DNA of 64,000 nucleotides from Meiothermus rufus DSM 22234. GTDB taxonomy: Bacteria > Deinococcota > Deinococci > Deinococcales > Thermaceae. A program made the position numbers and the translations under genes. This document shows positions 1 through 64,000 of the stretch, one piece after another. Numbering within the stretch: the first letter of the stretch is position 1; every line of letters begins with the position of its first letter. Under the pieces are notes generated by a model. That model was not told the origin of the DNA. It was given only the letters and a program-made list of their open reading frames with translations, and did not search any database. The stretch is from positions 1 through 64,000 of the forward strand of contig NZ_AUHY01000010.1 in assembly GCF_000423425.1 (NCBI RefSeq), read 5' to 3'.

Positions 1-1
1 C

Positions 2-112
2 CTGGACCACTACAACCGCCGAAGGCCTCACATGGCCCTGGGGGGTCTTGCTCCCTTGGAGTATTTAGCTAAGATGCAGGAGGAGTCGGTTCCCCAGTCT
101 CACATGTGTTGA
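2..112 (+). mobile_element. 3' end of an IS3-like transposase (integrase core), cut by the window edge
   Basis: The open frame starting at base 2 gives 36 residues ending in a TGA. It contains YNRRRPHMALGGLAPLEYLA, the C-terminal signature of rve-type DDE transposases (OrfB of IS3-like elements usually ends YN..RPH.alg..tP..y). Only the last part is in the window, so completeness and family cannot be settled. The stop lies about 15 bp before the -35 of the aspS promoter, so the right end of the element must fall inside or just before the aspS control region. No terminal inverted repeat could be identified because the left end is not visible. Confidence 0.75.
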
Positions 113-126
113 CCGATTACACTGGC

Positions 127-155
127 TTGACCTAACGTGGCCAGGCCCGTAAGAT
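127..155 (+). promoter_or_regulatory. Predicted sigma-A promoter of aspS
   Basis: TTGACC (127-132) is followed after exactly 17 nt by TAAGAT (150-155). This predicts a start near 162 and a leader of about 100 nt before the aspS ATG. It lies 15 bp beyond the stop of the transposase, so it may be native or may belong to the end of the insertion element. Confidence 0.6.
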
Positions 156-218
156 GCTGGGCGGAATGTGGCGGGCCGACGACAATTCATAGTGGGGGCG
201 AGAACCTCGACCCCCGGT

Positions 219-239
219 ACCCCCGTATCGGGGGTTTTT
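219..239 (+). terminator. Intrinsic terminator in the aspS leader (possible attenuator)
   Basis: A 7-bp stem (219-225 with 229-235, ACCCCCG/CGGGGGT, loop TAT) runs directly into a T tract ending at 239. A second hairpin lies just upstream: GGGGGCGAG (194-202) pairs with CTCG-A-CCCCC (206-215). The G5 of the first hairpin could also pair with the C5 of the terminator, so the two stems could exclude each other. The pair sits between the aspS promoter and its ribosome-binding site. It could instead simply end a short upstream transcript. Confidence 0.65.
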
Positions 240-263
240 GCTTAGCCCGCACAAGGAGCGCGC

Positions 264-1535
264 ATGTCCAGAACCTTTGCCAGCCAAGTTGCTCAGCATG
301 TCGGCCAGACCGTAACCCTGGAAGGCTTCCTACACTGGAAGCGCGACCTGGGGGGGATTCAATTTCTGCTGCTGCGCGACAGGAGCGGGATTGTCCAAGT
401 AGTGACGGATAGGCGGTTTGCCCTGCCCCTAGCAGAGTCTTCGCTCAAGGTGGTTGGCCGGGTAGTAGCCAACCCCAAGGCCCCCGGTGGGTATGAGGTG
501 CTGGCCGAGGCGATGGAGTTCTACGCCCAGGCCCTCGAGCCCACCCCCATCGAGATTCCCAAGGAGGAGTGGAAGGTCAACCCCGAGACCCTGCTGGAGT
601 ACCGCTACGTGAGCCTGCGGGGGGAAAAAGCCCGAGCCCCCCTCAAGATACAAGCGGCCTTGGTGCGGGGTTTCCGCAGCTATCTCGACCGCCAGGGCTT
701 CACCGAGATTTTTACTCCTAAGATCGTCTCGGCTGGGGCGGAAGGGGGCAGCAACCTCTTTGGCATCGATTATTTTGAGCACCGGGCCTACCTGGCCCAG
801 TCCCCCCAGCTGTACAAGCAGATCATGGTGGGGGTGTTTGAGCGGGTCTATGAGGTGGCCCCGGTCTTCCGGGCCGAGCTGCACGCTACCAGCCGCCACC
901 TGAACGAGTACCTTTCGCTGGACGTGGAGATGGGCTTTATCACCTCGGAGGAGGAGGTGATGAACCTCGAGGAAGAGCTTCTGCGGGCCATGTTGGAGGA
1001 GGCCCGCCATAGCGCGGCGGCAGAGTGCCAGCTTTTGCAGGTGGAGTGGCCCAACTTAGCCGAGATGCCCCGCCTCGAGCACGCCGAGGCCCGCCGCATC
1101 CTGCGGGAGGAGCTGGGCCTGCCGGTGGGGGCCGACCTCAACGAAGAGGCTGAGCGGGCTTTGGGGGCCTGGGCCAAAGCGAAATGGGGGGTGGACTTCC
1201 TTTTTGTGACCAAGTACCCCGAGTCGGCCCGCCCCTTCTACGCTTACCCCGAAGGCGATGGCTCAACCCGAGGCTTTGACCTACTCTTCCGCGGCCTAGA
1301 GATTACCTCCGGAGGCCAGCGCATCCACCGCTACGAGGTGTTGGTGGAGCAGCTCAGGAAAAAGGGCCACGACCCGGCCCAGTTTGCCGGGTACCTCGAG
1401 GTCTTCAAGTTTGGCATGCCCCCCCACGGCGGCTTTGCCATCGGGGCCGAGCGCCTGACCCAGAAACTCCTCGGGCTGCCCAATGTGCGCTATGCTCGAG
1501 CCTTCCCCCGCGACCGGCATCGCCTCACCCCTTAG
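264..1535 (+). CDS. aspS: Aspartyl-tRNA synthetase, short archaeal-type (probably non-discriminating AspRS2)
   Basis: Class II aminoacyl-tRNA synthetase that charges tRNA-Asp with aspartate. The protein is 423 aa, the length of archaeal-type AspRS, not the ~580 aa of the usual bacterial enzyme, which has a GAD insertion. An N-terminal OB-fold anticodon-binding domain (about residues 1-105) is followed by the class II core. Motif 2 is seen in FRAELHATSRHLNEYL near residue 205 and motif 3 in GGFAIGAERL near 389. Start ATG 264 has AAGGAG 5 nt upstream. T. thermophilus is known to carry such a second AspRS, which also makes Asp-tRNA-Asn for amidation by GatCAB. That role here is inferred. An AsnRS is a less likely alternative. 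Confidence 0.9.
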   Translation: MSRTFASQVAQHVGQTVTLEGFLHWKRDLGGIQFLLLRDRSGIVQVVTDRRFALPLAESSLKVVGRVVANPKAPGGYEVLAEAMEFYAQALEPTPIEIPKEEWKVNPETLLEYRYVSLRGEKARAPLKIQAALVRGFRSYLDRQGFTEIFTPKIVSAGAEGGSNLFGIDYFEHRAYLAQSPQLYKQIMVGVFERVYEVAPVFRAELHATSRHLNEYLSLDVEMGFITSEEEVMNLEEELLRAMLEEARHSAAAECQLLQVEWPNLAEMPRLEHAEARRILREELGLPVGADLNEEAERALGAWAKAKWGVDFLFVTKYPESARPFYAYPEGDGSTRGFDLLFRGLEITSGGQRIHRYEVLVEQLRKKGHDPAQFAGYLEVFKFGMPPHGGFAIGAERLTQKLLGLPNVRYARAFPRDRHRLTP

Positions 1536-1793
1536 CTAGCGCTTGAGCTTGAGTACCTTTTTAGTAATTTCCTGTTCGATGCCTAGCTCGAGGCGCATCT
1601 TCTCCAGGCGTTCCAGCAGGCCCTCGGGCGATACACCCAAGCGTTTGGCCATGGCGGCGATTTTCTGCTCGTCGTACAGGCTGCTCAGGGTCAGGGCCAT
1701 AGCCTCGCGGTACTTGGGGCCTAGCATGACCTCGATGGTCTTGAGGCGTAGCTGCAGTTCGAACCACTCCAGTTTTTCTGCTTCGTTGTTCAT
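1536..1793 (-). CDS. Small uncharacterised helical protein (85 aa)
   Basis: I do not recognise this family. The 85-residue product is highly charged (Lys/Glu/Leu/Arg-rich), has no membrane segment and should be mostly alpha-helical. The stretch around residues 42-65 (YDEQKIAAMAKRLGVSPEGL) resembles a helix-turn-helix, so a small DNA- or RNA-binding protein is possible. Start ATG at 1793 is directly preceded by AGGAAGG, a strong ribosome-binding site, which supports real coding. It is convergent with aspS with no gap: the stop codons abut at 1535/1536. It is divergent from polA. Confidence 0.65.
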   Translation of the reverse strand: MNNEAEKLEWFELQLRLKTIEVMLGPKYREAMALTLSSLYDEQKIAAMAKRLGVSPEGLLERLEKMRLELGIEQEITKKVLKLKR

Positions 1794-1899
1794 CCTTCCT
1801 CGCCTTCGGGCGCATCCTGCACCAAAACGCCCTAATCCTACCAGGGTGGGGCCTGTTTTGCCCCATGATCCGCACTTTCTGTTCCTAACCGAACGAGGG

Positions 1900-1905
1900 T
1901 AGAAT
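1900..1905 (+). promoter_or_regulatory. -10 box of polA, predicted leaderless start
   Basis: TAGAAT lies 6 nt before the GTG start of polA at 1912, and there is no Shine-Dalgarno between. A start site about 6-7 nt after the box would fall on or next to the GTG, giving a leaderless mRNA as is common in Deinococcus-Thermus. The -35 region is weak. Confidence 0.55.
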
Positions 1906-1911
1906 ATCCGG

Positions 1912-4443
1912 GTGGAACAACCCTCGCTGTTCGCTGAAGATAGCCCTCCCTCTAGCCCAACCCGACCAGAGCGTATCTGGCTGGTAGATGGGCATCACCT
2001 GGCCTACCGCAGCTATTTCGCCTTTGAAAGGCTCAGCACCTCCCGGGGCGAGCCTACCCAGGCTATTTATGGCTTTTTGCGCACGCTGCTCAAGCTGCTC
2101 AGGGAGGACGGCGACTGCGTACTGGTCGTTTTCGATGCTGCGGCCCCTACCTTTCGCCACGATGCCTACCAGGACTATAAGGCCGGGCGGGCCCCTACCC
2201 CCGAGGACTTCTACCCCCAGTTGGCCCAGATCAAAAGCCTGGTTGAACGGATGGGCCTTATCCGCCTCGAGGTAGCGGGCTACGAGGCCGACGACGTGAT
2301 CGGCACCCTAGCCAAAAAAGCTGAGCAGGAGGGGTACCCGGTGCGCATCCTCACCGGTGACCGGGATAGTTTCCAGCTCCTTTCCCCTTTGGTGCAGGTG
2401 ATGCTGCCGGATGGCCGCCTGATGACCCCTGAGGCGGTGCGGGAGCGCTATGGGGTGGAGGTGGCCCAGTGGGTGGACTACCGCGCCCTGGTAGGCGATC
2501 CCTCCGACAACCTGCCTGGGGCTAAAGGCATCGGCGAGAAGACCGCGGCCAAGCTGTTGCAGACCTGGGGTTCATTGGAGGGGCTGTACGCCCATCTCGA
2601 GGCCCTTCCCCCCAAGGTGCGCACCTCCTTGTTGGAAAGCCGCGAGCAGGTCGAGCTTTCCCGCCGGCTTTCCCAGATTCACACCGAGGTGCCTTTGGAG
2701 ATAGACTTTCGCCACTGCCACCGTCGCGAGCCCGACCGGCTGGCTTTGCGGGAGGCTTTGGAGCGGCTCGAGTTCGGTTCGATTCTGCGGGAGATGAACC
2801 TGCTGGCCGCCCCCACCCCGGCTCAGGAGGCGGCCTGGCCCCCTCCAGCAGAGGCGTTTTTGGGCTTCACCTTTGACCGGCCCCAACCCATGTGGGCCCA
2901 GTGGTTGGGTCTGGCGGCCTGCACCGGCGACCGGGTGTACCGCGGCCAGCCCATGCCTGGCGAGCTGCTGCACTTTCCCGAGCTGCGCGGCATCCAGGCC
3001 AAGGACCTCTCCGTGCTGGCGCTGCGCGAGGGGGTCTGGGTGCCCCCTGGCGACGATCCTCTGCTGCTGGCCTACCTCTACGACCCCTCCAACACCGACC
3101 CGGCCAGTACAGTGCGGCGCTACGGGGCGGGCGACTGGACCCCCGACCCCCTCGAGCGGGCCCAGGCCACCTACACCCTGTGGAAGACCCTGCAGGCCCG
3201 CATCCCGGAGAACCCTCGCATCGAATGGCTCTACCAGGAGATGGAGAAACCCCTTTCGGCGGTGCTGGCCCGTATGGAGGCTCGGGGCATCACCCTGGAT
3301 ACCGCCTACCTCATCCAGCTTTCCGAAGAGCTGGGTAAGGAGATTTCTTACCTCGAGGCCCAGGTTCACCGGCTGGCCGGCCATCCGTTCAACCTGAACT
3401 CGCGCGACCAGCTCGAGGTGGTACTCTACGATGAACTCAAGCTTTCCGCCTCGGGCCGCAAAACACAGAAGACCGGTAAGCGCTCCACCGCGGCCAGCGC
3501 CCTGGAGGAGCTTCTAGGTCAGCATGAGATTGTGGAGCGCATCCTAGCCTACCGCGAGCTGAGCAAGCTCAAGAGCACCTACCTCGACCCCCTGCCCCGC
3601 CTAATCCACCCCAAAACCGGTCGGTTGCACACCCGCTTTAATCAAACCGGTACCGCCACCGGGCGGCTTTCCTCCCTCGAGCCCAACCTGCAAAATATCC
3701 CTGTCCGCACCGAGATAGGCCGCCGCATCCGCAAGGCCTTCCGCGCCGCAGCAGGCATGAAACTGGTGGTGGCCGACTACTCCCAGATCGAGCTCAGGGT
3801 GCTGGCCCACCTTTCCGGCGATGAAAACCTCATCCAGGTTTTCCGCCAGGGCCGCGACATCCACACCCAGACCGCAGCCTGGATGTTTGGCCTTTCCCCC
3901 GAGCAAGTGGGCCCCACCCAGCGCCGCGCGGCTAAAACCATCAACTTTGGCGTGCTTTACGGCATGTCAGCCCATCGCCTATCCAACGAGCTTTCCATCC
4001 CCTACGCCGAGGCCGAAGGCTTTATTGAGCGCTACTTTGCCTCCTATCCCAAGGTGCGTGCCTGGATTGAGGGGGTGCTGGCCCAGGCGCGAGAGCGGGG
4101 GTATGTAGAGACCCTGTTTGGCCGGCGGCGCTTCGTGGCCGATCTGGACTCGCGCATCCGCGCGGTGCGGGAGGCTGCCGAGCGTATGGCCTTCAATATG
4201 CCGGTGCAGGGTACCGCTGCCGATCTGATGAAGCTGGCCATGGTTCGCTTGCAGCCCGAACTCGAGCCTTTGGGGGCTCACCTAGTGCTCCAGGTTCACG
4301 ACGAGCTTTTGGTGGAAGCCCCAGCGGAGCAAGCCCCTCAGGTGGCCCGGGTGATGCAGGAGGTCATGCGGGGTGTCTGGCCGCTGCTGGTGCCCCTCGA
4401 GGTCGAGGTGGGTATAGGGGAGGACTGGCTGGAGGCCAAGTGA
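1912..4443 (+). CDS. polA: DNA polymerase I (family A, Taq-like)
   Basis: Replication/repair polymerase of 843 aa (Taq is 832). Residues ~25-310 form the 5' nuclease with the acidic motifs DGHHLAYR, VVFDAAAPTFRHD, EADDVIGTL and GDPSDNLPG. The middle region (~320-440) matches the vestigial proofreading domain of Taq: the exo-I DxE motif is replaced by GFTFDRP, so no 3'-5' exonuclease is expected. Polymerase motifs are intact: motif A DYSQIELR (~622), O-helix RRAAKTINFGVLYG (~673, with the Phe that disfavours dideoxynucleotides) and motif C VHDE (~796). GTG 1912 is chosen as start because no in-frame ATG precedes the first nuclease motif and a -10 box lies 6 nt upstream. The N-terminus is about 10 residues longer than Taq. 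Confidence 0.97.
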   Translation: MEQPSLFAEDSPPSSPTRPERIWLVDGHHLAYRSYFAFERLSTSRGEPTQAIYGFLRTLLKLLREDGDCVLVVFDAAAPTFRHDAYQDYKAGRAPTPEDFYPQLAQIKSLVERMGLIRLEVAGYEADDVIGTLAKKAEQEGYPVRILTGDRDSFQLLSPLVQVMLPDGRLMTPEAVRERYGVEVAQWVDYRALVGDPSDNLPGAKGIGEKTAAKLLQTWGSLEGLYAHLEALPPKVRTSLLESREQVELSRRLSQIHTEVPLEIDFRHCHRREPDRLALREALERLEFGSILREMNLLAAPTPAQEAAWPPPAEAFLGFTFDRPQPMWAQWLGLAACTGDRVYRGQPMPGELLHFPELRGIQAKDLSVLALREGVWVPPGDDPLLLAYLYDPSNTDPASTVRRYGAGDWTPDPLERAQATYTLWKTLQARIPENPRIEWLYQEMEKPLSAVLARMEARGITLDTAYLIQLSEELGKEISYLEAQVHRLAGHPFNLNSRDQLEVVLYDELKLSASGRKTQKTGKRSTAASALEELLGQHEIVERILAYRELSKLKSTYLDPLPRLIHPKTGRLHTRFNQTGTATGRLSSLEPNLQNIPVRTEIGRRIRKAFRAAAGMKLVVADYSQIELRVLAHLSGDENLIQVFRQGRDIHTQTAAWMFGLSPEQVGPTQRRAAKTINFGVLYGMSAHRLSNELSIPYAEAEGFIERYFASYPKVRAWIEGVLAQARERGYVETLFGRRRFVADLDSRIRAVREAAERMAFNMPVQGTAADLMKLAMVRLQPELEPLGAHLVLQVHDELLVEAPAEQAPQVARVMQEVMRGVWPLLVPLEVEVGIGEDWLEAK

Positions 4444-4488
4444 TACCCCTTTCGGCGTCACGGTAGGGATCTGGCAGACCTTGTGCAA

Positions 4489-4503
4489 GGCCGTTCAACG
4501 GCC
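4489..4503 (+). other. Hairpin after polA
   Basis: GGCCG-TTCAA-CGGCC forms a perfect 5-bp stem about 45 nt after the polA stop. There is no T tract, so this is at best a weak terminator. The remaining ~80 nt up to the next gene contain no clear promoter pair, only TATGCT at 4557-4562. Confidence 0.3.
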
Positions 4504-4584
4504 AAGATACCTGGGTGGCGTTTTGCACCATGGCCTATGGCTGGCCAAGCTTCTGTTATGCTGGGCCCTCAGAGGAGGTTTAAC

Positions 4585-5388
4585 GTGGCCAAGCCATTCG
4601 AACTCGAGGTGCCGGAATTTGAACACCTGACCTACCAGGTGGAAGACCATATGGGCATCGTGACCATCCGGCGGCCCCAGGCCCTCAACGCCCTCAACCA
4701 GGACGTGCTGATGGAGCTAGCCGCCGTGAGCGAGGTCATCACCCAGGACCCCCTAGTCCGGGTGGCCATCTTCACCGGGGAGGGCCGGGCCTTTGTGGCC
4801 GGGGCCGACATCGCCCAGATAGCAGGCTTGGAAGATGTCTTCGCCGCACGGGAATTCGCCATTCTGGGCCAGTCGGTCTTCAACGAGATCGCTGCCTTGC
4901 CGGTGCCCACCATTGCCGCCATCAACGGCTTCGCCCTGGGGGGGGGCCTCGAGCTGGCCCTGGCCTGCGACCTGCGCGTGGCTAGCCGCAAGGCTAAGCT
5001 GGGCCTGCCCGAGGTGGGCCTAGGCATCATCCCTGGCTTCGGGGGTACCCAGCGCCTACCCCGCCTGATTGGCCGGGGTCGGGCCCTCGACCTGATCTTC
5101 ACCGGTCGGCACGTACCGGCTGAGGAAGCCCTGAGCCTGGGCCTGGTCAACCGAGTGGGTGAGGATGCCCTAGAGACGGCCAAGGAGCTGGCCGCAGTCA
5201 TCCTCAAGAATGGCCCGGTGGCCCTGGCGCTGGCCAAGGAGGCGATGGGGCGGGGCGAGAACCTGGATTTGCAAGAAGCACTGGAGATCGAGGCCGACCT
5301 GTTCGGCTTGGCCTGCGCCACCCAGGATATGCGTGAGGGCACCCGGGCTTTTTTGGAGAAGCGCCCGGCCCAGTTCAAGGGTGAGTGA
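4585..5388 (+). CDS. Enoyl-CoA hydratase/isomerase family protein
   Basis: Crotonase-fold enzyme that probably hydrates trans-2-enoyl-CoA in beta-oxidation. GTG 4585 is chosen over the longer open frame because GAGGAGG lies about 7 nt upstream. This gives 267 aa, the normal family length. The oxyanion-hole segments are present (FVAGADIAQI near residue 68 and INGFALGGG near 110), and both acidic catalytic positions can be seen: LELALACDLR and GLPEVGLGIIPGFGGTQRL. These features favour a true hydratase over a pure isomerase, but the chain-length preference cannot be read. It follows polA and is not part of an obvious fatty-acid operon. The 40.6-52 kb operon here, with a hydroxyacyl-CoA dehydrogenase and thiolase but no hydratase, might use it. 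Confidence 0.88.
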   Translation: MAKPFELEVPEFEHLTYQVEDHMGIVTIRRPQALNALNQDVLMELAAVSEVITQDPLVRVAIFTGEGRAFVAGADIAQIAGLEDVFAAREFAILGQSVFNEIAALPVPTIAAINGFALGGGLELALACDLRVASRKAKLGLPEVGLGIIPGFGGTQRLPRLIGRGRALDLIFTGRHVPAEEALSLGLVNRVGEDALETAKELAAVILKNGPVALALAKEAMGRGENLDLQEALEIEADLFGLACATQDMREGTRAFLEKRPAQFKGE

Positions 5389-5433
5389 AGCGCTGTTGTG
5401 TCTTTTATCACGCCCTTTTAGCCCGCTGAGCTC

Positions 5434-5439
5434 TACCAT
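5434..5439 (+). promoter_or_regulatory. -10 box of the HD-domain gene, predicted leaderless start
   Basis: TACCAT is separated by 6 nt (CGGGCT) from ATG 5446, the same geometry as at polA and ypdA. No -35 is evident. This supports ATG 5446 over the downstream ATG 5464 as the start. Confidence 0.45.
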
Positions 5440-5445
5440 CGGGCT

Positions 5446-6333
5446 ATGGAAGGCGGCACCGCCATGAGCGAGCGCACCGTTCAGGTTACCCAGCCTAAGG
5501 CCAAGCTGTACGTCGAGGCCGACCTGGCCATACGCGAGGGGCTGCAGCACTATCCCAAGGCCCTATCGGCCTATGAGCTGCTTTCCGCCGACCCCGAGGC
5601 CCGGGGCCACTGGGACATGGCCAACTACATCACCGTGCGCAAACTGGGCTACAACGACCACGGGCGGGTGCATGCCCTCCTGACCGGCGCAGCCAGTGTG
5701 ACCATCCTGCAGCTTCTGGTCGACCATGGGGTTCGGCCCGACATCCTAGAGAGCGGGGTGGGTGACCTCGATGACACCTTTCTGGCGGTGCTGCTTTCCA
5801 CCATGCTGCACGACATCGGCAACCAGGTGCACCGTACCCGCCACGAGTCCTTCAGCGTGATGCTAGCCATTCCCATCCTGGATCGCATCCTGGAAAAAAT
5901 CTACCGCGACCCCGAGCAGCGCACTGAGCTACGGGCTTTTATGCTGCACGCCATCTACTGCCACGACCTCGAGCCCGAACCCCTGACCATCGAGGCGGGC
6001 ATCACCGCCGTGGCCGACGGCACCGACATCACCAAGGGGCGGGGGCGCAAGGCCTTTGCCTTGGGCTCGGTGGACATCCACTCCATCAGCGCCTTAGCGG
6101 TGGACGAGGTGCAGATTCTGAAGGGGGAGCAGGTACCGGTAGAGATTCGGGTCATTATGAACAACTCCGCCGGTATCTTCCAGGTGGAGGAGGTGCTGAC
6201 CAAAAAGGTGCTGCGTAGCCCCATCCGCGACTACGTCACGGTGATCGCCAGTACCCACGATGGCGAGCACGACCAGCGCATCATCCGCCGGGTGCGCTTG
6301 CACGAATCGGAGCCGCGTTTCACCTTGGACTAG
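5446..6333 (+). CDS. HD-superfamily metal-dependent hydrolase (COG3294-like)
   Basis: Predicted metal-dependent phosphohydrolase of unknown substrate, 295 aa, cytosolic. The HD motif chain is visible: the first His in YNDHGRVHALL (~65), then the paired STMLHDIGNQVH (~120) and later His/Asp residues in MLHAIYCHDLE (~167) and AVADGTDITKGRGRKAF (~190). A C-terminal region of about 70 residues (VEIRVIMNNSAGIFQVEEVL onward) looks like a separate alpha/beta domain. The arrangement matches a conserved uncharacterised family in archaea and Thermus/Deinococcus. Two starts are possible: ATG 5446, supported by a TANNNT box 6 nt upstream, and ATG 5464, with GGAAGG 11 nt upstream. It lies 57 nt after the enoyl-CoA hydratase and 49 nt before the LCP gene. 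Confidence 0.8.
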   Translation: MEGGTAMSERTVQVTQPKAKLYVEADLAIREGLQHYPKALSAYELLSADPEARGHWDMANYITVRKLGYNDHGRVHALLTGAASVTILQLLVDHGVRPDILESGVGDLDDTFLAVLLSTMLHDIGNQVHRTRHESFSVMLAIPILDRILEKIYRDPEQRTELRAFMLHAIYCHDLEPEPLTIEAGITAVADGTDITKGRGRKAFALGSVDIHSISALAVDEVQILKGEQVPVEIRVIMNNSAGIFQVEEVLTKKVLRSPIRDYVTVIASTHDGEHDQRIIRRVRLHESEPRFTLD

Positions 6334-6382
6334 CCAGGGACAATCGGTTTTCTCACCTGGGCTAGGCTACACTAGCAAGGAT

Positions 6383-7540
6383 ATGCGGCGGTTTTTCTTG
6401 CTGTTGTTCGTGGTTTTGTTGGCGGGGGTAGCCTGGTGGGCCTATCCCTTGCTACAGCCCCTTTTGCGCTTTGGCGCTATGCCCCGTCCCCTCGAGGGCC
6501 CGCTTACGGTTTTGGTGTTGGGGGTGGCCCCAGAGTACAAGTACTACCACCAACGCGCCCCAGAGGATTTTCGCGGCCTATCGGACGTGAATTTGCTGGT
6601 GCGCTTCGACCCCCAAGCCAAGCGAATCGCTGTGCTTTCCATTCCCCGCGATGTGTACGTACGCATTCCGGGCTATGGCTGGTACATCCTCAACCACGCC
6701 AACAAGTTTGGCGGCCCTGAGCTGGCCAAAGAGGTAGTGCGCGACCTAACCGGCCTCGAGATAGACGGGTATGTGGCCCTGAGCGTGGAGGCCATCCGCG
6801 AGGGTATCGACGCTTTGGGGGGCCTCGAGGTCTGCGTGGAAAAGCCCATGCAGTACAAGGACACCGCGGCCCGGCTGGAGATCGACCTCCAACCGGGCTG
6901 CCAGCACCTGAACGGGGCCCAGGCCGAGGGGTTTTTGCGTTTTAGGCACGATGCTTTGGGTGATATTGGCCGTATCCAGCGGCAGCAGGCCTTTTTTAAC
7001 GCCCTTAAAGAGCAGCTTCTAACCCCTGCCGGCTTGCTGCGCCTGCCCCAGGCCATTGCCCGGGTGGAACCCCATATCCGCACCGACCTTTCCCGCGAGC
7101 AGATGGCCAGCCTGATGTTTTTTGCCGCACAGCAGCCCCAGATGGTCTCGCTGCTCACCCCGGGGCGGTTTGGCCGAGGGTGGGAGGTGGATCAGGCCGA
7201 ACTCAGCCGCTTGATCCAGCGCTACTTCGACCAGGCCGAGGCCCCTCTCCAGGCCAGCCTAGAGGATTTGCGGGGCCGGCAGGTGGCGGTGCTTTACCCC
7301 GCGGCGCAGGAACAAGCCGCCCTCGAGCTGCGCAGCAGGTTGCGCGAGCTGGGCCTGCGGGTGCTGTTGCGGGAGGTGGAAACCACGCCTCCTCAGAGCG
7401 TGGTGCTCGCCAACGGGGAGGCCGGGTTGGCCCAGGCGTTGGCCGAGGCTCTGGGCCTGCCCTACAGGGTCTCGGGCGAGGCCGCCTTGTACGCCGATCT
7501 GACCGTGCGCCTGGGCACCGACCCGGTTAGTTTCCAATAA
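6383..7540 (+). CDS. LytR-CpsA-Psr (LCP) family cell-wall protein with LytR_C domain
   Basis: Membrane-anchored enzyme of the family that transfers undecaprenyl-linked polymers to peptidoglycan. An N-terminal membrane helix (residues ~3-25) is followed by the LCP domain. That domain carries the conserved acidic/Arg motifs around LSDVNLLVRFDP (~70), LSIPRDVYV (~88), FGGPELAKEVV and RFRHDALGDIGRIQRQQ (~195). The last ~90 residues look like a LytR C-terminal domain (VAVLYPAAQEQAALELRSRL). ATG 6383 is chosen because the earlier in-frame ATG gives a long non-hydrophobic tail overlapping the previous gene. AAGG precedes it, and TACACT (6368-6373) lies 9 nt upstream. The 3' end overlaps the convergent lipoprotein gene by 14 bp. 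Confidence 0.88.
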   Translation: MRRFFLLLFVVLLAGVAWWAYPLLQPLLRFGAMPRPLEGPLTVLVLGVAPEYKYYHQRAPEDFRGLSDVNLLVRFDPQAKRIAVLSIPRDVYVRIPGYGWYILNHANKFGGPELAKEVVRDLTGLEIDGYVALSVEAIREGIDALGGLEVCVEKPMQYKDTAARLEIDLQPGCQHLNGAQAEGFLRFRHDALGDIGRIQRQQAFFNALKEQLLTPAGLLRLPQAIARVEPHIRTDLSREQMASLMFFAAQQPQMVSLLTPGRFGRGWEVDQAELSRLIQRYFDQAEAPLQASLEDLRGRQVAVLYPAAQEQAALELRSRLRELGLRVLLREVETTPPQSVVLANGEAGLAQALAEALGLPYRVSGEAALYADLTVRLGTDPVSFQ

Positions 7541-8087
7541 GGGCGAAAGGCCGCCCGGTTACCCGGATTTCCCCCTGTTCTAGGGTCAGGCTGCCGCCCG
7601 AGCCGCTGGACCCAACCCGCACCGCCACCCGGAAGCTCCCCGCGCGGATGATGTCCAGAGCGCTTTTGTTCTCACTATCGCTTAGGGTGAGGTTGATTTC
7701 AATGGGTTGGGTTTGTCCCACGGGCACAGTGGCGCTGCCGCTGCCTACCCCAATATCCCCGCCGCTATTATCCCCCAGGTTGGTGTCGCTTTCCGGGGCT
7801 AGCCGTAGTTCGTAGTTGACCAGCAGGGGGGTGCTGCCGGTGTTTTGCAGGCGGGCGCTCACCCGAATCTGGCCGCGCTCGAGGATGTCCAGCCGGGTGG
7901 GCAGGGGCACCAGTTGCCCTTCCTGGTTGGCACCAGGGAAGAGCAGCGACCCTGAGCCAGCGGGAATGTTTAGGGTGCGCTGATCTTGTGGGACAAAGCT
8001 AAGAACGTCGATGTCGATGGTGTAGCGGGTGCCGGCGGTGCAGCCCGCCAGCAGCAGGATTAGGGCAGTGAAGACAATTCTAGGCAT
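7527..8087 (-). CDS. Predicted lipoprotein of unknown function
   Basis: The 186-aa product starts with a lipoprotein signal peptide: a short positive N-terminus, a hydrophobic core and the lipobox LLAGC with Cys at about residue 16. The mature part is rich in beta-forming residues and Gly/Ser (SGGDIGVGSGSATVPVG) and has a typical late-embryogenesis-like or CARDB-like sandwich feel (RISARLQNTGSTPLLVNYEL-type pattern). No family is firmly recognised. It starts 8 nt after the barrel-protein gene upstream and is probably co-transcribed with it, suggesting a joint outer-membrane role. Its 3' end overlaps the convergent LCP gene by 14 bp. Confidence 0.7.
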   Translation of the reverse strand: MPRIVFTALILLLAGCTAGTRYTIDIDVLSFVPQDQRTLNIPAGSGSLLFPGANQEGQLVPLPTRLDILERGQIRVSARLQNTGSTPLLVNYELRLAPESDTNLGDNSGGDIGVGSGSATVPVGQTQPIEINLTLSDSENKSALDIIRAGSFRVAVRVGSSGSGGSLTLEQGEIRVTGRPFALIGN

Positions 8088-8095
8088 GGTTCACC

Positions 8096-9472
8096 TCAGA
8101 AGCTCAGGCCCAGGCTCAGGGCAATGCCGAAAACCGTATGGCCCACGATGGGCGCCCGGTGGGTGGTCAGTGCGGCATCCAGGCTGAAGCCTGGGCCCAC
8201 AAACCCAGCCCCCAGGCCAAAGCGCAGGCCCTCATCAAAGCCCAGCCCAGCCCGCAGGCGGGCCGGCCCCAGGCTATACTCGCCCCCAACACGGGCAAAC
8301 AGGCCGCTTTCGTAACCCAGATCCCCGCCCAAGAACAAGGTGCCCGCCTCGAGGGTAAGGGTGGTGGCCGCGTTCAGGAAGAAGGCTGGGACAAAACCAA
8401 AGCTGCTGCGCTCGCTGGGGGCGGAGGTGGGGTTGGAGCCACCGTTCCAGCTAAGCTCGGTTCCGCTCCAGCGGGCAAACCCCAAGGCGTTGCGGATACC
8501 CAGGCCCACCGTGGTGCCCTGGACTTCCAGCGCTACGCCCAGATCGGCCCGCACCCCGAAGCCATTGCCGTTGCCAGGATAGGCGTAGAAGAGGCTTCCC
8601 CGAAAGATGGGCGGCTGGTTGGGGTCGAACTGGCCCTGGGCATCGGTCTGGAGGCCTACGCTGGGGTTACCCTCGAGGTAGGCCAGGCCATAGAAGGCCT
8701 CTCCCCGGGCTCCCGCGTACAGTTTGGCCGGGCCTAGGTCGGGAATGAGCAGGTCGGGCAGACGGGTGGCGTAGCCGAAGCCCAGGCTGAGGCCGGCCTG
8801 GGCGCTGCTGTTTAGGCTAAGGGCATACTCGGTGTTGGGTTGGAGCTGGCCGCTTCGGAGAGCCTGGCGTAGGTTGTCGTTGGGCGAGAGGGTCAGGCCA
8901 AAACCTCCGGCGAAGAGGCCAAAATCGAGGTAGAGGTTGTTGTCTAAGGCAATAGGCAGGCGGAAAAGCGGGCTGGGGGTGAGGGCCTTGCTGGTTCCTA
9001 TGCCGCGGGCGGTACCCAGGCTTAAGTCGAGGGCAATGGGGTTGCCCTGGTAGTCGGTGACCTGGAGGCCGCTGGCGCTTACCTTGATCTGGATTTCTGG
9101 GTAGCCGGTGTTGGGGTTGATGAAGGCCCTGGAGGAGGCCGGATTAATGAGAAAAGCGTAGGGGTGGGATATCTGGTCGTAGAAGGTCAAAAGGTCGAAG
9201 GGATTGTTTTCGTTGCTCAGGCTGGCCGGATCGCGCAGTAGAGGGATGGGATTGCTTTCCGGCCGCAGTAGCAGGCCCAGTAGCCCAATGGGCAGTTGGA
9301 AGCCCGCATCGGAGCCATACAGGCCAGCGGGGAAGGCAGCGTACGCCGGGTTTAGGTAGACTGCACCAGGGCCTGGCAGAACCAGACCGGCCATACCGAG
9401 GCTGCGCACACCTTGAGAGAAACCTAGTCCAACGGTCAGCGCAAGGAGTGTTGCCAAGAGCAGTCGGTTCAT
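8096..9472 (-). CDS. Predicted outer-membrane beta-barrel protein (TraF/UPF0164-like)
   Basis: 458-aa exported protein with a cleavable signal peptide (~1-20, ending GLGFSQG). The mature N-terminus begins VRSLGMAGLVLPGPGAVYLN, the pattern of the TraF-like/FadL-like barrel family (typically R.lgmGga...N.a.lA). The rest alternates short beta-strands with Gly/Asn/Pro turns and ends in an aromatic residue (GIALSLGLSF), as outer-membrane barrels do. The substrate or role is unknown. It has no Shine-Dalgarno: TAAAAT (9482-9487) lies 9 nt before the ATG, so it may have its own near-leaderless promoter. It lies downstream of ruvC and directly before a lipoprotein gene. Confidence 0.7.
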   Translation of the reverse strand: MNRLLLATLLALTVGLGFSQGVRSLGMAGLVLPGPGAVYLNPAYAAFPAGLYGSDAGFQLPIGLLGLLLRPESNPIPLLRDPASLSNENNPFDLLTFYDQISHPYAFLINPASSRAFINPNTGYPEIQIKVSASGLQVTDYQGNPIALDLSLGTARGIGTSKALTPSPLFRLPIALDNNLYLDFGLFAGGFGLTLSPNDNLRQALRSGQLQPNTEYALSLNSSAQAGLSLGFGYATRLPDLLIPDLGPAKLYAGARGEAFYGLAYLEGNPSVGLQTDAQGQFDPNQPPIFRGSLFYAYPGNGNGFGVRADLGVALEVQGTTVGLGIRNALGFARWSGTELSWNGGSNPTSAPSERSSFGFVPAFFLNAATTLTLEAGTLFLGGDLGYESGLFARVGGEYSLGPARLRAGLGFDEGLRFGLGAGFVGPGFSLDAALTTHRAPIVGHTVFGIALSLGLSF

Positions 9473-9531
9473 ACGGCTCTTATTTTAGGGGTGGAGGTTT
9501 GCTTGCTCGGTTTATATGCACAGCCTCGGGC

Positions 9532-10005
9532 CTAGGCTCGGTGGTAAAAACAGTGGGTGAGCGCGATGGCCAAAGCATCAGCCAGGTGGGTGGGTTTGGG
9601 GGTGGCCTTCAGGCCCAGAATGGCCCGCACCATGTAGGCGACCTGGCCTTTGTCGGCTTGGCCGTAGCCCACCAGGGCCTGCTTGACCTTAGGTGGGCCA
9701 TAGCCATAAACCGGGATGGCGAGCTGGTCAGCTACCACAAAGACTGCGCCCATGGCCCAGCCTACCTTGTAGGCGAGTTCGTTTTGCCGGTAGAAGAACT
9801 GCTCCTCCACGGCAATGGCCTGAGGCTGGTAGGTATGGGCCGCCTGATAGACCGCTCGGTAGAGTCTGCCTACCCGGGCTGGGGCAGGCTCGCCATGGGT
9901 GGTTCGGACTACCTCAGCGTGGAGCAGCCGGGCCTGGCGGCCTATTTGCTCTACTACCCCCAGGCCCAGGTTGGTAATACCGGGGTCAATACCCAAGACC
10001 ACCAT
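9532..10005 (-). CDS. ruvC: Holliday junction resolvase RuvC
   Basis: Endonuclease that cuts Holliday junctions bound by RuvAB. It is 157 aa from ATG 10005; the longer open frame upstream is not RuvC-like, and AAGGAA precedes this ATG. Catalytic acidic residues are visible in VLGIDPGITNLGLGVVE (Asp ~7), AVEEQFFYRQN (Glu ~66) and HLADALAIALTH near the C-terminus. It is the first gene after ftsZ on the same strand with a 112-nt gap, so it may be a tail gene of the division cluster transcript. Confidence 0.95.
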   Translation of the reverse strand: MVVLGIDPGITNLGLGVVEQIGRQARLLHAEVVRTTHGEPAPARVGRLYRAVYQAAHTYQPQAIAVEEQFFYRQNELAYKVGWAMGAVFVVADQLAIPVYGYGPPKVKQALVGYGQADKGQVAYMVRAILGLKATPKPTHLADALAIALTHCFYHRA

Positions 10006-10082
10006 CAGCAATTCCTTTTGGTGGGCTTTTCTCCATCTCAAAGCGCCAAAGTTTGTGCAACACAGCCTCTCGCTAGCGGCTG

Positions 10083-10103
10083 GCATTGCGGGTTTTGCAA
10101 TGC
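10083..10103 (-). other. Hairpin between ftsZ and ruvC
   Basis: GCATTGC (10083-10089) pairs perfectly with GCAATGC (10097-10103) around a 7-nt loop, 15 nt after the ftsZ stop. On the minus strand there is no T run after it, so it would be a processing or stabilising structure rather than a strong terminator. Confidence 0.4.
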
Positions 10104-10117
10104 TCGGCTGGAAAGCC

Positions 10118-11182
10118 CTAGTTGCCCCGCTTGGGTGGGTAGTCGCCGTCGCCGTAGCGGATGAAGGCGGGAATTTCAAAGTTGCTCAGATCAACGTTGC
10201 TGGTGGGGAAATCCACCGGCAGGCGGCCTCCTGGTTTGGCCACCACCGCGCTCTCGTTGAAGCCCGCTGCAATCAGGATAACCCGCATCTCGTCTTGGGC
10301 CCGGTTATCGTAGGTGAGGCCGTACAGCACGTCCACGTCCTCCATACCGGTGGCCTCGCGGATGATCTCCACCACGCTGCTGGCCTCCATCAGGGAGATA
10401 TTTTCATCGCCTACCACGTTGATGAGAAGCTTGCGGGCTCCATCCACCGAGCGGTCGAGCAGGGGGCTTTGGATGGCCGACTGGGCCGCCTCGGCTACCT
10501 TGTTTTCCCCCCGTCCGGCCCCAATGCCCATCAGCACCTGGCCCGCTCCGGTAAGCAGGGTGCGCACGTCGGCAAAGTCCAGGTTGATCTGACCCGGCAG
10601 GTTGATGACGTCGGTGATGCCTTTTACCCCGTGGTAAAGCACCCTATCGGCAATCATGAAAGCGTCTTTAGCCGAGACCTTTTTGTCCAGGGCCGACATC
10701 AGCCGGTCGTTGGAGATAACCACCATGGCATCTACCTGTTCGCGCAGGCGTTTAATGCCTTCCTCGGCTGCGCGCAATCGCCGGGGGCCTTCCCAGGTAA
10801 AAGGGCGGGTAACGACCCCTACAGTGAGGGCGCCCAGGTTTTTGGCGATCTGGGCCACCACCGGGGCGCTGCCGGTGCCGGTGCCCCCACCCATTCCAGC
10901 GGTGATGAAGATCATATCGGCACCCTCGAGGTACTCCGCCAATAGCTCCTCAGCTTCTTGGGCAGCTTTCTCGCCAATCTCGGGGTTGGCTCCCGCCCCC
11001 AGGCCCCGGGTTAGTTTTTCGCCCAGCTGAATGCGCACATCGGCCAGGCTGGTCGCTAGCACCTGGGCATCGGTATTGGCGGCGATGAACTCCACCCCGG
11101 TTAGCCCCGACTCGATCATGCGGTTGATCGCGTTGTTCCCTGCTCCCCCGAGGCCGATTACCTTGATCTGCACGTCACCCAT
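10118..11182 (-). CDS. ftsZ: Cell division protein FtsZ
   Basis: Tubulin-like GTPase that forms the division ring. It is 354 aa. GTP-binding and catalytic elements are intact: [14 protein letters not shown] near the N-terminus, the tubulin signature [15 protein letters not shown] (~97) and the T7 loop [17 protein letters not shown] (~200), which supplies the Asp that completes the next subunit's active site. The usual long disordered C-terminal linker is very short: about 30 residues after the core comes the membrane-tether motif [10 protein letters not shown], with about 10 extra residues following. It starts 15 nt after ftsA. Confidence 0.98.
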
Positions 11183-11197
11183 AGTCTCTCCCTGGTG

Positions 11198-12466
11198 CTA
11201 AAAGAAATTCTTGAACATCCCCTTAATGCGTTCCCACAGCCCGTTGGCGGCTCCTTCGCTGCTGAGGATGGGCTTGGTAGCTTGTGCGGGCTTGTGGCGG
11301 CTGGGGCGGGCTCCCTTGGCCAAGGGGGACTGCATGGCCAGATACGCTGCATGGCGCACCAGCCCCACTGCCGTAGCATGGGTGGGTGAGGCCACCACAT
11401 CGGTCAGGCCCTGCACGCCGATGGGCTTGCCCAAGCGAACCGGCAGGTTGAACTGCTTGCGGGCCAGCTCCTCTAACCCGCGCACCATGCTGGCCCCGCC
11501 ACTGAGGATTACTTTGCCCACGGTGATTTCCAATGGGCCTAGGGCCTCATCCACGCTTTGGCGGGCCAGGTGCAGAATCTCCCGCAGGCGAGGGCGGATG
11601 ATGCGGGCTAGGTCGGGGGCCTGGTAGGCTACCTGGGTAGCCCCCTCCTGACTGACCTCCAGCACCAGTTCGGGATCGGCCAGTTCGGGTAGGGCAGCGC
11701 CGTACTTTTTGGCCACCCGCTCGGCTTCCTCTACCGGGATTTGCAGCAGTTTGGCAATATCCTGGGAGACATGGTCGCCCCCTAAGGGAATCACGGCTGA
11801 GTGGGCAAGGCGGCCCTGACGGAAGACTGCTACATCGGTGGTGCCGCCCCCAATGTCGATGAGCATCACCGTCATGGAAAGCTCCTCTGGCGAGAGCACG
11901 GCCAGTCCCGAGGCGTAGGCCTGCAAGACCAGGCCCTCAATCTCCAGGCCGGCGTCTTCCACAGCCTTGCGCAGGTTGGTGAGGGGGCCTTTGCTGCCAG
12001 CCACCAGGTGCACATCGACCTCCAAGCGCACCCCAGCCATGCCGATAGGGTCGCGGATGCCTTCTTGGCCGTCTACGCGGTACTCCAGGGGCAGAGCGTG
12101 GATGAGTTCGTAATCGCCTTCGAAAGGATAGGCTTTGGCCTGCTCAATCGCCCGCTCCACATCAGCAGCGGAGATCTGCTGCCCTCGCCGGATGGCCGCC
12201 AGACCATGGCTGGTCACGCTTTTAACATGGGCCCCAGCCACCCCCACCCAGACCCGCTCGGCCTTGACCCCGGCTACCCGTTCTGCTTGAAAGATCGCCT
12301 GGCGGATGGCCTCGGTGGTGCGCTCGAGGTTGGTGACCACCCCCCGTCTAAGCCCCTGGGAAGGCACGGTGCCCTCCCCGATGATGTCCAGGATGCCATC
12401 AGGGGATAGTTCACCGATCACGGCGGTGACCTTGGTGGTTCCAACGTCTAGGCCAGTTAGAATCAT
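11198..12466 (-). CDS. ftsA: Cell division protein FtsA
   Basis: Actin-like ATPase that tethers FtsZ to the membrane. It is 422 aa from ATG 12466, which overlaps the ftsQ TGA (ATGA), fixing the start. Phosphate-1 LDVGTTKVTAVIG at the N-terminus, the SHS2/1C domain (~80-160), phosphate-2 LIDIGGGTTDVAVF (~200) and adenosine motif VILSGGASMVRGL (~330) are visible. The C-terminus ends in an amphipathic membrane-binding helix (GLWERIKGMFKNFF) after a Lys/Pro-rich linker. Confidence 0.97.
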   Translation of the reverse strand: MILTGLDVGTTKVTAVIGELSPDGILDIIGEGTVPSQGLRRGVVTNLERTTEAIRQAIFQAERVAGVKAERVWVGVAGAHVKSVTSHGLAAIRRGQQISAADVERAIEQAKAYPFEGDYELIHALPLEYRVDGQEGIRDPIGMAGVRLEVDVHLVAGSKGPLTNLRKAVEDAGLEIEGLVLQAYASGLAVLSPEELSMTVMLIDIGGGTTDVAVFRQGRLAHSAVIPLGGDHVSQDIAKLLQIPVEEAERVAKKYGAALPELADPELVLEVSQEGATQVAYQAPDLARIIRPRLREILHLARQSVDEALGPLEITVGKVILSGGASMVRGLEELARKQFNLPVRLGKPIGVQGLTDVVASPTHATAVGLVRHAAYLAMQSPLAKGARPSRHKPAQATKPILSSEGAANGLWERIKGMFKNFF

Positions 12467-13086
12467 CGTCGCGCACTCACCCCCCAAGAATACACGTAGA
12501 TACGGCTTCCTGACAAAACATCTGGCTGGAGCGTTTTGGCGTCACTTCTGCCCATTTTGCGAGTTTGCACCCAATCTTGCAACTCGCTGACATTTCTACC
12601 CCAAACATTAAGGCTGGGCCCTAGCACCTGGTAGCCGCCCACATCGTAGCGGATACGCTCCGCTTGAGGAAAAATGGCCACCAAGGCCAGTAGATCGGCG
12701 ATGGGCACCTCGCCCCGGCCTTCCAAGAAAGGCCCCTTTGCTGGGGCGTCGGGCAGCAGTACACCCTCTGGGCTTAGGCCGTAGCGCCTTTGTTTTTGCA
12801 CCAGGTGGGCTACTGGGCTGCGCTCCTCCAGCACAATGCGTAACCGGCCCGGGGCAGGGCGCTCGAGGACAGCCGACTTGACCCAGGGGTTTTGCCGCAG
12901 GGGCTCTAAGCGGTAAGGCCAGGCCCAGAGCCAGGGTTGGCCTGGCCTAAGGCCGGTGATCTGCTGGACGGCCTCGGCAGAGAGGTGGCGTAGACCCACC
13001 ACCTCTACTTCCTCGATGGGCAGGGCTACCCGCGAGCCTATGCCCAGGGCAGCCAGGAGCAAGAACAAAAGCAAAGCCCGAACCAT
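12463..13086 (-). CDS. ftsQ: Cell division protein FtsQ/DivIB
   Basis: Bitopic division protein that bridges the Z-ring and septal synthases. It is 207 aa from ATG 13086 (preceded by AAGGTGGG). A short cytoplasmic tail and one membrane helix (~3-20, VRALLLFLLLAALGIGS) are followed by a POTRA domain (IEEVEVVGLRHLSAEAVQQI, ~25-95) and the FtsQ domain. Low sequence conservation is normal for this family; position between murB and ftsA supports the call. The stop codon overlaps the ftsA start. Confidence 0.88.
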   Translation of the reverse strand: MVRALLLFLLLAALGIGSRVALPIEEVEVVGLRHLSAEAVQQITGLRPGQPWLWAWPYRLEPLRQNPWVKSAVLERPAPGRLRIVLEERSPVAHLVQKQRRYGLSPEGVLLPDAPAKGPFLEGRGEVPIADLLALVAIFPQAERIRYDVGGYQVLGPSLNVWGRNVSELQDWVQTRKMGRSDAKTLQPDVLSGSRIYVYSWGVSARR

Positions 13087-13093
13087 ACCCACC

Positions 13094-13924
13094 TTACCCC
13101 TGCACCTCCTGCGGGACGATCTCACCCCAGATTTCCCACTCCACCTCGAGGGGCAACACCGCCTGTACCCGGCGCACCAAGGCGTACATCTCGGCAGCCG
13201 TAGCCCCCCCTAGGTTCACCAGGAAGTTGCCGTGCTCGAGGCTGATCATGGCTTGGCCGATACGGCTACCCTTGAGCCCGGCGGCGTCAATGAGCCGCCC
13301 GGCGGAGTCGCCCGGGGGGTTTTTGAAGGCGCAGCCCGCGCTTTTTTTCTTAGGCTGGCCCTTGCGGGCGGCATCCACCATACGCATTCGGGCCCGCACC
13401 GCCTGGGGACTAGAGGGGGTGAGCTTGAGCCTGACCCGGGTAACGATGCCTCCCTCGGGCAAGGCGGAGCGCCGGTAGCCGAAGCCCAGCTCCTGGGGGG
13501 CGTAGACCTGCAGCCGGCCTTGGTGGAAGACCTCCACCCAGGCCAGAGCCTCGGCCATCTCGCCGAAGCGGGTACCCGCGTTCATCCGCACCGCCCCGCC
13601 TACCTGGGCGGGAATCCCAAAGAGGCCCTCGAGGCCGCTCAGGCCTAGCCGGGCTGCGGCCTGGAGCAGGTTGGGTATTAAGACGGCGGCCCCAATCCAG
13701 CCCTGCAAGCTGGGGTCCCACTGGGCGAACTCGCCCCCCAGCCGGATGACCCGCTCAGGTACCCCCGCATCGGAGACCAGCAGGTTGGAGCCGTTGCCCA
13801 GCACCCGGTAGGGGGCCTGGGTGGCCTTTTGCAGGTCGGCCAGGGTTTCCACCGTCCAGACCTCGGCCTCCCCGCCTACCCCTAAGGTGGTCAGGCGGGC
13901 TAGCGGCAGGCGCTCAATCTTCAT
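13094..13924 (-). CDS. murB: UDP-N-acetylenolpyruvoylglucosamine reductase
   Basis: FAD enzyme that reduces enolpyruvyl-UDP-GlcNAc to UDP-MurNAc. It is 276 aa from ATG 13924, which overlaps the murC stop (ATGA). FAD-binding segments LGNGSNLLVSDAG (~48) and GLSGLEGLFGIPAQVGGAV (~95) and the substrate segment GFGYRRSAL are present. The catalytic proton-donor position, Ser in most relatives (GSVFRNP), is Cys here: SAGCAFKNP (~198). The final Glu region (EWEIWGE) is conserved. The short length fits the type II group that lacks the extra Tyr-loop. Confidence 0.95.
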   Translation of the reverse strand: MKIERLPLARLTTLGVGGEAEVWTVETLADLQKATQAPYRVLGNGSNLLVSDAGVPERVIRLGGEFAQWDPSLQGWIGAAVLIPNLLQAAARLGLSGLEGLFGIPAQVGGAVRMNAGTRFGEMAEALAWVEVFHQGRLQVYAPQELGFGYRRSALPEGGIVTRVRLKLTPSSPQAVRARMRMVDAARKGQPKKKSAGCAFKNPPGDSAGRLIDAAGLKGSRIGQAMISLEHGNFLVNLGGATAAEMYALVRRVQAVLPLEVEWEIWGEIVPQEVQG

Positions 13925-15303
13925 CCCGCCACCTCCTTGGCCTCCTGGGAGGCCAGCAACCGCCCAAGTTTGTATACATTCCCCGCGCCAATGGTCAGGA
14001 TCAACTCGCCAGGCTGGGCGCTTTGGCTCAGGTAGATGAGGGTCTCCTCCCAGCCCTGGTAGCAGGCGGGGCGGCCCTTGGCTTTTAGGTGCTCCACGAT
14101 GCGCTGGGCGATCTGGGCGCTGGTGAGCCGGAGCGGGGCTTCTCCTGCGCTGTATACATCCAGGATTAGGGCCTCGTCGGCCAGCTCGAGGGCCTGGGCG
14201 TACAAGGGCCACTCCTGCTCGCTGCGGCCAAAGCGGTGGGGTTGGAAGACCGCCCGTACCCGCAGGCCGGTGTGGCGGGCGGCTTGAAGCAAGGCCTGGA
14301 GCTTGGTGGCGTTGTGGGCATAGTCATCTACGATCAGGGCACCGTTCAGCTGGCCCAGCCGCTCGAAACGGCGGCGAGCCCCGCTGTACTGGGCTAATCC
14401 CTGCTGGATGGCGCTGAAGGGAAGGCCGGCTAGCAAAGCTGCCGCCGCTGCTGCCAGGGCGTTGCGGATGTTGTGTTCACCGGGTACTTGTAGTTCTACT
14501 GTCCCTAGGACCTGGCCCCGCCAGACCAGTTCGAATTGGCTGCCGAAGGGCCTTAGCTCTACCTTTACAGCGTGGCAGTCGCCGCTGTGCAGGCCAAAGC
14601 TGGTGCGGGGGCACCCTTGGGTGAGTTCTTGTAGGAGTTGCCAGCGCGCCTCACCATTGTAGACGACCTGCTTGGCCCGCCCTGCAAAGGATTGCACCGC
14701 TTCCTGCAAAGCGGCAAAGGAGGGGTGGTAGTTGGGGCGGGGCTGCCCATCAGGGGAGACGTGGTCGGCCTCGAGGTTGGTCAGCACCGCTATATCCAGC
14801 TCCAAGAAGCGGAACAGGGGGTCGGACTCGTCTACCTCGGCGATGCGGTAGGGGCCTTGGCCTACCCGAGCACTGTCCCCCATCAGCCGCAGCTCCGCCC
14901 CCAGCAGCACAGTGGGGTCGGTGCCAGCAGCCAAGAAGATACTGGCCAGCATGGCCGTGGTGCTGGTCTTGCCGTGCGAGCCGGTAACTCCCAGGCTATA
15001 ACCCCCCCGCAGGATTTCCGCCACCACCTGAATCCGGCGCCAGACCGGGATGCCCAGGGTACGGGCCTGAACCAGCTCGGGCTCGCTCTCGGGGATGGCG
15101 GTAGAGGCCACCAGCACATCCACCCCCTCGAGGTGTTCTGGACCATGCCCCTGCCACACCCGAATACCCTCGCGCTTGAGCTTTTGGGTTAGCTCGGAGA
15201 CCTCGCGGTCGCAGCCGCTCACGCTATGCCCGTCCTGCCGCAGAATGCGGGCTAGCCCGCTCATCCCAATTCCACCTATACCCATCAGGTGATAGTGCTT
15301 CAC
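13921..15303 (-). CDS. murC: UDP-N-acetylmuramate--L-alanine ligase
   Basis: Adds L-Ala to UDP-MurNAc in the cytoplasm. It is 460 aa. The N-terminal Rossmann motif is HLMGIGGIGMSGLARIL; the ATP P-loop is GVTGSHGKTSTTAML (~105); the Mur-ligase core includes DYAHNATKLQALLQ (~325) and a C-terminal domain with VFQPHRFGRS. GTG 15303 overlaps the murG TGA (GTGA), which fixes the start. Confidence 0.97.
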   Translation of the reverse strand: MKHYHLMGIGGIGMSGLARILRQDGHSVSGCDREVSELTQKLKREGIRVWQGHGPEHLEGVDVLVASTAIPESEPELVQARTLGIPVWRRIQVVAEILRGGYSLGVTGSHGKTSTTAMLASIFLAAGTDPTVLLGAELRLMGDSARVGQGPYRIAEVDESDPLFRFLELDIAVLTNLEADHVSPDGQPRPNYHPSFAALQEAVQSFAGRAKQVVYNGEARWQLLQELTQGCPRTSFGLHSGDCHAVKVELRPFGSQFELVWRGQVLGTVELQVPGEHNIRNALAAAAAALLAGLPFSAIQQGLAQYSGARRRFERLGQLNGALIVDDYAHNATKLQALLQAARHTGLRVRAVFQPHRFGRSEQEWPLYAQALELADEALILDVYSAGEAPLRLTSAQIAQRIVEHLKAKGRPACYQGWEETLIYLSQSAQPGELILTIGAGNVYKLGRLLASQEAKEVAG

Positions 15304-16334
15304 ATCGCCTCCAATACCACTTGCGCCAGCCGCTGGGCTGCGCCAGCAGGCGACAACTCCGCTAGTCTACTGCGCATCTGGGCCCGCGTGGAGGCCTTTA
15401 GCAAGGGGGCTAGCTCGGCCTCGAAGCCATTCCAGGAGGCTAGCAGCCGGGCCGCACCCCGCTCGGCGTAAAAGCGAACGTTGGCCCACTGGGCTCCCCC
15501 GTCTAGGGACGGAGCTAGCGGTACGCCGAGCACTGGCACCTGGTGATAGGCCGCCTCGGCCAGGGTGCCGGCCCCGCCCCGGGTAATGGCCAGGTCGGCC
15601 GCGCTCCAGGCTAGGGGGGTATCTACGTAGCCCCGCACCTGGTAATAGGGCCGCTCCAGCGGCTTGAGGCTTTCCTCCCAGCGCAGCCCACACTGATGCA
15701 GCACCTGCCATTCCTCCAGCAAAGGGAAGAGCCTGGGAGGAAGCGCCTGGTTGAGCTCCAAGCTGCCCTGGCTGCCGCCCAGTACCAGCAGGGTGGGGCG
15801 CTCGGGGTCTAGGCCCAAGGCGGCACGGGCCTGGGCGGGGGGATGTTTTTCCTCCCGCACGGGGTAGCCCACCACCTGGGTTTTTGCGGCCAGTCCGGGG
15901 GGTAGGCCCAGGGGGGTGGCCAGGGCGAGCCGGCGGGCTAAGCGGGCTAGGATGCGGTTGGCTAACCCCAGCTTAGCGTTTTGTTCGTGAACCACCAAAG
16001 GGGTACCCCCCAAGGCGGCCACAAAGGCTGCGGGGAAGCCCGCATACCCCCCCATGCTCAAGACTACCCGGGGGCGCAGCTCCCGTACCAGATGCCAGGC
16101 TGCTTGAAGCCCGCGCAACAGCTTGATGCCCTCGGCCGGGCGCAGGGCCTCGCGCGAGAGTTTGCCTGCCGGGATCAGGCGGAAGGGCAGCCCGCTTTCG
16201 GGCAACACCCGCTCCTCGAGGCCCCCCTGGGCCCCCACATAGGTCACCGGCAGGCCTGAGGCCAGCAAAGCCCGGGCCGCGGCCAGCCCCGGGTACAGGT
16301 GGCCCCCGCTTCCGCCGCCGGTAACGAGGATCAT
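15300..16334 (-). CDS. murG: Undecaprenyl-PP-MurNAc-pentapeptide GlcNAc transferase MurG
   Basis: Membrane-associated GT28 enzyme that makes lipid II from lipid I. It is 344 aa from ATG 16334, in ATGA overlap with the ftsW stop. The N-terminal glycine-rich loop is TGGGSGGHLYPGLA, further motifs are MGGYAGFPAAFVA (~93) and HEQNAKLGLANRIL, and the donor site is LGGSQGSLELNQAL and ITRGGAGTLAEAAYHQVPVL (~265). Confidence 0.97.
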   Translation of the reverse strand: MILVTGGGSGGHLYPGLAAARALLASGLPVTYVGAQGGLEERVLPESGLPFRLIPAGKLSREALRPAEGIKLLRGLQAAWHLVRELRPRVVLSMGGYAGFPAAFVAALGGTPLVVHEQNAKLGLANRILARLARRLALATPLGLPPGLAAKTQVVGYPVREEKHPPAQARAALGLDPERPTLLVLGGSQGSLELNQALPPRLFPLLEEWQVLHQCGLRWEESLKPLERPYYQVRGYVDTPLAWSAADLAITRGGAGTLAEAAYHQVPVLGVPLAPSLDGGAQWANVRFYAERGAARLLASWNGFEAELAPLLKASTRAQMRSRLAELSPAGAAQRLAQVVLEAM

Positions 16335-17449
16335 ATGCCTCCTTTGCTGCTGGGGCGGGTTTGCTGGGTAGGGTGGCGGAAGGCCTGGCGGGAAAGCGCG
16401 TGCAACAAACCCGTGGCCACTCCGGCCATCAGCATGGCGTTGCCGCCCAGGCTTACCATAGGCAACGGCGAGCCCCCGATGGGCAGGATGCCCATAACCG
16501 CCCCGATGTTGAGGGCGGCCTGCAACACCAGATACAAGGTCAGGCCTAGGGCTAAGACGCTGTAGGCCCCCTCGAGGTTGGCGGCAATCTGTAGACCTCG
16601 AGCCAGGATCAGCCACCAGGCCAGAAGCACCATAGCCCCGGCTAGCCAGCCCCCCGACCAGATAATGGCGGCCAGTACAAAGTCGTTGTGCGACTCCGGC
16701 AGGTTGGGCATGCGGCTACCCACCCCCTGGCCGAAAGGCCCTGAATTCACGATAATCTTGTGGGCTTGGGTGATCTGATACAAAGGCCCCCGGATGACCT
16801 CCGGGTTGAGCTCGTTGACCCGTCCGCTGATGTAAGTGTTCCAGCCCTCGAAGCGGTCGCGTACCTTTTCGAAACGGTGCACATATAGCCCCGAGACCGA
16901 GAGGGCCAGAAGCCAGGCGGTGGCCCCAATTGCCAGCAGGCGCCGCCAGGGAACCCCGATGACCACCAGCAAGAAGCCCGAGAGTAACAGGATAAAAACC
17001 CCGGTGTCTAGGTCGGGCGAGACCACGATTAGCCCGGCAGCCAGGCTGATGGCCAGCACCGGGCCTAGGATGGGGTAGTCGGTGGGTTTGTTGTGAAAGA
17101 AGGCAGCCAGGTAGAGCACCACCGCTAGTTTGGCCAGCTCCGAGGCTTGCAGATTGAAGGAGGTGAAGGGTAGGTCAATAAAGCGCCGCTCATTGCCTGG
17201 ACCGAAGCCCACCGCCAGGTTGAGCACCAGTAGCCCCAGCGTAAGCAGGAAGAAAGGCCGCGCAGCCCAGAGGGCCCAGGCGGTGTGCAGGCGGGAGAGC
17301 AAAAGCATGAGGCCCAAGGCCAAAAGGATGTTGCGCAGGTTTTCCAGGCTGTGGGGGGTAGTGGCCCCCCGCATCCCATCGGCGGTGACCACACCCAGCA
17401 TGGAAAGACCAAACAACAACAGTTGGGCCAGCAGAAGAATGCTATCCAC
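16331..17449 (-). CDS. ftsW: SEDS-family peptidoglycan glycosyltransferase FtsW
   Basis: Polytopic membrane enzyme that polymerises lipid II at the septum with FtsI. It is 372 aa from GTG 17449, which has GGAGG 5-6 nt upstream and overlaps the last 8 bp of murD; the longer frame adds non-hydrophobic residues inside murD. About ten membrane helices are seen. Family motifs include NERRFIDLPFTSFNLQASEL (~90), SPDLDTGVFILL (~145, with the catalytic Asp region) and the C-terminal GILPIGGSPLPMVSLGGNA. Context within the division cluster favours FtsW over RodA. Confidence 0.93.
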   Translation of the reverse strand: MDSILLLAQLLLFGLSMLGVVTADGMRGATTPHSLENLRNILLALGLMLLLSRLHTAWALWAARPFFLLTLGLLVLNLAVGFGPGNERRFIDLPFTSFNLQASELAKLAVVLYLAAFFHNKPTDYPILGPVLAISLAAGLIVVSPDLDTGVFILLLSGFLLVVIGVPWRRLLAIGATAWLLALSVSGLYVHRFEKVRDRFEGWNTYISGRVNELNPEVIRGPLYQITQAHKIIVNSGPFGQGVGSRMPNLPESHNDFVLAAIIWSGGWLAGAMVLLAWWLILARGLQIAANLEGAYSVLALGLTLYLVLQAALNIGAVMGILPIGGSPLPMVSLGGNAMLMAGVATGLLHALSRQAFRHPTQQTRPSSKGGI

Positions 17450-18716
17450 GGGTGCCTCCAGCCTCGAGCACCACTTCCCGGAAGACGCGGGAGCGCTCTT
17501 TGTAGTCTTTGAACTGGTCAAAGGAGGTACCCAGAGGGGCCAGCAGCACGCTGCCCTGGGTTAGCCGTCGGCAAGCCTCGGCCACGGCCTGCTGCAGTGC
17601 TGCCCGCCCATCGGGCTCAGCGATTTCCACCACCTCCACCAGGTGCCGAAAAGGCGCAGCCATGCGCGGACCATCCCGGCCTATGGCCAAAATTAGGCCC
17701 ACCTTGCGGGCCACCACCTCGGCCAGCGCCTCCAACGGGGCCCCCTTGTCCACCCCGCCCAGTACCCAGGCCACCGGGGCTGGGGCAGCCTCCAAGGCGG
17801 CCTGTACCGCCTCGAGGCGGGTAGCGATGGAATCGTCGATAAAGGCCAGCCCACCCTTTCGGGCAAAGACCTCGAAGCGGGCCGGGGGCCAGGGAGCGGT
17901 GGCCCGGAAGGGGGCCAGACCTTGGGGGCTGGGTTCAACGGGCCATAGCCGCTGGGGTTGTTCGCGCGAAACAATGGCCGCGTAGGCCAGGGCGGCCTGC
18001 AAAGCCGCGTTCAGGTTGGTCTCCCGTGGGTTGGGCCCGGGGGTGAAGGGGTAGGGTTGGGCGGGGTTGCCTTGAATGGCCTGAAGAATCCGAGGGTCGG
18101 TGGCATTGTAAACCAGGGCATCCTCGGGGGTGAGATTGTGGATCAGCTTCAGCTTGGCGGCATGGTAGGCCTCGAGGCTGCCGTGTCGGTCGAGGTGATC
18201 TACACCCAGCAAAAGCAGCACCGCCACCCGAGGGCGGAATTGTTGGGTGCGCTCGAGCTGGAAGCTGCTTAGCTCCGCCACCGCCACCTCGGCCTGGTCC
18301 ACCACTTTAGTCAGGGGCGGGTCAATGTTGCCCCCTTCGAAGGCGTTCAGGCCCAAAGCCCGCAAAAAGTGGCCGGTGAAGAGGGTGGTGCTGGTCTTGC
18401 CGGCAGTGCCGGTGATGCCGATAAGCGGGGTGGGGGAGTGCCGCCAGACCAGCTCGGCTTCCCCGATCACCTCGGCCCCGCTGTCTTGCAAGGCCCGCAA
18501 GCGGGGGTGGGTTAGGGGAACACCAGGGGCGGCGATGACCTGGTCGTAGGCCCCGGGCTGAGGGTCGGGCTCGAGGGTGAACCCCAGGGCCTCGGCCTGG
18601 GCCTGCTCCTTTGCCTTGAGCGCATCGTCGAAGAAGTGGGCGGCCAGGCCGTGCTGTTGCAGGTAGCGCAGCACCCCCAGGCCGCTGCGCCCCAAGCCGT
18701 ACACCAGCCGCCTCAT
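17442..18716 (-). CDS. murD: UDP-N-acetylmuramoyl-L-alanine--D-glutamate ligase
   Basis: Adds D-Glu to UDP-MurNAc-L-Ala. It is 424 aa from ATG 18716, which overlaps the mraY TGA (ATGA). The N-terminal UDP-binding Rossmann fold starts RLVYGLGRSGLGVLRYL; the P-loop is GITGTAGKTSTTLF (~103); the central domain includes ELSSFQLERT (~150) and the conserved His/Asn segment GVDHLDRHGS. A C-terminal domain with VLGGVDKGAPLEAL (~325) matches the family. Confidence 0.96.
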   Translation of the reverse strand: MRRLVYGLGRSGLGVLRYLQQHGLAAHFFDDALKAKEQAQAEALGFTLEPDPQPGAYDQVIAAPGVPLTHPRLRALQDSGAEVIGEAELVWRHSPTPLIGITGTAGKTSTTLFTGHFLRALGLNAFEGGNIDPPLTKVVDQAEVAVAELSSFQLERTQQFRPRVAVLLLLGVDHLDRHGSLEAYHAAKLKLIHNLTPEDALVYNATDPRILQAIQGNPAQPYPFTPGPNPRETNLNAALQAALAYAAIVSREQPQRLWPVEPSPQGLAPFRATAPWPPARFEVFARKGGLAFIDDSIATRLEAVQAALEAAPAPVAWVLGGVDKGAPLEALAEVVARKVGLILAIGRDGPRMAAPFRHLVEVVEIAEPDGRAALQQAVAEACRRLTQGSVLLAPLGTSFDQFKDYKERSRVFREVVLEAGGTRG

Positions 18717-19582
18717 CCCCTGCCCCCCCACAGGTGCACCGCCAGGGCGGTACACAGCGCGGTAAGCACTACAAAGCGGAAGACCACTTTGCCCTCGGAC
18801 CAGCCGGAAAGCTCAAAGTGGTGGTGCAAAGGGCTCATGCGGAAGATGCGCCGGCCCGTGCGGCGGAAGTAGCTCACCTGGATCACCACCGAAAGCACCT
18901 CTAGCACCGGGATCAAGGCGGCCAGCGGTAGCCACCACATCCGACCTTCCAAAATGAATAGCCCGGCGACCATAGCCCCCAAGGCCATGCTGCCGGTATC
19001 GCCCATAAACACCGTGGCCCTGGGGGCGTTATACCACAAGAAGCCCAGCAGGGCCCCTAGGGTGGCCTGGGCCGTGGGCAGCCCTAAAAAGGGCAGCAAC
19101 AGCACTGCGGAGAGGCTGGCCAAAAGGCCATCTACGCCGTCGGTGAAGTTGAAGGCGTTGCAGGCGGCCATGACCACCAGGGTAAAGAGCAGCACATCCA
19201 AAGCAGGGTAGGGGGTATACTGCACCTGTCGCACTGCCCACAAAGCGAAGACCAGGCTGAGTAGCCCTTGTACCGCCAACTTCTCCCGGGCTTTCAGGGG
19301 TCGGCGCAGCGAGCCAGAGAGGTCGTCGGCCAGGCCCAGCAGGGCCACCCCCAGTACCAAAAGCCACAGCCCAGCCCACTGGTCGCCTCCAGAAAGGCCG
19401 TAAACCGCGGCTGCGGCCAGTAGAAAGGCCACCCCGCCCATGCTGGGCGTGCCCGCTTTGCTCAGGTGGCTTTGGGGCCCTTCGGCCCGTACCTTCTTTC
19501 CTAGGCCCAACGCCTGCATCAGGGTGATCCATAGGCCCACCAGAAACCAGCTCAAAAGGGCCGAGGCCACCAGGTTGCTCAT
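18713..19582 (-). CDS. mraY: Phospho-MurNAc-pentapeptide transferase MraY
   Basis: Membrane enzyme that forms lipid I from UDP-MurNAc-pentapeptide and undecaprenyl phosphate. It is 289 aa, slightly shorter than the usual 320-360. Around nine to ten membrane helices are present. Signature residues are SKAGTPSMGGVAFLLA (~41), LGLADDLSG (the Asp pair, ~85), NAFNFTDGVDGLL (~142) and FMGDTGSMALGA with a final PLHHHFELSGWSE (~250). It overlaps the upstream lipoprotein gene and the downstream murD by ATGA. Confidence 0.96.
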   Translation of the reverse strand: MSNLVASALLSWFLVGLWITLMQALGLGKKVRAEGPQSHLSKAGTPSMGGVAFLLAAAAVYGLSGGDQWAGLWLLVLGVALLGLADDLSGSLRRPLKAREKLAVQGLLSLVFALWAVRQVQYTPYPALDVLLFTLVVMAACNAFNFTDGVDGLLASLSAVLLLPFLGLPTAQATLGALLGFLWYNAPRATVFMGDTGSMALGAMVAGLFILEGRMWWLPLAALIPVLEVLSVVIQVSYFRRTGRRIFRMSPLHHHFELSGWSEGKVVFRFVVLTALCTALAVHLWGGRG

Positions 19583-20331
19583 GGCCCACCTCCCGGGGCG
19601 TCCTCGAGGTTGGTCTTTAAAACCACCAGCCGGCCTTCTGCCAAGGTGTAGAGGTAGGTGCCGTCGGTCTCCAGGCCGCTGTAGCGCCCGGGGCGGAAGC
19701 CTAGGCGCAGACCCTCGAGGCTGAGGCGGTACAAGCCCTCCTCGGTAAGCACGTAAAGATCATCCAGCACTGCTGCAGCCCGAACCCGCCCCGGCAAGGG
19801 CAGGCGCAACCGGTCAGGCAGGCGCAGGGCTTCCCGATTGAAGGCGTAGATATGCCGTGTGTTGCCGCTCAGGAAGGTATAGCGCCCCTCGTCTAGGCGT
19901 TGGCGGTTGAGGTAGAGGCCCTCCGCGTCGAGCCAGTAGACCCCCTCCTGGGTACGCAAAGCGTCCTTGGCCTTGTAGGGGAGGCTGCCTAACCCCGGCG
20001 CGAAGAGCCGATCCTCCAGGCCCACCAGGGGCAGGGGCTTGGCCCGTAGGAAGGTGGGCACCCCCGGTAGGGGCAGGCTATCCCGCAAGAAGCCCTCCTG
20101 GTAGACCAGAAGCTGGAAGGGGTAGGCTGCCAGCAAGGTCTCGCCGCTGCGGGCCACCAGCGGGGTAGGGTTGGGCAAGGCCAGCTGCAGGCCAGCGGCC
20201 CGCACCAGCCGGCCCTCCACTACTCCTCCTTCGATGAGCACCGGTAGGCTGGGCCCCATGGGCTGGGCCTGGGGGGCACAGGCCCCCATGAGGGCCAGCA
20301 GGGGGAGTGCTACGCGCAGGTGGGGGCTCAT
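19579..20331 (-). CDS. Uncharacterised lipoprotein coupled into the dcw cluster
   Basis: 250-aa protein of unknown family between murF and mraY. ATG 20331 overlaps the murF TGA and its own TGA overlaps the mraY ATG, so it is translationally coupled on both sides and cannot be a casual insertion. The N-terminus (MSPHLRVALPLLALMGACAP) is a lipoprotein signal with Cys at ~18. The mature part has repeated beta-rich units ending in short phrases such as EGVYWLDAEGLYL, DDLYVLTEEGLYRLSLEGL and GTYLYTLAEGRLVVL, which read like blades of a small beta-propeller. That fold is inference. A periplasmic or outer-membrane factor acting with wall synthesis is plausible. Confidence 0.75.
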   Translation of the reverse strand: MSPHLRVALPLLALMGACAPQAQPMGPSLPVLIEGGVVEGRLVRAAGLQLALPNPTPLVARSGETLLAAYPFQLLVYQEGFLRDSLPLPGVPTFLRAKPLPLVGLEDRLFAPGLGSLPYKAKDALRTQEGVYWLDAEGLYLNRQRLDEGRYTFLSGNTRHIYAFNREALRLPDRLRLPLPGRVRAAAVLDDLYVLTEEGLYRLSLEGLRLGFRPGRYSGLETDGTYLYTLAEGRLVVLKTNLEDAPGGGP

Positions 20332-21608
20332 GCTTCCTCCTTGGGCCACAGCTCGAGCAGTCGCTCCAGGCCCACGCTGCGCGAGGCCTTGAGGTAGACC
20401 AGGTCGCCAGGCTGCACAGCCTTGGCCAAGAAGCTGGCGGCTTCTTCCAGGGTCTTTGTGGCCGTTCCGCCTACCTCCTGGGCCTGCATAGAGGCGAAGG
20501 GGCCGATGAAGACCAGGTGGGGGCTTACCCGAGCGGCCAGTCGGGCGGCCTCGAGGTGGTGGGCCAGGGCCTCCTGGCCCAGTTCGGCCATGCTCCCCAG
20601 CACCAGCCATTTGCGCCCCGGCTGGGTGCTAAGGTAGTCCAGGCCAGCCCGCAAGGAAAGGGGGTTGGCGTTGTAGGCATCGTGGATGAATTCCACCCCA
20701 CCCAGCCTAAGCCGCTGCATCCGTCCGGGGGGCAGACGGAGGTGGGCCAGCCGTTCAATAGTTTCGCCAATGGGTCTGCCCAGCATCTGGGTGGCGGCCA
20801 AAGCGGCCAGGGCCCCTAGGATGGGCCCTACCCCGGGGTAGGGGAGGGTGACCCACTGCCCCTCAAAGCGGAAGCGGCTGGTATCCAGGCCCATCTCCAC
20901 CACCTGGGCTTGGAAGTCGCCGGCCTCGAGGCCATAGGTTTTGACCTGGGGCAGCCGCACCCACTGGGCCGCCTGCACGCTGGCCAGGCGCAGCGGGCTA
21001 ACCTGCAAAAGCCAGGTTTCCTCCCGCACCACGTTTTCTAGGCTGCCCAGACCCTCTAAGTGCTCTACCCCCAAGCTGGTTAGCACGGCGAAGTCGGGCC
21101 GGGCCAGATAGGCCAGCTCAGCCATCTCTAAAAGCCGGTCGATGCCCAGCTCCACCACGCAGCCCTCGGCAGCCTCCAGGTGAAAGAAGAAGCGGGTGAG
21201 GCCGGGAGCGTTGTTGAGGTTGCCCTCCGGGGCGGGCCAGCTTAGGCCCTGGGCCAGGCACTCTTTAGTGGTGGTCTTGCCTGAACTACCCCCTACCGCC
21301 AGCACCACTCCGCCAAAGCGGTCGCGCAGGGCCCGTCCTAGGGCCAGCAGGGCCCGCTCAGGCCGCCCTACCTGTACCGCTTTGGGGTGGGCCTGGTCGG
21401 TGACGACAAAAGCAGCGCCAGCCTCCAAAGCTTGCTGGGCAAAGGCGCGTCCGTGTGTCCGAGCGCCGGGCAAGGCGAAGAAAGCCACCCCAGGCCCTAC
21501 TTGTCGTGAGTCCCAGTGCAGGTCCTGGGCCGGGCTGGCCCCTGGGTGCACGGTACCCCCGACCAGGGCGGCTACCCATTCGGGGTTGAGCAGTTTAGGC
21601 GTGTTCAC
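20328..21608 (-). CDS. murF: UDP-MurNAc-tripeptide--D-alanyl-D-alanine ligase
   Basis: Adds D-Ala-D-Ala to the UDP-MurNAc tripeptide. It is 426 aa. Order: N-terminal UDP-binding domain (HWDSRQVGPGVAFFAL ~32), P-loop LAVGGSSGKTTTKECL (~104, Ser-Ser in place of the common Ser-Asn), ELGIDRLLEMAELAYLARPD and VEHLEGLGS, then a C-terminal domain with DAYNANPLSLRAGL (~315). GTG 21608 is preceded by AGGAGG. In Thermaceae the tripeptide is expected to carry L-ornithine; that is family knowledge, not visible here. murE, which normally sits next to murF, is not in this window. Confidence 0.95.
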   Translation of the reverse strand: MNTPKLLNPEWVAALVGGTVHPGASPAQDLHWDSRQVGPGVAFFALPGARTHGRAFAQQALEAGAAFVVTDQAHPKAVQVGRPERALLALGRALRDRFGGVVLAVGGSSGKTTTKECLAQGLSWPAPEGNLNNAPGLTRFFFHLEAAEGCVVELGIDRLLEMAELAYLARPDFAVLTSLGVEHLEGLGSLENVVREETWLLQVSPLRLASVQAAQWVRLPQVKTYGLEAGDFQAQVVEMGLDTSRFRFEGQWVTLPYPGVGPILGALAALAATQMLGRPIGETIERLAHLRLPPGRMQRLRLGGVEFIHDAYNANPLSLRAGLDYLSTQPGRKWLVLGSMAELGQEALAHHLEAARLAARVSPHLVFIGPFASMQAQEVGGTATKTLEEAASFLAKAVQPGDLVYLKASRSVGLERLLELWPKEEA

Positions 21609-21686
21609 CCCAATCCTCCTTGCCTGTCTAAACAGTTACCGGGCCACCCTGTAGTGTGTGTATAATCCTCAACATACTCAAAATAC

Positions 21687-23110
21687 TCACCGGTTAACCA
21701 GTTTACCCTTGCTCGCTTCGCTGTCTAGCTGGGGCGGAACCCCCCAAAAGGCTAGGAGCTGCGCGGCTATTTCACGGTAGATAGGAGCGGCCACCTGTGA
21801 GCCGTGGATGCGCGGACCCTTAGGGTGAAACAGCACTACCACCACGGTGGCCCGGGGAACCTGGGCCGGAATGAACCCGGCAAAAAGGGCGGCATACACG
21901 CTATGGCTATAGCGCCCATCCACCACTACCTGGGCGGTGCCGGTCTTGCCGGCTAGGTTGTAGCCGGGCAGTTTGGCGTTCTCGGCCAAGCCTTCCTGCA
22001 AGGCCCAGCGGATGTCGCGGGCTACCTGAGGGCGGAAGACCGGGGCGCTTTGTCCAGTCTGGCCCTCAAACAGGACCGGCTGGCGGTAGAGGCCATCGCC
22101 AGCCAGAATGTTGTAGGCCACGGCCAGGTGCAGTGGGGTGATCAGAAAGCCCTGGCCGAAGGTGGCGTTGGCATACTCGGCTGGCCCCCAGCGCGGCAGA
22201 GGGCGCACCCTGGGGGTGGCCACCTGTACTCCTACGTGGGGTTGCTGGGAGAGAGGGGGTAGGAGGGTTTTATCCATGAAGTGCATCTTCTCGAAGAAGC
22301 GGTAGAGGGTAGCCCGGGGAAGGCGCTCAGCCAGGGTGGTGATCCCCACGTTGGAGGAGTATTTGAGCACCTCGCTCAGGGTGAGGGTCTCGGGGTGTTT
22401 GACTATATCGCGGATGGTCCAACCGGCCACACGACGGCTCATGGGAGCGTATACCTTGGTGTCCAACCGGGCCTGGCCTTCCTCCAGCAATACCGCCGCA
22501 GTGAGGGGCTTGATGGTGGAGCCAGGCTCGAGGGCATAGGCGAAAGCATGGTTGCGCCAGCTAAGGTCCTGCTGGAGGTCGCGCCTTGGGGCGCTGGGGT
22601 CGAAGGCTGGCCCGTTGGCTACGGCCAGCAGTCGGCCCGTCTGGCTTTCCATCACCACGGCGGCCCCCCAGTCGGCCTGGGCGGCTTGCAGGCCTTTCCA
22701 CAAGGCCCGCTCGGCGATGGCCTGAACCTGTGGGTCGAGGGTCAGGCGCAGGCTCTGGCCCTGGGCCAGCAAGGGCTCCAGGTCGAACTCGAGGCCGGCC
22801 AGCCCCTTACCGCTGCCCCGTTCGCCAAACCCAATGAGCTGGCTGGCCGAGGGCCCCAAGGGGTATAGGCGGGTTTCCTCGGGGGTGCTGAGGGCTAAGG
22901 GGGTGCCGTCGGCGGCCTCGAGCCGGCCCCGCAGCAGGGGTTGCGCAGGGTTTGCCGGGGTGCGCAAGGCCAGGCTAGGAGCGTTGTGCCACAAAAGGTA
23001 GAGGCCATACCCCAGGCCCAGGGTAAAGAGCAAAAAAGCCAGCAGCACCGCCCAGTCCCGCTGAAGGGTGGGGGATGGGGCGCTCGAGGCCAGGGGGGGG
23101 CTGCTGCGCT

Positions 23111-23114
<4 letters not shown>
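21687..23114 (-). CDS. ftsI: Septal peptidoglycan transpeptidase (class B PBP) FtsI
   Basis: Membrane-anchored penicillin-binding protein that cross-links septal peptidoglycan. It is 475 aa from ATG 23114, in ATGA overlap with ftsL. One membrane helix (~22-43) is followed by a short, reduced pedestal domain and the transpeptidase. The active-site triad is visible: EPGSTIKPL (Ser ~198, Lys +3), KYSSNVGI (~254) and AGKTGTAQ (~388). The protein is shorter than E. coli FtsI (588 aa), the loss being in the N-terminal dimerisation region. A 78-nt gap with possible weak promoter elements separates it from murF. Confidence 0.93.
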
Positions 23115-24267
<1,153 letters not shown>

Positions 24268-24702
24268 TCATCCAATCAGATTGCGCAAGGCTTCGGGGGT
24301 GGTGGGGTTCTCCACAAACTTGGTGATATTGGCCCACCAGCGGTGTTCACTCCACAGCTCTAGCCGGGTAGGCGCCCCGGCCACCACCGCCTCGTTGCTT
24401 TCCTCCAGGCCAGCAAATTTGCGCAAGGGGGGCGGGATGGTGATCCTCGAGGCGTTGTCCATCTGGGTTTTGTGGGCTCCCGAATAGAGAAACCGAACCA
24501 GCTCCTGGGCTGCCCGGTCAATCAGGGGCACGTTTTGCAGTTGGCGCTCGATGTTGCTCCAGGCCAGCAGTGGGTAGAGGTATAAGCAGCCCTCGAGGCC
24601 TCGGGTGATCACCACACCGTCCTCGATGAAGGCGCGAAAAGGCGGTGGGATCACCACCCTTCCCTTGTCGTCGAGGCTATACTGGTATTCACCGTAGGGC
24701 AT
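24268..24702 (-). CDS. mraZ: Transcriptional regulator MraZ
   Basis: DNA-binding protein that represses the dcw operon through repeated TGGG boxes. It is 144 aa, made of two swapped-hairpin AbrB-like halves: the first contains YSLDDKGRVVIPPPFRAFI (residues ~8-26), the second MDNASRITIPPPLRKFAGL (~80-98), each with the D.KGR(V/I)xIP-type motif. It heads the cluster 57 nt before rsmH. Five regularly spaced GTGGG-like boxes on the coding strand lie 92-137 nt upstream of its start, fitting autoregulation. Confidence 0.95.
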   Translation of the reverse strand: MPYGEYQYSLDDKGRVVIPPPFRAFIEDGVVITRGLEGCLYLYPLLAWSNIERQLQNVPLIDRAAQELVRFLYSGAHKTQMDNASRITIPPPLRKFAGLEESNEAVVAGAPTRLELWSEHRWWANITKFVENPTTPEALRNLIG

Positions 24703-24793
24703 CGCGCTTTCTCTCTACCGGTTGGTTCTCAAAGCTCGCTTTGCGTGTTTCCCACCGGAGGTGCTGTTCTGCACAGCAATGTACCACACATTC

Positions 24794-24839
24794 CCCACCT
24801 TTTACCACTAGTTCCCACCTATCTCCCACTTTTTCCCAC
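24794..24839 (-). promoter_or_regulatory. MraZ operator: five phased GTGGG boxes
   Basis: CCCAC (GTGGG on the minus strand) starts at 24794, 24814, 24825 and 24835, and a degenerate ACCAC at 24804 fills the series. Spacings are 10, 10, 11 and 10 bp, so all boxes face one side of the helix. MraZ of other bacteria binds direct TGGGN repeats at about 10-bp spacing, so this is very likely its operator. Extra isolated CCCAC copies occur at 24751 and 24866. A possible -10 (TACATT, minus strand, 24783-24778) would place the boxes over the -35 area, but no good -35 is seen. The remainder of 24703-25012 holds no gene that I can support. Confidence 0.75.
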
Positions 24840-25012
24840 ACAGGCCGGGTCAAATGGGACGGTTTCCCACCCACCCAGGTATTCGGGCAAGCAAAGGTGC
24901 GTTTATGCCGGTGTATCCTCAGCCATCCTCGCTTTTTTGAGCATGGGGTGTTTATCTTTTACTGTTCGCTCAGCCCTAGCCGGGCCTAAAGCAGGTCTTA
25001 ATCTAGGCTTAG

Positions 25013-25046
25013 CAAAAAAGACCGGACTGCACCTAAGGCAATCCGG
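25013..25046 (-). terminator. Terminator of rnpB
   Basis: On the minus strand CCGGA (25046-25042 side) pairs with TCCGG, extended inward by a GCA/TGC helix after one mismatch. The stem is followed by T and six further T residues (A tract 25013-25018 on the plus strand). It lies just beyond the RNase P RNA 3' end and separates rnpB from mraZ. Confidence 0.75.
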
Positions 25047-25054
25047 GAAGAGGT

Positions 25055-25413
25055 GGGAAGAGGCGTAAGCCGGGTTCTGTTTCCGCAGCCATCTCTCTGG
25101 GATGAGCGTCGCCGCTCACCTCAAGCGTCCCATCCACGGGTACTTGCGAACCGGGCCAGTTCTCCCTCGTGTATCGCCCCGTTTACGCGGAACGTGGGAC
25201 TTGCAGCAGATGGGGTTTGCCTAGCTCCCCCTGTTGCCAGGAGGACTGGTGCGCTCTTACCGCACCGTTTCACCTTGACCGGATACACCGGCCGTCTGCT
25301 TTCTGTTGCACTTTCCGTCGGGTTACCCCGCCCAGCCGTTAGCTGGCATCCTGCCCTGTGCTGCCCGGACTTTCCTCTGGTGGGGGGCCACCAGCGGCTG
25401 CGCCCTCTTCCCA
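25055..25413 (-). ncRNA. rnpB: RNase P RNA (bacterial type A)
   Basis: Catalytic RNA that removes tRNA 5' leaders. On the minus strand it has the universal P4 strand GAGGAAAGTCCGGGC near the 5' end and ACAGAACCCGGCTTA near the 3' end. The termini GGGAAGAGG (5') and CCTCTTCCC (3') form P1. Internal elements such as GGTGAAACGGTGCGGTAAGA match the conserved core. Length is about 359 nt; the ends are set from P1 pairing and may be off by a few bases. It lies 25 nt downstream of gmk and has its own -10 and terminator. Confidence 0.93.
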
Positions 25414-25421
25414 CCAAGGCA

Positions 25422-25427
25422 ATTGTA
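25422..25427 (-). promoter_or_regulatory. Extended -10 element of rnpB
   Basis: On the minus strand TGCTACAAT places an extended -10 (TGN-TACAAT) 8-9 nt before the mapped 5' end of the RNase P RNA. The -35 region falls in the last codons of gmk and is poor, which fits an extended -10 promoter. Confidence 0.6.
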
Positions 25428-25438
25428 GCAGAAACGCA

Positions 25439-26116
25439 CTAGAAAGGCTGGCCGTTTTCCCCTGCCTCGAGGCGCCTGCGCTCCAGCTCGTCGAGCTCGG
25501 CTTCCAACACAGGGTCTGTGGAAAGAGCCCGGGCTACTGCCTCACCCATGCGTGGCTGCAAAAGGCGCTCGGCCTGGATGATGGCGGCGAAGTCGGAAAC
25601 GGCTTTGTCGAGCTGATCGTTCACCACCACATACTTGAACTCTTGGGCCATGCGGATTTCTTCCACAGCCCGTTCTAGCCGCTTGCGAATCTTGCTCAGG
25701 CTGTCGGTGCCGCGCACCAGCAGGCGCCGGCGTAGCTCGGAGAGGGTGGGGGGGATGATAAAGACCAGCACCGCTTCGGGCATGGCCCGTTTGACCTGCA
25801 AGGCCCCCTGAACCTCGATTTCCAAGAGGACGTCCTGGCCCTTAGCCAGGGCCTCCTCCACCGGTTCCCGCGGGGTGCCGTAGTAGTCATCGACGTAGCG
25901 GGCCCACTCCAAAAAACCCTGCTGAGCAATCTTAGCTTCAAACTCCTCCCGGCTTACGAAGTAGTAGTCCACCCCGTGCCGCTCGCCAACGCGAGGCGGG
26001 CGGGTGGTCATGGAGATGGAGTAGTACATGCGGTGATACTCCAGCAGCCGACCCCGGATGGTGCCCTTGCCCACTCCTGAAGCCCCGGTCATAACAAACA
26101 AATTCCCACGCGGCAT
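25439..26116 (-). CDS. gmk: Guanylate kinase
   Basis: Phosphorylates GMP (and dGMP) with ATP. It is 225 aa. The P-loop is TGASGVGKGTIRGRL (~10); GMP-binding residues are in SISMTTRPPRVGERHGVDYYF (~33-53, shown here only as the region) and YGTPREPVEEAL (~80); the LID contains RLLVRGTDSLSKIRKRL (~130). The C-terminus (QAERLLQPRMGEAVARAL to the end) extends about 20 residues past the usual length. The start ATG 26116 directly precedes PRGNLFVMTG, the normal N-terminus. It lies directly upstream of rnpB. Confidence 0.96.
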   Translation of the reverse strand: MPRGNLFVMTGASGVGKGTIRGRLLEYHRMYYSISMTTRPPRVGERHGVDYYFVSREEFEAKIAQQGFLEWARYVDDYYGTPREPVEEALAKGQDVLLEIEVQGALQVKRAMPEAVLVFIIPPTLSELRRRLLVRGTDSLSKIRKRLERAVEEIRMAQEFKYVVVNDQLDKAVSDFAAIIQAERLLQPRMGEAVARALSTDPVLEAELDELERRRLEAGENGQPF

Positions 26117-26274
26117 AACGGGGGCATCCTATCCTCGAGGGGGCTGCCTGGCAAGCTAGGTGAGCCACCTGGTTGTTTTTTGCTTTCCATCTGGCGCTTT
26201 GGGTTTAGACTAACCCCTGGTAACGTAGACCTTCTGCGCACCCCAAAGGGGGCGCTGGAACAGCAGGAGTTTGC

Positions 26275-27729
26275 ATGACACCAAAATGGGTCAAAGATGC
26301 GGTTTTCTACCAGATTTTTCCCGACCGTTTTCGCATCGGTCAGGGGCCGACCGCCCACCCTAGGCCGGTGCCCAGTAGCTTTGAGCCCTGGGAGGCGCCC
26401 CCTACCCTGCGCGGCTTCAAAGGAGGTAACCTTTGGGGGGTTATCGAAAAGCTAGACTATCTGCGGGAGCTGGGCTTCAACGCTATCTACTTCTGCCCGA
26501 TCTTCACTTCGACGGCCAACCACCGCTACCACACCAGCGACTACTTCCAGGTAGACCCTATCCTGGGGGGCAACCCAGCCTTGGTTCGGTTGATTGAGGA
26601 GGCCCACCGGCGCGGTATCCGGGTGGTGTTGGACGGGGTGTTCAACCACTGTGGGCGGGGGCATCTCGCCTTTCAGCACCTGATGGAGAATGAGGCGGCC
26701 TCGCCTTATCGCGACTGGTTTCATGTCTACAAGTTTCCTCTGGGAGCCTATAGCAAAAGCCCCAACTACGCGGCCTGGTGGAATAACCCCGAGCTGCCCA
26801 AGTTCAACACGGCCAACCCCGAGTGCCGTGAGTACCTGCTCTCGGTGGCCGAGTACTGGCTCGAGTACGGCATCGACGGCTGGCGACTGGACGTGCCCAA
26901 CGAGATTGACGACGACGCTTTTTGGCGTGAGTTTCGCCGTCGGGTCAAAGCCCGCAACCCCGAGGCCTATATCGTGGGGGAGATCTGGGGCGATGCCAGT
27001 CGCTGGCTGCAAGGCGACCAGTTTGATGCGGTGATGAACTACCCGCTGGGCCGGGCCATCTTGGGGTTTGTGGGGGGCGATGCGCTGGACAAAGACCTAG
27101 CAGCCCAGAGCGGTTTGGGCCGGCTGGAAACCCTGGGGGCCCTGGCCTGCCACAACCGCCTCGAGGAGCTTTTCCGCCGCTACGACTGGGAGATTGTAAC
27201 CGCCCAGATGAATATCCTGACCTCACACGACACCCCTCGCCTCTATAGCCTGATGCGAGGCCACCTCGAGCGGGTGCGCTTGGCGCTGGCCATGCTCTTT
27301 ACCTTGCCGGGGGCGCCTACGGTCTACTACGGCGAGGAGATCGGCATGGCTGGGGGGCACGACCCCGACAACCGCCGGGGTATGCTCTGGGACGAGTCGC
27401 GCTGGCATAAGCCCCTGCAGCAAACCGTGCAGAAGATGGCTGCGCTGCGTAGCGCCCTGCCAGTCTTGCGCTATGGCCGCTACCAGTACCTCTATGGGCA
27501 GGACAGCCACCTGGCCTTTGCCCGACTGGGTGAACAAGAGAGCGTGGTGGTCACCATCAACGCTTCCAGTGAACCTTGGCGGGTGCACATCCCCCTGCAT
27601 GGGGTCTGGCCACGGGGAGAACGGGCGGTTGACCTGCTTTCAGGGCAGGAAGGCCGCTGTGCTGGGGGAAACCTGGAGGATGGCCTCCTCGAGCCCTTTT
27701 CCCTGGCGGTTTGGCAGGCCCGGAAGTAG
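26275..27729 (+). CDS. GH13 alpha-glucan hydrolase (neopullulanase/cyclomaltodextrinase-like)
   Basis: Retaining alpha-amylase-family enzyme of 484 aa. The four conserved regions are clear: DGVFNH (~122), GWRLDVPNE with the nucleophile Asp (~201), VGEIW with the acid/base Glu (~228) and LTSHDTPR (~320). The N-terminal start FYQIFPDRF and the region GGDLWG-like GGNLWGVIEKLDYL are typical of the neopullulanase subgroup. It lacks the ~120-residue N-terminal domain that mediates dimerisation in classical neopullulanases, as in a Thermus homologue. No signal peptide, so it acts on imported maltodextrins. CAGGAG precedes the ATG. The 5' leader carries GCGC-A-CCCC/GGGG-GCGC hairpin sequence near 26236-26256 and the inverted repeat GGGTT-TAGACT-AACCC, a possible promoter or operator. 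Confidence 0.88.
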   Translation: MTPKWVKDAVFYQIFPDRFRIGQGPTAHPRPVPSSFEPWEAPPTLRGFKGGNLWGVIEKLDYLRELGFNAIYFCPIFTSTANHRYHTSDYFQVDPILGGNPALVRLIEEAHRRGIRVVLDGVFNHCGRGHLAFQHLMENEAASPYRDWFHVYKFPLGAYSKSPNYAAWWNNPELPKFNTANPECREYLLSVAEYWLEYGIDGWRLDVPNEIDDDAFWREFRRRVKARNPEAYIVGEIWGDASRWLQGDQFDAVMNYPLGRAILGFVGGDALDKDLAAQSGLGRLETLGALACHNRLEELFRRYDWEIVTAQMNILTSHDTPRLYSLMRGHLERVRLALAMLFTLPGAPTVYYGEEIGMAGGHDPDNRRGMLWDESRWHKPLQQTVQKMAALRSALPVLRYGRYQYLYGQDSHLAFARLGEQESVVVTINASSEPWRVHIPLHGVWPRGERAVDLLSGQEGRCAGGNLEDGLLEPFSLAVWQARK

Positions 27730-27871
27730 CGTCTTTTTTGTTTTTTGCAGAATGAGCCGTTAAGAAAAGCCGCTATGAGTGGTAGCCTACCAACTTGTTA
27801 CACCCCACATGTTGGGCTTGAAAGAAGGGTGGGTAAAAGGTAGTATGTTATTACCCAACCAAAGGCCATTA

Positions 27872-27901
27872 TTGCCGGAAGGCTTGCTAAGTTCATACAA
27901 T
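27872..27901 (+). promoter_or_regulatory. Predicted promoter of nrdJ
   Basis: TTGCCG (27872-27877) and TACAAT (27896-27901) are 18 nt apart, predicting a start near 27908 and a leader of about 80 nt. The stretch 27730-27871 after the GH13 gene holds a T-rich run just past the stop and an imperfect GGGTAA/TTACCC hairpin near 27830-27857 but no gene and no cobalamin riboswitch that I can see. Confidence 0.5.
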
Positions 27902-27926
27902 AGGTAGTAGTATCTGTCCCGGAGCC

Positions 27927-27940
27927 CTCAATATATTGAG
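27927..27940 (+). promoter_or_regulatory. Palindrome resembling an NrdR box
   Basis: CTCAATATATTGAG is a perfect 14-bp palindrome about 26 nt after the predicted nrdJ start. NrdR boxes follow acaCwAtATaTwGtgt, and the AATATATT core with flanking C/G matches that pattern, but the outer ACA/TGT is missing. NrdR boxes usually come in pairs about three turns apart; the second near 27898 (ACAATAGGTAG) is weak. nrdR itself is not in the window. Confidence 0.5.
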
Positions 27941-27987
27941 CCCACACTGGGCTCGAGGGCGGTTTGAGCCAAATTCTGGAGGAGCTT

Positions 27988-30900
27988 ATGCAGCACTTTA
28001 CCCCTGCGGTTTTCGACGAGCACGCCCAGGCTATCGCCAAGCGCCAGTACATGCAGCCGGGAGATGGGGACGTATGCGGGATGTTCCGGCGGGTGGCGGC
28101 CTGGGTGGCCTCGGCGGAAAAATCCGAGCAGGATAAACAATATTGGGCGGAGCAGTTCTACCAGCTCATGGCCTCCAAGCGCTTTTGCCCGGGGGGACGG
28201 GTGCTGGCCGGGGCGGGTACCCAGCACGGCAACGTGCTGAATTGCTTCGTGCAGGGGGCTACCGAGCACGACCCCAGCAGCTTCGACGGGGTGATGGAGG
28301 TGGCCACCAAACTGGCCCTGGTCACCAAGGTTGGCGGGGGCAACGGGGTTAACCTCGACCCCTATGTCTCCCGCAAACAGGCTGGCCCTCGCCGTACGGT
28401 GCGTGGCTTTGCCTATATATCGGCGGAACACCCCGATGTAGAAGACTTCATCCAGGGGCTAATGCGCCCCCCCATCAACCCCGATGGCGAAAAAGAACCG
28501 ATCACGGTGCGTAACTGGACCCGGGTGGTCTACGGCCTTTTGAAGCCCGAGCTGGCCGCTTTGGCCCGCCGTCATGGGGTGTTGAGCGTGCGGGAGAAGC
28601 CGAGCGATGTATTGCCGGTGCCCGACGATATGCGGGGCATTGTCGAAGCGGCCAAAGCAGCGCTTGCCTTGGCGATAAAGGGCCAGGAGCCTCACGTAGA
28701 CTTCAGCAGCCTGCGCCCTGAGGGAGCCCCAATCAAGGGTAGCGGAGGCACCAGCAGCGGCCCGGTGAGCTTCCTGGTGGAGATTTTCGATAACTTTTTG
28801 GAATGGGCCAACCTGGGGGCAGAAAAGTCCGGCCCGGTGGCCACTTTGCGCTATGTGTATGCGCCGGTGCTGCGGGTGGTGAGGCAGGGAGGCACCCGCA
28901 GGGGCGCAGGCATGGCCACCCTGGCCATCGACCACCCCGACCTGCTGGACTTCCTCACCGCCAAGGACCTCGACCGCGAGGCCAGCGAAGGTGACATCTC
29001 TACCTTCAACATCTCCATTCTGGTCAGCGATGCCTTCTGGAGCGCGTTGCAGGCCGATGGGCTGTGGCCCCTCGAGCCTACCGAGGTGCCGGGGAAGTAC
29101 TACCCCTACCCCTTGCCGGGCACCTACCAGGGGGTGTTACCCGACCTGCCCGAGCGCCCGCAGGATGGCGCCCGGCCCATCCCCCTCTACCAGGGCAAGG
29201 TACCAGCCCGCTGGCTCTGGCACGAGATCGCCTGGCACGCCTGGGCTACTGGCGAGCCGGGCCTAATCTTCATCGACCGGGTCAACCAGCTTTCCGCCCT
29301 GAAGAACCTGGGCAAGCAGTACGAGATTCGCTCGACCAACCCCTGCTTTGTGGGCGGTACCCGCATTGCTACTGAGTTTGGTCTTTTGCCCATCGAGCAG
29401 CTTACGGATAAGGGCAGCTTCTACCTTGTTACCGACAACCGCGCGCCTTTGGGTGGGGTAGGTGCGGCCCGGCTTGGGCGCGGGGTGACGGTGCGCAAAG
29501 CAGCCAAGGCCTTCTATACCGGGGAGCGGGAGGTGGTGCGCCTCGAGACCCGCGAGGGCCTCACCCTCACCCTGACCCCCAACCACCCCCTCCTGACCCC
29601 CCAAGGGTACGTGGAGGCCGGCCAGCTGAAGCCTGGAGACAAATTGCTGGTGCAGAGCGGTGAGGGGTTGTGGGCCAAGGAGCAGGCCCTGCCGCCTGCC
29701 GTGCTGAAGGTGGTGCGCGAGCGGGTCGCGGTGGCTGGAGGAAAGGGCACCCGCGGAAGGTTTGATGTGCGCGAGCAGTACGCCCATATGCCTACCCAGT
29801 GGAGCGAGAACCTGGGCCTGGTGCTGGGCTGGCTGATCGGCGACGGGTACCTGCGCGAGGACGGGGTGGGCTTCTTCTTCAACAACCGCGAACTTGCCCA
29901 GGCCCAGATCGTGGTGGACAGCCTGCGCGACTGGTTCGGCCAGGGAACCCTGCAAGCCACGACCTCCAACACCCATCATCTGCACTTCAACAAGCTGCCG
30001 GCGGAGTTCTTCACAGCCCTCGGCGTCAAATCGGTCAGGGCCAGCGAGAAGCGGGTTCCGGAAAGCCTCTTCACCGCGCCCCGCGAGGCGGTGGTAGGCT
30101 TTTTGCGCGGGCTGTTCAGCACCGATGGCACCGTGGAGCGCAACGACGCCAAGCGGAGCTGCACCGTGCAGCTGGCCTCCTCGAGCCTTGGGCTGCTCCA
30201 GGACGTGCAACTGCTGCTGCTCAACTTCGGCATTTTCGGGCGGATCTACCACCGCCGGGAGGCGGGTCTCAAGGCCCTGCCCGATGGTCGGGGTGGGCTG
30301 CGCGAGTACCCTGTGGCCGAGCAGTACGAGCTGATCATCGGTGCCGAGAGCCGCGACCGCTTTGCCGAGGTCATCGGTTTTGCCCTGCCCGAGAAACAGG
30401 CTAAGCTCGAGGAATTCATCGGTAGCCGCAGCCGGGGGGCCTACCGCCAGCGCTTCGAGGTTACGGTAAGCCGGGTGGAGCCCGCCGGGGTGGCCCCTGT
30501 GTACGACCTGACCGAGCCTGTCACCCATAGCCTGATCGCGGGCGGTGTGGTGGCCCACAACTGCGGCGAAATCCCCCTCACTGTGGGCGAGCCTTGCGAC
30601 CTGGGGGCTTTGAACCTGGCGGCCTATGTCGAAAACGGCCAGTTCAACTTCGAAGCCTTCCGCCGGGATGTGCGTACGGCGGTGCGCTTCCTCGACGATG
30701 TGCTGGATGTCAATGTCTTTGCCCTCGAGGACAACCGCCAAGCCAGCCAGACCCTGCGCCGGCTGGGCCTGGGGGTGATGGGCCTGGCCGATATGCTCAT
30801 CAAGATGGGCCTGCCCTACTCCTCCGAGGCGGCCCGGCAGGTGGTGGCCGAGGTAATGGGCGTGCTGCGCCAAGAGGCCATCGCGGCTTCCGAGCAACTA

Positions 30901-32112
30901 GGCCAGGAGCGGGGGGTGTTTCCCCTCTACCAGCAACGCCCCGAGGCTTTCGAGGCCCTGGGTATCCGCCCACGCCGCAATGTGGCGGTGCTGACCGTGG
31001 CCCCTACAGGCACCACCAGCATGCTGATGGGCGTCAGCAGCGGCATTGAGCCGGTCTACTCCCCCTTTATGTGGCGGCGCATTGGGGGGCAGTACAAGGC
31101 TTTGCTGCACCCTCTGTTCGTGGAGATGATGCAGCAGTACCCCCCCTCGGGCCGCTTCGAGAAGAACGGGGCCTGGGACTGGGAGGCCATCATCGAGGCC
31201 ATCCAGGCCAACCACGGTAGCCTGAAGGGGTTGGAGGGTATCCCTCCGGCCATCGCCAACGTGTTTGAAGGGGCCCACGATGTGCCCCCCTTGGATCACG
31301 TGCGGATGCAGGGGGTGGTGCAGACCGCCTTCGACGCTGAAGGCTATGCGGCCAACTCCCTTTCCAAAACCATCAACCTGCCCAACCAAGCCACTGTGGA
31401 GGACGTGGAGGCAGCCTATACCGAGGCCTTCCGCACGGGCTGCAAGGGCATCACGGTCTACCGCGACGGCAGCCGCGAGTTCCAGGTGCTCTCGGTGAGC
31501 AAGGAGAAAAAGGAAAACAAGAGCGAAGAAACCGTGGTGCAGCCGGCCTTGTTGGAAGTACCCCCCAGTCAGGACGCCCCCACCGCCCGCCCGGTTTTCG
31601 AGCGCACGGGCCGTTTGGTGGGGTATACCGATATGGTCAAGCTCACCAACAGCGACGGTACCCGGCGCAGCTTCCTGGTGACGGTCAATATGCAAGGCGA
31701 CTATCCCATCGAGGTCATCCTCACCTCGGGCAAAGCTGGCGATGAAGCCAATGCCGACAGCGAAGCCCTGGGCCGGGTTATCTCCATTGCTTTGCAGTAT
31801 GGTGTGCCCGCCGAAGCGCTGGTCAAGACCCTGCGCGGCATCAATGGTGGGCTATACGGTAGCTACCAGGGCCGCTTCGTTACCAGCAAAGCCGACCTGA
31901 TCGCGGTGGCCCTGGAGACCACCAGCAAGGTGCAGGCTAGCCAAACCGAACCGCAGGCCCCGGTGGTGCCCCAGGCCATGCAGCGGGCCATGACCGCCCC
32001 CCTCCGGCCCTCCACCGGCCTGGGCCGCTGCCCCGAGTGTGGCGAAGAGAGCCTGGCGCGCGAGGAGGGGTGTTTGAAGTGCTATAGCTGCGGCTATAGC
32101 AAGTGCGGCTAG
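27988..32112 (+). CDS. nrdJ: Class II (B12-dependent) ribonucleotide reductase with an intein
   Basis: Reduces ribonucleotides with adenosylcobalamin, so needs no oxygen-dependent second subunit. The reading frame is 1374 codons from ATG 27988 (GGAGG 7 nt upstream, better than the upstream TTG). Removing the 406-residue intein leaves about 968 aa. Visible extein motifs: CPGGRVLAGAG and NVLNCFVQG (~70-90), KVGGGNGVNLDP (~115), GGTRRGAGMATL (~300), the rejoined NPCGE active-site motif at the intein junction, and the dimer/thiyl segment ending APTGTTSMLMGVSSGIEPV. The C-terminus carries a TSCPD domain (~1210-1310) and a zinc ribbon with Cys pairs (CPECGEE, CLKCYSCGYSKCG) that supply the reducing thiols. 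A stem-loop terminator follows. Confidence 0.95.
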   Translation: MQHFTPAVFDEHAQAIAKRQYMQPGDGDVCGMFRRVAAWVASAEKSEQDKQYWAEQFYQLMASKRFCPGGRVLAGAGTQHGNVLNCFVQGATEHDPSSFDGVMEVATKLALVTKVGGGNGVNLDPYVSRKQAGPRRTVRGFAYISAEHPDVEDFIQGLMRPPINPDGEKEPITVRNWTRVVYGLLKPELAALARRHGVLSVREKPSDVLPVPDDMRGIVEAAKAALALAIKGQEPHVDFSSLRPEGAPIKGSGGTSSGPVSFLVEIFDNFLEWANLGAEKSGPVATLRYVYAPVLRVVRQGGTRRGAGMATLAIDHPDLLDFLTAKDLDREASEGDISTFNISILVSDAFWSALQADGLWPLEPTEVPGKYYPYPLPGTYQGVLPDLPERPQDGARPIPLYQGKVPARWLWHEIAWHAWATGEPGLIFIDRVNQLSALKNLGKQYEIRSTNPCFVGGTRIATEFGLLPIEQLTDKGSFYLVTDNRAPLGGVGAARLGRGVTVRKAAKAFYTGEREVVRLETREGLTLTLTPNHPLLTPQGYVEAGQLKPGDKLLVQSGEGLWAKEQALPPAVLKVVRERVAVAGGKGTRGRFDVREQYAHMPTQWSENLGLVLGWLIGDGYLREDGVGFFFNNRELAQAQIVVDSLRDWFGQGTLQATTSNTHHLHFNKLPAEFFTALGVKSVRASEKRVPESLFTAPREAVVGFLRGLFSTDGTVERNDAKRSCTVQLASSSLGLLQDVQLLLLNFGIFGRIYHRREAGLKALPDGRGGLREYPVAEQYELIIGAESRDRFAEVIGFALPEKQAKLEEFIGSRSRGAYRQRFEVTVSRVEPAGVAPVYDLTEPVTHSLIAGGVVAHNCGEIPLTVGEPCDLGALNLAAYVENGQFNFEAFRRDVRTAVRFLDDVLDVNVFALEDNRQASQTLRRLGLGVMGLADMLIKMGLPYSSEAARQVVAEVMGVLRQEAIAASEQLGQERGVFPLYQQRPEAFEALGIRPRRNVAVLTVAPTGTTSMLMGVSSGIEPVYSPFMWRRIGGQYKALLHPLFVEMMQQYPPSGRFEKNGAWDWEAIIEAIQANHGSLKGLEGIPPAIANVFEGAHDVPPLDHVRMQGVVQTAFDAEGYAANSLSKTINLPNQATVEDVEAAYTEAFRTGCKGITVYRDGSREFQVLSVSKEKKENKSEETVVQPALLEVPPSQDAPTARPVFERTGRLVGYTDMVKLTNSDGTRRSFLVTVNMQGDYPIEVILTSGKAGDEANADSEALGRVISIALQYGVPAEALVKTLRGINGGLYGSYQGRFVTSKADLIAVALETTSKVQASQTEPQAPVVPQAMQRAMTAPLRPSTGLGRCPECGEESLAREEGCLKCYSCGYSKCG
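29344..30561 (+). other. Intein with LAGLIDADG homing endonuclease inside nrdJ
   Basis: 406 codons in frame inside nrdJ. It begins with Cys1 (CFVGGTRIATEFGLLPIEQL, block A), has block B TLTPNHPLLTPQGY with His81, and ends VYDLTEPVTHSLIAGGVVAHN-type (blocks F and G), with penultimate His, terminal Asn406 and Cys as the +1 extein residue. All residues for standard splicing are present. The endonuclease has two LAGLIDADG blocks, LGWLIGDGYL (~161) and LRGLFSTDGTV (~254), each with its acidic residue, so it may still be active. It sits between Pro and the catalytic Cys of NPCGE, so the enzyme is dead until splicing. Confidence 0.95.
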
Positions 32113-32125
32113 CTTGGACAAGGGG

Positions 32126-32159
32126 CGGGGTGGGGTAGAGGCCCCACCCCGTTACTTTT
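32126..32159 (+). terminator. Terminator of nrdJ
   Basis: A perfect 10-bp stem CGGGGTGGGG/CCCCACCCCG (32126-32135 with 32142-32151), loop TAGAGG, is followed by TTACTTTT. It starts 13 nt after the nrdJ stop and separates it from the tRNA gene. Confidence 0.85.
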
Positions 32160-32194
32160 CGTCGCAAAACCATAGCCCCGCAAGGGGATTGCAA

Positions 32195-32271
32195 CTGCCG
32201 CTGGCGCAACCGGTGAGCGCACCCGGCTTATACCCGGGCGGTTCTGGGTTCGAGTCCCAGGCGGCAGACCA
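32195..32271 (+). tRNA. tRNA with anticodon UAU (predicted tRNA-Ile reading AUA)
   Basis: A 77-nt cloverleaf with CCA encoded. Acceptor CTGCCGC pairs perfectly with GCGGCAG; U8; D stem GCGC/GCGC with GG in the loop; anticodon stem CCCGG/CCGGG with loop CTTATAC; variable loop CGGTT; T arm CTGGG-TTCGAGT-CCCAG; discriminator A and CCA. With U33 at 32228 the anticodon is TAT (32229-32231). Most bacteria read AUA with a CAU tRNA modified to lysidine, so a UAU tRNA-Ile is unusual. C1-G72 and C38 are also not typical of tRNA-Ile, so the charged amino acid is inferred from the anticodon only. Confidence 0.85.
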
Positions 32272-32284
32272 GGGCAAAAAACCA

Positions 32285-32306
32285 GGCCGGGTATTCCCCG
32301 GCCTTT
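32285..32306. terminator. Shared terminator between the tRNA and sodA
   Basis: GGCCGGG (32285-32291) pairs with CCCGGCC (32297-32303). On the minus strand, after sodA, TTTTTT follows within 3 nt; on the plus strand only TTT follows. It therefore mainly ends sodA transcripts and more weakly those of the tRNA. Confidence 0.7.
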
Positions 32307-32322
32307 GTGCAAGCCACCTGCT

Positions 32323-32928
32323 TTAGAATCGGCTGGCCACTTTGTCCCAGTTAATCACGTTCCAGATGGCCGCCAGGTAGTCGGGGCGGCGGTTTTGATA
32401 CTTGAGGTAGTAGGCGTGTTCCCACACATCAATGCCCAGCAGGGGGGTGTGGCCTTCCATTAGGGGGGAGTCCTGATTGGCGGTGCTGTAGACGTGCAGC
32501 TTGCCGTCTTTGTCCTTGACCAGCCAGGCCCAGCCCGAGCCAAAGCGGGTAGCCCCAGCCTGGGTCAGCTTGGCCTTGAGTTCCTCGAAGGAGCCAAAGG
32601 TAGCGTTGATGGCCTCGGCTAGTTTGCCGCTAGGCTCCTTGGCCCCGCCGGGGGTGAGGATGTCCCAGAAGAGGGTGTGGTTGTGGTGGCCCCCGCCATT
32701 GTTGCGCACTGCCGTGCGGATGTCCTCGGGTACCTGGTCGATTTTGCCCAGGAGTTCCTCGAGGCTCCAGCCATGCAGCTCGGGGTGTTTTTCCAGCGCG
32801 GCGTTGAGGTTGTTCACGTAGGCCGCGTGGTGCTTGCCGTGGTGGATTTCCATGGTCAGGGCGTCAATATGGGGCTCGAGGGCATCCTTGGGATAGGGCA
32901 GGTCGGGTAGCTTGAATGGATAACTCAT
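32323..32928 (-). CDS. sodA: Superoxide dismutase (Mn type)
   Basis: Converts superoxide to peroxide and oxygen. It is 201 aa from ATG 32928, preceded by GGAGGTG. It closely resembles the T. thermophilus Mn[23 protein letters not shown] at the N-terminus, first ligand in [12 protein letters not shown] (~27), second in [14 protein letters not shown] (~82), and Asp/His in [17 protein letters not shown] (~163-168). The Gly/Gln residues ([17 protein letters not shown]) favour Mn. It lies 60 nt downstream of fumC on the same strand and could be co-transcribed. Confidence 0.97.
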
Positions 32929-32988
32929 GCGTTCACCTCCGTGCTGTACTCTACGCTCCTTTATCCGGCGCACGCTGTGATGGAAGAC

Positions 32989-34386
<1,398 letters not shown>

Positions 34387-34455
34387 AGCATGGTTATTCT
34401 ACGGGAGCCGCCCGGGCCGAGACCAGGGCAACACTTTTGTTTATGGGCTAGGGGG

Positions 34456-34461
34456 TATGCT
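34456..34461 (+). promoter_or_regulatory. -10 box of the ypdA-like gene, predicted leaderless start
   Basis: TATGCT is followed by 6 nt (AAAAAT) and then GTG 34468, with no Shine-Dalgarno. The geometry matches polA and the HD gene. Confidence 0.5.
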
Positions 34462-34467
34462 AAAAAT

Positions 34468-35442
34468 GTGTGGGATTTGGTGATTGTAGGAGCAGGGCCG
34501 GTGGGCCTGGCGGCGGCTATAGAGGCCAAGCGGGCTGGGCTCAAGGCGGTGGTGCTGGAAAAGGGTACGGTGGTGCACACCATCTACCGCTGGCCAAGGG
34601 AGACGGTCTTTTTTAGCGAGGCTAAGAACATCGAGATTGGCGGCCATCCTTTTCCCTCTTTAGGGCCCAAGCCCACCCGGCGTGAGGCCTTGCAGTACTA
34701 CCGGCGGGTAGCCGAAAACGAAGCGCTGGACATCCGCACCTATACCGAGGTTCTACGCATTCAGCCCCAGGCCGGCCAGTTCACCGTGGCCTACCGCGAC
34801 CGCGACGGCGAGGGCGAGCTGGAAAGCCGCTTCGTGCTGGTAGCCACCGGCTACTACGACAACCCCAACCGACTGGGAGTTCCTGGTGAGGATTTACCCC
34901 ATGTGCGCTACGGCTTAGACGAGACCCTGCCCTACTGGAAGCAGCGGGTGGTGGTGGTGGGTGGCTCGAATAGCGCGGTGGAGGCAGCCCTCGAGCTCTA
35001 CCGGGGTGGGGCCAGGGTGACCGTGGTGCACCACGAGGCCGAAATTCGCCCCCGGGTCAAGTACTGGCTCAAGCCCGACTTCGACAACCGGGTGAAGGAG
35101 GGTTCAATCCAGCTTTTGCTGAAGGCCCAGGTGCGGGAAATTCTCCCCCGTGCGGTGGTGCTGGAGCAAGAACAGGCCTGGCACACCCTGCCTGCCGATT
35201 TTGTGCTTATTCATATCGGCTACCGGGCCGCCGATGGACTGCTCAGAGCGGCCCAGGTGGCTTACCAGGGGGATGCACCGCTGCTTTCCCCGGTCTACGA
35301 GACCAGTCTGCGAGGTTTGTTCGTGGCGGGGAGCGCAGGCTATGGTTCGGATACCCGCACGGTTTTTATCGAGAACGGGCGCGAGCACGCCCGCCTAGCG
35401 GTAGGGGAGATAGCCCGGCGTTTGCAGGGCTGCCCGGCTTGA
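34468..35442 (+). CDS. ypdA: YpdA-like FAD/NAD(P) bacillithiol disulfide reductase
   Basis: Flavoprotein predicted to reduce bacillithiol disulfide with NADPH. It is 324 aa from GTG 34468; the longer open frame upstream reads through the fumC promoter region. FAD motif DLVIVGAGPVGLAAAIEA (~3), the YpdA hallmark TVVHTIYRWP followed by VFFSEAKNIEIGG (~40-60), NAD(P) motif VVVVGGSNSAVEAALEL (~157) and C-terminal GLFVAGSAGYGSDTRTVFIE (~290). There is no thioredoxin-reductase CxxC pair, as expected for YpdA. Bacillithiol is known in Deinococcus-Thermus. The redox link to sodA nearby is suggestive only. Confidence 0.85.
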   Translation: MWDLVIVGAGPVGLAAAIEAKRAGLKAVVLEKGTVVHTIYRWPRETVFFSEAKNIEIGGHPFPSLGPKPTRREALQYYRRVAENEALDIRTYTEVLRIQPQAGQFTVAYRDRDGEGELESRFVLVATGYYDNPNRLGVPGEDLPHVRYGLDETLPYWKQRVVVVGGSNSAVEAALELYRGGARVTVVHHEAEIRPRVKYWLKPDFDNRVKEGSIQLLLKAQVREILPRAVVLEQEQAWHTLPADFVLIHIGYRAADGLLRAAQVAYQGDAPLLSPVYETSLRGLFVAGSAGYGSDTRTVFIENGREHARLAVGEIARRLQGCPA

Positions 35443-35510
35443 ATGAGAGAGCCGGGGGTGAAGGTGGGGTATTCTCAGATTGAACCCAGCATTGTGTCAT
35501 AAAGTAGAGT

Positions 35511-35972
35511 ATGGGACAAAGTAACGGCGGGCCTTGGGGCAAAGTTTGGGGCGTGATCCTGACCGCTTTGGTGGCGCTGGGGGTGGGCTTTGGGCTGGGC
35601 CGGCTCTCGTTGCCCCCCGGGGGTATGCTCCAGGCTGGTTCTGGCCCAACCCTTCACCCGGTGCAGTTCGACCCTCAGCAGCCTTTGCCGCCCGCCCCCG
35701 ACCCCCGCGAGCTAATTCCGCTCCAACCAGGGCCAGGCCAGCCCCAGCCCGGCCAGGGCCAAGGGGAGGAGTGCCCCATCCTGATTTACCAGGATGGCCA
35801 GCTCTTCCGCTTTGACCGGCCAGGCCAGCCCTTGCCCGGGCCAGGGGGGCCGTTGCCCGGACCAGGTATGCCGGAAGGCTCGCCGGAGCTTATCCCCCTC
35901 GACCCCCTCAACCCGGCCCCACCCCTCCCGACCCCAGCGCCTCCCCAAACCGGCCCAGACCGGAATATCTGA
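35511..35972 (+). CDS. Pro/Gly/Gln-rich membrane-anchored protein of unknown function
   Basis: No family recognised. The 153-aa protein has a short cytoplasmic tail, one membrane helix (~11-31, VWGVILTALVALGVGFGLG) and then a low-complexity extracytoplasmic region dominated by Pro, Gly and Gln, with repeats such as PGPGQPQPGQGQG and LPGPGGPLPGPG. A short ordered piece CPILIYQDGQLFRFDRPGQ (~88-106) lies between them. No Shine-Dalgarno; TAAAGT (35500-35505) lies 5 nt before ATG 35511, suggesting a leaderless promoter for the whole following MoxR-VWA operon. The moxR ATG follows after 13 nt. Confidence 0.7.
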   Translation: MGQSNGGPWGKVWGVILTALVALGVGFGLGRLSLPPGGMLQAGSGPTLHPVQFDPQQPLPPAPDPRELIPLQPGPGQPQPGQGQGEECPILIYQDGQLFRFDRPGQPLPGPGGPLPGPGMPEGSPELIPLDPLNPAPPLPTPAPPQTGPDRNI

Positions 35973-35985
35973 GAAGAGGTCTTCT

Positions 35986-37035
35986 ATGGAACCATCCAAA
36001 CCCTCCCTCGAGCCCCAGACGGTGATGGAAGCCGCAGCCAAACTGCGTACCCTCTTGCTAGAAGTGAAGAAGGTCATCGTCGGGCAAGATCTGATGCTCG
36101 AGCGCATCCTGGTGGCCCTGCTGGCCCGGGGCCACATCCTGCTGGAAGGGGTGCCGGGCCTGGCCAAGACCCTGGCTATCCGCACCACGGCCCAGGCCAT
36201 CGGGGCTAGCTTCAAGCGCATCCAGTTCACCCCCGACCTGGTACCCGCCGATCTGGTGGGCACCCGTATCTATAACCCCAAGGAGGCCCGCTTCGAGGTG
36301 GAGCTGGGGCCTATCTTTGCTAACCTGATTCTGGCCGACGAAATCAACCGTGCCCCGGCCAAGATTCAGTCGGCGTTGCTCGAGGCCATGCAGGAGCGTC
36401 AGGTTACCATCGGCCACGAGACCTTTCGCTTGCCCGATCCCTTCCTGGTACTAGCCACCCAGAACCCCATTGAGTCGGAAGGGACCTATTTTCTGCCTGA
36501 GGCCCAGGTAGACCGCTTCATGTTCAAGGTTTGGCTGGACTACCCTGCTTTCTACGAAGAGATGACCGTGGTGGAGCGGGTTTCTTCCCAGTTTGAGCCG
36601 GTTAAAGAGGTACTCAGCGCCGACGAGCTGCGGGCCTTGCAGGCCATGGCCGACCAGGTGCACGTGCACCAGGCGGTTACCGAGTACGCCGTTCGGCTGG
36701 TTCGGGCCACCCGCGACCCTGGCGAGGTGGGGCTGGGCCCGCTCAAGAAGTACATCAGCTACGGGGCCAGCCCTCGGGGCAGCGTGAACCTGATTGTAGG
36801 GGCCAAGGCTTTGGCTATCGTGCGGGGCCGGGAGTATGTGTTGCCTGAGGATGTGCGCGACCTGGCGCCCGAGGTTTTGCGCCACCGGCTGATTCTCTCC
36901 TACGAGGCCTTGGCCGACGAGGTGCGGCTAGAAGAGCTCTTGCAAAAGCTCATCGCGGCCACTCCTTTGCCCAAGGTACACATCGGCGACCCCTACCGCG
37001 ACACCCGGCAGGCCCTCGAGAACCCTTCGGCTTAG
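35986..37035 (+). CDS. MoxR-family AAA+ ATPase
   Basis: AAA+ chaperone of the MoxR group, thought to help metal insertion into or maturation of VWA-domain partners. It is 349 aa from ATG 35986 (GAAGAGG upstream). Walker A GVPGLAKTLAIRTTA (~54), Walker B LILADEINRAPAKIQSALLEAMQE (~112), sensor 1 ATQNPIESEGTYFLPEAQVDRF (~152) and sensor 2 SPRGSVNLIVGAKALA (~262). It directly precedes a DUF58 gene and two VWA genes, the classical operon order. Confidence 0.95.
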   Translation: MEPSKPSLEPQTVMEAAAKLRTLLLEVKKVIVGQDLMLERILVALLARGHILLEGVPGLAKTLAIRTTAQAIGASFKRIQFTPDLVPADLVGTRIYNPKEARFEVELGPIFANLILADEINRAPAKIQSALLEAMQERQVTIGHETFRLPDPFLVLATQNPIESEGTYFLPEAQVDRFMFKVWLDYPAFYEEMTVVERVSSQFEPVKEVLSADELRALQAMADQVHVHQAVTEYAVRLVRATRDPGEVGLGPLKKYISYGASPRGSVNLIVGAKALAIVRGREYVLPEDVRDLAPEVLRHRLILSYEALADEVRLEELLQKLIAATPLPKVHIGDPYRDTRQALENPSA

Positions 37036-37041
37036 TTGGGG

Positions 37042-38019
37042 ATGGCCATGTTGTTTCGCCGGCCAAGCAAGCCAAAAATCGAGATCAGCCTGCCCGCTTC
37101 ACCTGGGCCAACCCCACCCCGCGAGCTGCCTGCGGCGCTTTTACGTCGGCTCGAGTTTAGGGTGTTGAAGCGGCTGGATGGATTTTTGTTCGGCGACTAC
37201 ACCGGCTTTTTCTATGGACCCAGCTTGGATTTGGCCGAGGTGCGCGAGTACCAGCCGGGCGATGAGGTGCGCCGTATTGACTGGAATGTGACCGCCCGCA
37301 CCGGCCAAATTCACATCCGGCAGTACCGCGAGGAAAAGGAAGTTACGGTCTGGCTGGTGGTGGACCTCTCGGCCTCCATGCGCTTCGGTACCCGTCGGGT
37401 GCTTAAGCAGGAAGAGGCCCTGGAGTTTGTCGCCACAGCAGCGGCCATTGTGGCTCGCCACGGTGACAAGGTGGGGGCCCTTGGTTTTTCCGAAGGTGGT
37501 TTGCGGGTGGTGCCGCCTAGGGCGGGCCGGCCACAGGTCTTGCGTATTTTGCACGAGCTGTATGGCCTGTTGAACCAGCCCCCGATGGGCCCGGGGTGGG
37601 GCTCGCTCGAGCAAGCCCTGGAGCATGCGGCCCGAACCCTGAGGCGGCGGGCCTTGCTCTTTGTGGTCTCTGATTTTCTCAGCCCAAGGCCGGATGAACC
37701 CCCCGCCTGGTCAGGCCCTTTGCGCCGGCTGGCCTTCCGCCACGATGTGGTGGCGGTGCGCATCTTCGACCCAGCGGAAAAGGAGTTGCCCCAAGCCGGC
37801 GAACTCCGCCTGCGTGACCCCGAGAGTGGGGAGGAGGTCTGGCTGGATACCAGCGATCCCCGGGTGCGCCAGGCCCACGCCCGGCTGGTACAGGCCCGCG
37901 AGGCTCTGCTCGAGCGCACTCTGCGGGCAGCCCAGGTGGATGTGCTGACCCTCTGCACCGCTCAGGAAATCGTCGAGCCGCTGCTCAAGTTCACCCTGCG
38001 CCGAAGGGGGCGAAGATGA
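37042..38019 (+). CDS. DUF58 domain protein (VWA-like MoxR partner)
   Basis: Soluble DUF58 protein of about 325 aa. The family signature VREYQPGDEVRRIDWNVTAR (~68-88) is followed by VVDLSASMRFGTRR (~105), a MIDAS-like DxSxS motif, and by ALLFVVSDFLSPRPD (~207). The start is uncertain among TTG 37036, ATG 37042 and ATG 37048, which all follow TTGGGG closely. It partly overlaps the next gene by 4 bp (ATGA). Confidence 0.9.
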   Translation: MAMLFRRPSKPKIEISLPASPGPTPPRELPAALLRRLEFRVLKRLDGFLFGDYTGFFYGPSLDLAEVREYQPGDEVRRIDWNVTARTGQIHIRQYREEKEVTVWLVVDLSASMRFGTRRVLKQEEALEFVATAAAIVARHGDKVGALGFSEGGLRVVPPRAGRPQVLRILHELYGLLNQPPMGPGWGSLEQALEHAARTLRRRALLFVVSDFLSPRPDEPPAWSGPLRRLAFRHDVVAVRIFDPAEKELPQAGELRLRDPESGEEVWLDTSDPRVRQAHARLVQAREALLERTLRAAQVDVLTLCTAQEIVEPLLKFTLRRRGRR

Positions 38020-39062
38020 GCTTTACCTGGCCGGGATTTTTGTGGTTGCTGTGGCTGCTTCCGCTGGTGGTGCTCTTTTTACGCTGGGCTGAGCGCCGGC
38101 GCGAACGCAGTGCGAGGGTTTTTGCCGATGCCCATCTGTTGCCTGCGGTGGTGCGGCGGCCTCCTAAAGCCCATGTGCGTTGGCCACTGGTCTTGCAACT
38201 TATGGCCTTGGGGCTTTTGCTTTTGGCCGCGGCCCGCCCGGTAGCCAGTCCGCCTTTGCCCACCAACAAAGCGGCCATTGTGCTGGCGCTGGATACCTCC
38301 CGCTCCATGCTGGCCCCCGACCTAAACCCCAATCGTTTGGAGGCGGCCAAGGCCACGGCGCGCAAATTCATCGAGCTGGCCCCCCCCTCCACCCAGATCG
38401 GGCTGGTTAGCTTTTCCGACTCAGCCTCGGCTTTGGTACTGCCTACCACTGACCGAAAGAAGCTACTGGAAGCCCTAGAGCGCCTTAAGCCCGCGCAGAA
38501 TACCTCCATCGAAAACGCCATCGTCACTGCGGTGCGGGTGCTACCGGGGCGGCGCGACCTTCGCCCTCCTTCAGAGTTGCAGCCTCCCGACCCCTCACAG
38601 GGGGTGCCCGAGCTACCCCGCTCCCCCGCCCCACTCCCCAAAGACCTGCCCCCGGGCAGCGTGGTGATCCTTTCTGACGGTGCTTCCAACGTAAGCCCCA
38701 ATCCCGCTCTGCCTACCCGCAGCAGCCTGGAGATTGCCGCTCGCTTTGCCAAAGAGCACAACGTGCGGCTTTATACCTTTCCTATGGGGCAGCCAGGTGG
38801 CGCAGTGGCCCAGATTGAGGGGCGTAACTACTACATTCCCTTCGAACCGCGTACTCTCGAGCAGCTGGCGCAAGCCACCGGAGGTAAGTATACCTACCCC
38901 CCTACCGAGGAGGCCCTGCGAACTATTGCAAAAGAGTTGGGTACGGTGATCCGCTGGGAGGCCCGCCCCACTGAGGTCACCTCGCTTTTCTCGGCCTTGG
39001 CTGTGGTGTTGCTGCTGGTGGCGGCTGGGCTGAGCCTGCACTGGCAGCGCCGGGTGCCTTAG
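38016..39062 (+). CDS. VWA-domain membrane protein (BatA-like), first of a tandem pair
   Basis: 348 aa. Two N-terminal membrane helices (~5-22 and ~58-75, the Aerotolerance_N type) and one C-terminal helix (~322-342) enclose a VWA domain with the MIDAS motif ALDTSRSMLA (~91) and further metal residues in VSFSDSASALVLPTTDRKK (~130) and VILSDGAS (~215). A Pro-rich loop (PPDPSQGVPELPRSPAPLP, ~185-203) interrupts the domain. Metal-dependent adhesion by this domain probably serves a MoxR-linked envelope complex. It overlaps the DUF58 gene by ATGA and lies 10 nt before its paralogue. Confidence 0.9.
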   Translation: MSFTWPGFLWLLWLLPLVVLFLRWAERRRERSARVFADAHLLPAVVRRPPKAHVRWPLVLQLMALGLLLLAAARPVASPPLPTNKAAIVLALDTSRSMLAPDLNPNRLEAAKATARKFIELAPPSTQIGLVSFSDSASALVLPTTDRKKLLEALERLKPAQNTSIENAIVTAVRVLPGRRDLRPPSELQPPDPSQGVPELPRSPAPLPKDLPPGSVVILSDGASNVSPNPALPTRSSLEIAARFAKEHNVRLYTFPMGQPGGAVAQIEGRNYYIPFEPRTLEQLAQATGGKYTYPPTEEALRTIAKELGTVIRWEARPTEVTSLFSALAVVLLLVAAGLSLHWQRRVP

Positions 39063-39072
39063 GGGGGTTCGC

Positions 39073-40023
39073 GTGGCGTTTGTGTGGCCCTGGGCGCTCG
39101 CCGCGCTTCTTCTTCTACCCCTCGGCCTCTGGTTCTACCTGCGGGGCCTGCGGGGGAGGGCCGAGGCGGTGGTGGCCTATCCCCAGGTAGCGCCACTGGG
39201 GGCCTTTAGGTCTAGCTGGCGCCAGCACCTGCCGGCTTTGCTGTACCTGTTGGCGGTAGGGCTGGCCTTGCTGACCCTAGCCCGGCCCACCCTGCCGGTG
39301 CCCCAGGCCGACCCCCGGGCCGCGGTGGTGCTGGCGGTGGATGTCAGCCGCTCGATGCTAGCTACCGATGTGAAGCCCAGCCGCTTCGAAGCGGCCCGTG
39401 CGGCCTTGCGCTTATTCATCCGCGAGCTACCCCAGGGCCTGCGGGTGGGCCTGGTGGCTTTTTCCCGCGATGCCCACCTGGTAGTGCCCCTTACCACCGA
39501 CCGCAAGCGCCTGCTGGAGGCCGTGGACTACCTCGAGCTGGGTCTGGGAACGGCCATTGGGGATGCCATCCTAGAAAGTATCGCCGCGCTGCCCCCCTTG
39601 GCCGAGCGGGCCCAGGCCGAAGACCCCAGGCGTTTAGCCACCCTGATTCTCCTAACGGATGGGCGCAGCCTGGCCGGGGTGGACCCCCTCGAGGCCGCCT
39701 ACGAGGCCGCCCAACAACAGATTCGGATACACACCATTGGGGTAGGCCAGGCCCGCGAAGGCCCGGTGCCGGGCCTGCCCGAGCAGTATGCCTTGGCCGC
39801 GCAGTTCGACGAAGAGACCCTCAAGGCCATTGCCCGGGTGGGGGAGGGGCTTTATTTCTTCGTGGATAGTGCGAGCAAGCTCAAAGAAGCCTACCGTAGC
39901 CTGAGCCGACAGCTTACCTGGCAGACCCGGCCCGAGGAGGCCGGAGGGGTGCTGGCTTTGCTGTCGGGGGGGGTATTACTGGCTAGCCTGGCCCTTGCGG
40001 CCATGAGACGAAAGGTGGTGTAA
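39073..40023 (+). CDS. VWA-domain membrane protein (BatA/BatB-like), second of the pair
   Basis: 316 aa from GTG 39073. Same plan as the preceding gene: N-terminal helices (~8-24 and ~57-72), VWA domain with MIDAS VDVSRSMLATD (~90), VAFSRDAHLVVPLTTDRKR (~125) and LLTDGRSLAG (~193), and a C-terminal helix (~292-312). About a third of the residues match the first copy by eye, so the pair looks like an old duplication. Likely forms a hetero-complex with its neighbour under MoxR control. Confidence 0.9.
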   Translation: MAFVWPWALAALLLLPLGLWFYLRGLRGRAEAVVAYPQVAPLGAFRSSWRQHLPALLYLLAVGLALLTLARPTLPVPQADPRAAVVLAVDVSRSMLATDVKPSRFEAARAALRLFIRELPQGLRVGLVAFSRDAHLVVPLTTDRKRLLEAVDYLELGLGTAIGDAILESIAALPPLAERAQAEDPRRLATLILLTDGRSLAGVDPLEAAYEAAQQQIRIHTIGVGQAREGPVPGLPEQYALAAQFDEETLKAIARVGEGLYFFVDSASKLKEAYRSLSRQLTWQTRPEEAGGVLALLSGGVLLASLALAAMRRKVV

Positions 40024-40025
40024 AG

Positions 40026-40604
40026 ATGCAACGTGTGTGGCCTTGGTTGTTGTGTTTCTCCCTGGCTTTGGCGCAGAACCTGCGCCTCGAGCTGGCTCCT
40101 GGCAGCGAGGCCCGCTACCGGGTGCGCGAGCAGCTGGTGGGCGTCAACTTCCCCAGCGATGCGGTGGGTACCACCCGCACCCTGAGCGGGGGAGTGGTGC
40201 TGGGGGCGGATGGGCGGGTGGCCTCGGGGCGTTTTACGGTCAACCTGGCCTCCCTGCAAAGCGACGAGGCCCGCCGAGACAATTTCATCCGCCGCAACAC
40301 CCTGCAAACCGACCGCTTCCCCGAGGCGGTTTTTGTGCCCAAGGAGGTGCGTGGGCTGCGTCTGCCCCTGCGCCCAGGGGACAAGGCCCGGGTGGAGATT
40401 GTGGGCGACCTAACCATCCGCGAGGTGACCCGTAGCGTGACCTGGGTGGGGGAGTACGAGGTTACCCCTGAAGGAGTGCGGCTACAGGCCAACACCCGTT
40501 TTCGCTTTGAGGATTTCCGCCTGACCCAGCCCCGGGTGGCGGTGGTGCTGAGCGTGGAGAACGAGATTCGCCTCGAGGTCGACTTCCTGCTAAAAAGCCC
40601 CTAG
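40026..40604 (+). CDS. YceI-family periplasmic lipid-binding protein
   Basis: 192 aa with a signal peptide (~1-16, cleavage after ALA). The mature part is a single YceI lipocalin-like domain: repeated SGRFTVNLASLQSDEARRDN (~58), FPEAVFVPKEV (~92), VEIVGDLTIREVTRSVTWVG (~120) and FRFEDFRLTQPRV (~158) are the family landmarks. A T. thermophilus member binds a polyisoprenoid. It starts 2 nt after the second VWA gene, so it belongs to that operon, and overlaps the convergent LON-domain gene by 4 bp. Confidence 0.9.
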   Translation: MQRVWPWLLCFSLALAQNLRLELAPGSEARYRVREQLVGVNFPSDAVGTTRTLSGGVVLGADGRVASGRFTVNLASLQSDEARRDNFIRRNTLQTDRFPEAVFVPKEVRGLRLPLRPGDKARVEIVGDLTIREVTRSVTWVGEYEVTPEGVRLQANTRFRFEDFRLTQPRVAVVLSVENEIRLEVDFLLKSP

Positions 40605-41206
40605 GCCTCGGCCCCTCCGGAGAAGGAGCCTTGGCGCATGAAGGCTTGGGCTAGCTCGAGGCGGGCCAAGAGCGAGGGAGCCTCGAGCAGGGCCTGGCGC
40701 ACGCTGGCCGGGGCTTGCAGGTTTACGCAGAGGAAGGTGGCCTGGTAGAGCGGGTCGTCGGGGAGGTTAGCCAAGGCCTCCTCCAGGGCTTGAGGGTCGG
40801 CCTTGCCGGCCATAAAGGCCCGGAAGGCCTCCATCGCGTCCCAGGCCGCCACAATTTCCTCGCTGCGGGCACTGCGCTCGAGGGGATAAGGGATGTCCAA
40901 GGTGCTTTGGTAAAGTTGGTTGCCCCAAACCCCCACGCCCTCCACCCGGCAGCGCTCGCCCCCCCGGCAGACGATGTTGAAGGTGCCATCGGGGTTTTCC
41001 GAGGCGGCCAGCAGCTCGACGTACCCACCCACCTCGCGAATGCCCTTGGGGGTAGCCAGGGTAATCACAAAGCGGCGTTCTTCCTCGCTTTGGGCCAGCA
41101 GGTCGCGCACCATCTGCTTGTAGCGCTCCTCGAAGATGTACAGCGGGATGAGCAGCCCAGGAAAGACCACGGTCTCGGGCAGAGGAAAGAGGGGCAGGCG
41201 CTTCAT
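40601..41206 (-). CDS. LON substrate-binding domain protein
   Basis: 201-aa stand-alone LON N-terminal (PUA-like) domain. It begins RLPLFPLPETVVFPGLLIPLYIFEERY (~3-29, key residues shown), the standard N-terminal domain opening, and continues with FVITLATPKGIREVGG and an all-alpha second half. There is no ATPase or protease domain, so it is not Lon. The biochemical role is unknown. It is the last gene of the aromatic-acid operon, coupled by ATGA to the thioesterase gene. It may simply be a passenger. Confidence 0.85.
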   Translation of the reverse strand: MKRLPLFPLPETVVFPGLLIPLYIFEERYKQMVRDLLAQSEEERRFVITLATPKGIREVGGYVELLAASENPDGTFNIVCRGGERCRVEGVGVWGNQLYQSTLDIPYPLERSARSEEIVAAWDAMEAFRAFMAGKADPQALEEALANLPDDPLYQATFLCVNLQAPASVRQALLEAPSLLARLELAQAFMRQGSFSGGAEA

Positions 41207-41640
41207 TCCGGCCTCGCTTCTCGCCAGCGCTCCTCCAATCGCTGGAAAATTTGCCGGAGCTTGGCCCGGGGCAGGATGACCTGCTCGGTGTGGCCCTCAC
41301 CGATCAGGTCACCCAGCTCGTTCCAGGCCGTGCAGCGGGCGTAGACCCGGTGACCTTCGGTGCCGGTGTGCTCGGCCACGATGCGGATGCGCATCCCTGG
41401 AAGGGCCGAGGCTTTGTGATCCACACAAACTTTGGAACCGATGCCTTCCTCGCCCTCTTCCAAAAAGGGCAGGATGATTTTGCGTCCGGCTAGCTCCATG
41501 TGTTTGGCCATCCAGTAGGTGGCGTATACCGGGTGCAGTTTGCCAAGCTGGGGGTCGTCGGGGTGCTCGAAGTCTACGGTCATGGCCTCGGTGACCACCG
41601 TCTCGAAGGTAGCCCGATAGCCGATGGGAATGGGTCTCAT
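41203..41640 (-). CDS. Hotdog-fold thioesterase (fluoroacetyl-CoA thioesterase-like)
   Basis: 145 aa, single hotdog domain. It resembles the FlK-type group: HPVYATYWMAKHMELAGRK (~36-54) forms the central helix and VDHKASALPGMRIRI the dimer strand; Thr, Glu and His in these segments probably form the catalytic set. It probably releases CoA from small acyl-CoA. It is coupled (ATGA) to paaK upstream and to the LON gene downstream, suggesting a housekeeping role against trapped CoA esters in phenylacetate metabolism. Confidence 0.75.
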   Translation of the reverse strand: MRPIPIGYRATFETVVTEAMTVDFEHPDDPQLGKLHPVYATYWMAKHMELAGRKIILPFLEEGEEGIGSKVCVDHKASALPGMRIRIVAEHTGTEGHRVYARCTAWNELGDLIGEGHTEQVILPRAKLRQIFQRLEERWREARPE

Positions 41641-42983
41641 AGCTTACGTAGGTCCGCTACGCGCTTGAGCTTGCCGCCCTCGCTGCGGGGGGCGCTGCCA
41701 GGGTTCAAAAGCGAGACCTGCACCGAGATGCCCACGTTGTCTTTGATTTTGCGGGCCACCTTCTCGCGCAGCTGGGAGAGGCGGTGGTCGGCTTCCACCA
41801 CCGCGTCGGAGAGCACCTGTTGGCCTACTTCGCGGAAGAAAGGCTCAGAGACCTCGAGCTTTAGCTCCACCTCGTCTAAAGTGCCTTCCCGGGTGAGCAC
41901 GATCTGATAGTGCGGTACCACCTCAGGGATTTCCTTGAGCACGGCTTCAATCTGGGTAGGGTAGACGTTCACCCCCCGCACGATCAGCATATCGTCGGTG
42001 CGGCCCCGAATCTGGGCCATGCGGGCGTGGGTACGCCCCGAGGGGCCGGGCTCGCGGGTGATGTAGGTCAGGTCGCCGGTCCAGTAGCGCAGGATGGGCA
42101 TGGCCTTTTTGGTCAGCGTGGTGAGCACCAGCACCCCTACCTCCCCCTCGGGCAAGGGGTCGCCGGTTTCAGGGTCGACCACCTCGGGATAGAAATGATC
42201 CTCCCAGATGTAGGAAAGCCCTTCCCGTTCGCTGACGTCCTCGTTGGCCACGCCCGGCCCGATGATCTCCGAAAGGCCGTAGATATTGGTAGCCTGCACC
42301 CCCAACCCCGCATCTACGTTTTGGCGGATGGCCTCGGTCCAGGGTTCGGCGCCCAGGATGGCGTACTTCAAGCTGATCTCTTCCGGGCTGACGCCCCGCT
42401 TCTTAAACTCCTCGGCCAGGGTCTGGGCATACGAAGGGGTGCAGGAAATCATCTCGGGTTTAAAGTCCTGGATGAGCATGATCTGCCGCTCAGTCATGCC
42501 ACCGGAAACCGGCACCACCACCATACCCAGCTTTTCCGCCCCGCCGTGCAGGCCCAGCCCACCGGTGAACAGGCCGTAGCCATAGGCGTTGTGCAGCATC
42601 ATTCCGGGTTTTCCCCCGGCAGCAGCCAAAGAGCGGGCCACCACCTCCGCGAAGATTTCCAGGTCACCTTTGGTGTAGCCCACCACGGTGGGTTTACCGG
42701 TGGTGCCAGAAGAGGCGTGGATGCGGGCGATTTGTTCGCGTGGTACGGCAAACAAGCCGAAGGGATAGTGATCGCGCAGGTCTTTTTTTTTGGTGAAGGG
42801 CAGCTTGGGAAGATCCTCCACCCCGCGGATGTCGCTGGGCTTGAGACCTTTTTCATCGAAGAGTTGTTTGTAGAAGGGCACCCGCTCGTAGACGTAGGCT
42901 ACCTGTTCGCGCAGGCGCTGGTTTTGTAACTCGGTCAGCTTGGGTCGGGGAAGGGTCTCGAGTTCAGGCTGGAACATGGGCAT
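41637..42983 (-). CDS. paaK: Phenylacetate--CoA ligase
   Basis: Activates phenylacetate with ATP and CoA. It is 448 aa from ATG 42983 (AGAGGTG upstream), a normal length. ANL motifs: P-loop HASSGTTGKPTVVGYT (~93), GAEPWTEAIRQ (~212), NIYGLSEIIGPGV (~240), YWTGDLTYITREPG (~310) and RTDDMLIVRGVNVYPTQIE (~340). This strongly matches PaaK. The ring-epoxidase genes paaABCDE, needed to use phenylacetyl-CoA, are not in this window, so they must lie elsewhere. Confidence 0.95.
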   Translation of the reverse strand: MPMFQPELETLPRPKLTELQNQRLREQVAYVYERVPFYKQLFDEKGLKPSDIRGVEDLPKLPFTKKKDLRDHYPFGLFAVPREQIARIHASSGTTGKPTVVGYTKGDLEIFAEVVARSLAAAGGKPGMMLHNAYGYGLFTGGLGLHGGAEKLGMVVVPVSGGMTERQIMLIQDFKPEMISCTPSYAQTLAEEFKKRGVSPEEISLKYAILGAEPWTEAIRQNVDAGLGVQATNIYGLSEIIGPGVANEDVSEREGLSYIWEDHFYPEVVDPETGDPLPEGEVGVLVLTTLTKKAMPILRYWTGDLTYITREPGPSGRTHARMAQIRGRTDDMLIVRGVNVYPTQIEAVLKEIPEVVPHYQIVLTREGTLDEVELKLEVSEPFFREVGQQVLSDAVVEADHRLSQLREKVARKIKDNVGISVQVSLLNPGSAPRSEGGKLKRVADLRKL

Positions 42984-42995
42984 AGACACACCTCT

Positions 42996-43478
42996 TTATA
43001 GCTTGAGCCGCATGCCTTCATGGCTGGAGATGAAGCCCAGGCGTGGATAGAAGCGATGGGCTGCCGGGCGGGACTTATCGGTGGAGAGCTGCATCAGGGT
43101 GCAGCCTCGCTGCCGGGCTTGTTCAATGATCCACTGCATCACCGCCCGGCCTAGGCCCTGGTTGCGTAGGGTGTGCTCGATGTGCATGGCCTCGAGCTGG
43201 ACACGCCAAGCCCCTTTATGGGATAGCCCTGGAATAAAACTTAGCTGAAAGGTTCCTACGATGCGTCCATTCTGCTCCACTACGGCCAAAAACCGGTTGG
43301 GATCCGCCTCAATGGCTTCAAAGGCCCGGTAGTAACTCTCGGGCAGAGGATCGGTGAAGGTTTCTCGCACCTGCCCTAAGGGGACGTCGGCCAACAGCCG
43401 CACAATCGCCACCACATCGGCTCGGGTGGCACGGCGAATCTGGCCGTAGTCGCCAGGCAGGGGGAAAACCTCACTCAT
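42996..43478 (-). CDS. GNAT-family N-acetyltransferase
   Basis: 160 aa from ATG 43478, which overlaps the SDR stop (ATGA). The acetyl-CoA pyrophosphate-binding motif is in RNQGLGRAVMQWIIEQARQR (~108-127, Q/RxxGxG/A) and the C-terminal HRFYPRLGFISSHEGMRLKL matches motif B. The substrate is unknown. It lies 12 nt upstream of paaK inside the operon. Confidence 0.85.
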   Translation of the reverse strand: MSEVFPLPGDYGQIRRATRADVVAIVRLLADVPLGQVRETFTDPLPESYYRAFEAIEADPNRFLAVVEQNGRIVGTFQLSFIPGLSHKGAWRVQLEAMHIEHTLRNQGLGRAVMQWIIEQARQRGCTLMQLSTDKSRPAAHRFYPRLGFISSHEGMRLKL

Positions 43479-44224
43479 AGGGCGGTCATACCTCCGTCCA
43501 CCGCCAGTACCTGTCCGGTCACGTAGTCTGAGGCGGGGCTGCATAGGTATAAAGCGGCGGCGGCCAGCTCGCCGGTTTGGCCTAGGCGCCCTAGGGGGGT
43601 TCGTGCCTGTACCAGTGCTTCGATGCGGGGGAGCAGTTTTTCGGTCATGCGGGTGGGGAAGAAGCCTGGTGCCAGGGCATTAACCCGGATGCCAAAGGGC
43701 CCCCACTTCACCGCCAGGTCGCGCGTCAGGGCGATCAGGCCCCCTTTAGAGGCCGAGTAGGCGGCAGCGTCCATGATCTCACTGGGGCTACCGGCCAGGC
43801 CGGCTACCGAGGCGACGTTGAGAATTTTGCCGTAGCCCTTGGCCTTCATGCCCCGAGCAGCAATGCGCGAAGCCAGAAAGGCCCCAGTGATGTTGACATC
43901 GAGCACCTGGCGCACCTTTTCTACGGGTACTTCCAGGGCATCCTGGCCCCAGGTGATGCCAGCAGCGTTGACCAGGATATCCACCGGGCCTACTTGGGCA
44001 AAGGCCGCCTCGAGGCTGGCTTCGTCCTGTACGTCTGCCACGATGGTTATGGCCTTCGGGATGAGCTTTAGGGCCTCGGCGAAAAAACTTTCCCGCCGGG
44101 CCAGCAACGCCACCCGGGCCCCGGCCTGATGGAGTCCATAGGCGATTTCCAGCCCCAGCCCCCTCGAGCCCCCGGTCACGAGGGCGGTTTTGCCATGCAG
44201 GTTGAACTGCTCGAGGATGTTCAT
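43475..44224 (-). CDS. Short-chain dehydrogenase/reductase
   Basis: 249-aa classical SDR. NAD(P) motif TGGSRGLGLEIAYGL (~18), NAAGITW (~86), catalytic Ser in VASVAGLAGS and YSASKGG (~157, Tyr and Lys). The C-terminal half resembles gluconate 5-dehydrogenase or FabG-like oxoacyl reductases. An oxidation or reduction of a beta-hydroxy/keto acyl intermediate in this aromatic operon is possible but not visible from sequence. Its ATG comes 25 nt after the thiolase stop. Confidence 0.88.
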   Translation of the reverse strand: MNILEQFNLHGKTALVTGGSRGLGLEIAYGLHQAGARVALLARRESFFAEALKLIPKAITIVADVQDEASLEAAFAQVGPVDILVNAAGITWGQDALEVPVEKVRQVLDVNITGAFLASRIAARGMKAKGYGKILNVASVAGLAGSPSEIMDAAAYSASKGGLIALTRDLAVKWGPFGIRVNALAPGFFPTRMTEKLLPRIEALVQARTPLGRLGQTGELAAAALYLCSPASDYVTGQVLAVDGGMTAL

Positions 44225-44249
44225 GCTTTCACCTGCTTATAGCTTATGA

Positions 44250-45452
44250 CTACAGGCTTTCCACCACCATAGCAATACCCTGCCCCACCCCGATGCACAT
44301 GGTGGCCAGCCCGAACTGTACCTGCCGGCGCTGCATCTCGTGCACCAGGTCGGTGAGGATGCGGGCCCCGGAGCAGCCCAAAGGGTGGCCGATGGCAATG
44401 GCCCCACCGTTGACGTTCAAGCGAGGGTCCAGGGGGTCTACACCCCATTCTGCTAACACCGCCAGGCTTTGGGCGGCAAAAGCTTCGTTAAGTTCAATCA
44501 GACCAATGTCGTTTAGGCTGAGTCCAGCCCGTTGCAGAGCCTTTTGGGTGGCGGGTACCGGCCCAATCCCCATGATGCGCGGCTCCACCCCAGCTACGGC
44601 CATGGCCCGTACCCGGGCCAGAGGCCTTAGGCCATGGGCCTGGGTATAGGCGCTCGAGGCCAGCAGCAAGGCGGCGGCGCCATCGTTGAGCGAGGAGGCG
44701 TTGCCCGCGGTAACGCTGCCTCCCGGGCGGAAGACCGGCTTGAGCTGGGCCAGGGCCTCCAGGCTGGTATCGGCCCGGGGACCTTCGTCGGCCTGAACCA
44801 AGGTGGCCTTCCCTTTGCGGTCTTTGACCTCTACCGGCACCATCTGCCGGGCATAGGCCCCTTGTTGCTGGGCCTGGATGGCTTTGCGGTGAGAGTGTAG
44901 GGCAAAGACGTCCTGGGCCTGGCGGGAGATGTTGTACAGCTCCGCCAGGTTTTCCGCGGTCTCGCCCATGGACTCGGTGCCGTAGAGGGCCGCCATCCGG
45001 GGGTTGACCAGCCGCCAGCCTAAGGTGGTGTCGTACATGGTCAGGTTGCCGGTGGGGAAGGCTTTTTCAGCCTTGGGCACCACCCAGGGGGCCCGGCTCA
45101 TGCTCTCCACCCCGCCCCCGATGTACACCTGGCCCTCCCCGGCCAGGATGGCCCGGGCCGCGCTGGCCACGGCATCCAGCCCGCTGCCACACAGGCGGTT
45201 GACGGTGCTTCCGCCCACCGTGATGGGCAGTCCGGCCAGCAGCAGGGCCATGCGGGCCACATTGCGATTGTCCTCGCCGGCCTGGTTGGCGCAGCCTAGG
45301 TAGACGTCTTCGATTTCGTGGGGGGGAATTCCGGTGCGCTCGAGTAGGGCCTTGATGGGAATGGCCGCCAGGTCGTCGGGGCGGACGCTGGCCAGGCTGC
45401 CGCCGTGTTTGCCTACCGGGGTGCGAACAGCATCTACGATGTGTGCTTCCAT
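44250..45452 (-). CDS. paaJ: Acetyl-CoA acyltransferase (thiolase), 3-oxoadipyl-CoA type possible
   Basis: Thiolytic enzyme that cleaves 3-oxoacyl-CoA. It is 400 aa from ATG 45452. The active-site Cys is in [12 protein letters not shown] (~88), His in [17 protein letters not shown] (~350) and the second Cys in [15 protein letters not shown] (~382). The overall pattern (PIGKHGGS-like start [10 protein letters not shown] and [11 protein letters not shown]) is closest to PaaJ/PcaF-type 3-oxoadipyl-CoA thiolases. Gene context with paaK, paaI and paaH supports that specificity, but a general beta-ketothiolase cannot be excluded. Confidence 0.88.
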
Positions 45453-45460
45453 GGCGTACC

Positions 45461-45847
45461 TCAGCTTTCCTGCATACGAAACACTGTGCCGATGAAGAGG
45501 GCTACCGTGCGGGAGCCGCTTTTGACCTCGATGCGGTAGGTGGCGGTACGCCGGCCCAGGTTCTCCTCGCTGGCGTGGGCCTCGAGCTCCTCCCCTACCT
45601 GAACGGCTTTGAAATACTGCATCTGGGTAGAAAGGGCTACGGCCACCACCCCGTGGGCGTTGGAGGCCAGGGCGAAGGCCGCATCGGCCAGGCTGTAGAG
45701 GAACCCCCCATGGCAGGCCCCATGGATATTGGTGTGCTGAGGCCCCACCCGGGCAGCCACAATGGCCCGGCCCGGCGTGACCAGCCGGGTCTCTAGGCCC
45801 AGTAGCTGCATATAGGGATCGGTAGTGGCGTGAGGGTTGGGTTTCAT
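45461..45847 (-). CDS. paaI: PaaI-type hotdog thioesterase
   Basis: 128-aa acyl-CoA thioesterase that hydrolyses stalled hydroxyphenylacetyl-CoA-type esters during phenylacetate breakdown. The hotdog signature NIHGACHGGFLYSLADAAFA (~40-59) includes the conserved Asn, Gly and catalytic Asp. It closely matches Thermus PaaI. It overlaps livF (ATGA) and precedes the thiolase by 8 nt. Confidence 0.92.
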   Translation of the reverse strand: MKPNPHATTDPYMQLLGLETRLVTPGRAIVAARVGPQHTNIHGACHGGFLYSLADAAFALASNAHGVVAVALSTQMQYFKAVQVGEELEAHASEENLGRRTATYRIEVKSGSRTVALFIGTVFRMQES

Positions 45848-46575
45848 GTTTGGCTCTGGGCACGGATGCCCAGGTAGGACTCGATCACCCGGGGATCGTG
45901 CAGCAGCTCCTGGCCCCGGCCCTCCATCACCAGCTCGCCGGCCTCGAGCACATACCCGCGGTCGGCTAGTTTAAGGGCCATCCGGGCGTTCTGCTCCACC
46001 AGCAGAATGGGCACCCCCTGGGCCTTTAGCTCAGCCAGGATGCGAAAAATCTCCTGCACAATTAAAGGGGCCAAGCCCAGGCTGGGCTCATCGAGCAAAA
46101 GCAGCTTGGGGCGGCCCATCAGGGCTCGGCCAATGGCCAGCATCTGTTGCTCGCCCCCCGACATGGTGCCGGCAAGCTGCCAGCGCCGTTCGCGTAGGCG
46201 GGGGAAGAGGTTGTAGACCCACTCGAGGTCTTGGGCAATGCTTTTTTCTCGGCGCTGGTAGCGGGTAAAGGCCCCTAGCAAGAGGTTGTCCTCTACCGTC
46301 ATGGATACGAAAAGCTCGCGTTTTTCCGGCACCATCACCAGGCCCTTAGCCGCCAGCGCCTCGGGCGTGCGCTGGGACAGAGGTTGGCCCTGGTAGTGCA
46401 CGCTGCCGCTACAGCCCACCAGCCCCACAATGCCCTTCAGGGTGCTGCTCTTGCCGGCACCGTTGGGGCCGATGAGGGTGATGGCCTCGCCCGGCCCTAC
46501 CGTAAGCGAAAGGTTGCGCACCGCTTCTACGGCCCCGTAGCGCACGGTCAGGTTGGCGACCTCGAGGACACTCAT
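45844..46575 (-). CDS. livF: ABC transporter ATP-binding protein LivF
   Basis: 243 aa, second ATPase of a Liv/HAAT-type importer. Walker [15 protein letters not shown] (~37), signature [15 protein letters not shown] (~137), Walker [18 protein letters not shown] (~158) and His switch. LivF is recognised by the [21 protein letters not shown]-terminal region. It overlaps the livMG fusion (ATGA) and paaI (ATGA), so the importer is locked into an aromatic-acid operon. Confidence 0.94.
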
Positions 46576-48344
46576 GCGGCCTCCCCTAGATAGGCCTCAA
46601 TCACCCGGGTGTTGCGCTGCACCTCGCGGGGCGTACCCTCGGCCAACTTCTCCCCATAGTGCATCACCACCACCCGGTCTACCAGCCCCATGACTAGGTC
46701 CATGTCGTGGTCAACCAGAAGCACCGTCATCCCCTCGTTCACTAACTGGCGAATCAAAGCGGCGAACTGGCGTTTTTCCCCGGCCCGCAAGCCCGCTGCA
46801 GGCTCATCGAGCAAAAGCACCTCCGGCCCCGAGGCCAAAGCCCGGGCAATCTCCAGCAAGCGAAGCTGCCCGATGGCCAGTCCGTCGGCCTTGTGGTGGG
46901 CCAGGTGGGCTAGCCCTACCCGCTCCAAAGCCCGGTAGGCCTCAGCCAATGCAGCCTCCTCCTCGCGACGGGATAGGCCCAGCATCGAGGCCAGCAACCC
47001 TCGCCGAGTGCGGGCATAGGTGCCCAGAGCGGCGTTTTCCAGTACGGTCATCTCAGGAAAAAGGTGGGGGTGCTGAAAGGTTCTGGCAATGCCCAAGCGG
47101 TGCACCTCGTAGGGGGTGCGGCCCTGGATGGGCTGGCCTTTGAAGCGCACGCTACCTGCGCTGGGGGCGTAGACCGAGGTGATCATGTTGAAGCAGGTGG
47201 ATTTGCCTGCTCCGTTCGGGCCGATCAGGGCCAGAATCTCCCCGCGGCGAAGTTGGAAGCTCAGGCCGTTGACCGCCAGTAGCCCACCAAAGCGCTTGGT
47301 GAGGTTTTCGACCTCCAGCACTACCTCGCCTGCCCCACCCTGGATGGGGCGGGACGGTAGCCCGGTACCCTTGGGGGTCTGGGGCTGGGGGCGGGGTAGG
47401 TAGCGCTCGAGGAAGGGCCAAAGCCCCTTAGGGGCGAACATCAGAATCAGCACCAGAATCAGGCCATAGGCGATGATCTCGTAGTTGCCGGTACGGCCAA
47501 ATATCTGCGGCAGGATGCCTTTGAGGGCTTCCTCGAGGCCGGTTACCAGGCCCGAGCCCAGAATCACCCCGGGGATACTGCCCACCCCTCCCGCTACCGC
47601 GGCAATCAGATACTTGATGGAGGCCTCGAGGCTAAAGGGGGTGGGGTTGATGAACTTCTGGTAGTGCACATACAGCCAGCCGGCAACCCCGGCGTAGAGG
47701 GCCGAGAGGACAAAAACCTGCAGCTTAAGCACCGCCGGATTAACCCCAAAGCTGGCCGCGGCTAGGGCATCCCCTTTGGAGGCCCGCATGGCCCGCCCGC
47801 TCCGGCTTTGCGTCAGGTTCCAGGCGGCCCAGGCTCCCAGCAGCACGAAAACCCAGGAGAGGTAAAAGTAGCTTTTAGAGTCGTTGAGACTCCAACCAAA
47901 GAGCGTGACCGGTGGAACTCCCCGGAGGCCGGTGTGCCCTCCGGTGAGCTCAATCCAGCTTCCCATCAGGATGTATAGGGCGATACACCAGGCGATGGTG
48001 GAGAGCGGTAGGTAGTGTCCCTTAAGCCGGGTGGTGATGCCCCCTAGCACCACCGCCCCGGCCATAGCCGCTCCGACGCCCAGGGGCAAGGTCAGCCAGG
48101 GATTCCAGCCCAGCCCAATGCACAATAGGGCGCTGGTATAGCCAGCCAGGCCCATGAAAGCGGCTTGGCCAAAGCTGGTCATTCCAGATAACCCGGTGAG
48201 CAGGTAGAGGCCCAGGGCCACCAGGGCCCCAAAGGCAATGTAGTTGCCCAAAGACAGGTAAAACGAAGAGGGCGGAAGAAAAAGCGGCGTGACCAGCAAG
48301 AGCAAAACGGCAATTAAGGTTAGGGGCGAAAAGCACACGCTCAC
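46572..48344 (-). CDS. livM: LivM-LivG fusion: ABC permease joined to ATP-binding domain
   Basis: 590 aa. Residues ~1-325 are a LivM permease with about ten helices and the LivM hallmark AGWLYVHYQKFINPTPFSLEASI (~205-227 region) and GGVGSIPGVILGSGLVTGLEE. A Pro-rich linker (~325-345) leads to a complete LivG ATPase: Walker [15 protein letters not shown] (~375), AIGQLRLLEIARALASGPE in place of the usual LSYGQQR signature (~490), and Walker B VLLLDEPAAGLRAGE (~512). In most bacteria these are two genes. GTG 48344 overlaps the livH stop (GTGA) with GAGGAGGA upstream. Confidence 0.93.
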   Translation of the reverse strand: MSVCFSPLTLIAVLLLLVTPLFLPPSSFYLSLGNYIAFGALVALGLYLLTGLSGMTSFGQAAFMGLAGYTSALLCIGLGWNPWLTLPLGVGAAMAGAVVLGGITTRLKGHYLPLSTIAWCIALYILMGSWIELTGGHTGLRGVPPVTLFGWSLNDSKSYFYLSWVFVLLGAWAAWNLTQSRSGRAMRASKGDALAAASFGVNPAVLKLQVFVLSALYAGVAGWLYVHYQKFINPTPFSLEASIKYLIAAVAGGVGSIPGVILGSGLVTGLEEALKGILPQIFGRTGNYEIIAYGLILVLILMFAPKGLWPFLERYLPRPQPQTPKGTGLPSRPIQGGAGEVVLEVENLTKRFGGLLAVNGLSFQLRRGEILALIGPNGAGKSTCFNMITSVYAPSAGSVRFKGQPIQGRTPYEVHRLGIARTFQHPHLFPEMTVLENAALGTYARTRRGLLASMLGLSRREEEAALAEAYRALERVGLAHLAHHKADGLAIGQLRLLEIARALASGPEVLLLDEPAAGLRAGEKRQFAALIRQLVNEGMTVLLVDHDMDLVMGLVDRVVVMHYGEKLAEGTPREVQRNTRVIEAYLGEAA

Positions 48345-49372
48345 TCCTCCTCGGCAATTTCGTGACTGCGCAGGCTGCGCCAGAAGAGGATGGGCAGCAG
48401 TAGCGCAAAGACGATGGCATCTTTGAAGGCGCTAGCTTGGAAAGCGGCCCACGACTCCATAGCCCCCACCAGCAAGGCGCCCACCACCGCTAGGGGATAG
48501 CTGATCAGGCCGCCTAGAATTCCAGCCACAAAGCCCTTGAGCCCTAGCAAAAACCCCTGGAAGTAGGCAGGGGAGATTAGGGGAGCCAGAAGCATCCCGC
48601 TAATGCAGGTGATTAGGGTGGCGATGCCAAAGGAAACATAGCCCGCCTGGCTGGGGCTGATGCCGGATAGCCGGGCCCCATAGCGGTTGACCGCACAAGC
48701 CCGCAAGGCTTTGCCATAGATGCTGCGGGTGAAGAACAGGTATAGGCCCACCATAGCCAAAAGGGCGAAGCCGTAAACCAAGAAGGCCTGGTTGTTGACC
48801 GGCACCAGGCCGATGGGGGTCTGGCCCGGCCAGATGGGCGGCAGGCGAAACTGCTCTGGGCCGAAGAAGACCAGGCCCAGCCCGGCAAAAGCGAAGTGTA
48901 ACCCCACCGCGATGATTAGATAAGTCAGGACGCTGGCGTTCTTGGCTGGCTCAAAGAAAAGCCGGTACGAGGCAGGTCCAATAGGCAGAACCACCAGAAC
49001 CGCCAGAATCCACCCTAGGGCCAGCGGTACCCCCTGGGCCCCCCACCAAGCCAGGCCCACCACAGCCAAGGCGCTCAGCAGCAAAAAAAAGGCTCGTTGG
49101 AGATTGGCACGGTCTAAAATGGCCCACCACAGAAGCATGGCGGCTGCCAGCCAGGCAGTGCCCGGTATCTGGCCTTTAAGGTTTAGGCCACTTACCTCGG
49201 CAGGCAGGAACCAGACGTAGGTCAGGGGGGCGAAGACTAAAAACTCGCCTAGCGGTACCAGGATGACCCGGGTGACCGCAAATACCAGCACCAGCGAAAG
49301 GGCCATCAGGGCATAGATGGTGCCATTTTGCAGGGCATCGGCGGCTAGAAAGGAGAAGATGGTCCAATCCAT
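48341..49372 (-). CDS. livH: Branched-chain amino acid-type ABC permease LivH
   Basis: 343-aa inner-membrane permease with about eight to ten helices. Family features are the N-terminal NGTIYALMALSLVLVFAVTRV (~16-36 region), the RSIYGKALRACAVNRYGARLSGI segment (~215-237, the cytoplasmic EAA-like loop) and GLKGFVAGILGGLISYPLAVVGA. An insertion of about 60 residues between helices 2 and 4 (WAILDRANLQRAFFLLL) makes it longer than the usual 300 aa. It starts 65 nt after livK, across a strong hairpin. Confidence 0.9.
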   Translation of the reverse strand: MDWTIFSFLAADALQNGTIYALMALSLVLVFAVTRVILVPLGEFLVFAPLTYVWFLPAEVSGLNLKGQIPGTAWLAAAMLLWWAILDRANLQRAFFLLLSALAVVGLAWWGAQGVPLALGWILAVLVVLPIGPASYRLFFEPAKNASVLTYLIIAVGLHFAFAGLGLVFFGPEQFRLPPIWPGQTPIGLVPVNNQAFLVYGFALLAMVGLYLFFTRSIYGKALRACAVNRYGARLSGISPSQAGYVSFGIATLITCISGMLLAPLISPAYFQGFLLGLKGFVAGILGGLISYPLAVVGALLVGAMESWAAFQASAFKDAIVFALLLPILFWRSLRSHEIAEEE

Positions 49373-49391
49373 AGGCAGTCTTTTGTAGAGG

Positions 49392-49422
49392 CCCCACGGT
49401 GAGGGGTAGGCTCACCGTGGGG
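49392..49422 (-). other. Perfect intercistronic hairpin between livK and livH
   Basis: CCCCACGGTGAG (49392-49403) pairs perfectly with CTCACCGTGGGG (49411-49422) around a 7-nt loop. No T tract follows on the minus strand, so it is not a typical terminator. It lies 15 nt after the livK stop and 20 nt before the livH ATG, the position of RNA structures that protect the more abundant binding-protein message from 3' decay. Confidence 0.75.
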
Positions 49423-49437
49423 TGGGCTAGAAGCCCC

Positions 49438-50631
49438 TTAGCGGAAGGTGCGGATCAGCTTCCACTCCAGCCGGCCGCTGCTACCCCGCACCACCTCGAC
49501 CATTACGGCAGCCTCATTGAAGCGCAGGCCGAGGTGGTCGGTGGCGGACATATTGAAGATACCGTGGGTTCCGACCACGTTGCGGGTGGCCTCGATCTCG
49601 TCGCGCAGCACCCGGCGGAAGGCGGCCAGGTTGCTGGGCTGTTCGCGCCGCAGGGCACGCTCGAGGGCCGGGCGCAGGATGGCCCAGGCGTCGTAGGCGT
49701 GGCCGCCAAAGGTGGAGTAGCTGCCGATACCAAAGCGGCCCTCGTACTGCTGCACGTAGCTGGTGGCGACCTGCCGGTTGGGGAAGTCGGGGGGCAGCTG
49801 GTCGAAGACCAGCACCGGCCCGGCGGGCAGGCGGGTGCCGATCAGAAGCTCGCCCCCCACCCGCAGGAAGTCGGGGTTGGCCACCCCGTGGGTCTGGTAG
49901 ATGAGGCCACGGTAGCCGCGCTCACGCAGGGTGCGCTGGGGCAGCACCGGGGCGGTGCCCGACCCCCCAATCAGGACGGCATCGGGGTTGCGGGCCAGGA
50001 TGCGCAATACCTGCCCGGCTACCGAGGTATCGGTGCGGGCGAAGCGCTCCGAGGCCACCACCTGGATGCCCGCCTCGCGTGCGGCGGCTTCGAAGGCCCG
50101 GGCCCAGCCCTCGCCGTAGGCATCGTTGAAGCCGATGTAGGCTGCGGTGCGTACGCCCGCGGCCTGCATATCGCGCACGATGGGCACGCTCATCTGCTGC
50201 TCGGTCTGAGGGGTTTTGAAAACCCAACGCCGCTTTTCATCCACCGGGAAAACAATTTCCAGGTTGGCTGCTAGGGAGATTTTGGGTACCCCTGCTTCAG
50301 CCACGGGGTCGATCATACCCAGGCTGGCCGGGGTAGTAGTGGTGCCGATGATGGCCAGCACCTGGTCTTCCTGGATGAGCCGCCGGGTGGCCCGCACAGC
50401 CTGGGTGGTGTCCGAGGCGTCGTCGAGAATGATGAACTGTACCGGACGGCCAGCTACCCCGCCGCGCCGGTTGGTCTGCTCTTCCAGCAGCAACAAGGTA
50501 TTGCGCTCAGGGATACCCAGGCTGGCCGCCGGGCCAGTAGCTGAGACCACCACCCCGATTTTGAGGGGGGCTTGCTGGGCCAGGCCCAGCCCCAGTCCCA
50601 AAGCCAGTAGTCCTACTACGACTCGTTTCAT
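49438..50631 (-). CDS. livK: Periplasmic substrate-binding protein of the Liv-type importer
   Basis: 397 aa with a signal peptide (~1-18, cleavage before QQAPLKIG; no lipobox Cys). It belongs to the type I periplasmic binding family: LKIGVVVSATGPAASLG (~23), LLEEQTNRRGGVAGRPVQF, IIGTTTTPASLGMIDPVAEAG (~90) and FNDAYGEGWARAFEAAA (~165). The ligand could be a branched-chain amino acid or, judging from operon context, an aromatic acid. Its ATG overlaps the paaH stop (ATGA). Confidence 0.93.
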   Translation of the reverse strand: MKRVVVGLLALGLGLGLAQQAPLKIGVVVSATGPAASLGIPERNTLLLLEEQTNRRGGVAGRPVQFIILDDASDTTQAVRATRRLIQEDQVLAIIGTTTTPASLGMIDPVAEAGVPKISLAANLEIVFPVDEKRRWVFKTPQTEQQMSVPIVRDMQAAGVRTAAYIGFNDAYGEGWARAFEAAAREAGIQVVASERFARTDTSVAGQVLRILARNPDAVLIGGSGTAPVLPQRTLRERGYRGLIYQTHGVANPDFLRVGGELLIGTRLPAGPVLVFDQLPPDFPNRQVATSYVQQYEGRFGIGSYSTFGGHAYDAWAILRPALERALRREQPSNLAAFRRVLRDEIEATRNVVGTHGIFNMSATDHLGLRFNEAAVMVEVVRGSSGRLEWKLIRTFR

Positions 50632-52196
50632 CTTGCCTCCTTCGTGGAGATTTGCCCATCTTCCCCTTTAGGGGAAAGATTCCGGAAAGCCTCGAGGCCC
50701 GCCGCCACCATCCGCCTCAAAAGCGGGTGGGGACGGTAGCGATCCTCGCCCAGCTCGGCCTGCAGGCCCTCCAAAGCCCGCAGCACCGGTTTGAGCCAGA
50801 GCTGCTCGGCCCACTCCAAAGGGCCCAGCGGGTAGCCGGTGCCCAAGCGCATGGCCCGGTCGAGGTCAGCCGGGCTGGCTACCCCTTCCGCCAGGGCCGA
50901 GACTGCCTCGTTGATGAGCAAAGCCAGAATACGGAAGCCTACCCCGCCAGGCTGGTCGGGCAGCACCAAGGTGGTGTGGCCGTGCGCCTCGAAGTAGGCC
51001 CGGGCCAGCTCTAAGGCCGGATTCGGGCCAGATAGGGGAGGGTAGAGCTCGACGATGGAGGATGGGCCTATGGGCGGAACCAGGCTGAACCCCGCCACCG
51101 GCTGGCCGCGTAGGGGAGCCGCGAGGCGGCTGGCCGAGTGGCCCCAGACCAGCGAGACCACCGGCAAGCCTGGGGGGGTATCCTCCTTGCGCTCGAGCAC
51201 AACCCGGCAGTCCAGCACGAAACGGGCTCGTTCAGGGGTTTCGGCGTGTGGAAATCGGGCCCGCAAGGCCTGAGCCAGCGGATTGGGGCCCAGGATCAGG
51301 GGCAGGGGAGGGTTGGTGTGCGGGGTTGCCGGAGGGGCCGGGCGGGGGGGTGGCCCAGGGGGGTAGGTGTACCAGCCTTGGCCGGTTTTGCGCCCCAACA
51401 GGCCCGCAACCACCCGCTGCTGCTGTAAGGGGTGGGGCCGGTAGCGCGGCTCGCCGTAGAAGGCCTGGTAGACCGAGGTGGAAGCAGCATAGTTGACGTC
51501 CAACCCGATGAGGTCCATCAGCTCAAAAGGCCCCATGGGAAAGCCCAGGCCGCGCATAATCCAGTCGATGTGTTCCTTGGCGATGCCCTCGCCGTGAAGG
51601 CGCAGGGCCTCCCCGTAGAAGGGGCGGGCTACACGGTTGACCAAAAAACCTGGGGTATCCGAGACCTGCACCGGCTCTTTGCCCCAGCTTTGCATCAGGG
51701 CGAGGGCCTGCGTGATCAGCGCCGCTTCGGTGCGCAAGCCCCCCACCACCTCCACCAGCCGCATGCGCTGGGCAGGGTTGAAGAAGTGCAGCCCCAGTAC
51801 GCGCTCGGGGGCCTCTACCGCCGCAGCGATGGCCGAAACCGATAGGGTGGAGGTGTTGGTGGCCAGGATAGCCTTTGGGTTTAGCCGCCCCAGCCGGGCC
51901 AGCAGTTCCTGCTTGAGCTCGAGCTTTTCCGGTACCGCCTCGATCACCCAAGCGGCCTGGGCGGCTTCCTCTAGGGTCTGGCTAGGCTGGATGCGGGCCA
52001 AAACCGCCTCAGGAGGCTCAGCCAGGCGCCCTTTCTCCGCGCTTTTTTTTAGGTCGGCGCCGATCTCCAGCAGGGCTTTTTCTAAGGCAGCGGGGTAGGG
52101 GTCGTACAGCACCACCGGGTGCTGGGCTGTAGCGGCCACCTGAGCGATGCCACGCCCCATCGTACCTGCCCCTAACACCGAAACCGTTTCCTTCAC
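50628..52196 (-). CDS. paaH: 3-hydroxyacyl-CoA dehydrogenase (PaaH-like), two C-domains
   Basis: 522 aa from GTG 52196 (AGGAGG 4 nt upstream). NAD motif VSVLGAGTMGRGIAQVAA (~4), catalytic His in LGLHFFNPAQRMRLVEVV (~133) and SDTPGFLVNRVARPFYGEA (~175). It has a second 3HCDH C-terminal domain (~420-515, GVGFRILALLINEAVSALAEG), giving the PaaH/PaaC length of about 500 instead of the 280 of simple dehydrogenases. A Pro-rich stretch (PPGPPPRPAPPATPHTNPPL, ~275-295) joins the halves. It is the first gene of the operon behind the 52.25-kb promoter. Confidence 0.93.
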   Translation of the reverse strand: MKETVSVLGAGTMGRGIAQVAATAQHPVVLYDPYPAALEKALLEIGADLKKSAEKGRLAEPPEAVLARIQPSQTLEEAAQAAWVIEAVPEKLELKQELLARLGRLNPKAILATNTSTLSVSAIAAAVEAPERVLGLHFFNPAQRMRLVEVVGGLRTEAALITQALALMQSWGKEPVQVSDTPGFLVNRVARPFYGEALRLHGEGIAKEHIDWIMRGLGFPMGPFELMDLIGLDVNYAASTSVYQAFYGEPRYRPHPLQQQRVVAGLLGRKTGQGWYTYPPGPPPRPAPPATPHTNPPLPLILGPNPLAQALRARFPHAETPERARFVLDCRVVLERKEDTPPGLPVVSLVWGHSASRLAAPLRGQPVAGFSLVPPIGPSSIVELYPPLSGPNPALELARAYFEAHGHTTLVLPDQPGGVGFRILALLINEAVSALAEGVASPADLDRAMRLGTGYPLGPLEWAEQLWLKPVLRALEGLQAELGEDRYRPHPLLRRMVAAGLEAFRNLSPKGEDGQISTKEAR

Positions 52197-52211
52197 CCCG
52201 CCTCCTCTTGC

Positions 52212-52248
52212 CAAACGAACACTTGTTTGACTGTACGTTGGGCGTTAG
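52212..52248 (-). promoter_or_regulatory. Cluster of PaaR-like half-sites over the paaH start region
   Basis: The T. thermophilus TetR-family repressor PaaR recognises CNAACG-NN-CGTTNG (literature memory). Here three half-sites follow the pattern, on the minus strand CTAACG (52248-52243), CCAACG (52241-52236) and the inverted CGTTTG (52217-52212). The outer pair is farther apart than in the published palindrome, so this is a partial match. No TetR gene lies in the window. Confidence 0.45.
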
Positions 52249-52275
52249 TCTAATCACAGTTATTTTTACTGTCAA
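52247..52275 (-). promoter_or_regulatory. Strong promoter of the paaH-liv-paaK operon
   Basis: On the minus strand TTGACA (52275-52270) and TAGACT (52252-52247) are exactly 17 nt apart, the best consensus promoter seen in this window. The predicted start is near 52240, leaving a leader of about 45 nt that carries the operator half-sites. Confidence 0.75.
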
Positions 52276-52347
52276 GCTGCACCGCTCTTGATTTTTACCA
52301 AAGGAAGATCGGAAGGGAATCCAACCAAAGATGGAGGCGGGGCCTGG

Positions 52348-53319
<972 letters not shown>

Positions 53320-53334
53320 GGCGTTTCACCCCCT

Positions 53335-53802
53335 TCAGGGCAGCGGGCGGTACTCCCGGTTCCAGTACAAAAGAGGCCGGCTTTCCTTGCCTAGGTCTAC
53401 TTTTTCCACCTCCCCTACCACGATGCGGTGGGTGCCACCGGGGTAGATAGCCCAGGTGCGGCAGTACAGGGTGGCCAGGGCTCCCTGTAGGGCCGGGGTT
53501 TCCTCCGAGGAAAGAGGCTGGTAGCCTGCGATGGGCTGGCCCGCGAAGTGGGCCGAGGTGTGGGCGTGGTTCTCGGCCAGCAGGTTAACGCTGAATCGGC
53601 CCGCTTTTTCCAGCACGGGCAAAAGCTGGGCCGACTGATGGATGCAGACCAGGATGAGGGGGGGCTCGAGGCTGACGCTGGTGAAGCTACTGGCGGTCAT
53701 GCCCCGTACCTCCTCTTTGTGGCGCGCTGCAATGACCGTGACCCCACTGGGCCACAGGCGCATGACCTGGCGGAGCTGGTCGGGTAGGGTGGTGGTCTCC
53801 AT
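53335..53802 (-). CDS. hpaC: Flavin reductase component of 4-hydroxyphenylacetate 3-monooxygenase
   Basis: NADH:flavin oxidoreductase that feeds reduced FAD to HpaB. It is 155 aa from ATG 53802 (AGAGGT upstream), the usual length. Flavin-reductase-like motif: MRLWPSGVTVIAA (~14), RGMTASSFTSVSLEPPLILVCI (~34) with the isoalloxazine-contacting Ser/Thr residues, and FSVNLLAENH (~70). It starts 4 nt after the hpaB stop. Confidence 0.94.
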   Translation of the reverse strand: METTTLPDQLRQVMRLWPSGVTVIAARHKEEVRGMTASSFTSVSLEPPLILVCIHQSAQLLPVLEKAGRFSVNLLAENHAHTSAHFAGQPIAGYQPLSSEETPALQGALATLYCRTWAIYPGGTHRIVVGEVEKVDLGKESRPLLYWNREYRPLP

Positions 53803-53806
53803 ACCT

Positions 53807-55261
53807 CTAGTCTGCCACCAGAGCCGGCTCGGGCTGGGGCTGCCACCCCAGGAAGGCCCGGATACGCTCTTTGTAGGGTTCCTTGTCGTAAACGCTGTAG
53901 AGGGTTTGGTACATGCGTACTGGATCACCAAAGAAGAAGCGCTCGTACAGGACTTGTCGCGCCCCAAAGCCGCTCAGGGTCATATCCCAGGCCAGGCGGA
54001 AAAGCTGCACCCGTTCCTTGGCCGGCAGGGTAGCCGATTGCAAGAACTTCTCCAGGTAGGGGCCCACCGGCGAGGCGAGGTCGGCCTCGGAAGGCAGGGT
54101 GATTAGGCCCGAGGCGGCAATCTGTTGAACGATTTCGTGGATGCGGGGGTAGAGCCGGGGGTAAAGGTTGCGGGCCCCATCCAAAGCTGCGCGGCTGGGG
54201 CAGACCAAGCCATAGGCATTGGGCTGGGCCTCCATCTCGGCCCGGGCCCAGAAGCCCCGCATGGCCTCGAGGTAGACGATCACCTCGGCAATCTTCTCCT
54301 GCACGTGGGGGTAGACCTCGGCCCCGATGGTCTCGGCCAGCAGGGCCACCAAGCCTAAGAAGGCCTCGGTCTTGGCGGTTTTGAGCACCACCACCTGGTG
54401 GGCCATGTGCATCAGGGCCCCGGTCTCGGCGTAGGCGCTGTTGCAGCGGGCCAGGTCCTTGTAGATAAAGACCCGCTCCCAAGGTACTAGCACGTCGTCG
54501 AAGACCGTAAGGCAGTCCATCTCCTCTAGCTGGCTGGAAAGCGGATAGTCGTAGGGGGAGCCTTCCTGGGCCAGCCCTTCCCGGCTGATGAAGTAAAGCC
54601 CCGGGGTGTGGGTGGGAATGGCGAAGGCCACCGCGTACTTGTCAGCCCCAGGGCCTTCCTTCAGCAGGGTGGAGGGGAAGACCAGAAGCTCGTCGGCGGT
54701 GGGCAGGGTGGAGAGCATGCGGGCCCCTCGCACCACGATGCCCTCTGAGGTTTCCCGTACCACCCCCAAGGGGATGTAGGGGTCGGGCTGCTCGAGGGTG
54801 CTCTTGGCCCGGTTGACCTGGGGGTTGGTTAGGCAGTGGGTGGTGCAGAGGTCCTCTTCGCGCACATACTGCACGTAGCGGCGCACATTCTCGGCATAGG
54901 GGCCGAAGAAGTCGGCGCTCTGCTCGTAGGCCATCAGCACCGCATTGAGGTAGTCGGGGCTGCGGCCCATCATGCCCAGGTGGGTATCGGCCCAGAGTTT
55001 GTAGGCCTGGCTGCGCCGGGCCAGGTCCTCCTTGCTGCGGGCGGGCAGCAGGCTCATGGGGTAGCGGGCCCCGTTTTCCTGGTAGGTGAGCTGGTCGCGG
55101 TACTTGGGGTCGTGCTGCAGGTCGTACAGGCGGGCTAAGGTGTGGGTGATGCCGCGAAAGACCGGGTGCGTGGTGGGGTCCTCGACCCGCTGGCCTTTGT
55201 ACCAGAGGTTGGGGGGCCTGTTTCTTAGGGCTTCCAGGTAGGCTTTGCCGGTTCTTGCCAT
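53807..55261 (-). CDS. hpaB: 4-hydroxyphenylacetate 3-monooxygenase, oxygenase component
   Basis: FADH2-using monooxygenase that hydroxylates 4-hydroxyphenylacetate to homoprotocatechuate. It is 484 aa, close to the T. thermophilus enzyme (481). The acyl-CoA-dehydrogenase-like fold is shown by ADTHLGMMGRSPDYLNAVL (~90), LVFPSTLLKEG, DDVLVPWERVFIYKDL (~265) and RNLYPRLYPRIHEIVQQIAASG (~375). It precedes hpaC by 4 nt and follows hpaE by 8 nt. Confidence 0.96.
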   Translation of the reverse strand: MARTGKAYLEALRNRPPNLWYKGQRVEDPTTHPVFRGITHTLARLYDLQHDPKYRDQLTYQENGARYPMSLLPARSKEDLARRSQAYKLWADTHLGMMGRSPDYLNAVLMAYEQSADFFGPYAENVRRYVQYVREEDLCTTHCLTNPQVNRAKSTLEQPDPYIPLGVVRETSEGIVVRGARMLSTLPTADELLVFPSTLLKEGPGADKYAVAFAIPTHTPGLYFISREGLAQEGSPYDYPLSSQLEEMDCLTVFDDVLVPWERVFIYKDLARCNSAYAETGALMHMAHQVVVLKTAKTEAFLGLVALLAETIGAEVYPHVQEKIAEVIVYLEAMRGFWARAEMEAQPNAYGLVCPSRAALDGARNLYPRLYPRIHEIVQQIAASGLITLPSEADLASPVGPYLEKFLQSATLPAKERVQLFRLAWDMTLSGFGARQVLYERFFFGDPVRMYQTLYSVYDKEPYKERIRAFLGWQPQPEPALVAD

Positions 55262-55269
55262 AGGGCCTC

Positions 55270-56787
55270 CTATCGACCGAACTTGGGAATGGGATGTTCG
55301 CGCAAGGGCAGCGCGATGTGCTTGAGCTCGGTGTAGAACTCCAGACTGTGCTCGCCCCCTTCCCGGTGGGTGCCGCTGAACTTGACCCCACCGAAGGGGG
55401 TAGGCAGGTGGCGCACGTTGTGGGAATTAATCCAGGTCATTCCGGCCTCGAGGGCTAGGGCCACCCGATGGGCCCGGGTCACATCCCGCGTCCAGATGTA
55501 CGAGGCCAGGCCATACTTAGAGTCGTTGGCTTTAGCAATAGCATCGGCCTCATCACGGAAGGGGATGACGGTCAGGATGGGGCCGAAGATTTCCTCCTGG
55601 GCGATGCGGTGGTGGTTCTCGGCCACGAACAGCCCTGGGCGCACGTAGTTGCCCTCCTGGCCCACCCGCTCCCCGCCAAAAATATGCTGGGACTCCTGTT
55701 TGCCGATTTCTACATACCCGAGCACCCGCTGCAAGTGCTCGGGGTGAATCAGCGGCCCCACCTCGGTCTGGGGCTCGAGGGGATGCCCTACCCGGATGCG
55801 CGCAGCCCGCTCGGCCAGCCGACCGACGAAGGTATCGAAGAGGGTCTGGTGTACCAGGGCCCGTGAACTGGCGGTGCAGCGTTCGCCGTTGAAGCTGTAA
55901 ATCTGGAAAACGGTGGCGTCGAGGGCCCGCTCGAGGTCGGCGTCCTCGAAAATGATCACCGGTGACTTACCCCCTAGCTCGAGGGAGAGCCGCTTGAGCA
56001 AAGGGGCGCTGTTCTGGGTGATCAGGCTTCCGGTAGTGGTCTCGCCGGTGAAGGCGATCAGAGGAATATCGGGGTGACGCACCACCGCGTCGCCAGCCTC
56101 TTCCCCAAACCCCTGCACCACATTGAAGACCCCTGGCGGTAGGTCGGCCTCCTGCACGATCTGGGCCAGCTTCCAGGCGGTGATGGGCGACCACTCGGCG
56201 GGCTTCAAGACTACCGTATTGCCAAAGGCTAAAGCGGGGGCGATCCGCCAGGTAGAGAGCATCAAGGGGGCGTTCCAAGGGGTGATGATGCCACAGACCC
56301 CCACCGGCACCCGTACCGAGTAGTTGAGCCAGTCGGCGTCTACCGGATAGGTACGCCCGTCCATGGCCCGCTCGGCGTACTCGGCATAGAAGCTGAAGTT
56401 CTCTGCGGCCCGGGCCACCTGGGCCCGCACAATGCGCAGCACCTGGCCGGCGTCCAAACACTCGATGACGGCTAGCTCATCGGCGTGCTTTTCAATGAGC
56501 TCGGCTATCTTGAGAAGGTAGCGCTTGCGCGCTTTGGCGTTGAGCCGCCACTGGGCAAAGGCCGCCTTGGCGGCTCGAGCGGCTTTGTCCACGTCTTCGG
56601 CGTGGCCCCGGTAGACCCGGGTGAGCACCTGGTTGTTGGAGGGGTCTAGGGTTTCGAAAAGCTCACCCTGTACTCCCGGTACAAAGGCTCCGTTGATGAA
56701 GTGCTGGGGGGTGGTCGCAGCGATTTTTCGCCGTACCTCTTCGATGAACTCCGCTGGGATGCCTGCGGTGGCGTCGGATACTTTCAA
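55270..56787 (-). CDS. hpaE: 5-carboxymethyl-2-hydroxymuconate semialdehyde dehydrogenase
   Basis: NAD-dependent aldehyde dehydrogenase acting on the ring-cleavage product. It is 505 aa if translation starts at TTG 56787, which has AAAGGAGG 5 nt upstream; no ATG fits. ALDH motifs: ITPWNAPLMLSTWRIAPALA (~165), catalytic Glu in LELGGKSPVIIF (~262) and Cys in FNGERCTASSRAL (~298), NSHNVRHLPTPFGGVKFSG (~458). Similarity and location identify HpaE over a betaine-aldehyde dehydrogenase. Confidence 0.94.
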   Translation of the reverse strand: MKVSDATAGIPAEFIEEVRRKIAATTPQHFINGAFVPGVQGELFETLDPSNNQVLTRVYRGHAEDVDKAARAAKAAFAQWRLNAKARKRYLLKIAELIEKHADELAVIECLDAGQVLRIVRAQVARAAENFSFYAEYAERAMDGRTYPVDADWLNYSVRVPVGVCGIITPWNAPLMLSTWRIAPALAFGNTVVLKPAEWSPITAWKLAQIVQEADLPPGVFNVVQGFGEEAGDAVVRHPDIPLIAFTGETTTGSLITQNSAPLLKRLSLELGGKSPVIIFEDADLERALDATVFQIYSFNGERCTASSRALVHQTLFDTFVGRLAERAARIRVGHPLEPQTEVGPLIHPEHLQRVLGYVEIGKQESQHIFGGERVGQEGNYVRPGLFVAENHHRIAQEEIFGPILTVIPFRDEADAIAKANDSKYGLASYIWTRDVTRAHRVALALEAGMTWINSHNVRHLPTPFGGVKFSGTHREGGEHSLEFYTELKHIALPLREHPIPKFGR

Positions 56788-56801
56788 AAAAGCCTCCTTT
56801 C

Positions 56802-57596
56802 CTACAGCACCAGGCTGCGGTCGCCCTCCTGGCCCACCACCGGCTCGGCCTCGGGGGTTTCCCACTCGATATGGTTTTCCAGCGCGCCCAGCCCTTCTAT
56901 CTCCATACGCATGACATCCCCAGGGTGTACCTGGGAGATGCCCTTGGGGGTGCCGGTGAGAAGGACATCGCCTGCTTCCAGGGTCATGAAGCGACTGATG
57001 AACTCCAGCACCTCGGGAATGCTGAAGAGCATCCCTTGGGTGCTGGCCTCCTGCCGTAGCTCGTTGTTAACGTAAGCCCGCATGCGTAGGTTGTGGGGGT
57101 CGGAGACCTCGTCGGCGGTGACATAGTAGGGGCCCAAAGGGCCGAAGGTGTCCCAGCCCTTACCCCGGATGGGCGGGCGGAAGGTGTTGGTGACGTAGTC
57201 GCGCACCACTAGGTCGTTGGCGATGGTATAGCCCCCCACGTAGTCCAAGGCGTCTTTGGCCTTGACCCGCCGCATGTTGCGTCCGATGATCACGGCCAGC
57301 TCGCACTCGAAGTGCATGAACCGGGCCCCTTGCGGGTAGATGACTGTGCCCTTGTGCGGCAGCAGGCTGGTGTTGGGCTTCCAAAACAAGGCCGGTTCGC
57401 TGGGTCGTTTGAGTCCGAACTCGTCGGCATGTTCGGCGAAATTGAGCGCCAAAGCGATAACCTTACCCGGCTCGACCGGCAAACACCACTGCACCGCGTC
57501 GGGGTGGTGGGCCTCACCCGCGTGGTCAATAAGCATGCCGTCTTGTAGGTATCCTCGCAGCAGGCGGCCTTTGGCGATGAAGCGGGCCCATTTCAT
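56802..57596 (-). CDS. hpaG: 2-hydroxyhepta-2,4-diene-1,7-dioate isomerase / OPET decarboxylase
   Basis: FAH-fold enzyme that decarboxylates 5-oxopent-3-ene-1,2,5-tricarboxylate and isomerises the product. It is 264 aa, a single-domain version (E. coli HpaG is a ~430-aa double domain). Metal ligands are in MHFECELAVIIGRNMRRV (~93, Glu and Glu) and YTIANDLVVRDYV (~122, Asp), and DVLLTGTPKGISQVHPGDVM (~218) is the active-site loop. One half may act as both decarboxylase and isomerase. Confidence 0.9.
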   Translation of the reverse strand: MKWARFIAKGRLLRGYLQDGMLIDHAGEAHHPDAVQWCLPVEPGKVIALALNFAEHADEFGLKRPSEPALFWKPNTSLLPHKGTVIYPQGARFMHFECELAVIIGRNMRRVKAKDALDYVGGYTIANDLVVRDYVTNTFRPPIRGKGWDTFGPLGPYYVTADEVSDPHNLRMRAYVNNELRQEASTQGMLFSIPEVLEFISRFMTLEAGDVLLTGTPKGISQVHPGDVMRMEIEGLGALENHIEWETPEAEPVVGQEGDRSLVL

Positions 57597-57605
57597 ACGG
57601 CACCT

Positions 57606-58544
57606 CTAGACATACTGCGAGCCCGAGGGGTTGGGCAGCACCGGGGGGTGGCTCGAGGCAGGAAGCAGGCCATAAGACTCGGCCATGCGGCGCAGGCGGG
57701 CCTCGATCTCGGGGGTGGTGGGGCCTAAGGGTTCGCGCCACTCCTTTTGGCACAGGCCCATCCAGGAGAGCACCGTTTTGAGCGGGATGGGGTTGGTGTC
57801 CCAGAAGATAGCCTCATTGGCCTCGAGGCCATGGTAGTGAAGCTCTAAAGCCTCTTTGTAGCGGCCCTCGAGGACCATCTGGCACATCTGGGCGGTTTCG
57901 CCGGGCAGCCAGTTGGCCGTGGCGGCGATGGTGCCCACTGCCCCTACGCACATCATGGGAAAGGTTAGGGCTTCCAAACCGCAGTAGACATTGAAGTCGC
58001 GCCCCACCCGGCGCAAAAGCTCCGAGACGTACTCCATGTCCTTGGAGGAGTGCTTCAGGCCCACGATGTTGGGAAAGTCACGCCGTAGCCGGGCCACAGT
58101 CTCGACCTTAATCTCCACCCCGGCCCGGCCTGGGATGTTGTAGAGCACAATGGGCATCTGGGGCACGGCCTGGGCCACCTGGCCAAAAAAGCGATACAGG
58201 CCGTCTTGATTTGGCTTGATGTAGTAAGGGGTGATGACCAAGGCCCCCTGGGCCCCCATTCGGTAGGCGGCCTGGGTTAGCTCCAGGGTCTCGTCCAGCC
58301 GCAGGGTACCGGTGCCCGCCAGAAGGGGCACCCGGCCCTTGATGAAGCGCAGGGCCAGCTCAATCAGGTACTTGCGCTCTTCCAGGCTGAGGGTGCCCGG
58401 CTCGCCGGTGGTACCCCCTACGCTCAGGGCGTGGGAGCCAGCCTCAATCTGCCGTTCAATGAGGCCTTCGAGGGCGGCCTCGTCGATGGCCCCGTTTTTG
58501 AACGGGGTAACCAGGGGTACGATGCTGCCTTTGAACTCGGTCAT
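57606..58544 (-). CDS. DapA/NAL-family class I aldolase, probably the HPA-pathway aldolase
   Basis: 312-aa Schiff-base aldolase. The pyruvate-binding GGTTGEPGTLSLEERKYL (~43), Tyr in TPYYIKPNQDGLYRF (~130), Lys in NIVGLKHSSKDMEYV (~157) and YNIPGRAGVEIK (~130-145 region) are all family motifs. DapA function is unlikely because Thermus makes lysine by the alpha-aminoadipate route. Placed first in an hpa operon that lacks hpaI, it more likely cleaves 4-hydroxy-2-oxoheptanedioate to pyruvate and succinate semialdehyde. That function is inferred from context only. Confidence 0.8.
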   Translation of the reverse strand: MTEFKGSIVPLVTPFKNGAIDEAALEGLIERQIEAGSHALSVGGTTGEPGTLSLEERKYLIELALRFIKGRVPLLAGTGTLRLDETLELTQAAYRMGAQGALVITPYYIKPNQDGLYRFFGQVAQAVPQMPIVLYNIPGRAGVEIKVETVARLRRDFPNIVGLKHSSKDMEYVSELLRRVGRDFNVYCGLEALTFPMMCVGAVGTIAATANWLPGETAQMCQMVLEGRYKEALELHYHGLEANEAIFWDTNPIPLKTVLSWMGLCQKEWREPLGPTTPEIEARLRRMAESYGLLPASSHPPVLPNPSGSQYV

Positions 58545-58597
58545 GCTCCTCCTTTGCCAAGGTGTGGCCCAGGTTGCATATGAACCCGCTGAGATAG

Positions 58598-58609
58598 TTA
58601 ATATATTAA
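58598..58609. promoter_or_regulatory. AT-rich palindrome between the hpa operon and hpaR (likely HpaR operator)
   Basis: TTAATATATTAA is a perfect 12-bp palindrome in the 110-bp divergent region of the HPA operon and hpaR. Its AT-rich character contrasts with the GC-rich background. On the minus strand TTGCAA lies 18 nt before TTAATA, a candidate promoter overlapping the palindrome. MarR proteins usually bind such inverted repeats. Confidence 0.55.
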
Positions 58610-58654
58610 GTAAAAGACAGGCCCAGTTTGCAAGCCCAGGTACAATTAACCCTT

Positions 58655-59125
58655 ATGTCCACCTCTTTCCCCGACGAAGCTTCCCGCAGACTCTTGCGCG
58701 ACCTCGCCCACTCCCTGCCCATGGCCCTGCTGCGCACGCGCGAGGCAGTGGTGCAGCGGTTTCGCGAGGTGCTCTCGCGCTACGGCCTGACCGAGCAGCA
58801 GTGGCGCATCCTGCGGGCTTTAGACGGGCGGGAGGGCTTGGAGATTTCCCTTCTGGCCGAAGAGTGCCGCATCTTGTTGCCCAGCATGACCGGCATCCTA
58901 AAGCGCATGGAGGCCCGTGGGCTTATCCTGCGCCAGGCCAGCGTGGCCGATGGCCGCAAGGTACGGGTGGCCCTGACCGAAGAAGCCAAGGCGTTGGTGG
59001 CCCAGATCAAGCCAGAGGTGGTGCAGGTTTATGTGGAGATCGAGCGGATTTTGGGCCGGAATAAGCTCGAGCAGCTTTACGCCCTACTCGAGGAACTAGA
59101 GCAAGGCCTGGCTTCCTCCGCCTAG
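58655..59125 (+). CDS. hpaR: MarR-family regulator of homoprotocatechuate degradation
   Basis: 156-aa winged-helix repressor from ATG 58655. N-terminal helices are followed by the recognition part LSRYGLTEQQWRILRALDG (~42-60), LLAEECRILLPSMTGILKRME (~70) and the wing DGRKVRVALTEEA (~100); RILRAL and LPSMTGI are typical of HpaR. TACAAT (58641-58646) lies 8 nt before the ATG with no Shine-Dalgarno. Divergent to the hpa operon, so it most likely represses it and itself until a pathway aromatic acid is present. Its end overlaps the convergent GNAT gene by 30 bp. Confidence 0.9.
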   Translation: MSTSFPDEASRRLLRDLAHSLPMALLRTREAVVQRFREVLSRYGLTEQQWRILRALDGREGLEISLLAEECRILLPSMTGILKRMEARGLILRQASVADGRKVRVALTEEAKALVAQIKPEVVQVYVEIERILGRNKLEQLYALLEELEQGLASSA

Positions 59126-59662
59126 GCGGTTTCGGAGTTGTTGAAAGTCTTGGCGGAGCATGCCGTACAGGTAGATGTCCTCTTTGATGCCCTGGCGGGT
59201 TTCGTGCTGGCGCAAAAGGCCCTCCTGGGTGAAGCCCAGCTTTTCTACCAAGCGGCGCATGGGGATGTTGGAACCGGGGATTTCCGCCGTGATGCGCTCG
59301 AGGCCCAGCTCAGCAAAAGCTTCTTCCAGCATCTTCAGCCCGGCCAAAAAGCCTATACCCTGGCCGCGCTGCTCTTCGCCAATGGCGATGCGCAGCCGGG
59401 CCCGCTTTTCCAGCGGATTGAGCTCCCGCAGGTCCACGAACCCTACCAGGTGGCCTTCGGGGTGCTCAGGGCTTTGTACCACAATGCCCCGGCGGATGAG
59501 GTCGGCGGGAGGATTGTTGAGCAGGCGCACAAACCAGTCCTGTAGCTGGGCTGCCGGTAGGCCCAACGGCCAGCCGTTGGCCAGACAGAAAGCTTCATCC
59601 TGGCTCCACTCGAGCACCCGGGGCAGGTCGCTTAGGGCTAGAGGGCGGAGGTACACCTTCAT
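59096..59662 (-). CDS. GNAT-family acetyltransferase (RimJ/RimL-type)
   Basis: 188 aa from ATG 59662, preceded by GGAAGGG. The domain shows the RimJ/RimL plan: VYLRPLALSDLPRVLEW at the N-terminus, IAIGEEQRGQGIGFLAGLKML (~93, the acetyl-CoA motif Q/RxxGxG/A) and GSNIPMRRLVEKLGFTQEGLLRQH (~130-155, the typical N-terminal acyltransferase ending). Substrate unknown; a protein or small-molecule amine is possible. Confidence 0.88.
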   Translation of the reverse strand: MKVYLRPLALSDLPRVLEWSQDEAFCLANGWPLGLPAAQLQDWFVRLLNNPPADLIRRGIVVQSPEHPEGHLVGFVDLRELNPLEKRARLRIAIGEEQRGQGIGFLAGLKMLEEAFAELGLERITAEIPGSNIPMRRLVEKLGFTQEGLLRQHETRQGIKEDIYLYGMLRQDFQQLRNRLGGGSQALL

Positions 59663-59756
59663 CCCTTCCAACTTACCGCTTTTGCCTGGAAAGTGAGGTG
59701 CGTTTTAGCAGAATTGGGCTTTGCAGCGTGACCCTTTCGCGCTAGCCTAGGAGGCT

Positions 59757-60322
59757 GTGTCCAGCCTGCTGCTTCGCCTGAGCGAAAAAGCCCTTCTGGA
59801 AGAGGGGGTGTTGGTAGAGTACCCCAGCTATGCCGAGGCAGCCTTGCTGGGCCGGCCCGCCCTACGGCTGGACCCCTTTGGTCAGGAGGCCCTGCCGACC
59901 GAGCCACCCCCCCAGACCCGCGACCTCGAGGCCGAGCGGTTGGCTCTGTTGGAGGCCCTGGAGGAGCCAGGCCTGTCTTTGCGAGCCCGCCAGCGGCTGC
60001 GGGCCGACTTGCTGGCCTTGGAAGAGGCTTTGTGGGTGGCCTACGCCACCGGCCCCAGCCCTACCGCTACCGGGCGGGGGTGGCAGGGCTGGAGGTTTTC
60101 GCCGATGAGGAGCTGGGGTGCTGGCGCTTCTGGAGTCGTGTCAGTGAGCTCGAGGGGGCCTTTAGGGAGGGCATCCTGTACCTCGAGGCCAACCCGGGGC
60201 CGCTGCTCCAGGCGGTGTTGCAAATCGCCTTCGAGCGGTTGGAGGCCCGGCAGGTCTGCTGGGGCCAGGGCCGCGTCAGCCGCGAGGATTACTTTCCAGG
60301 GCCTCGCGTACCTGGCGCTTGA
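59757..60322 (+). pseudogene. Uncharacterised gene with an apparent -1 frameshift
   Basis: From GTG 59757 (AGGAGG just upstream) a frame codes for plausible Leu/Glu-rich protein to about residue 98 (ALEEALWVAYATG), then turns into Arg/Ser/Cys-rich nonsense. From about 60050 the next frame carries the sensible continuation: VAGLEVFADEELGCWRFWSRVSELEGAF and then ILYLEANPGPLLQAVLQIAF and REDYFPGP, ending 60322. The switch sits at the C4 run 60053-60056. One extra base would restore a protein of about 188 aa. It could be a true mutation, a sequencing slip or recoding. No family recognised. It overlaps convergent sufE by 47 bp. Confidence 0.6.
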
Positions 60323-60728
60323 TACGGCTGAGCACCGCTTGTAGCCCGCGCAGGCGCAGAGGGGTGATGATCTCCTCCAGCCGGGCCAGGGTGTAGAAAT
60401 CCTCCGGCACCCCTAGCACCGCCTCTGGGCTTTCCCCCTCCAACCCCTCGGCCAGCATCCCGGCAAAGGCCCGCACGGTAGGAGCCTCTTTGGGAGCATC
60501 GAAGTACAGCCGTACTTGGGCGTTTTCTATCTCGGCGTGCACGAAGAAGGGGGTAGTGCACTCGTGTACCTGTTCCAACCGGCCTTGCATCCCCGCGGGT
60601 AGGGGGGGCATCTTCTGGGCAAAGGCCAGCAGCATCTCGGTCTTAAGCACCTTGGGTGCCCCGGCCAGCATCCGTACTACGTTTTGCAGCTTGGCAGGAA
60701 GCTTAGCCAATCGTTCCTCGCTGCTCAT
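60276..60728 (-). CDS. sufE: Cysteine desulfuration protein SufE
   Basis: Accepts sulfur from SufS for Fe-S cluster assembly. It is 150 aa from ATG 60728. The acceptor Cys is in VHECTTPFFVHAEIENAQVR (~53), and the flanking EMLLAFAQKMPPLPAG, DAPKEAPTVRAFAGMLAEGLEG and TPLRLRGLQAVLSRIKRQV are the family landmarks. It is the last gene of the sigA-led run, 10 nt after rpiA. The suf operon itself is elsewhere. Confidence 0.94.
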   Translation of the reverse strand: MSSEERLAKLPAKLQNVVRMLAGAPKVLKTEMLLAFAQKMPPLPAGMQGRLEQVHECTTPFFVHAEIENAQVRLYFDAPKEAPTVRAFAGMLAEGLEGESPEAVLGVPEDFYTLARLEEIITPLRLRGLQAVLSRIKRQVREALESNPRG

Positions 60729-60738
60729 TCCGTCCTCC

Positions 60739-61915
<1,177 letters not shown>

Positions 61916-61936
61916 ACCCACCCATCATACCGGTGC

Positions 61937-62425
61937 CTAGCCCAGCTTGTAACCGAAGCGGCGCAGGATGTTCTTGCGCCACTCTACTTCCTCGCCTTCC
62001 TCCACTCCCAGGGGCTTGTGCCCATCCAGTACCCCCAGAATGCCCCGTTGCTCGTTCTGCTCAGCCACAATCACGGCCAGCGGGTTGGCGGTAGCGGCAA
62101 AGATGCGTACCACCTCGGGGCAGGCCTTCACCGCGTGCAGCACGTTGATAGGGTAGAAGCCCTCCCCCAACACAATCAGAAAGGAATGCCCCGCCCCAAT
62201 GGCCTGGGCGTTGCGCACGGCGAGGGCCACCAACGCTTCATCGGTGCCACTTTTACGGATTAGACGCTTGCCGGAGGCCTCGCAGAAGGCCAGGCCGAAC
62301 TTGATGCCGGGAACCGCCGTGACCAGGGCCTCGTGTAGGTCTTCCACCGTCTTGATGAAATGGCTCTGGCCCAGGATAACATTCAGGTTTTCCGGTTTTT
62401 CTACCGGGACGACTTGCAGCTCCAT
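61937..62425 (-). CDS. Adenosine-specific kinase (DUF355 family)
   Basis: 162 aa from ATG 62425. The sequence MELQVVPVEKPENLNVILGQ to the C-terminal VEEGEEVEWRKNILRRFGYK matches the small conserved DUF355 family, whose archaeal members phosphorylate adenosine. Conserved segments are GQSHFIKTVEDLHEAL (~19), FGLAFCEASGKRL (~41), GAGHSFLIVLGEGFYPINVLHAVK (~75) and ATANPLAVIVAEQNEQRGILGVLDG (~108). No P-loop is present; the mechanism is poorly known. Confidence 0.88.
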   Translation of the reverse strand: MELQVVPVEKPENLNVILGQSHFIKTVEDLHEALVTAVPGIKFGLAFCEASGKRLIRKSGTDEALVALAVRNAQAIGAGHSFLIVLGEGFYPINVLHAVKACPEVVRIFAATANPLAVIVAEQNEQRGILGVLDGHKPLGVEEGEEVEWRKNILRRFGYKLG

Positions 62426-62429
62426 ACCC

Positions 62430-62987
62430 TCATTTAGGCACAACGAACTTCACCAGGTCAACCGTAGACCCGTCCAGGGTGGCGTAACGCACCACCCCTA
62501 CCCCCGGCACGAAGTAAACCTCCATCACCTGGCTACCACCCCCGCTGGTGACGATGGAGGTGCGGATGACGTAGGCATTGAAACGGCCTGCTGGCACATT
62601 GACCCCCTCGATGCGCAAGACCTTGCCCAGCAGGGCCACGGTCTGTCCACCAAAGCTGCTGCGTCCGCCCCACTCCTGGCCTAAGACCAGCGGCGGGGGT
62701 GGATAGAGCTGCAAGGGAGGGGTGTAGCGCTGCACCGCCTGACCGATGATTAACCCCTCCAGCAGTACCCCCTTGTCGGGGGTGTAGCGCAGCAGGTCGG
62801 CGCTTACTGGCTGCCGTTCCAGCCGCCGCTCCAGAACCAGCAGGCCATGTTGCTCGCGGGTAAAGGCTTGCTCCATACCGTTGGAGTAACGCCAGGTGTA
62901 CCCGATGCCACTAGGGTAATAGGCCGTGGGGGCCGCCAGCACCCCGGCGAGTAGTCCCAGCGTTAGCCCAGTGAGAAGGCGCCTCAT
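62430..62987 (-). CDS. Secreted protein of unknown function
   Basis: 185 aa with a clear signal peptide (~1-19, MRRLLTGLTLGLLAGVLAAP), probable cleavage near LAA-PT. The mature part opens YYPSGIGYTWRYSNG, a phrase common in exported proteins of the Thermaceae (YxPxxxGxxWxY), and continues in beta-rich style with GRFNAYVIRT (~138) and PGVGVVRYAT (~168). No catalytic motif recognised. It lies between a small unknown gene and the adenosine-specific kinase, 4 nt before the latter. Confidence 0.75.
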   Translation of the reverse strand: MRRLLTGLTLGLLAGVLAAPTAYYPSGIGYTWRYSNGMEQAFTREQHGLLVLERRLERQPVSADLLRYTPDKGVLLEGLIIGQAVQRYTPPLQLYPPPPLVLGQEWGGRSSFGGQTVALLGKVLRIEGVNVPAGRFNAYVIRTSIVTSGGGSQVMEVYFVPGVGVVRYATLDGSTVDLVKFVVPK

Positions 62988-63024
62988 CTTCCCTATGTTA
63001 TGCCGCTTTGGGCCTGGGCGGGGT

Positions 63025-63288
63025 TTATTGACCCTCTCTGACCAGGCGGAAGAGGTCCCGGCCCAGCTCGGCGTAGTGTCGCACGTGCCCGGCCTGGGTG
63101 CCGTAGGTGAGGAAGAGTACCTGGTGCACCAGCGTAGCGGCCTCTTCGGGGGTTTGTACCTTCACCAAGCGCTCTATGATTTCCGCCACCACGGGCCCGT
63201 AGAGCTCTTTTGGAGGAGCCAGCTCCCCCATACCCAAGGGGTCGTAGATTTGCAGATAGGTCTGTACCTGGAGGGCTAGCGTGGCCAT
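63025..63288 (-). CDS. Small uncharacterised protein (87 aa) following sigA
   Basis: No family recognised. The 87-residue product is acidic to neutral, lacks a membrane segment and is predicted mainly alpha-helical (YGPVVAEIIERLVKVQ, PEEAATLVHQVLFLTYGTQ). Its ATG 63288 comes 3 nt after the sigA stop (TAA-ATC-ATG) and lacks a Shine-Dalgarno of its own, so it is probably translated by reinitiation and made in proportion to sigma factor. That coupling is unusual enough to mention; a role with the sigma factor is only a guess. Confidence 0.65.
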   Translation of the reverse strand: MATLALQVQTYLQIYDPLGMGELAPPKELYGPVVAEIIERLVKVQTPEEAATLVHQVLFLTYGTQAGHVRHYAELGRDLFRLVREGQ

Positions 63289-63291
63289 GAT

Positions 63292-64000
<709 letters not shown>

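Follow-up and report, generated by a model that had tools for sequence, protein, structure and literature searches.

A redundant tRNA-Ile(UAU) gene, probably of phage type, at an eroded CRISPR relic in Meiothermus rufus DSM 22234

We describe a tRNA gene with a UAU anticodon in Meiothermus rufus DSM 22234 that starts on the final base of a solitary CRISPR repeat, in a genome that keeps the usual lysidine route for AUA. With moderate confidence, we explain it as a redundant tRNA-Ile(UAU), horizontally acquired and probably phage-type, located at an eroded CRISPR relic between nrdJ and sodA. A redundant UAU tRNA is of a known kind, and the CRISPR-relic setting is the more surprising part. The anticodon by itself reveals no change in AUA decoding. 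Arrival of such a tRNA in a TilS-bearing bacterium could be the beginning of a replacement of the lysidine system. The exact abutment of tRNA and CRISPR repeat is a peculiar scar in the genome, perhaps left where foreign DNA came in.

The UAU tRNA gene and native decoding of AUA

The window analyzed here is the first 64,000 nucleotides of contig NZ_AUHY01000010.1. ARAGORN finds a single tRNA in it, with anticodon TAT, and the locus is laid out as follows.

27964-32112, forward strand: nrdJ-type ribonucleotide reductase with an intein, the upstream neighbor
32124-32153, forward strand: intrinsic terminator-like hairpin after nrdJ (13 pairs; -29.9 kcal/mol, z -4.9)
32147-32160, forward strand: CRISPR leader stub CCCCGTTACTTTTC, corresponding to nt 1-14 of the 377-nt leader on contig C1
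32161-32195, forward strand: solitary 35-nt CRISPR repeat GTCGCAAAACCATAGCCCCGCAAGGGGATTGCAAC, its last C being tRNA position 1
32195-32271, forward strand: tRNA gene, anticodon UAU (AUA), with an intact cloverleaf and encoded CCA
32284-32304, reverse strand: terminator hairpin at the 3' end of sodA
32323-32973, reverse strand: sodA (Fe/Mn superoxide dismutase), the downstream neighbor

The gene scores 63.2 bits against the Rfam tRNA model, whose gathering score is 29, so the match is not due to chance. All four stems are fully paired: acceptor (CTGCCGC/GCGGCAG, 7/7), D (GCGC/GCGC, 4/4), anticodon (CCCGG/CCGGG, 5/5) and T (CTGGG/CCCAG, 5/5). The anticodon loop reads CUUAUAC (C32, U33, UAU, A37, C38), A73 precedes the encoded CCA, and the tertiary positions expected of a tRNA (U8, A14, G18, G19, T54-T55-C56 and A58) are all kept. 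The well-formed tRNA proposed from the letters of the DNA is thus borne out, and the C1-G72 pair and C38 noted at that time are confirmed in the sequence. Their description as odd for tRNA-Ile holds for cellular tRNA-Ile, but both are met with in viral UAU tRNAs: of 61 distinct genes, 13 have C1-G72 and 7 have C38 (55 have A73). Among the isoleucine features of E. coli, the gene carries A37, C4-G69, C29-G41 and A73; it has C38 and G12-C23 where the Ile2 type has A38 and U12-A23. The view that such identity features leave charging open is supported, as is the predicted reading of AUA by the anticodon.

AUA is rare but used, as had been noticed, accounting for 37 of 777 isoleucine codons (4.8%) in 51 long, non-overlapping open reading frames of the window. 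Elsewhere in the genome are an intact tilS (C28:6121-6651; E 3e-49; open frame of 547 residues), one full-length IleRS, tRNA-Ile(GAU), an elongator Met tRNA (L032, beginning GGCTATG) and two initiator tRNAs. A further CAU tRNA (L041) has C4-G69, C5-G68, U12-A23, C29-G41, A38 and A73, and by these features and established knowledge it is assigned to the Ile2 type. Our list of native tRNAs is incomplete (Lys, Phe and Asp are missing) and was used to establish presence, never absence. Since tilS and the full set of Ile and Met tRNAs are present, the UAU tRNA, itself intact, is redundant. In Mycoplasma mobile a UAU tRNA replaces the lysidine route; tilS and the CAU Ile2 tRNA would then be absent, and both are found here. 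As judged from gene content, the native AUA system is complete and the UAU tRNA does not replace it. The sequence-only reading had implied a departure from the lysidine route, which does not hold: two of the three observations it named as speaking against itself, a lysidine-type CAU tRNA-Ile and tilS, are both made in this genome.

The nrdJ hairpin stands upstream of both repeat and tRNA, and a scan of positions 31900-32500 yielded no promoter-like site. By the same rule, 21 of the 34 other tRNA genes of the genome score within 130 bp; the rule is strict, and the genes that fail it include several native ones, some of them lying second in a cluster and others missing the mark narrowly. With a terminator upstream and no promoter-like site, expression of the UAU tRNA would need read-through, and we infer that expression is low or nil. 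AUA would be decoded by the normal route, with tRNA-Ile2(CAU) converted to LAU by TilS, and the UAU tRNA, having no promoter of its own, would be made only when transcription passes the nrdJ terminator. RNase P would then set the 5' end at C1, where the CRISPR repeat ends, A37 would receive t6A, IleRS would charge the product poorly or moderately, and the tRNA would serve as a minor supplement in AUA reading. Against this reading stand the intact stems and tertiary positions: a gene silent for long would have lost them, and either a recent arrival or some use is needed.

The foremost alternative goes further and makes the gene a working second AUA reader, expressed by nrdJ read-through, modified with t6A, charged by IleRS and sharing decoding with tRNA-Ile2(LAU). 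The flawless cloverleaf with its tertiary positions, the isoleucine features listed above, the use of AUA, the native-looking UAU tRNAs of a Thermus genome alongside Ile2 and TilS, and the redundant UAU/CAU tRNAs reported for lactic acid bacteria all speak for it. We nonetheless consider it unlikely, as the gene lacks a promoter and lies behind a strong terminator, has C38 and G12-C23 where A38 and U12-A23 are expected, and occurs in one genome only, whose native system is complete.

Origin of the tRNA

The UAU tRNA is present as a single copy in this genome, and a search of 17 further Meiothermus genomes did not find it. In the database, T5-like phages supply the closest matches, tRNA-Lys genes at 83.8% identity across 68 nt (E 1e-9) with an identical T arm, while matches within the phylum reach 48 bits at most. 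When 658 tRNAs were compared with the anticodon masked, the nearest were a viral Ile(UAU) tRNA at 0.77 identity and phage Lys at 0.76, ahead of the phylum's own Ile(GAU) and CAU tRNAs at 0.69-0.72. The viral UAU genes entered this comparison through a pattern that tilts the set towards similar T arms. Viral contigs are rich in UAU tRNAs: more than 100 stretches were found, and 77 were confirmed as tRNA-Ile(tat) in 80 loci. No close viral homologue was found in the viral sequences searched, and no phage genes are immediate neighbors of the window gene. Among GTDB contigs, the one pattern match lies in a tRNA cluster of a Bacteroidota MAG; this UAU tRNA is not close and was set aside. The cluster itself (L257, 3664-5778) comprises eight tRNAs, including the UAU tRNA, among short phage-like open reading frames. 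Spacers were also considered as a source, and none of 145 from arrays of the genus is tRNA-like or matches.

The affinity to lysine tRNAs raises the alternative that the gene is an anticodon-shifted tRNA with the body of a phage tRNA-Lys, charged with an amino acid other than isoleucine or with nothing. T5-like tRNA-Lys genes are the closest annotated matches, and in the masked comparison Lys tRNAs take ranks 2 and 3 (0.763 and 0.757) and have the second-highest mean identity. On the other side, the tRNA has neither U35 nor C34, the bases that LysRS and MetRS need, and viral UAU tRNAs are equally close, so that we regard this alternative as improbable. A phage-type source of a tRNA-Ile(UAU) is likely on these comparisons, and that origin, together with weak charging, is the form in which we hold the preferred reading. 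A cellular source is possible, since redundant UAU tRNAs also sit in Thermus chromosomes.

The CRISPR relic and the nrdJ-sodA junction

The setting of the tRNA had gone unnoticed in the sequence-only reading: C1 doubles as the final base of a perfect 35-nt CRISPR repeat. The repeat is identical (35/35) to copies at C1:46490-46524 and C30:15372-15406. On C1, a 377-nt leader is followed by this repeat, one spacer and a second repeat (C1:46563) with one mismatch; on C30, the leader and a single repeat adjoin tRNA-Leu(GAG). In other genomes of the genus this leader precedes long arrays of the repeat, with 2-5 mismatches to the window copy, and some of these arrays also adjoin that tRNA-Leu. By comparison, what this genome holds is the eroded remains of such arrays. 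The window repeat falls short of the gathering score of the Rfam model CRISPR-DR10 (39), with a weak match of 29.2 bits.

The 14-nt stub overlaps the tail of the nrdJ terminator and is matched by the C30 leader at 13 of 14 positions (CCTCGTTACTTTTC); the remaining 363 nt of the leader are gone from the window locus. In about 240 kb of this genome inspected, GTTACTTTT occurs only at the window stub and in the two leaders. The locus thus has a repeat identical or nearly so to those of leader-and-spacer arrays, and in place of the two or more repeats, spacer and leader of a CRISPR locus it has one repeat and 14 nt of leader. We therefore read repeat and stub, from their sequence, as the relic of a CRISPR locus and not as an array. 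Another eroded relic of the same genome, a degraded solitary repeat with the last leader bases, lies at L132:7151-7185 (G000:C3:33150).

A further alternative makes the abutting repeat functional, either in a repeat-tRNA transcript processed by Cas6 or as a solitary RNA anti-CRISPR (Racr) that arrived with a phage tRNA. Racrs are solitary repeats of viruses (PMC10651486). The 35/35 identity to the genome's own repeat, the exact abutment, the single transcript that repeat and tRNA would share and the cas loci of the genome (type I-C with III-B, and I-E) fit such a function. The leader stub, by contrast, marks the repeat as a remnant of a host CRISPR locus, eroded copies on C3 and C30 have no tRNA at the repeat end, no promoter is seen, and none of the viral contigs searched carries the repeat. 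We hold a functional repeat to be very improbable, and its boldest form, a natural fusion in which the repeat is a 5' processing or regulatory element and crRNA processing controls a spare AUA reader, to be less probable still.

The leader stub, repeat and tRNA occupy exactly the lineage-specific junction of nrdJ and sodA. Homology of the sodA region to relatives starts at about 32276, some 4 nt past the tRNA. In the relatives examined that have long contigs, the two genes are tens to hundreds of kilobases apart and never neighbors, and no homologous tRNA lies beside either gene in relatives. The locus may have been put together by recombination between scattered CRISPR copies or by capture of foreign DNA at a CRISPR locus. 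Insertion of a CRISPR-associated transposon beside a tRNA was rejected, there being no transposon gene among the adjacent genes. The intein of nrdJ has a LAGLIDADG endonuclease at residues of about 510-866. A misassembly of the 121-contig draft is scarcely credible as the origin of the junction: four copies of the 35-nt repeat and the separation of nrdJ and sodA in relatives speak for it, but stretches of 35 and 14 nt would hardly mislead an assembler, the contig extends over 65 kb with the junction in its interior, and the tRNA is joined to the sodA terminator with no intervening repeat.

UAU tRNAs of the phylum and known systems

A pattern search of 111 genomes of the phylum found UAU tRNAs in five others (G068, with two copies, G071, G073, G109 and G007). 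These are of another, Ile2-like type, with A38 and G1-U72 (G-C in G109). The two genes of G068 are identical (G068:C106, L283-L386; 1742437 and 1947377), with an Ile2-like body, and the same main contig of 2.07 Mb carries tilS and a CAU Ile2-type tRNA, so that the redundancy recurs in the family. In the Thermus-type genome G073 (C13; L271/L279), a native-looking tRNA-Ile(UAU) at L279:2342-2419 lies 34 nt upstream of tilS (2454-3968) and shares its strand, in an operon-like arrangement that puts the two alternative AUA-decoding routes side by side.

Ahead of three distinct UAU tRNA loci of the phylum is a short open reading frame with a conserved AA(A/G)CGAATACC, readable as Lys-Arg-Ile(AUA)-Pro (L267:1389; L270, complement; L271:1406; L273, complement, 1417). 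In L273 the frame is followed by a hairpin and a T run, and the frame is possibly an AUA-codon leader or attenuator. The motif is absent from the G068 main contig, the window and the other DNA of the M. rufus genome that was inspected. L267/L282 (G007:C155) and L270 (G071:C2), from genomes assigned to different genera, do not differ over some 490 nt surrounding the UAU tRNA; this suggests contamination of the G007 assembly or very recent transfer. The Thermus UAU tRNAs, one of them just upstream of tilS, may be better suited than the window gene to tests of how two routes coexist.

The window gene shares its phylum and anticodon with the Thermus-type UAU tRNAs of G068, G071, G073 and G109, for which redundancy with tilS and Ile2 is shown in G068, but those have G1-U72 (G-C in G109) and A38, are much closer to tRNA-Ile2 and in several cases stand behind a leader; at 0.69 identity the two are separate lineages. 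With viral tRNA-Ile(UAU), represented by the viral contigs and by one prophage case (PMC10688831), it has in common the anticodon, A73 and a similar body, with C1-G72 and C38 occasional in the viral genes, although it lies in a bacterial chromosome and has no close viral homologue among those found. The window repeat resembles a Racr (PMC10651486) in being single and outside an array; unlike a Racr, which sits behind a promoter in a viral or prophage genome, it has a host leader stub attached, no promoter and nrdJ and sodA as neighbors. The UAU anticodon for AUA is common to M. mobile, where the tRNA goes with an adapted IleRS (Taniguchi 2013, cited in PMC11938285); unlike M. mobile, M. rufus has tilS and Ile2. 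A close parallel in gene content is Lactobacillus plantarum, which, with other lactic acid bacteria, is reported to have tRNA-Ile(UAU) redundant beside tRNA-Ile2(CAU)/TilS (Tomikawa 2018 and Uesugi 2022, cited in PMC9976931 and PMC10688831). Here too tilS and the CAU tRNA have been retained alongside the UAU tRNA; it differs from the L. plantarum case in being unshared with relatives, in lacking a promoter-like site, and in having C1-G72, C38 and a CRISPR repeat abutting its first base.
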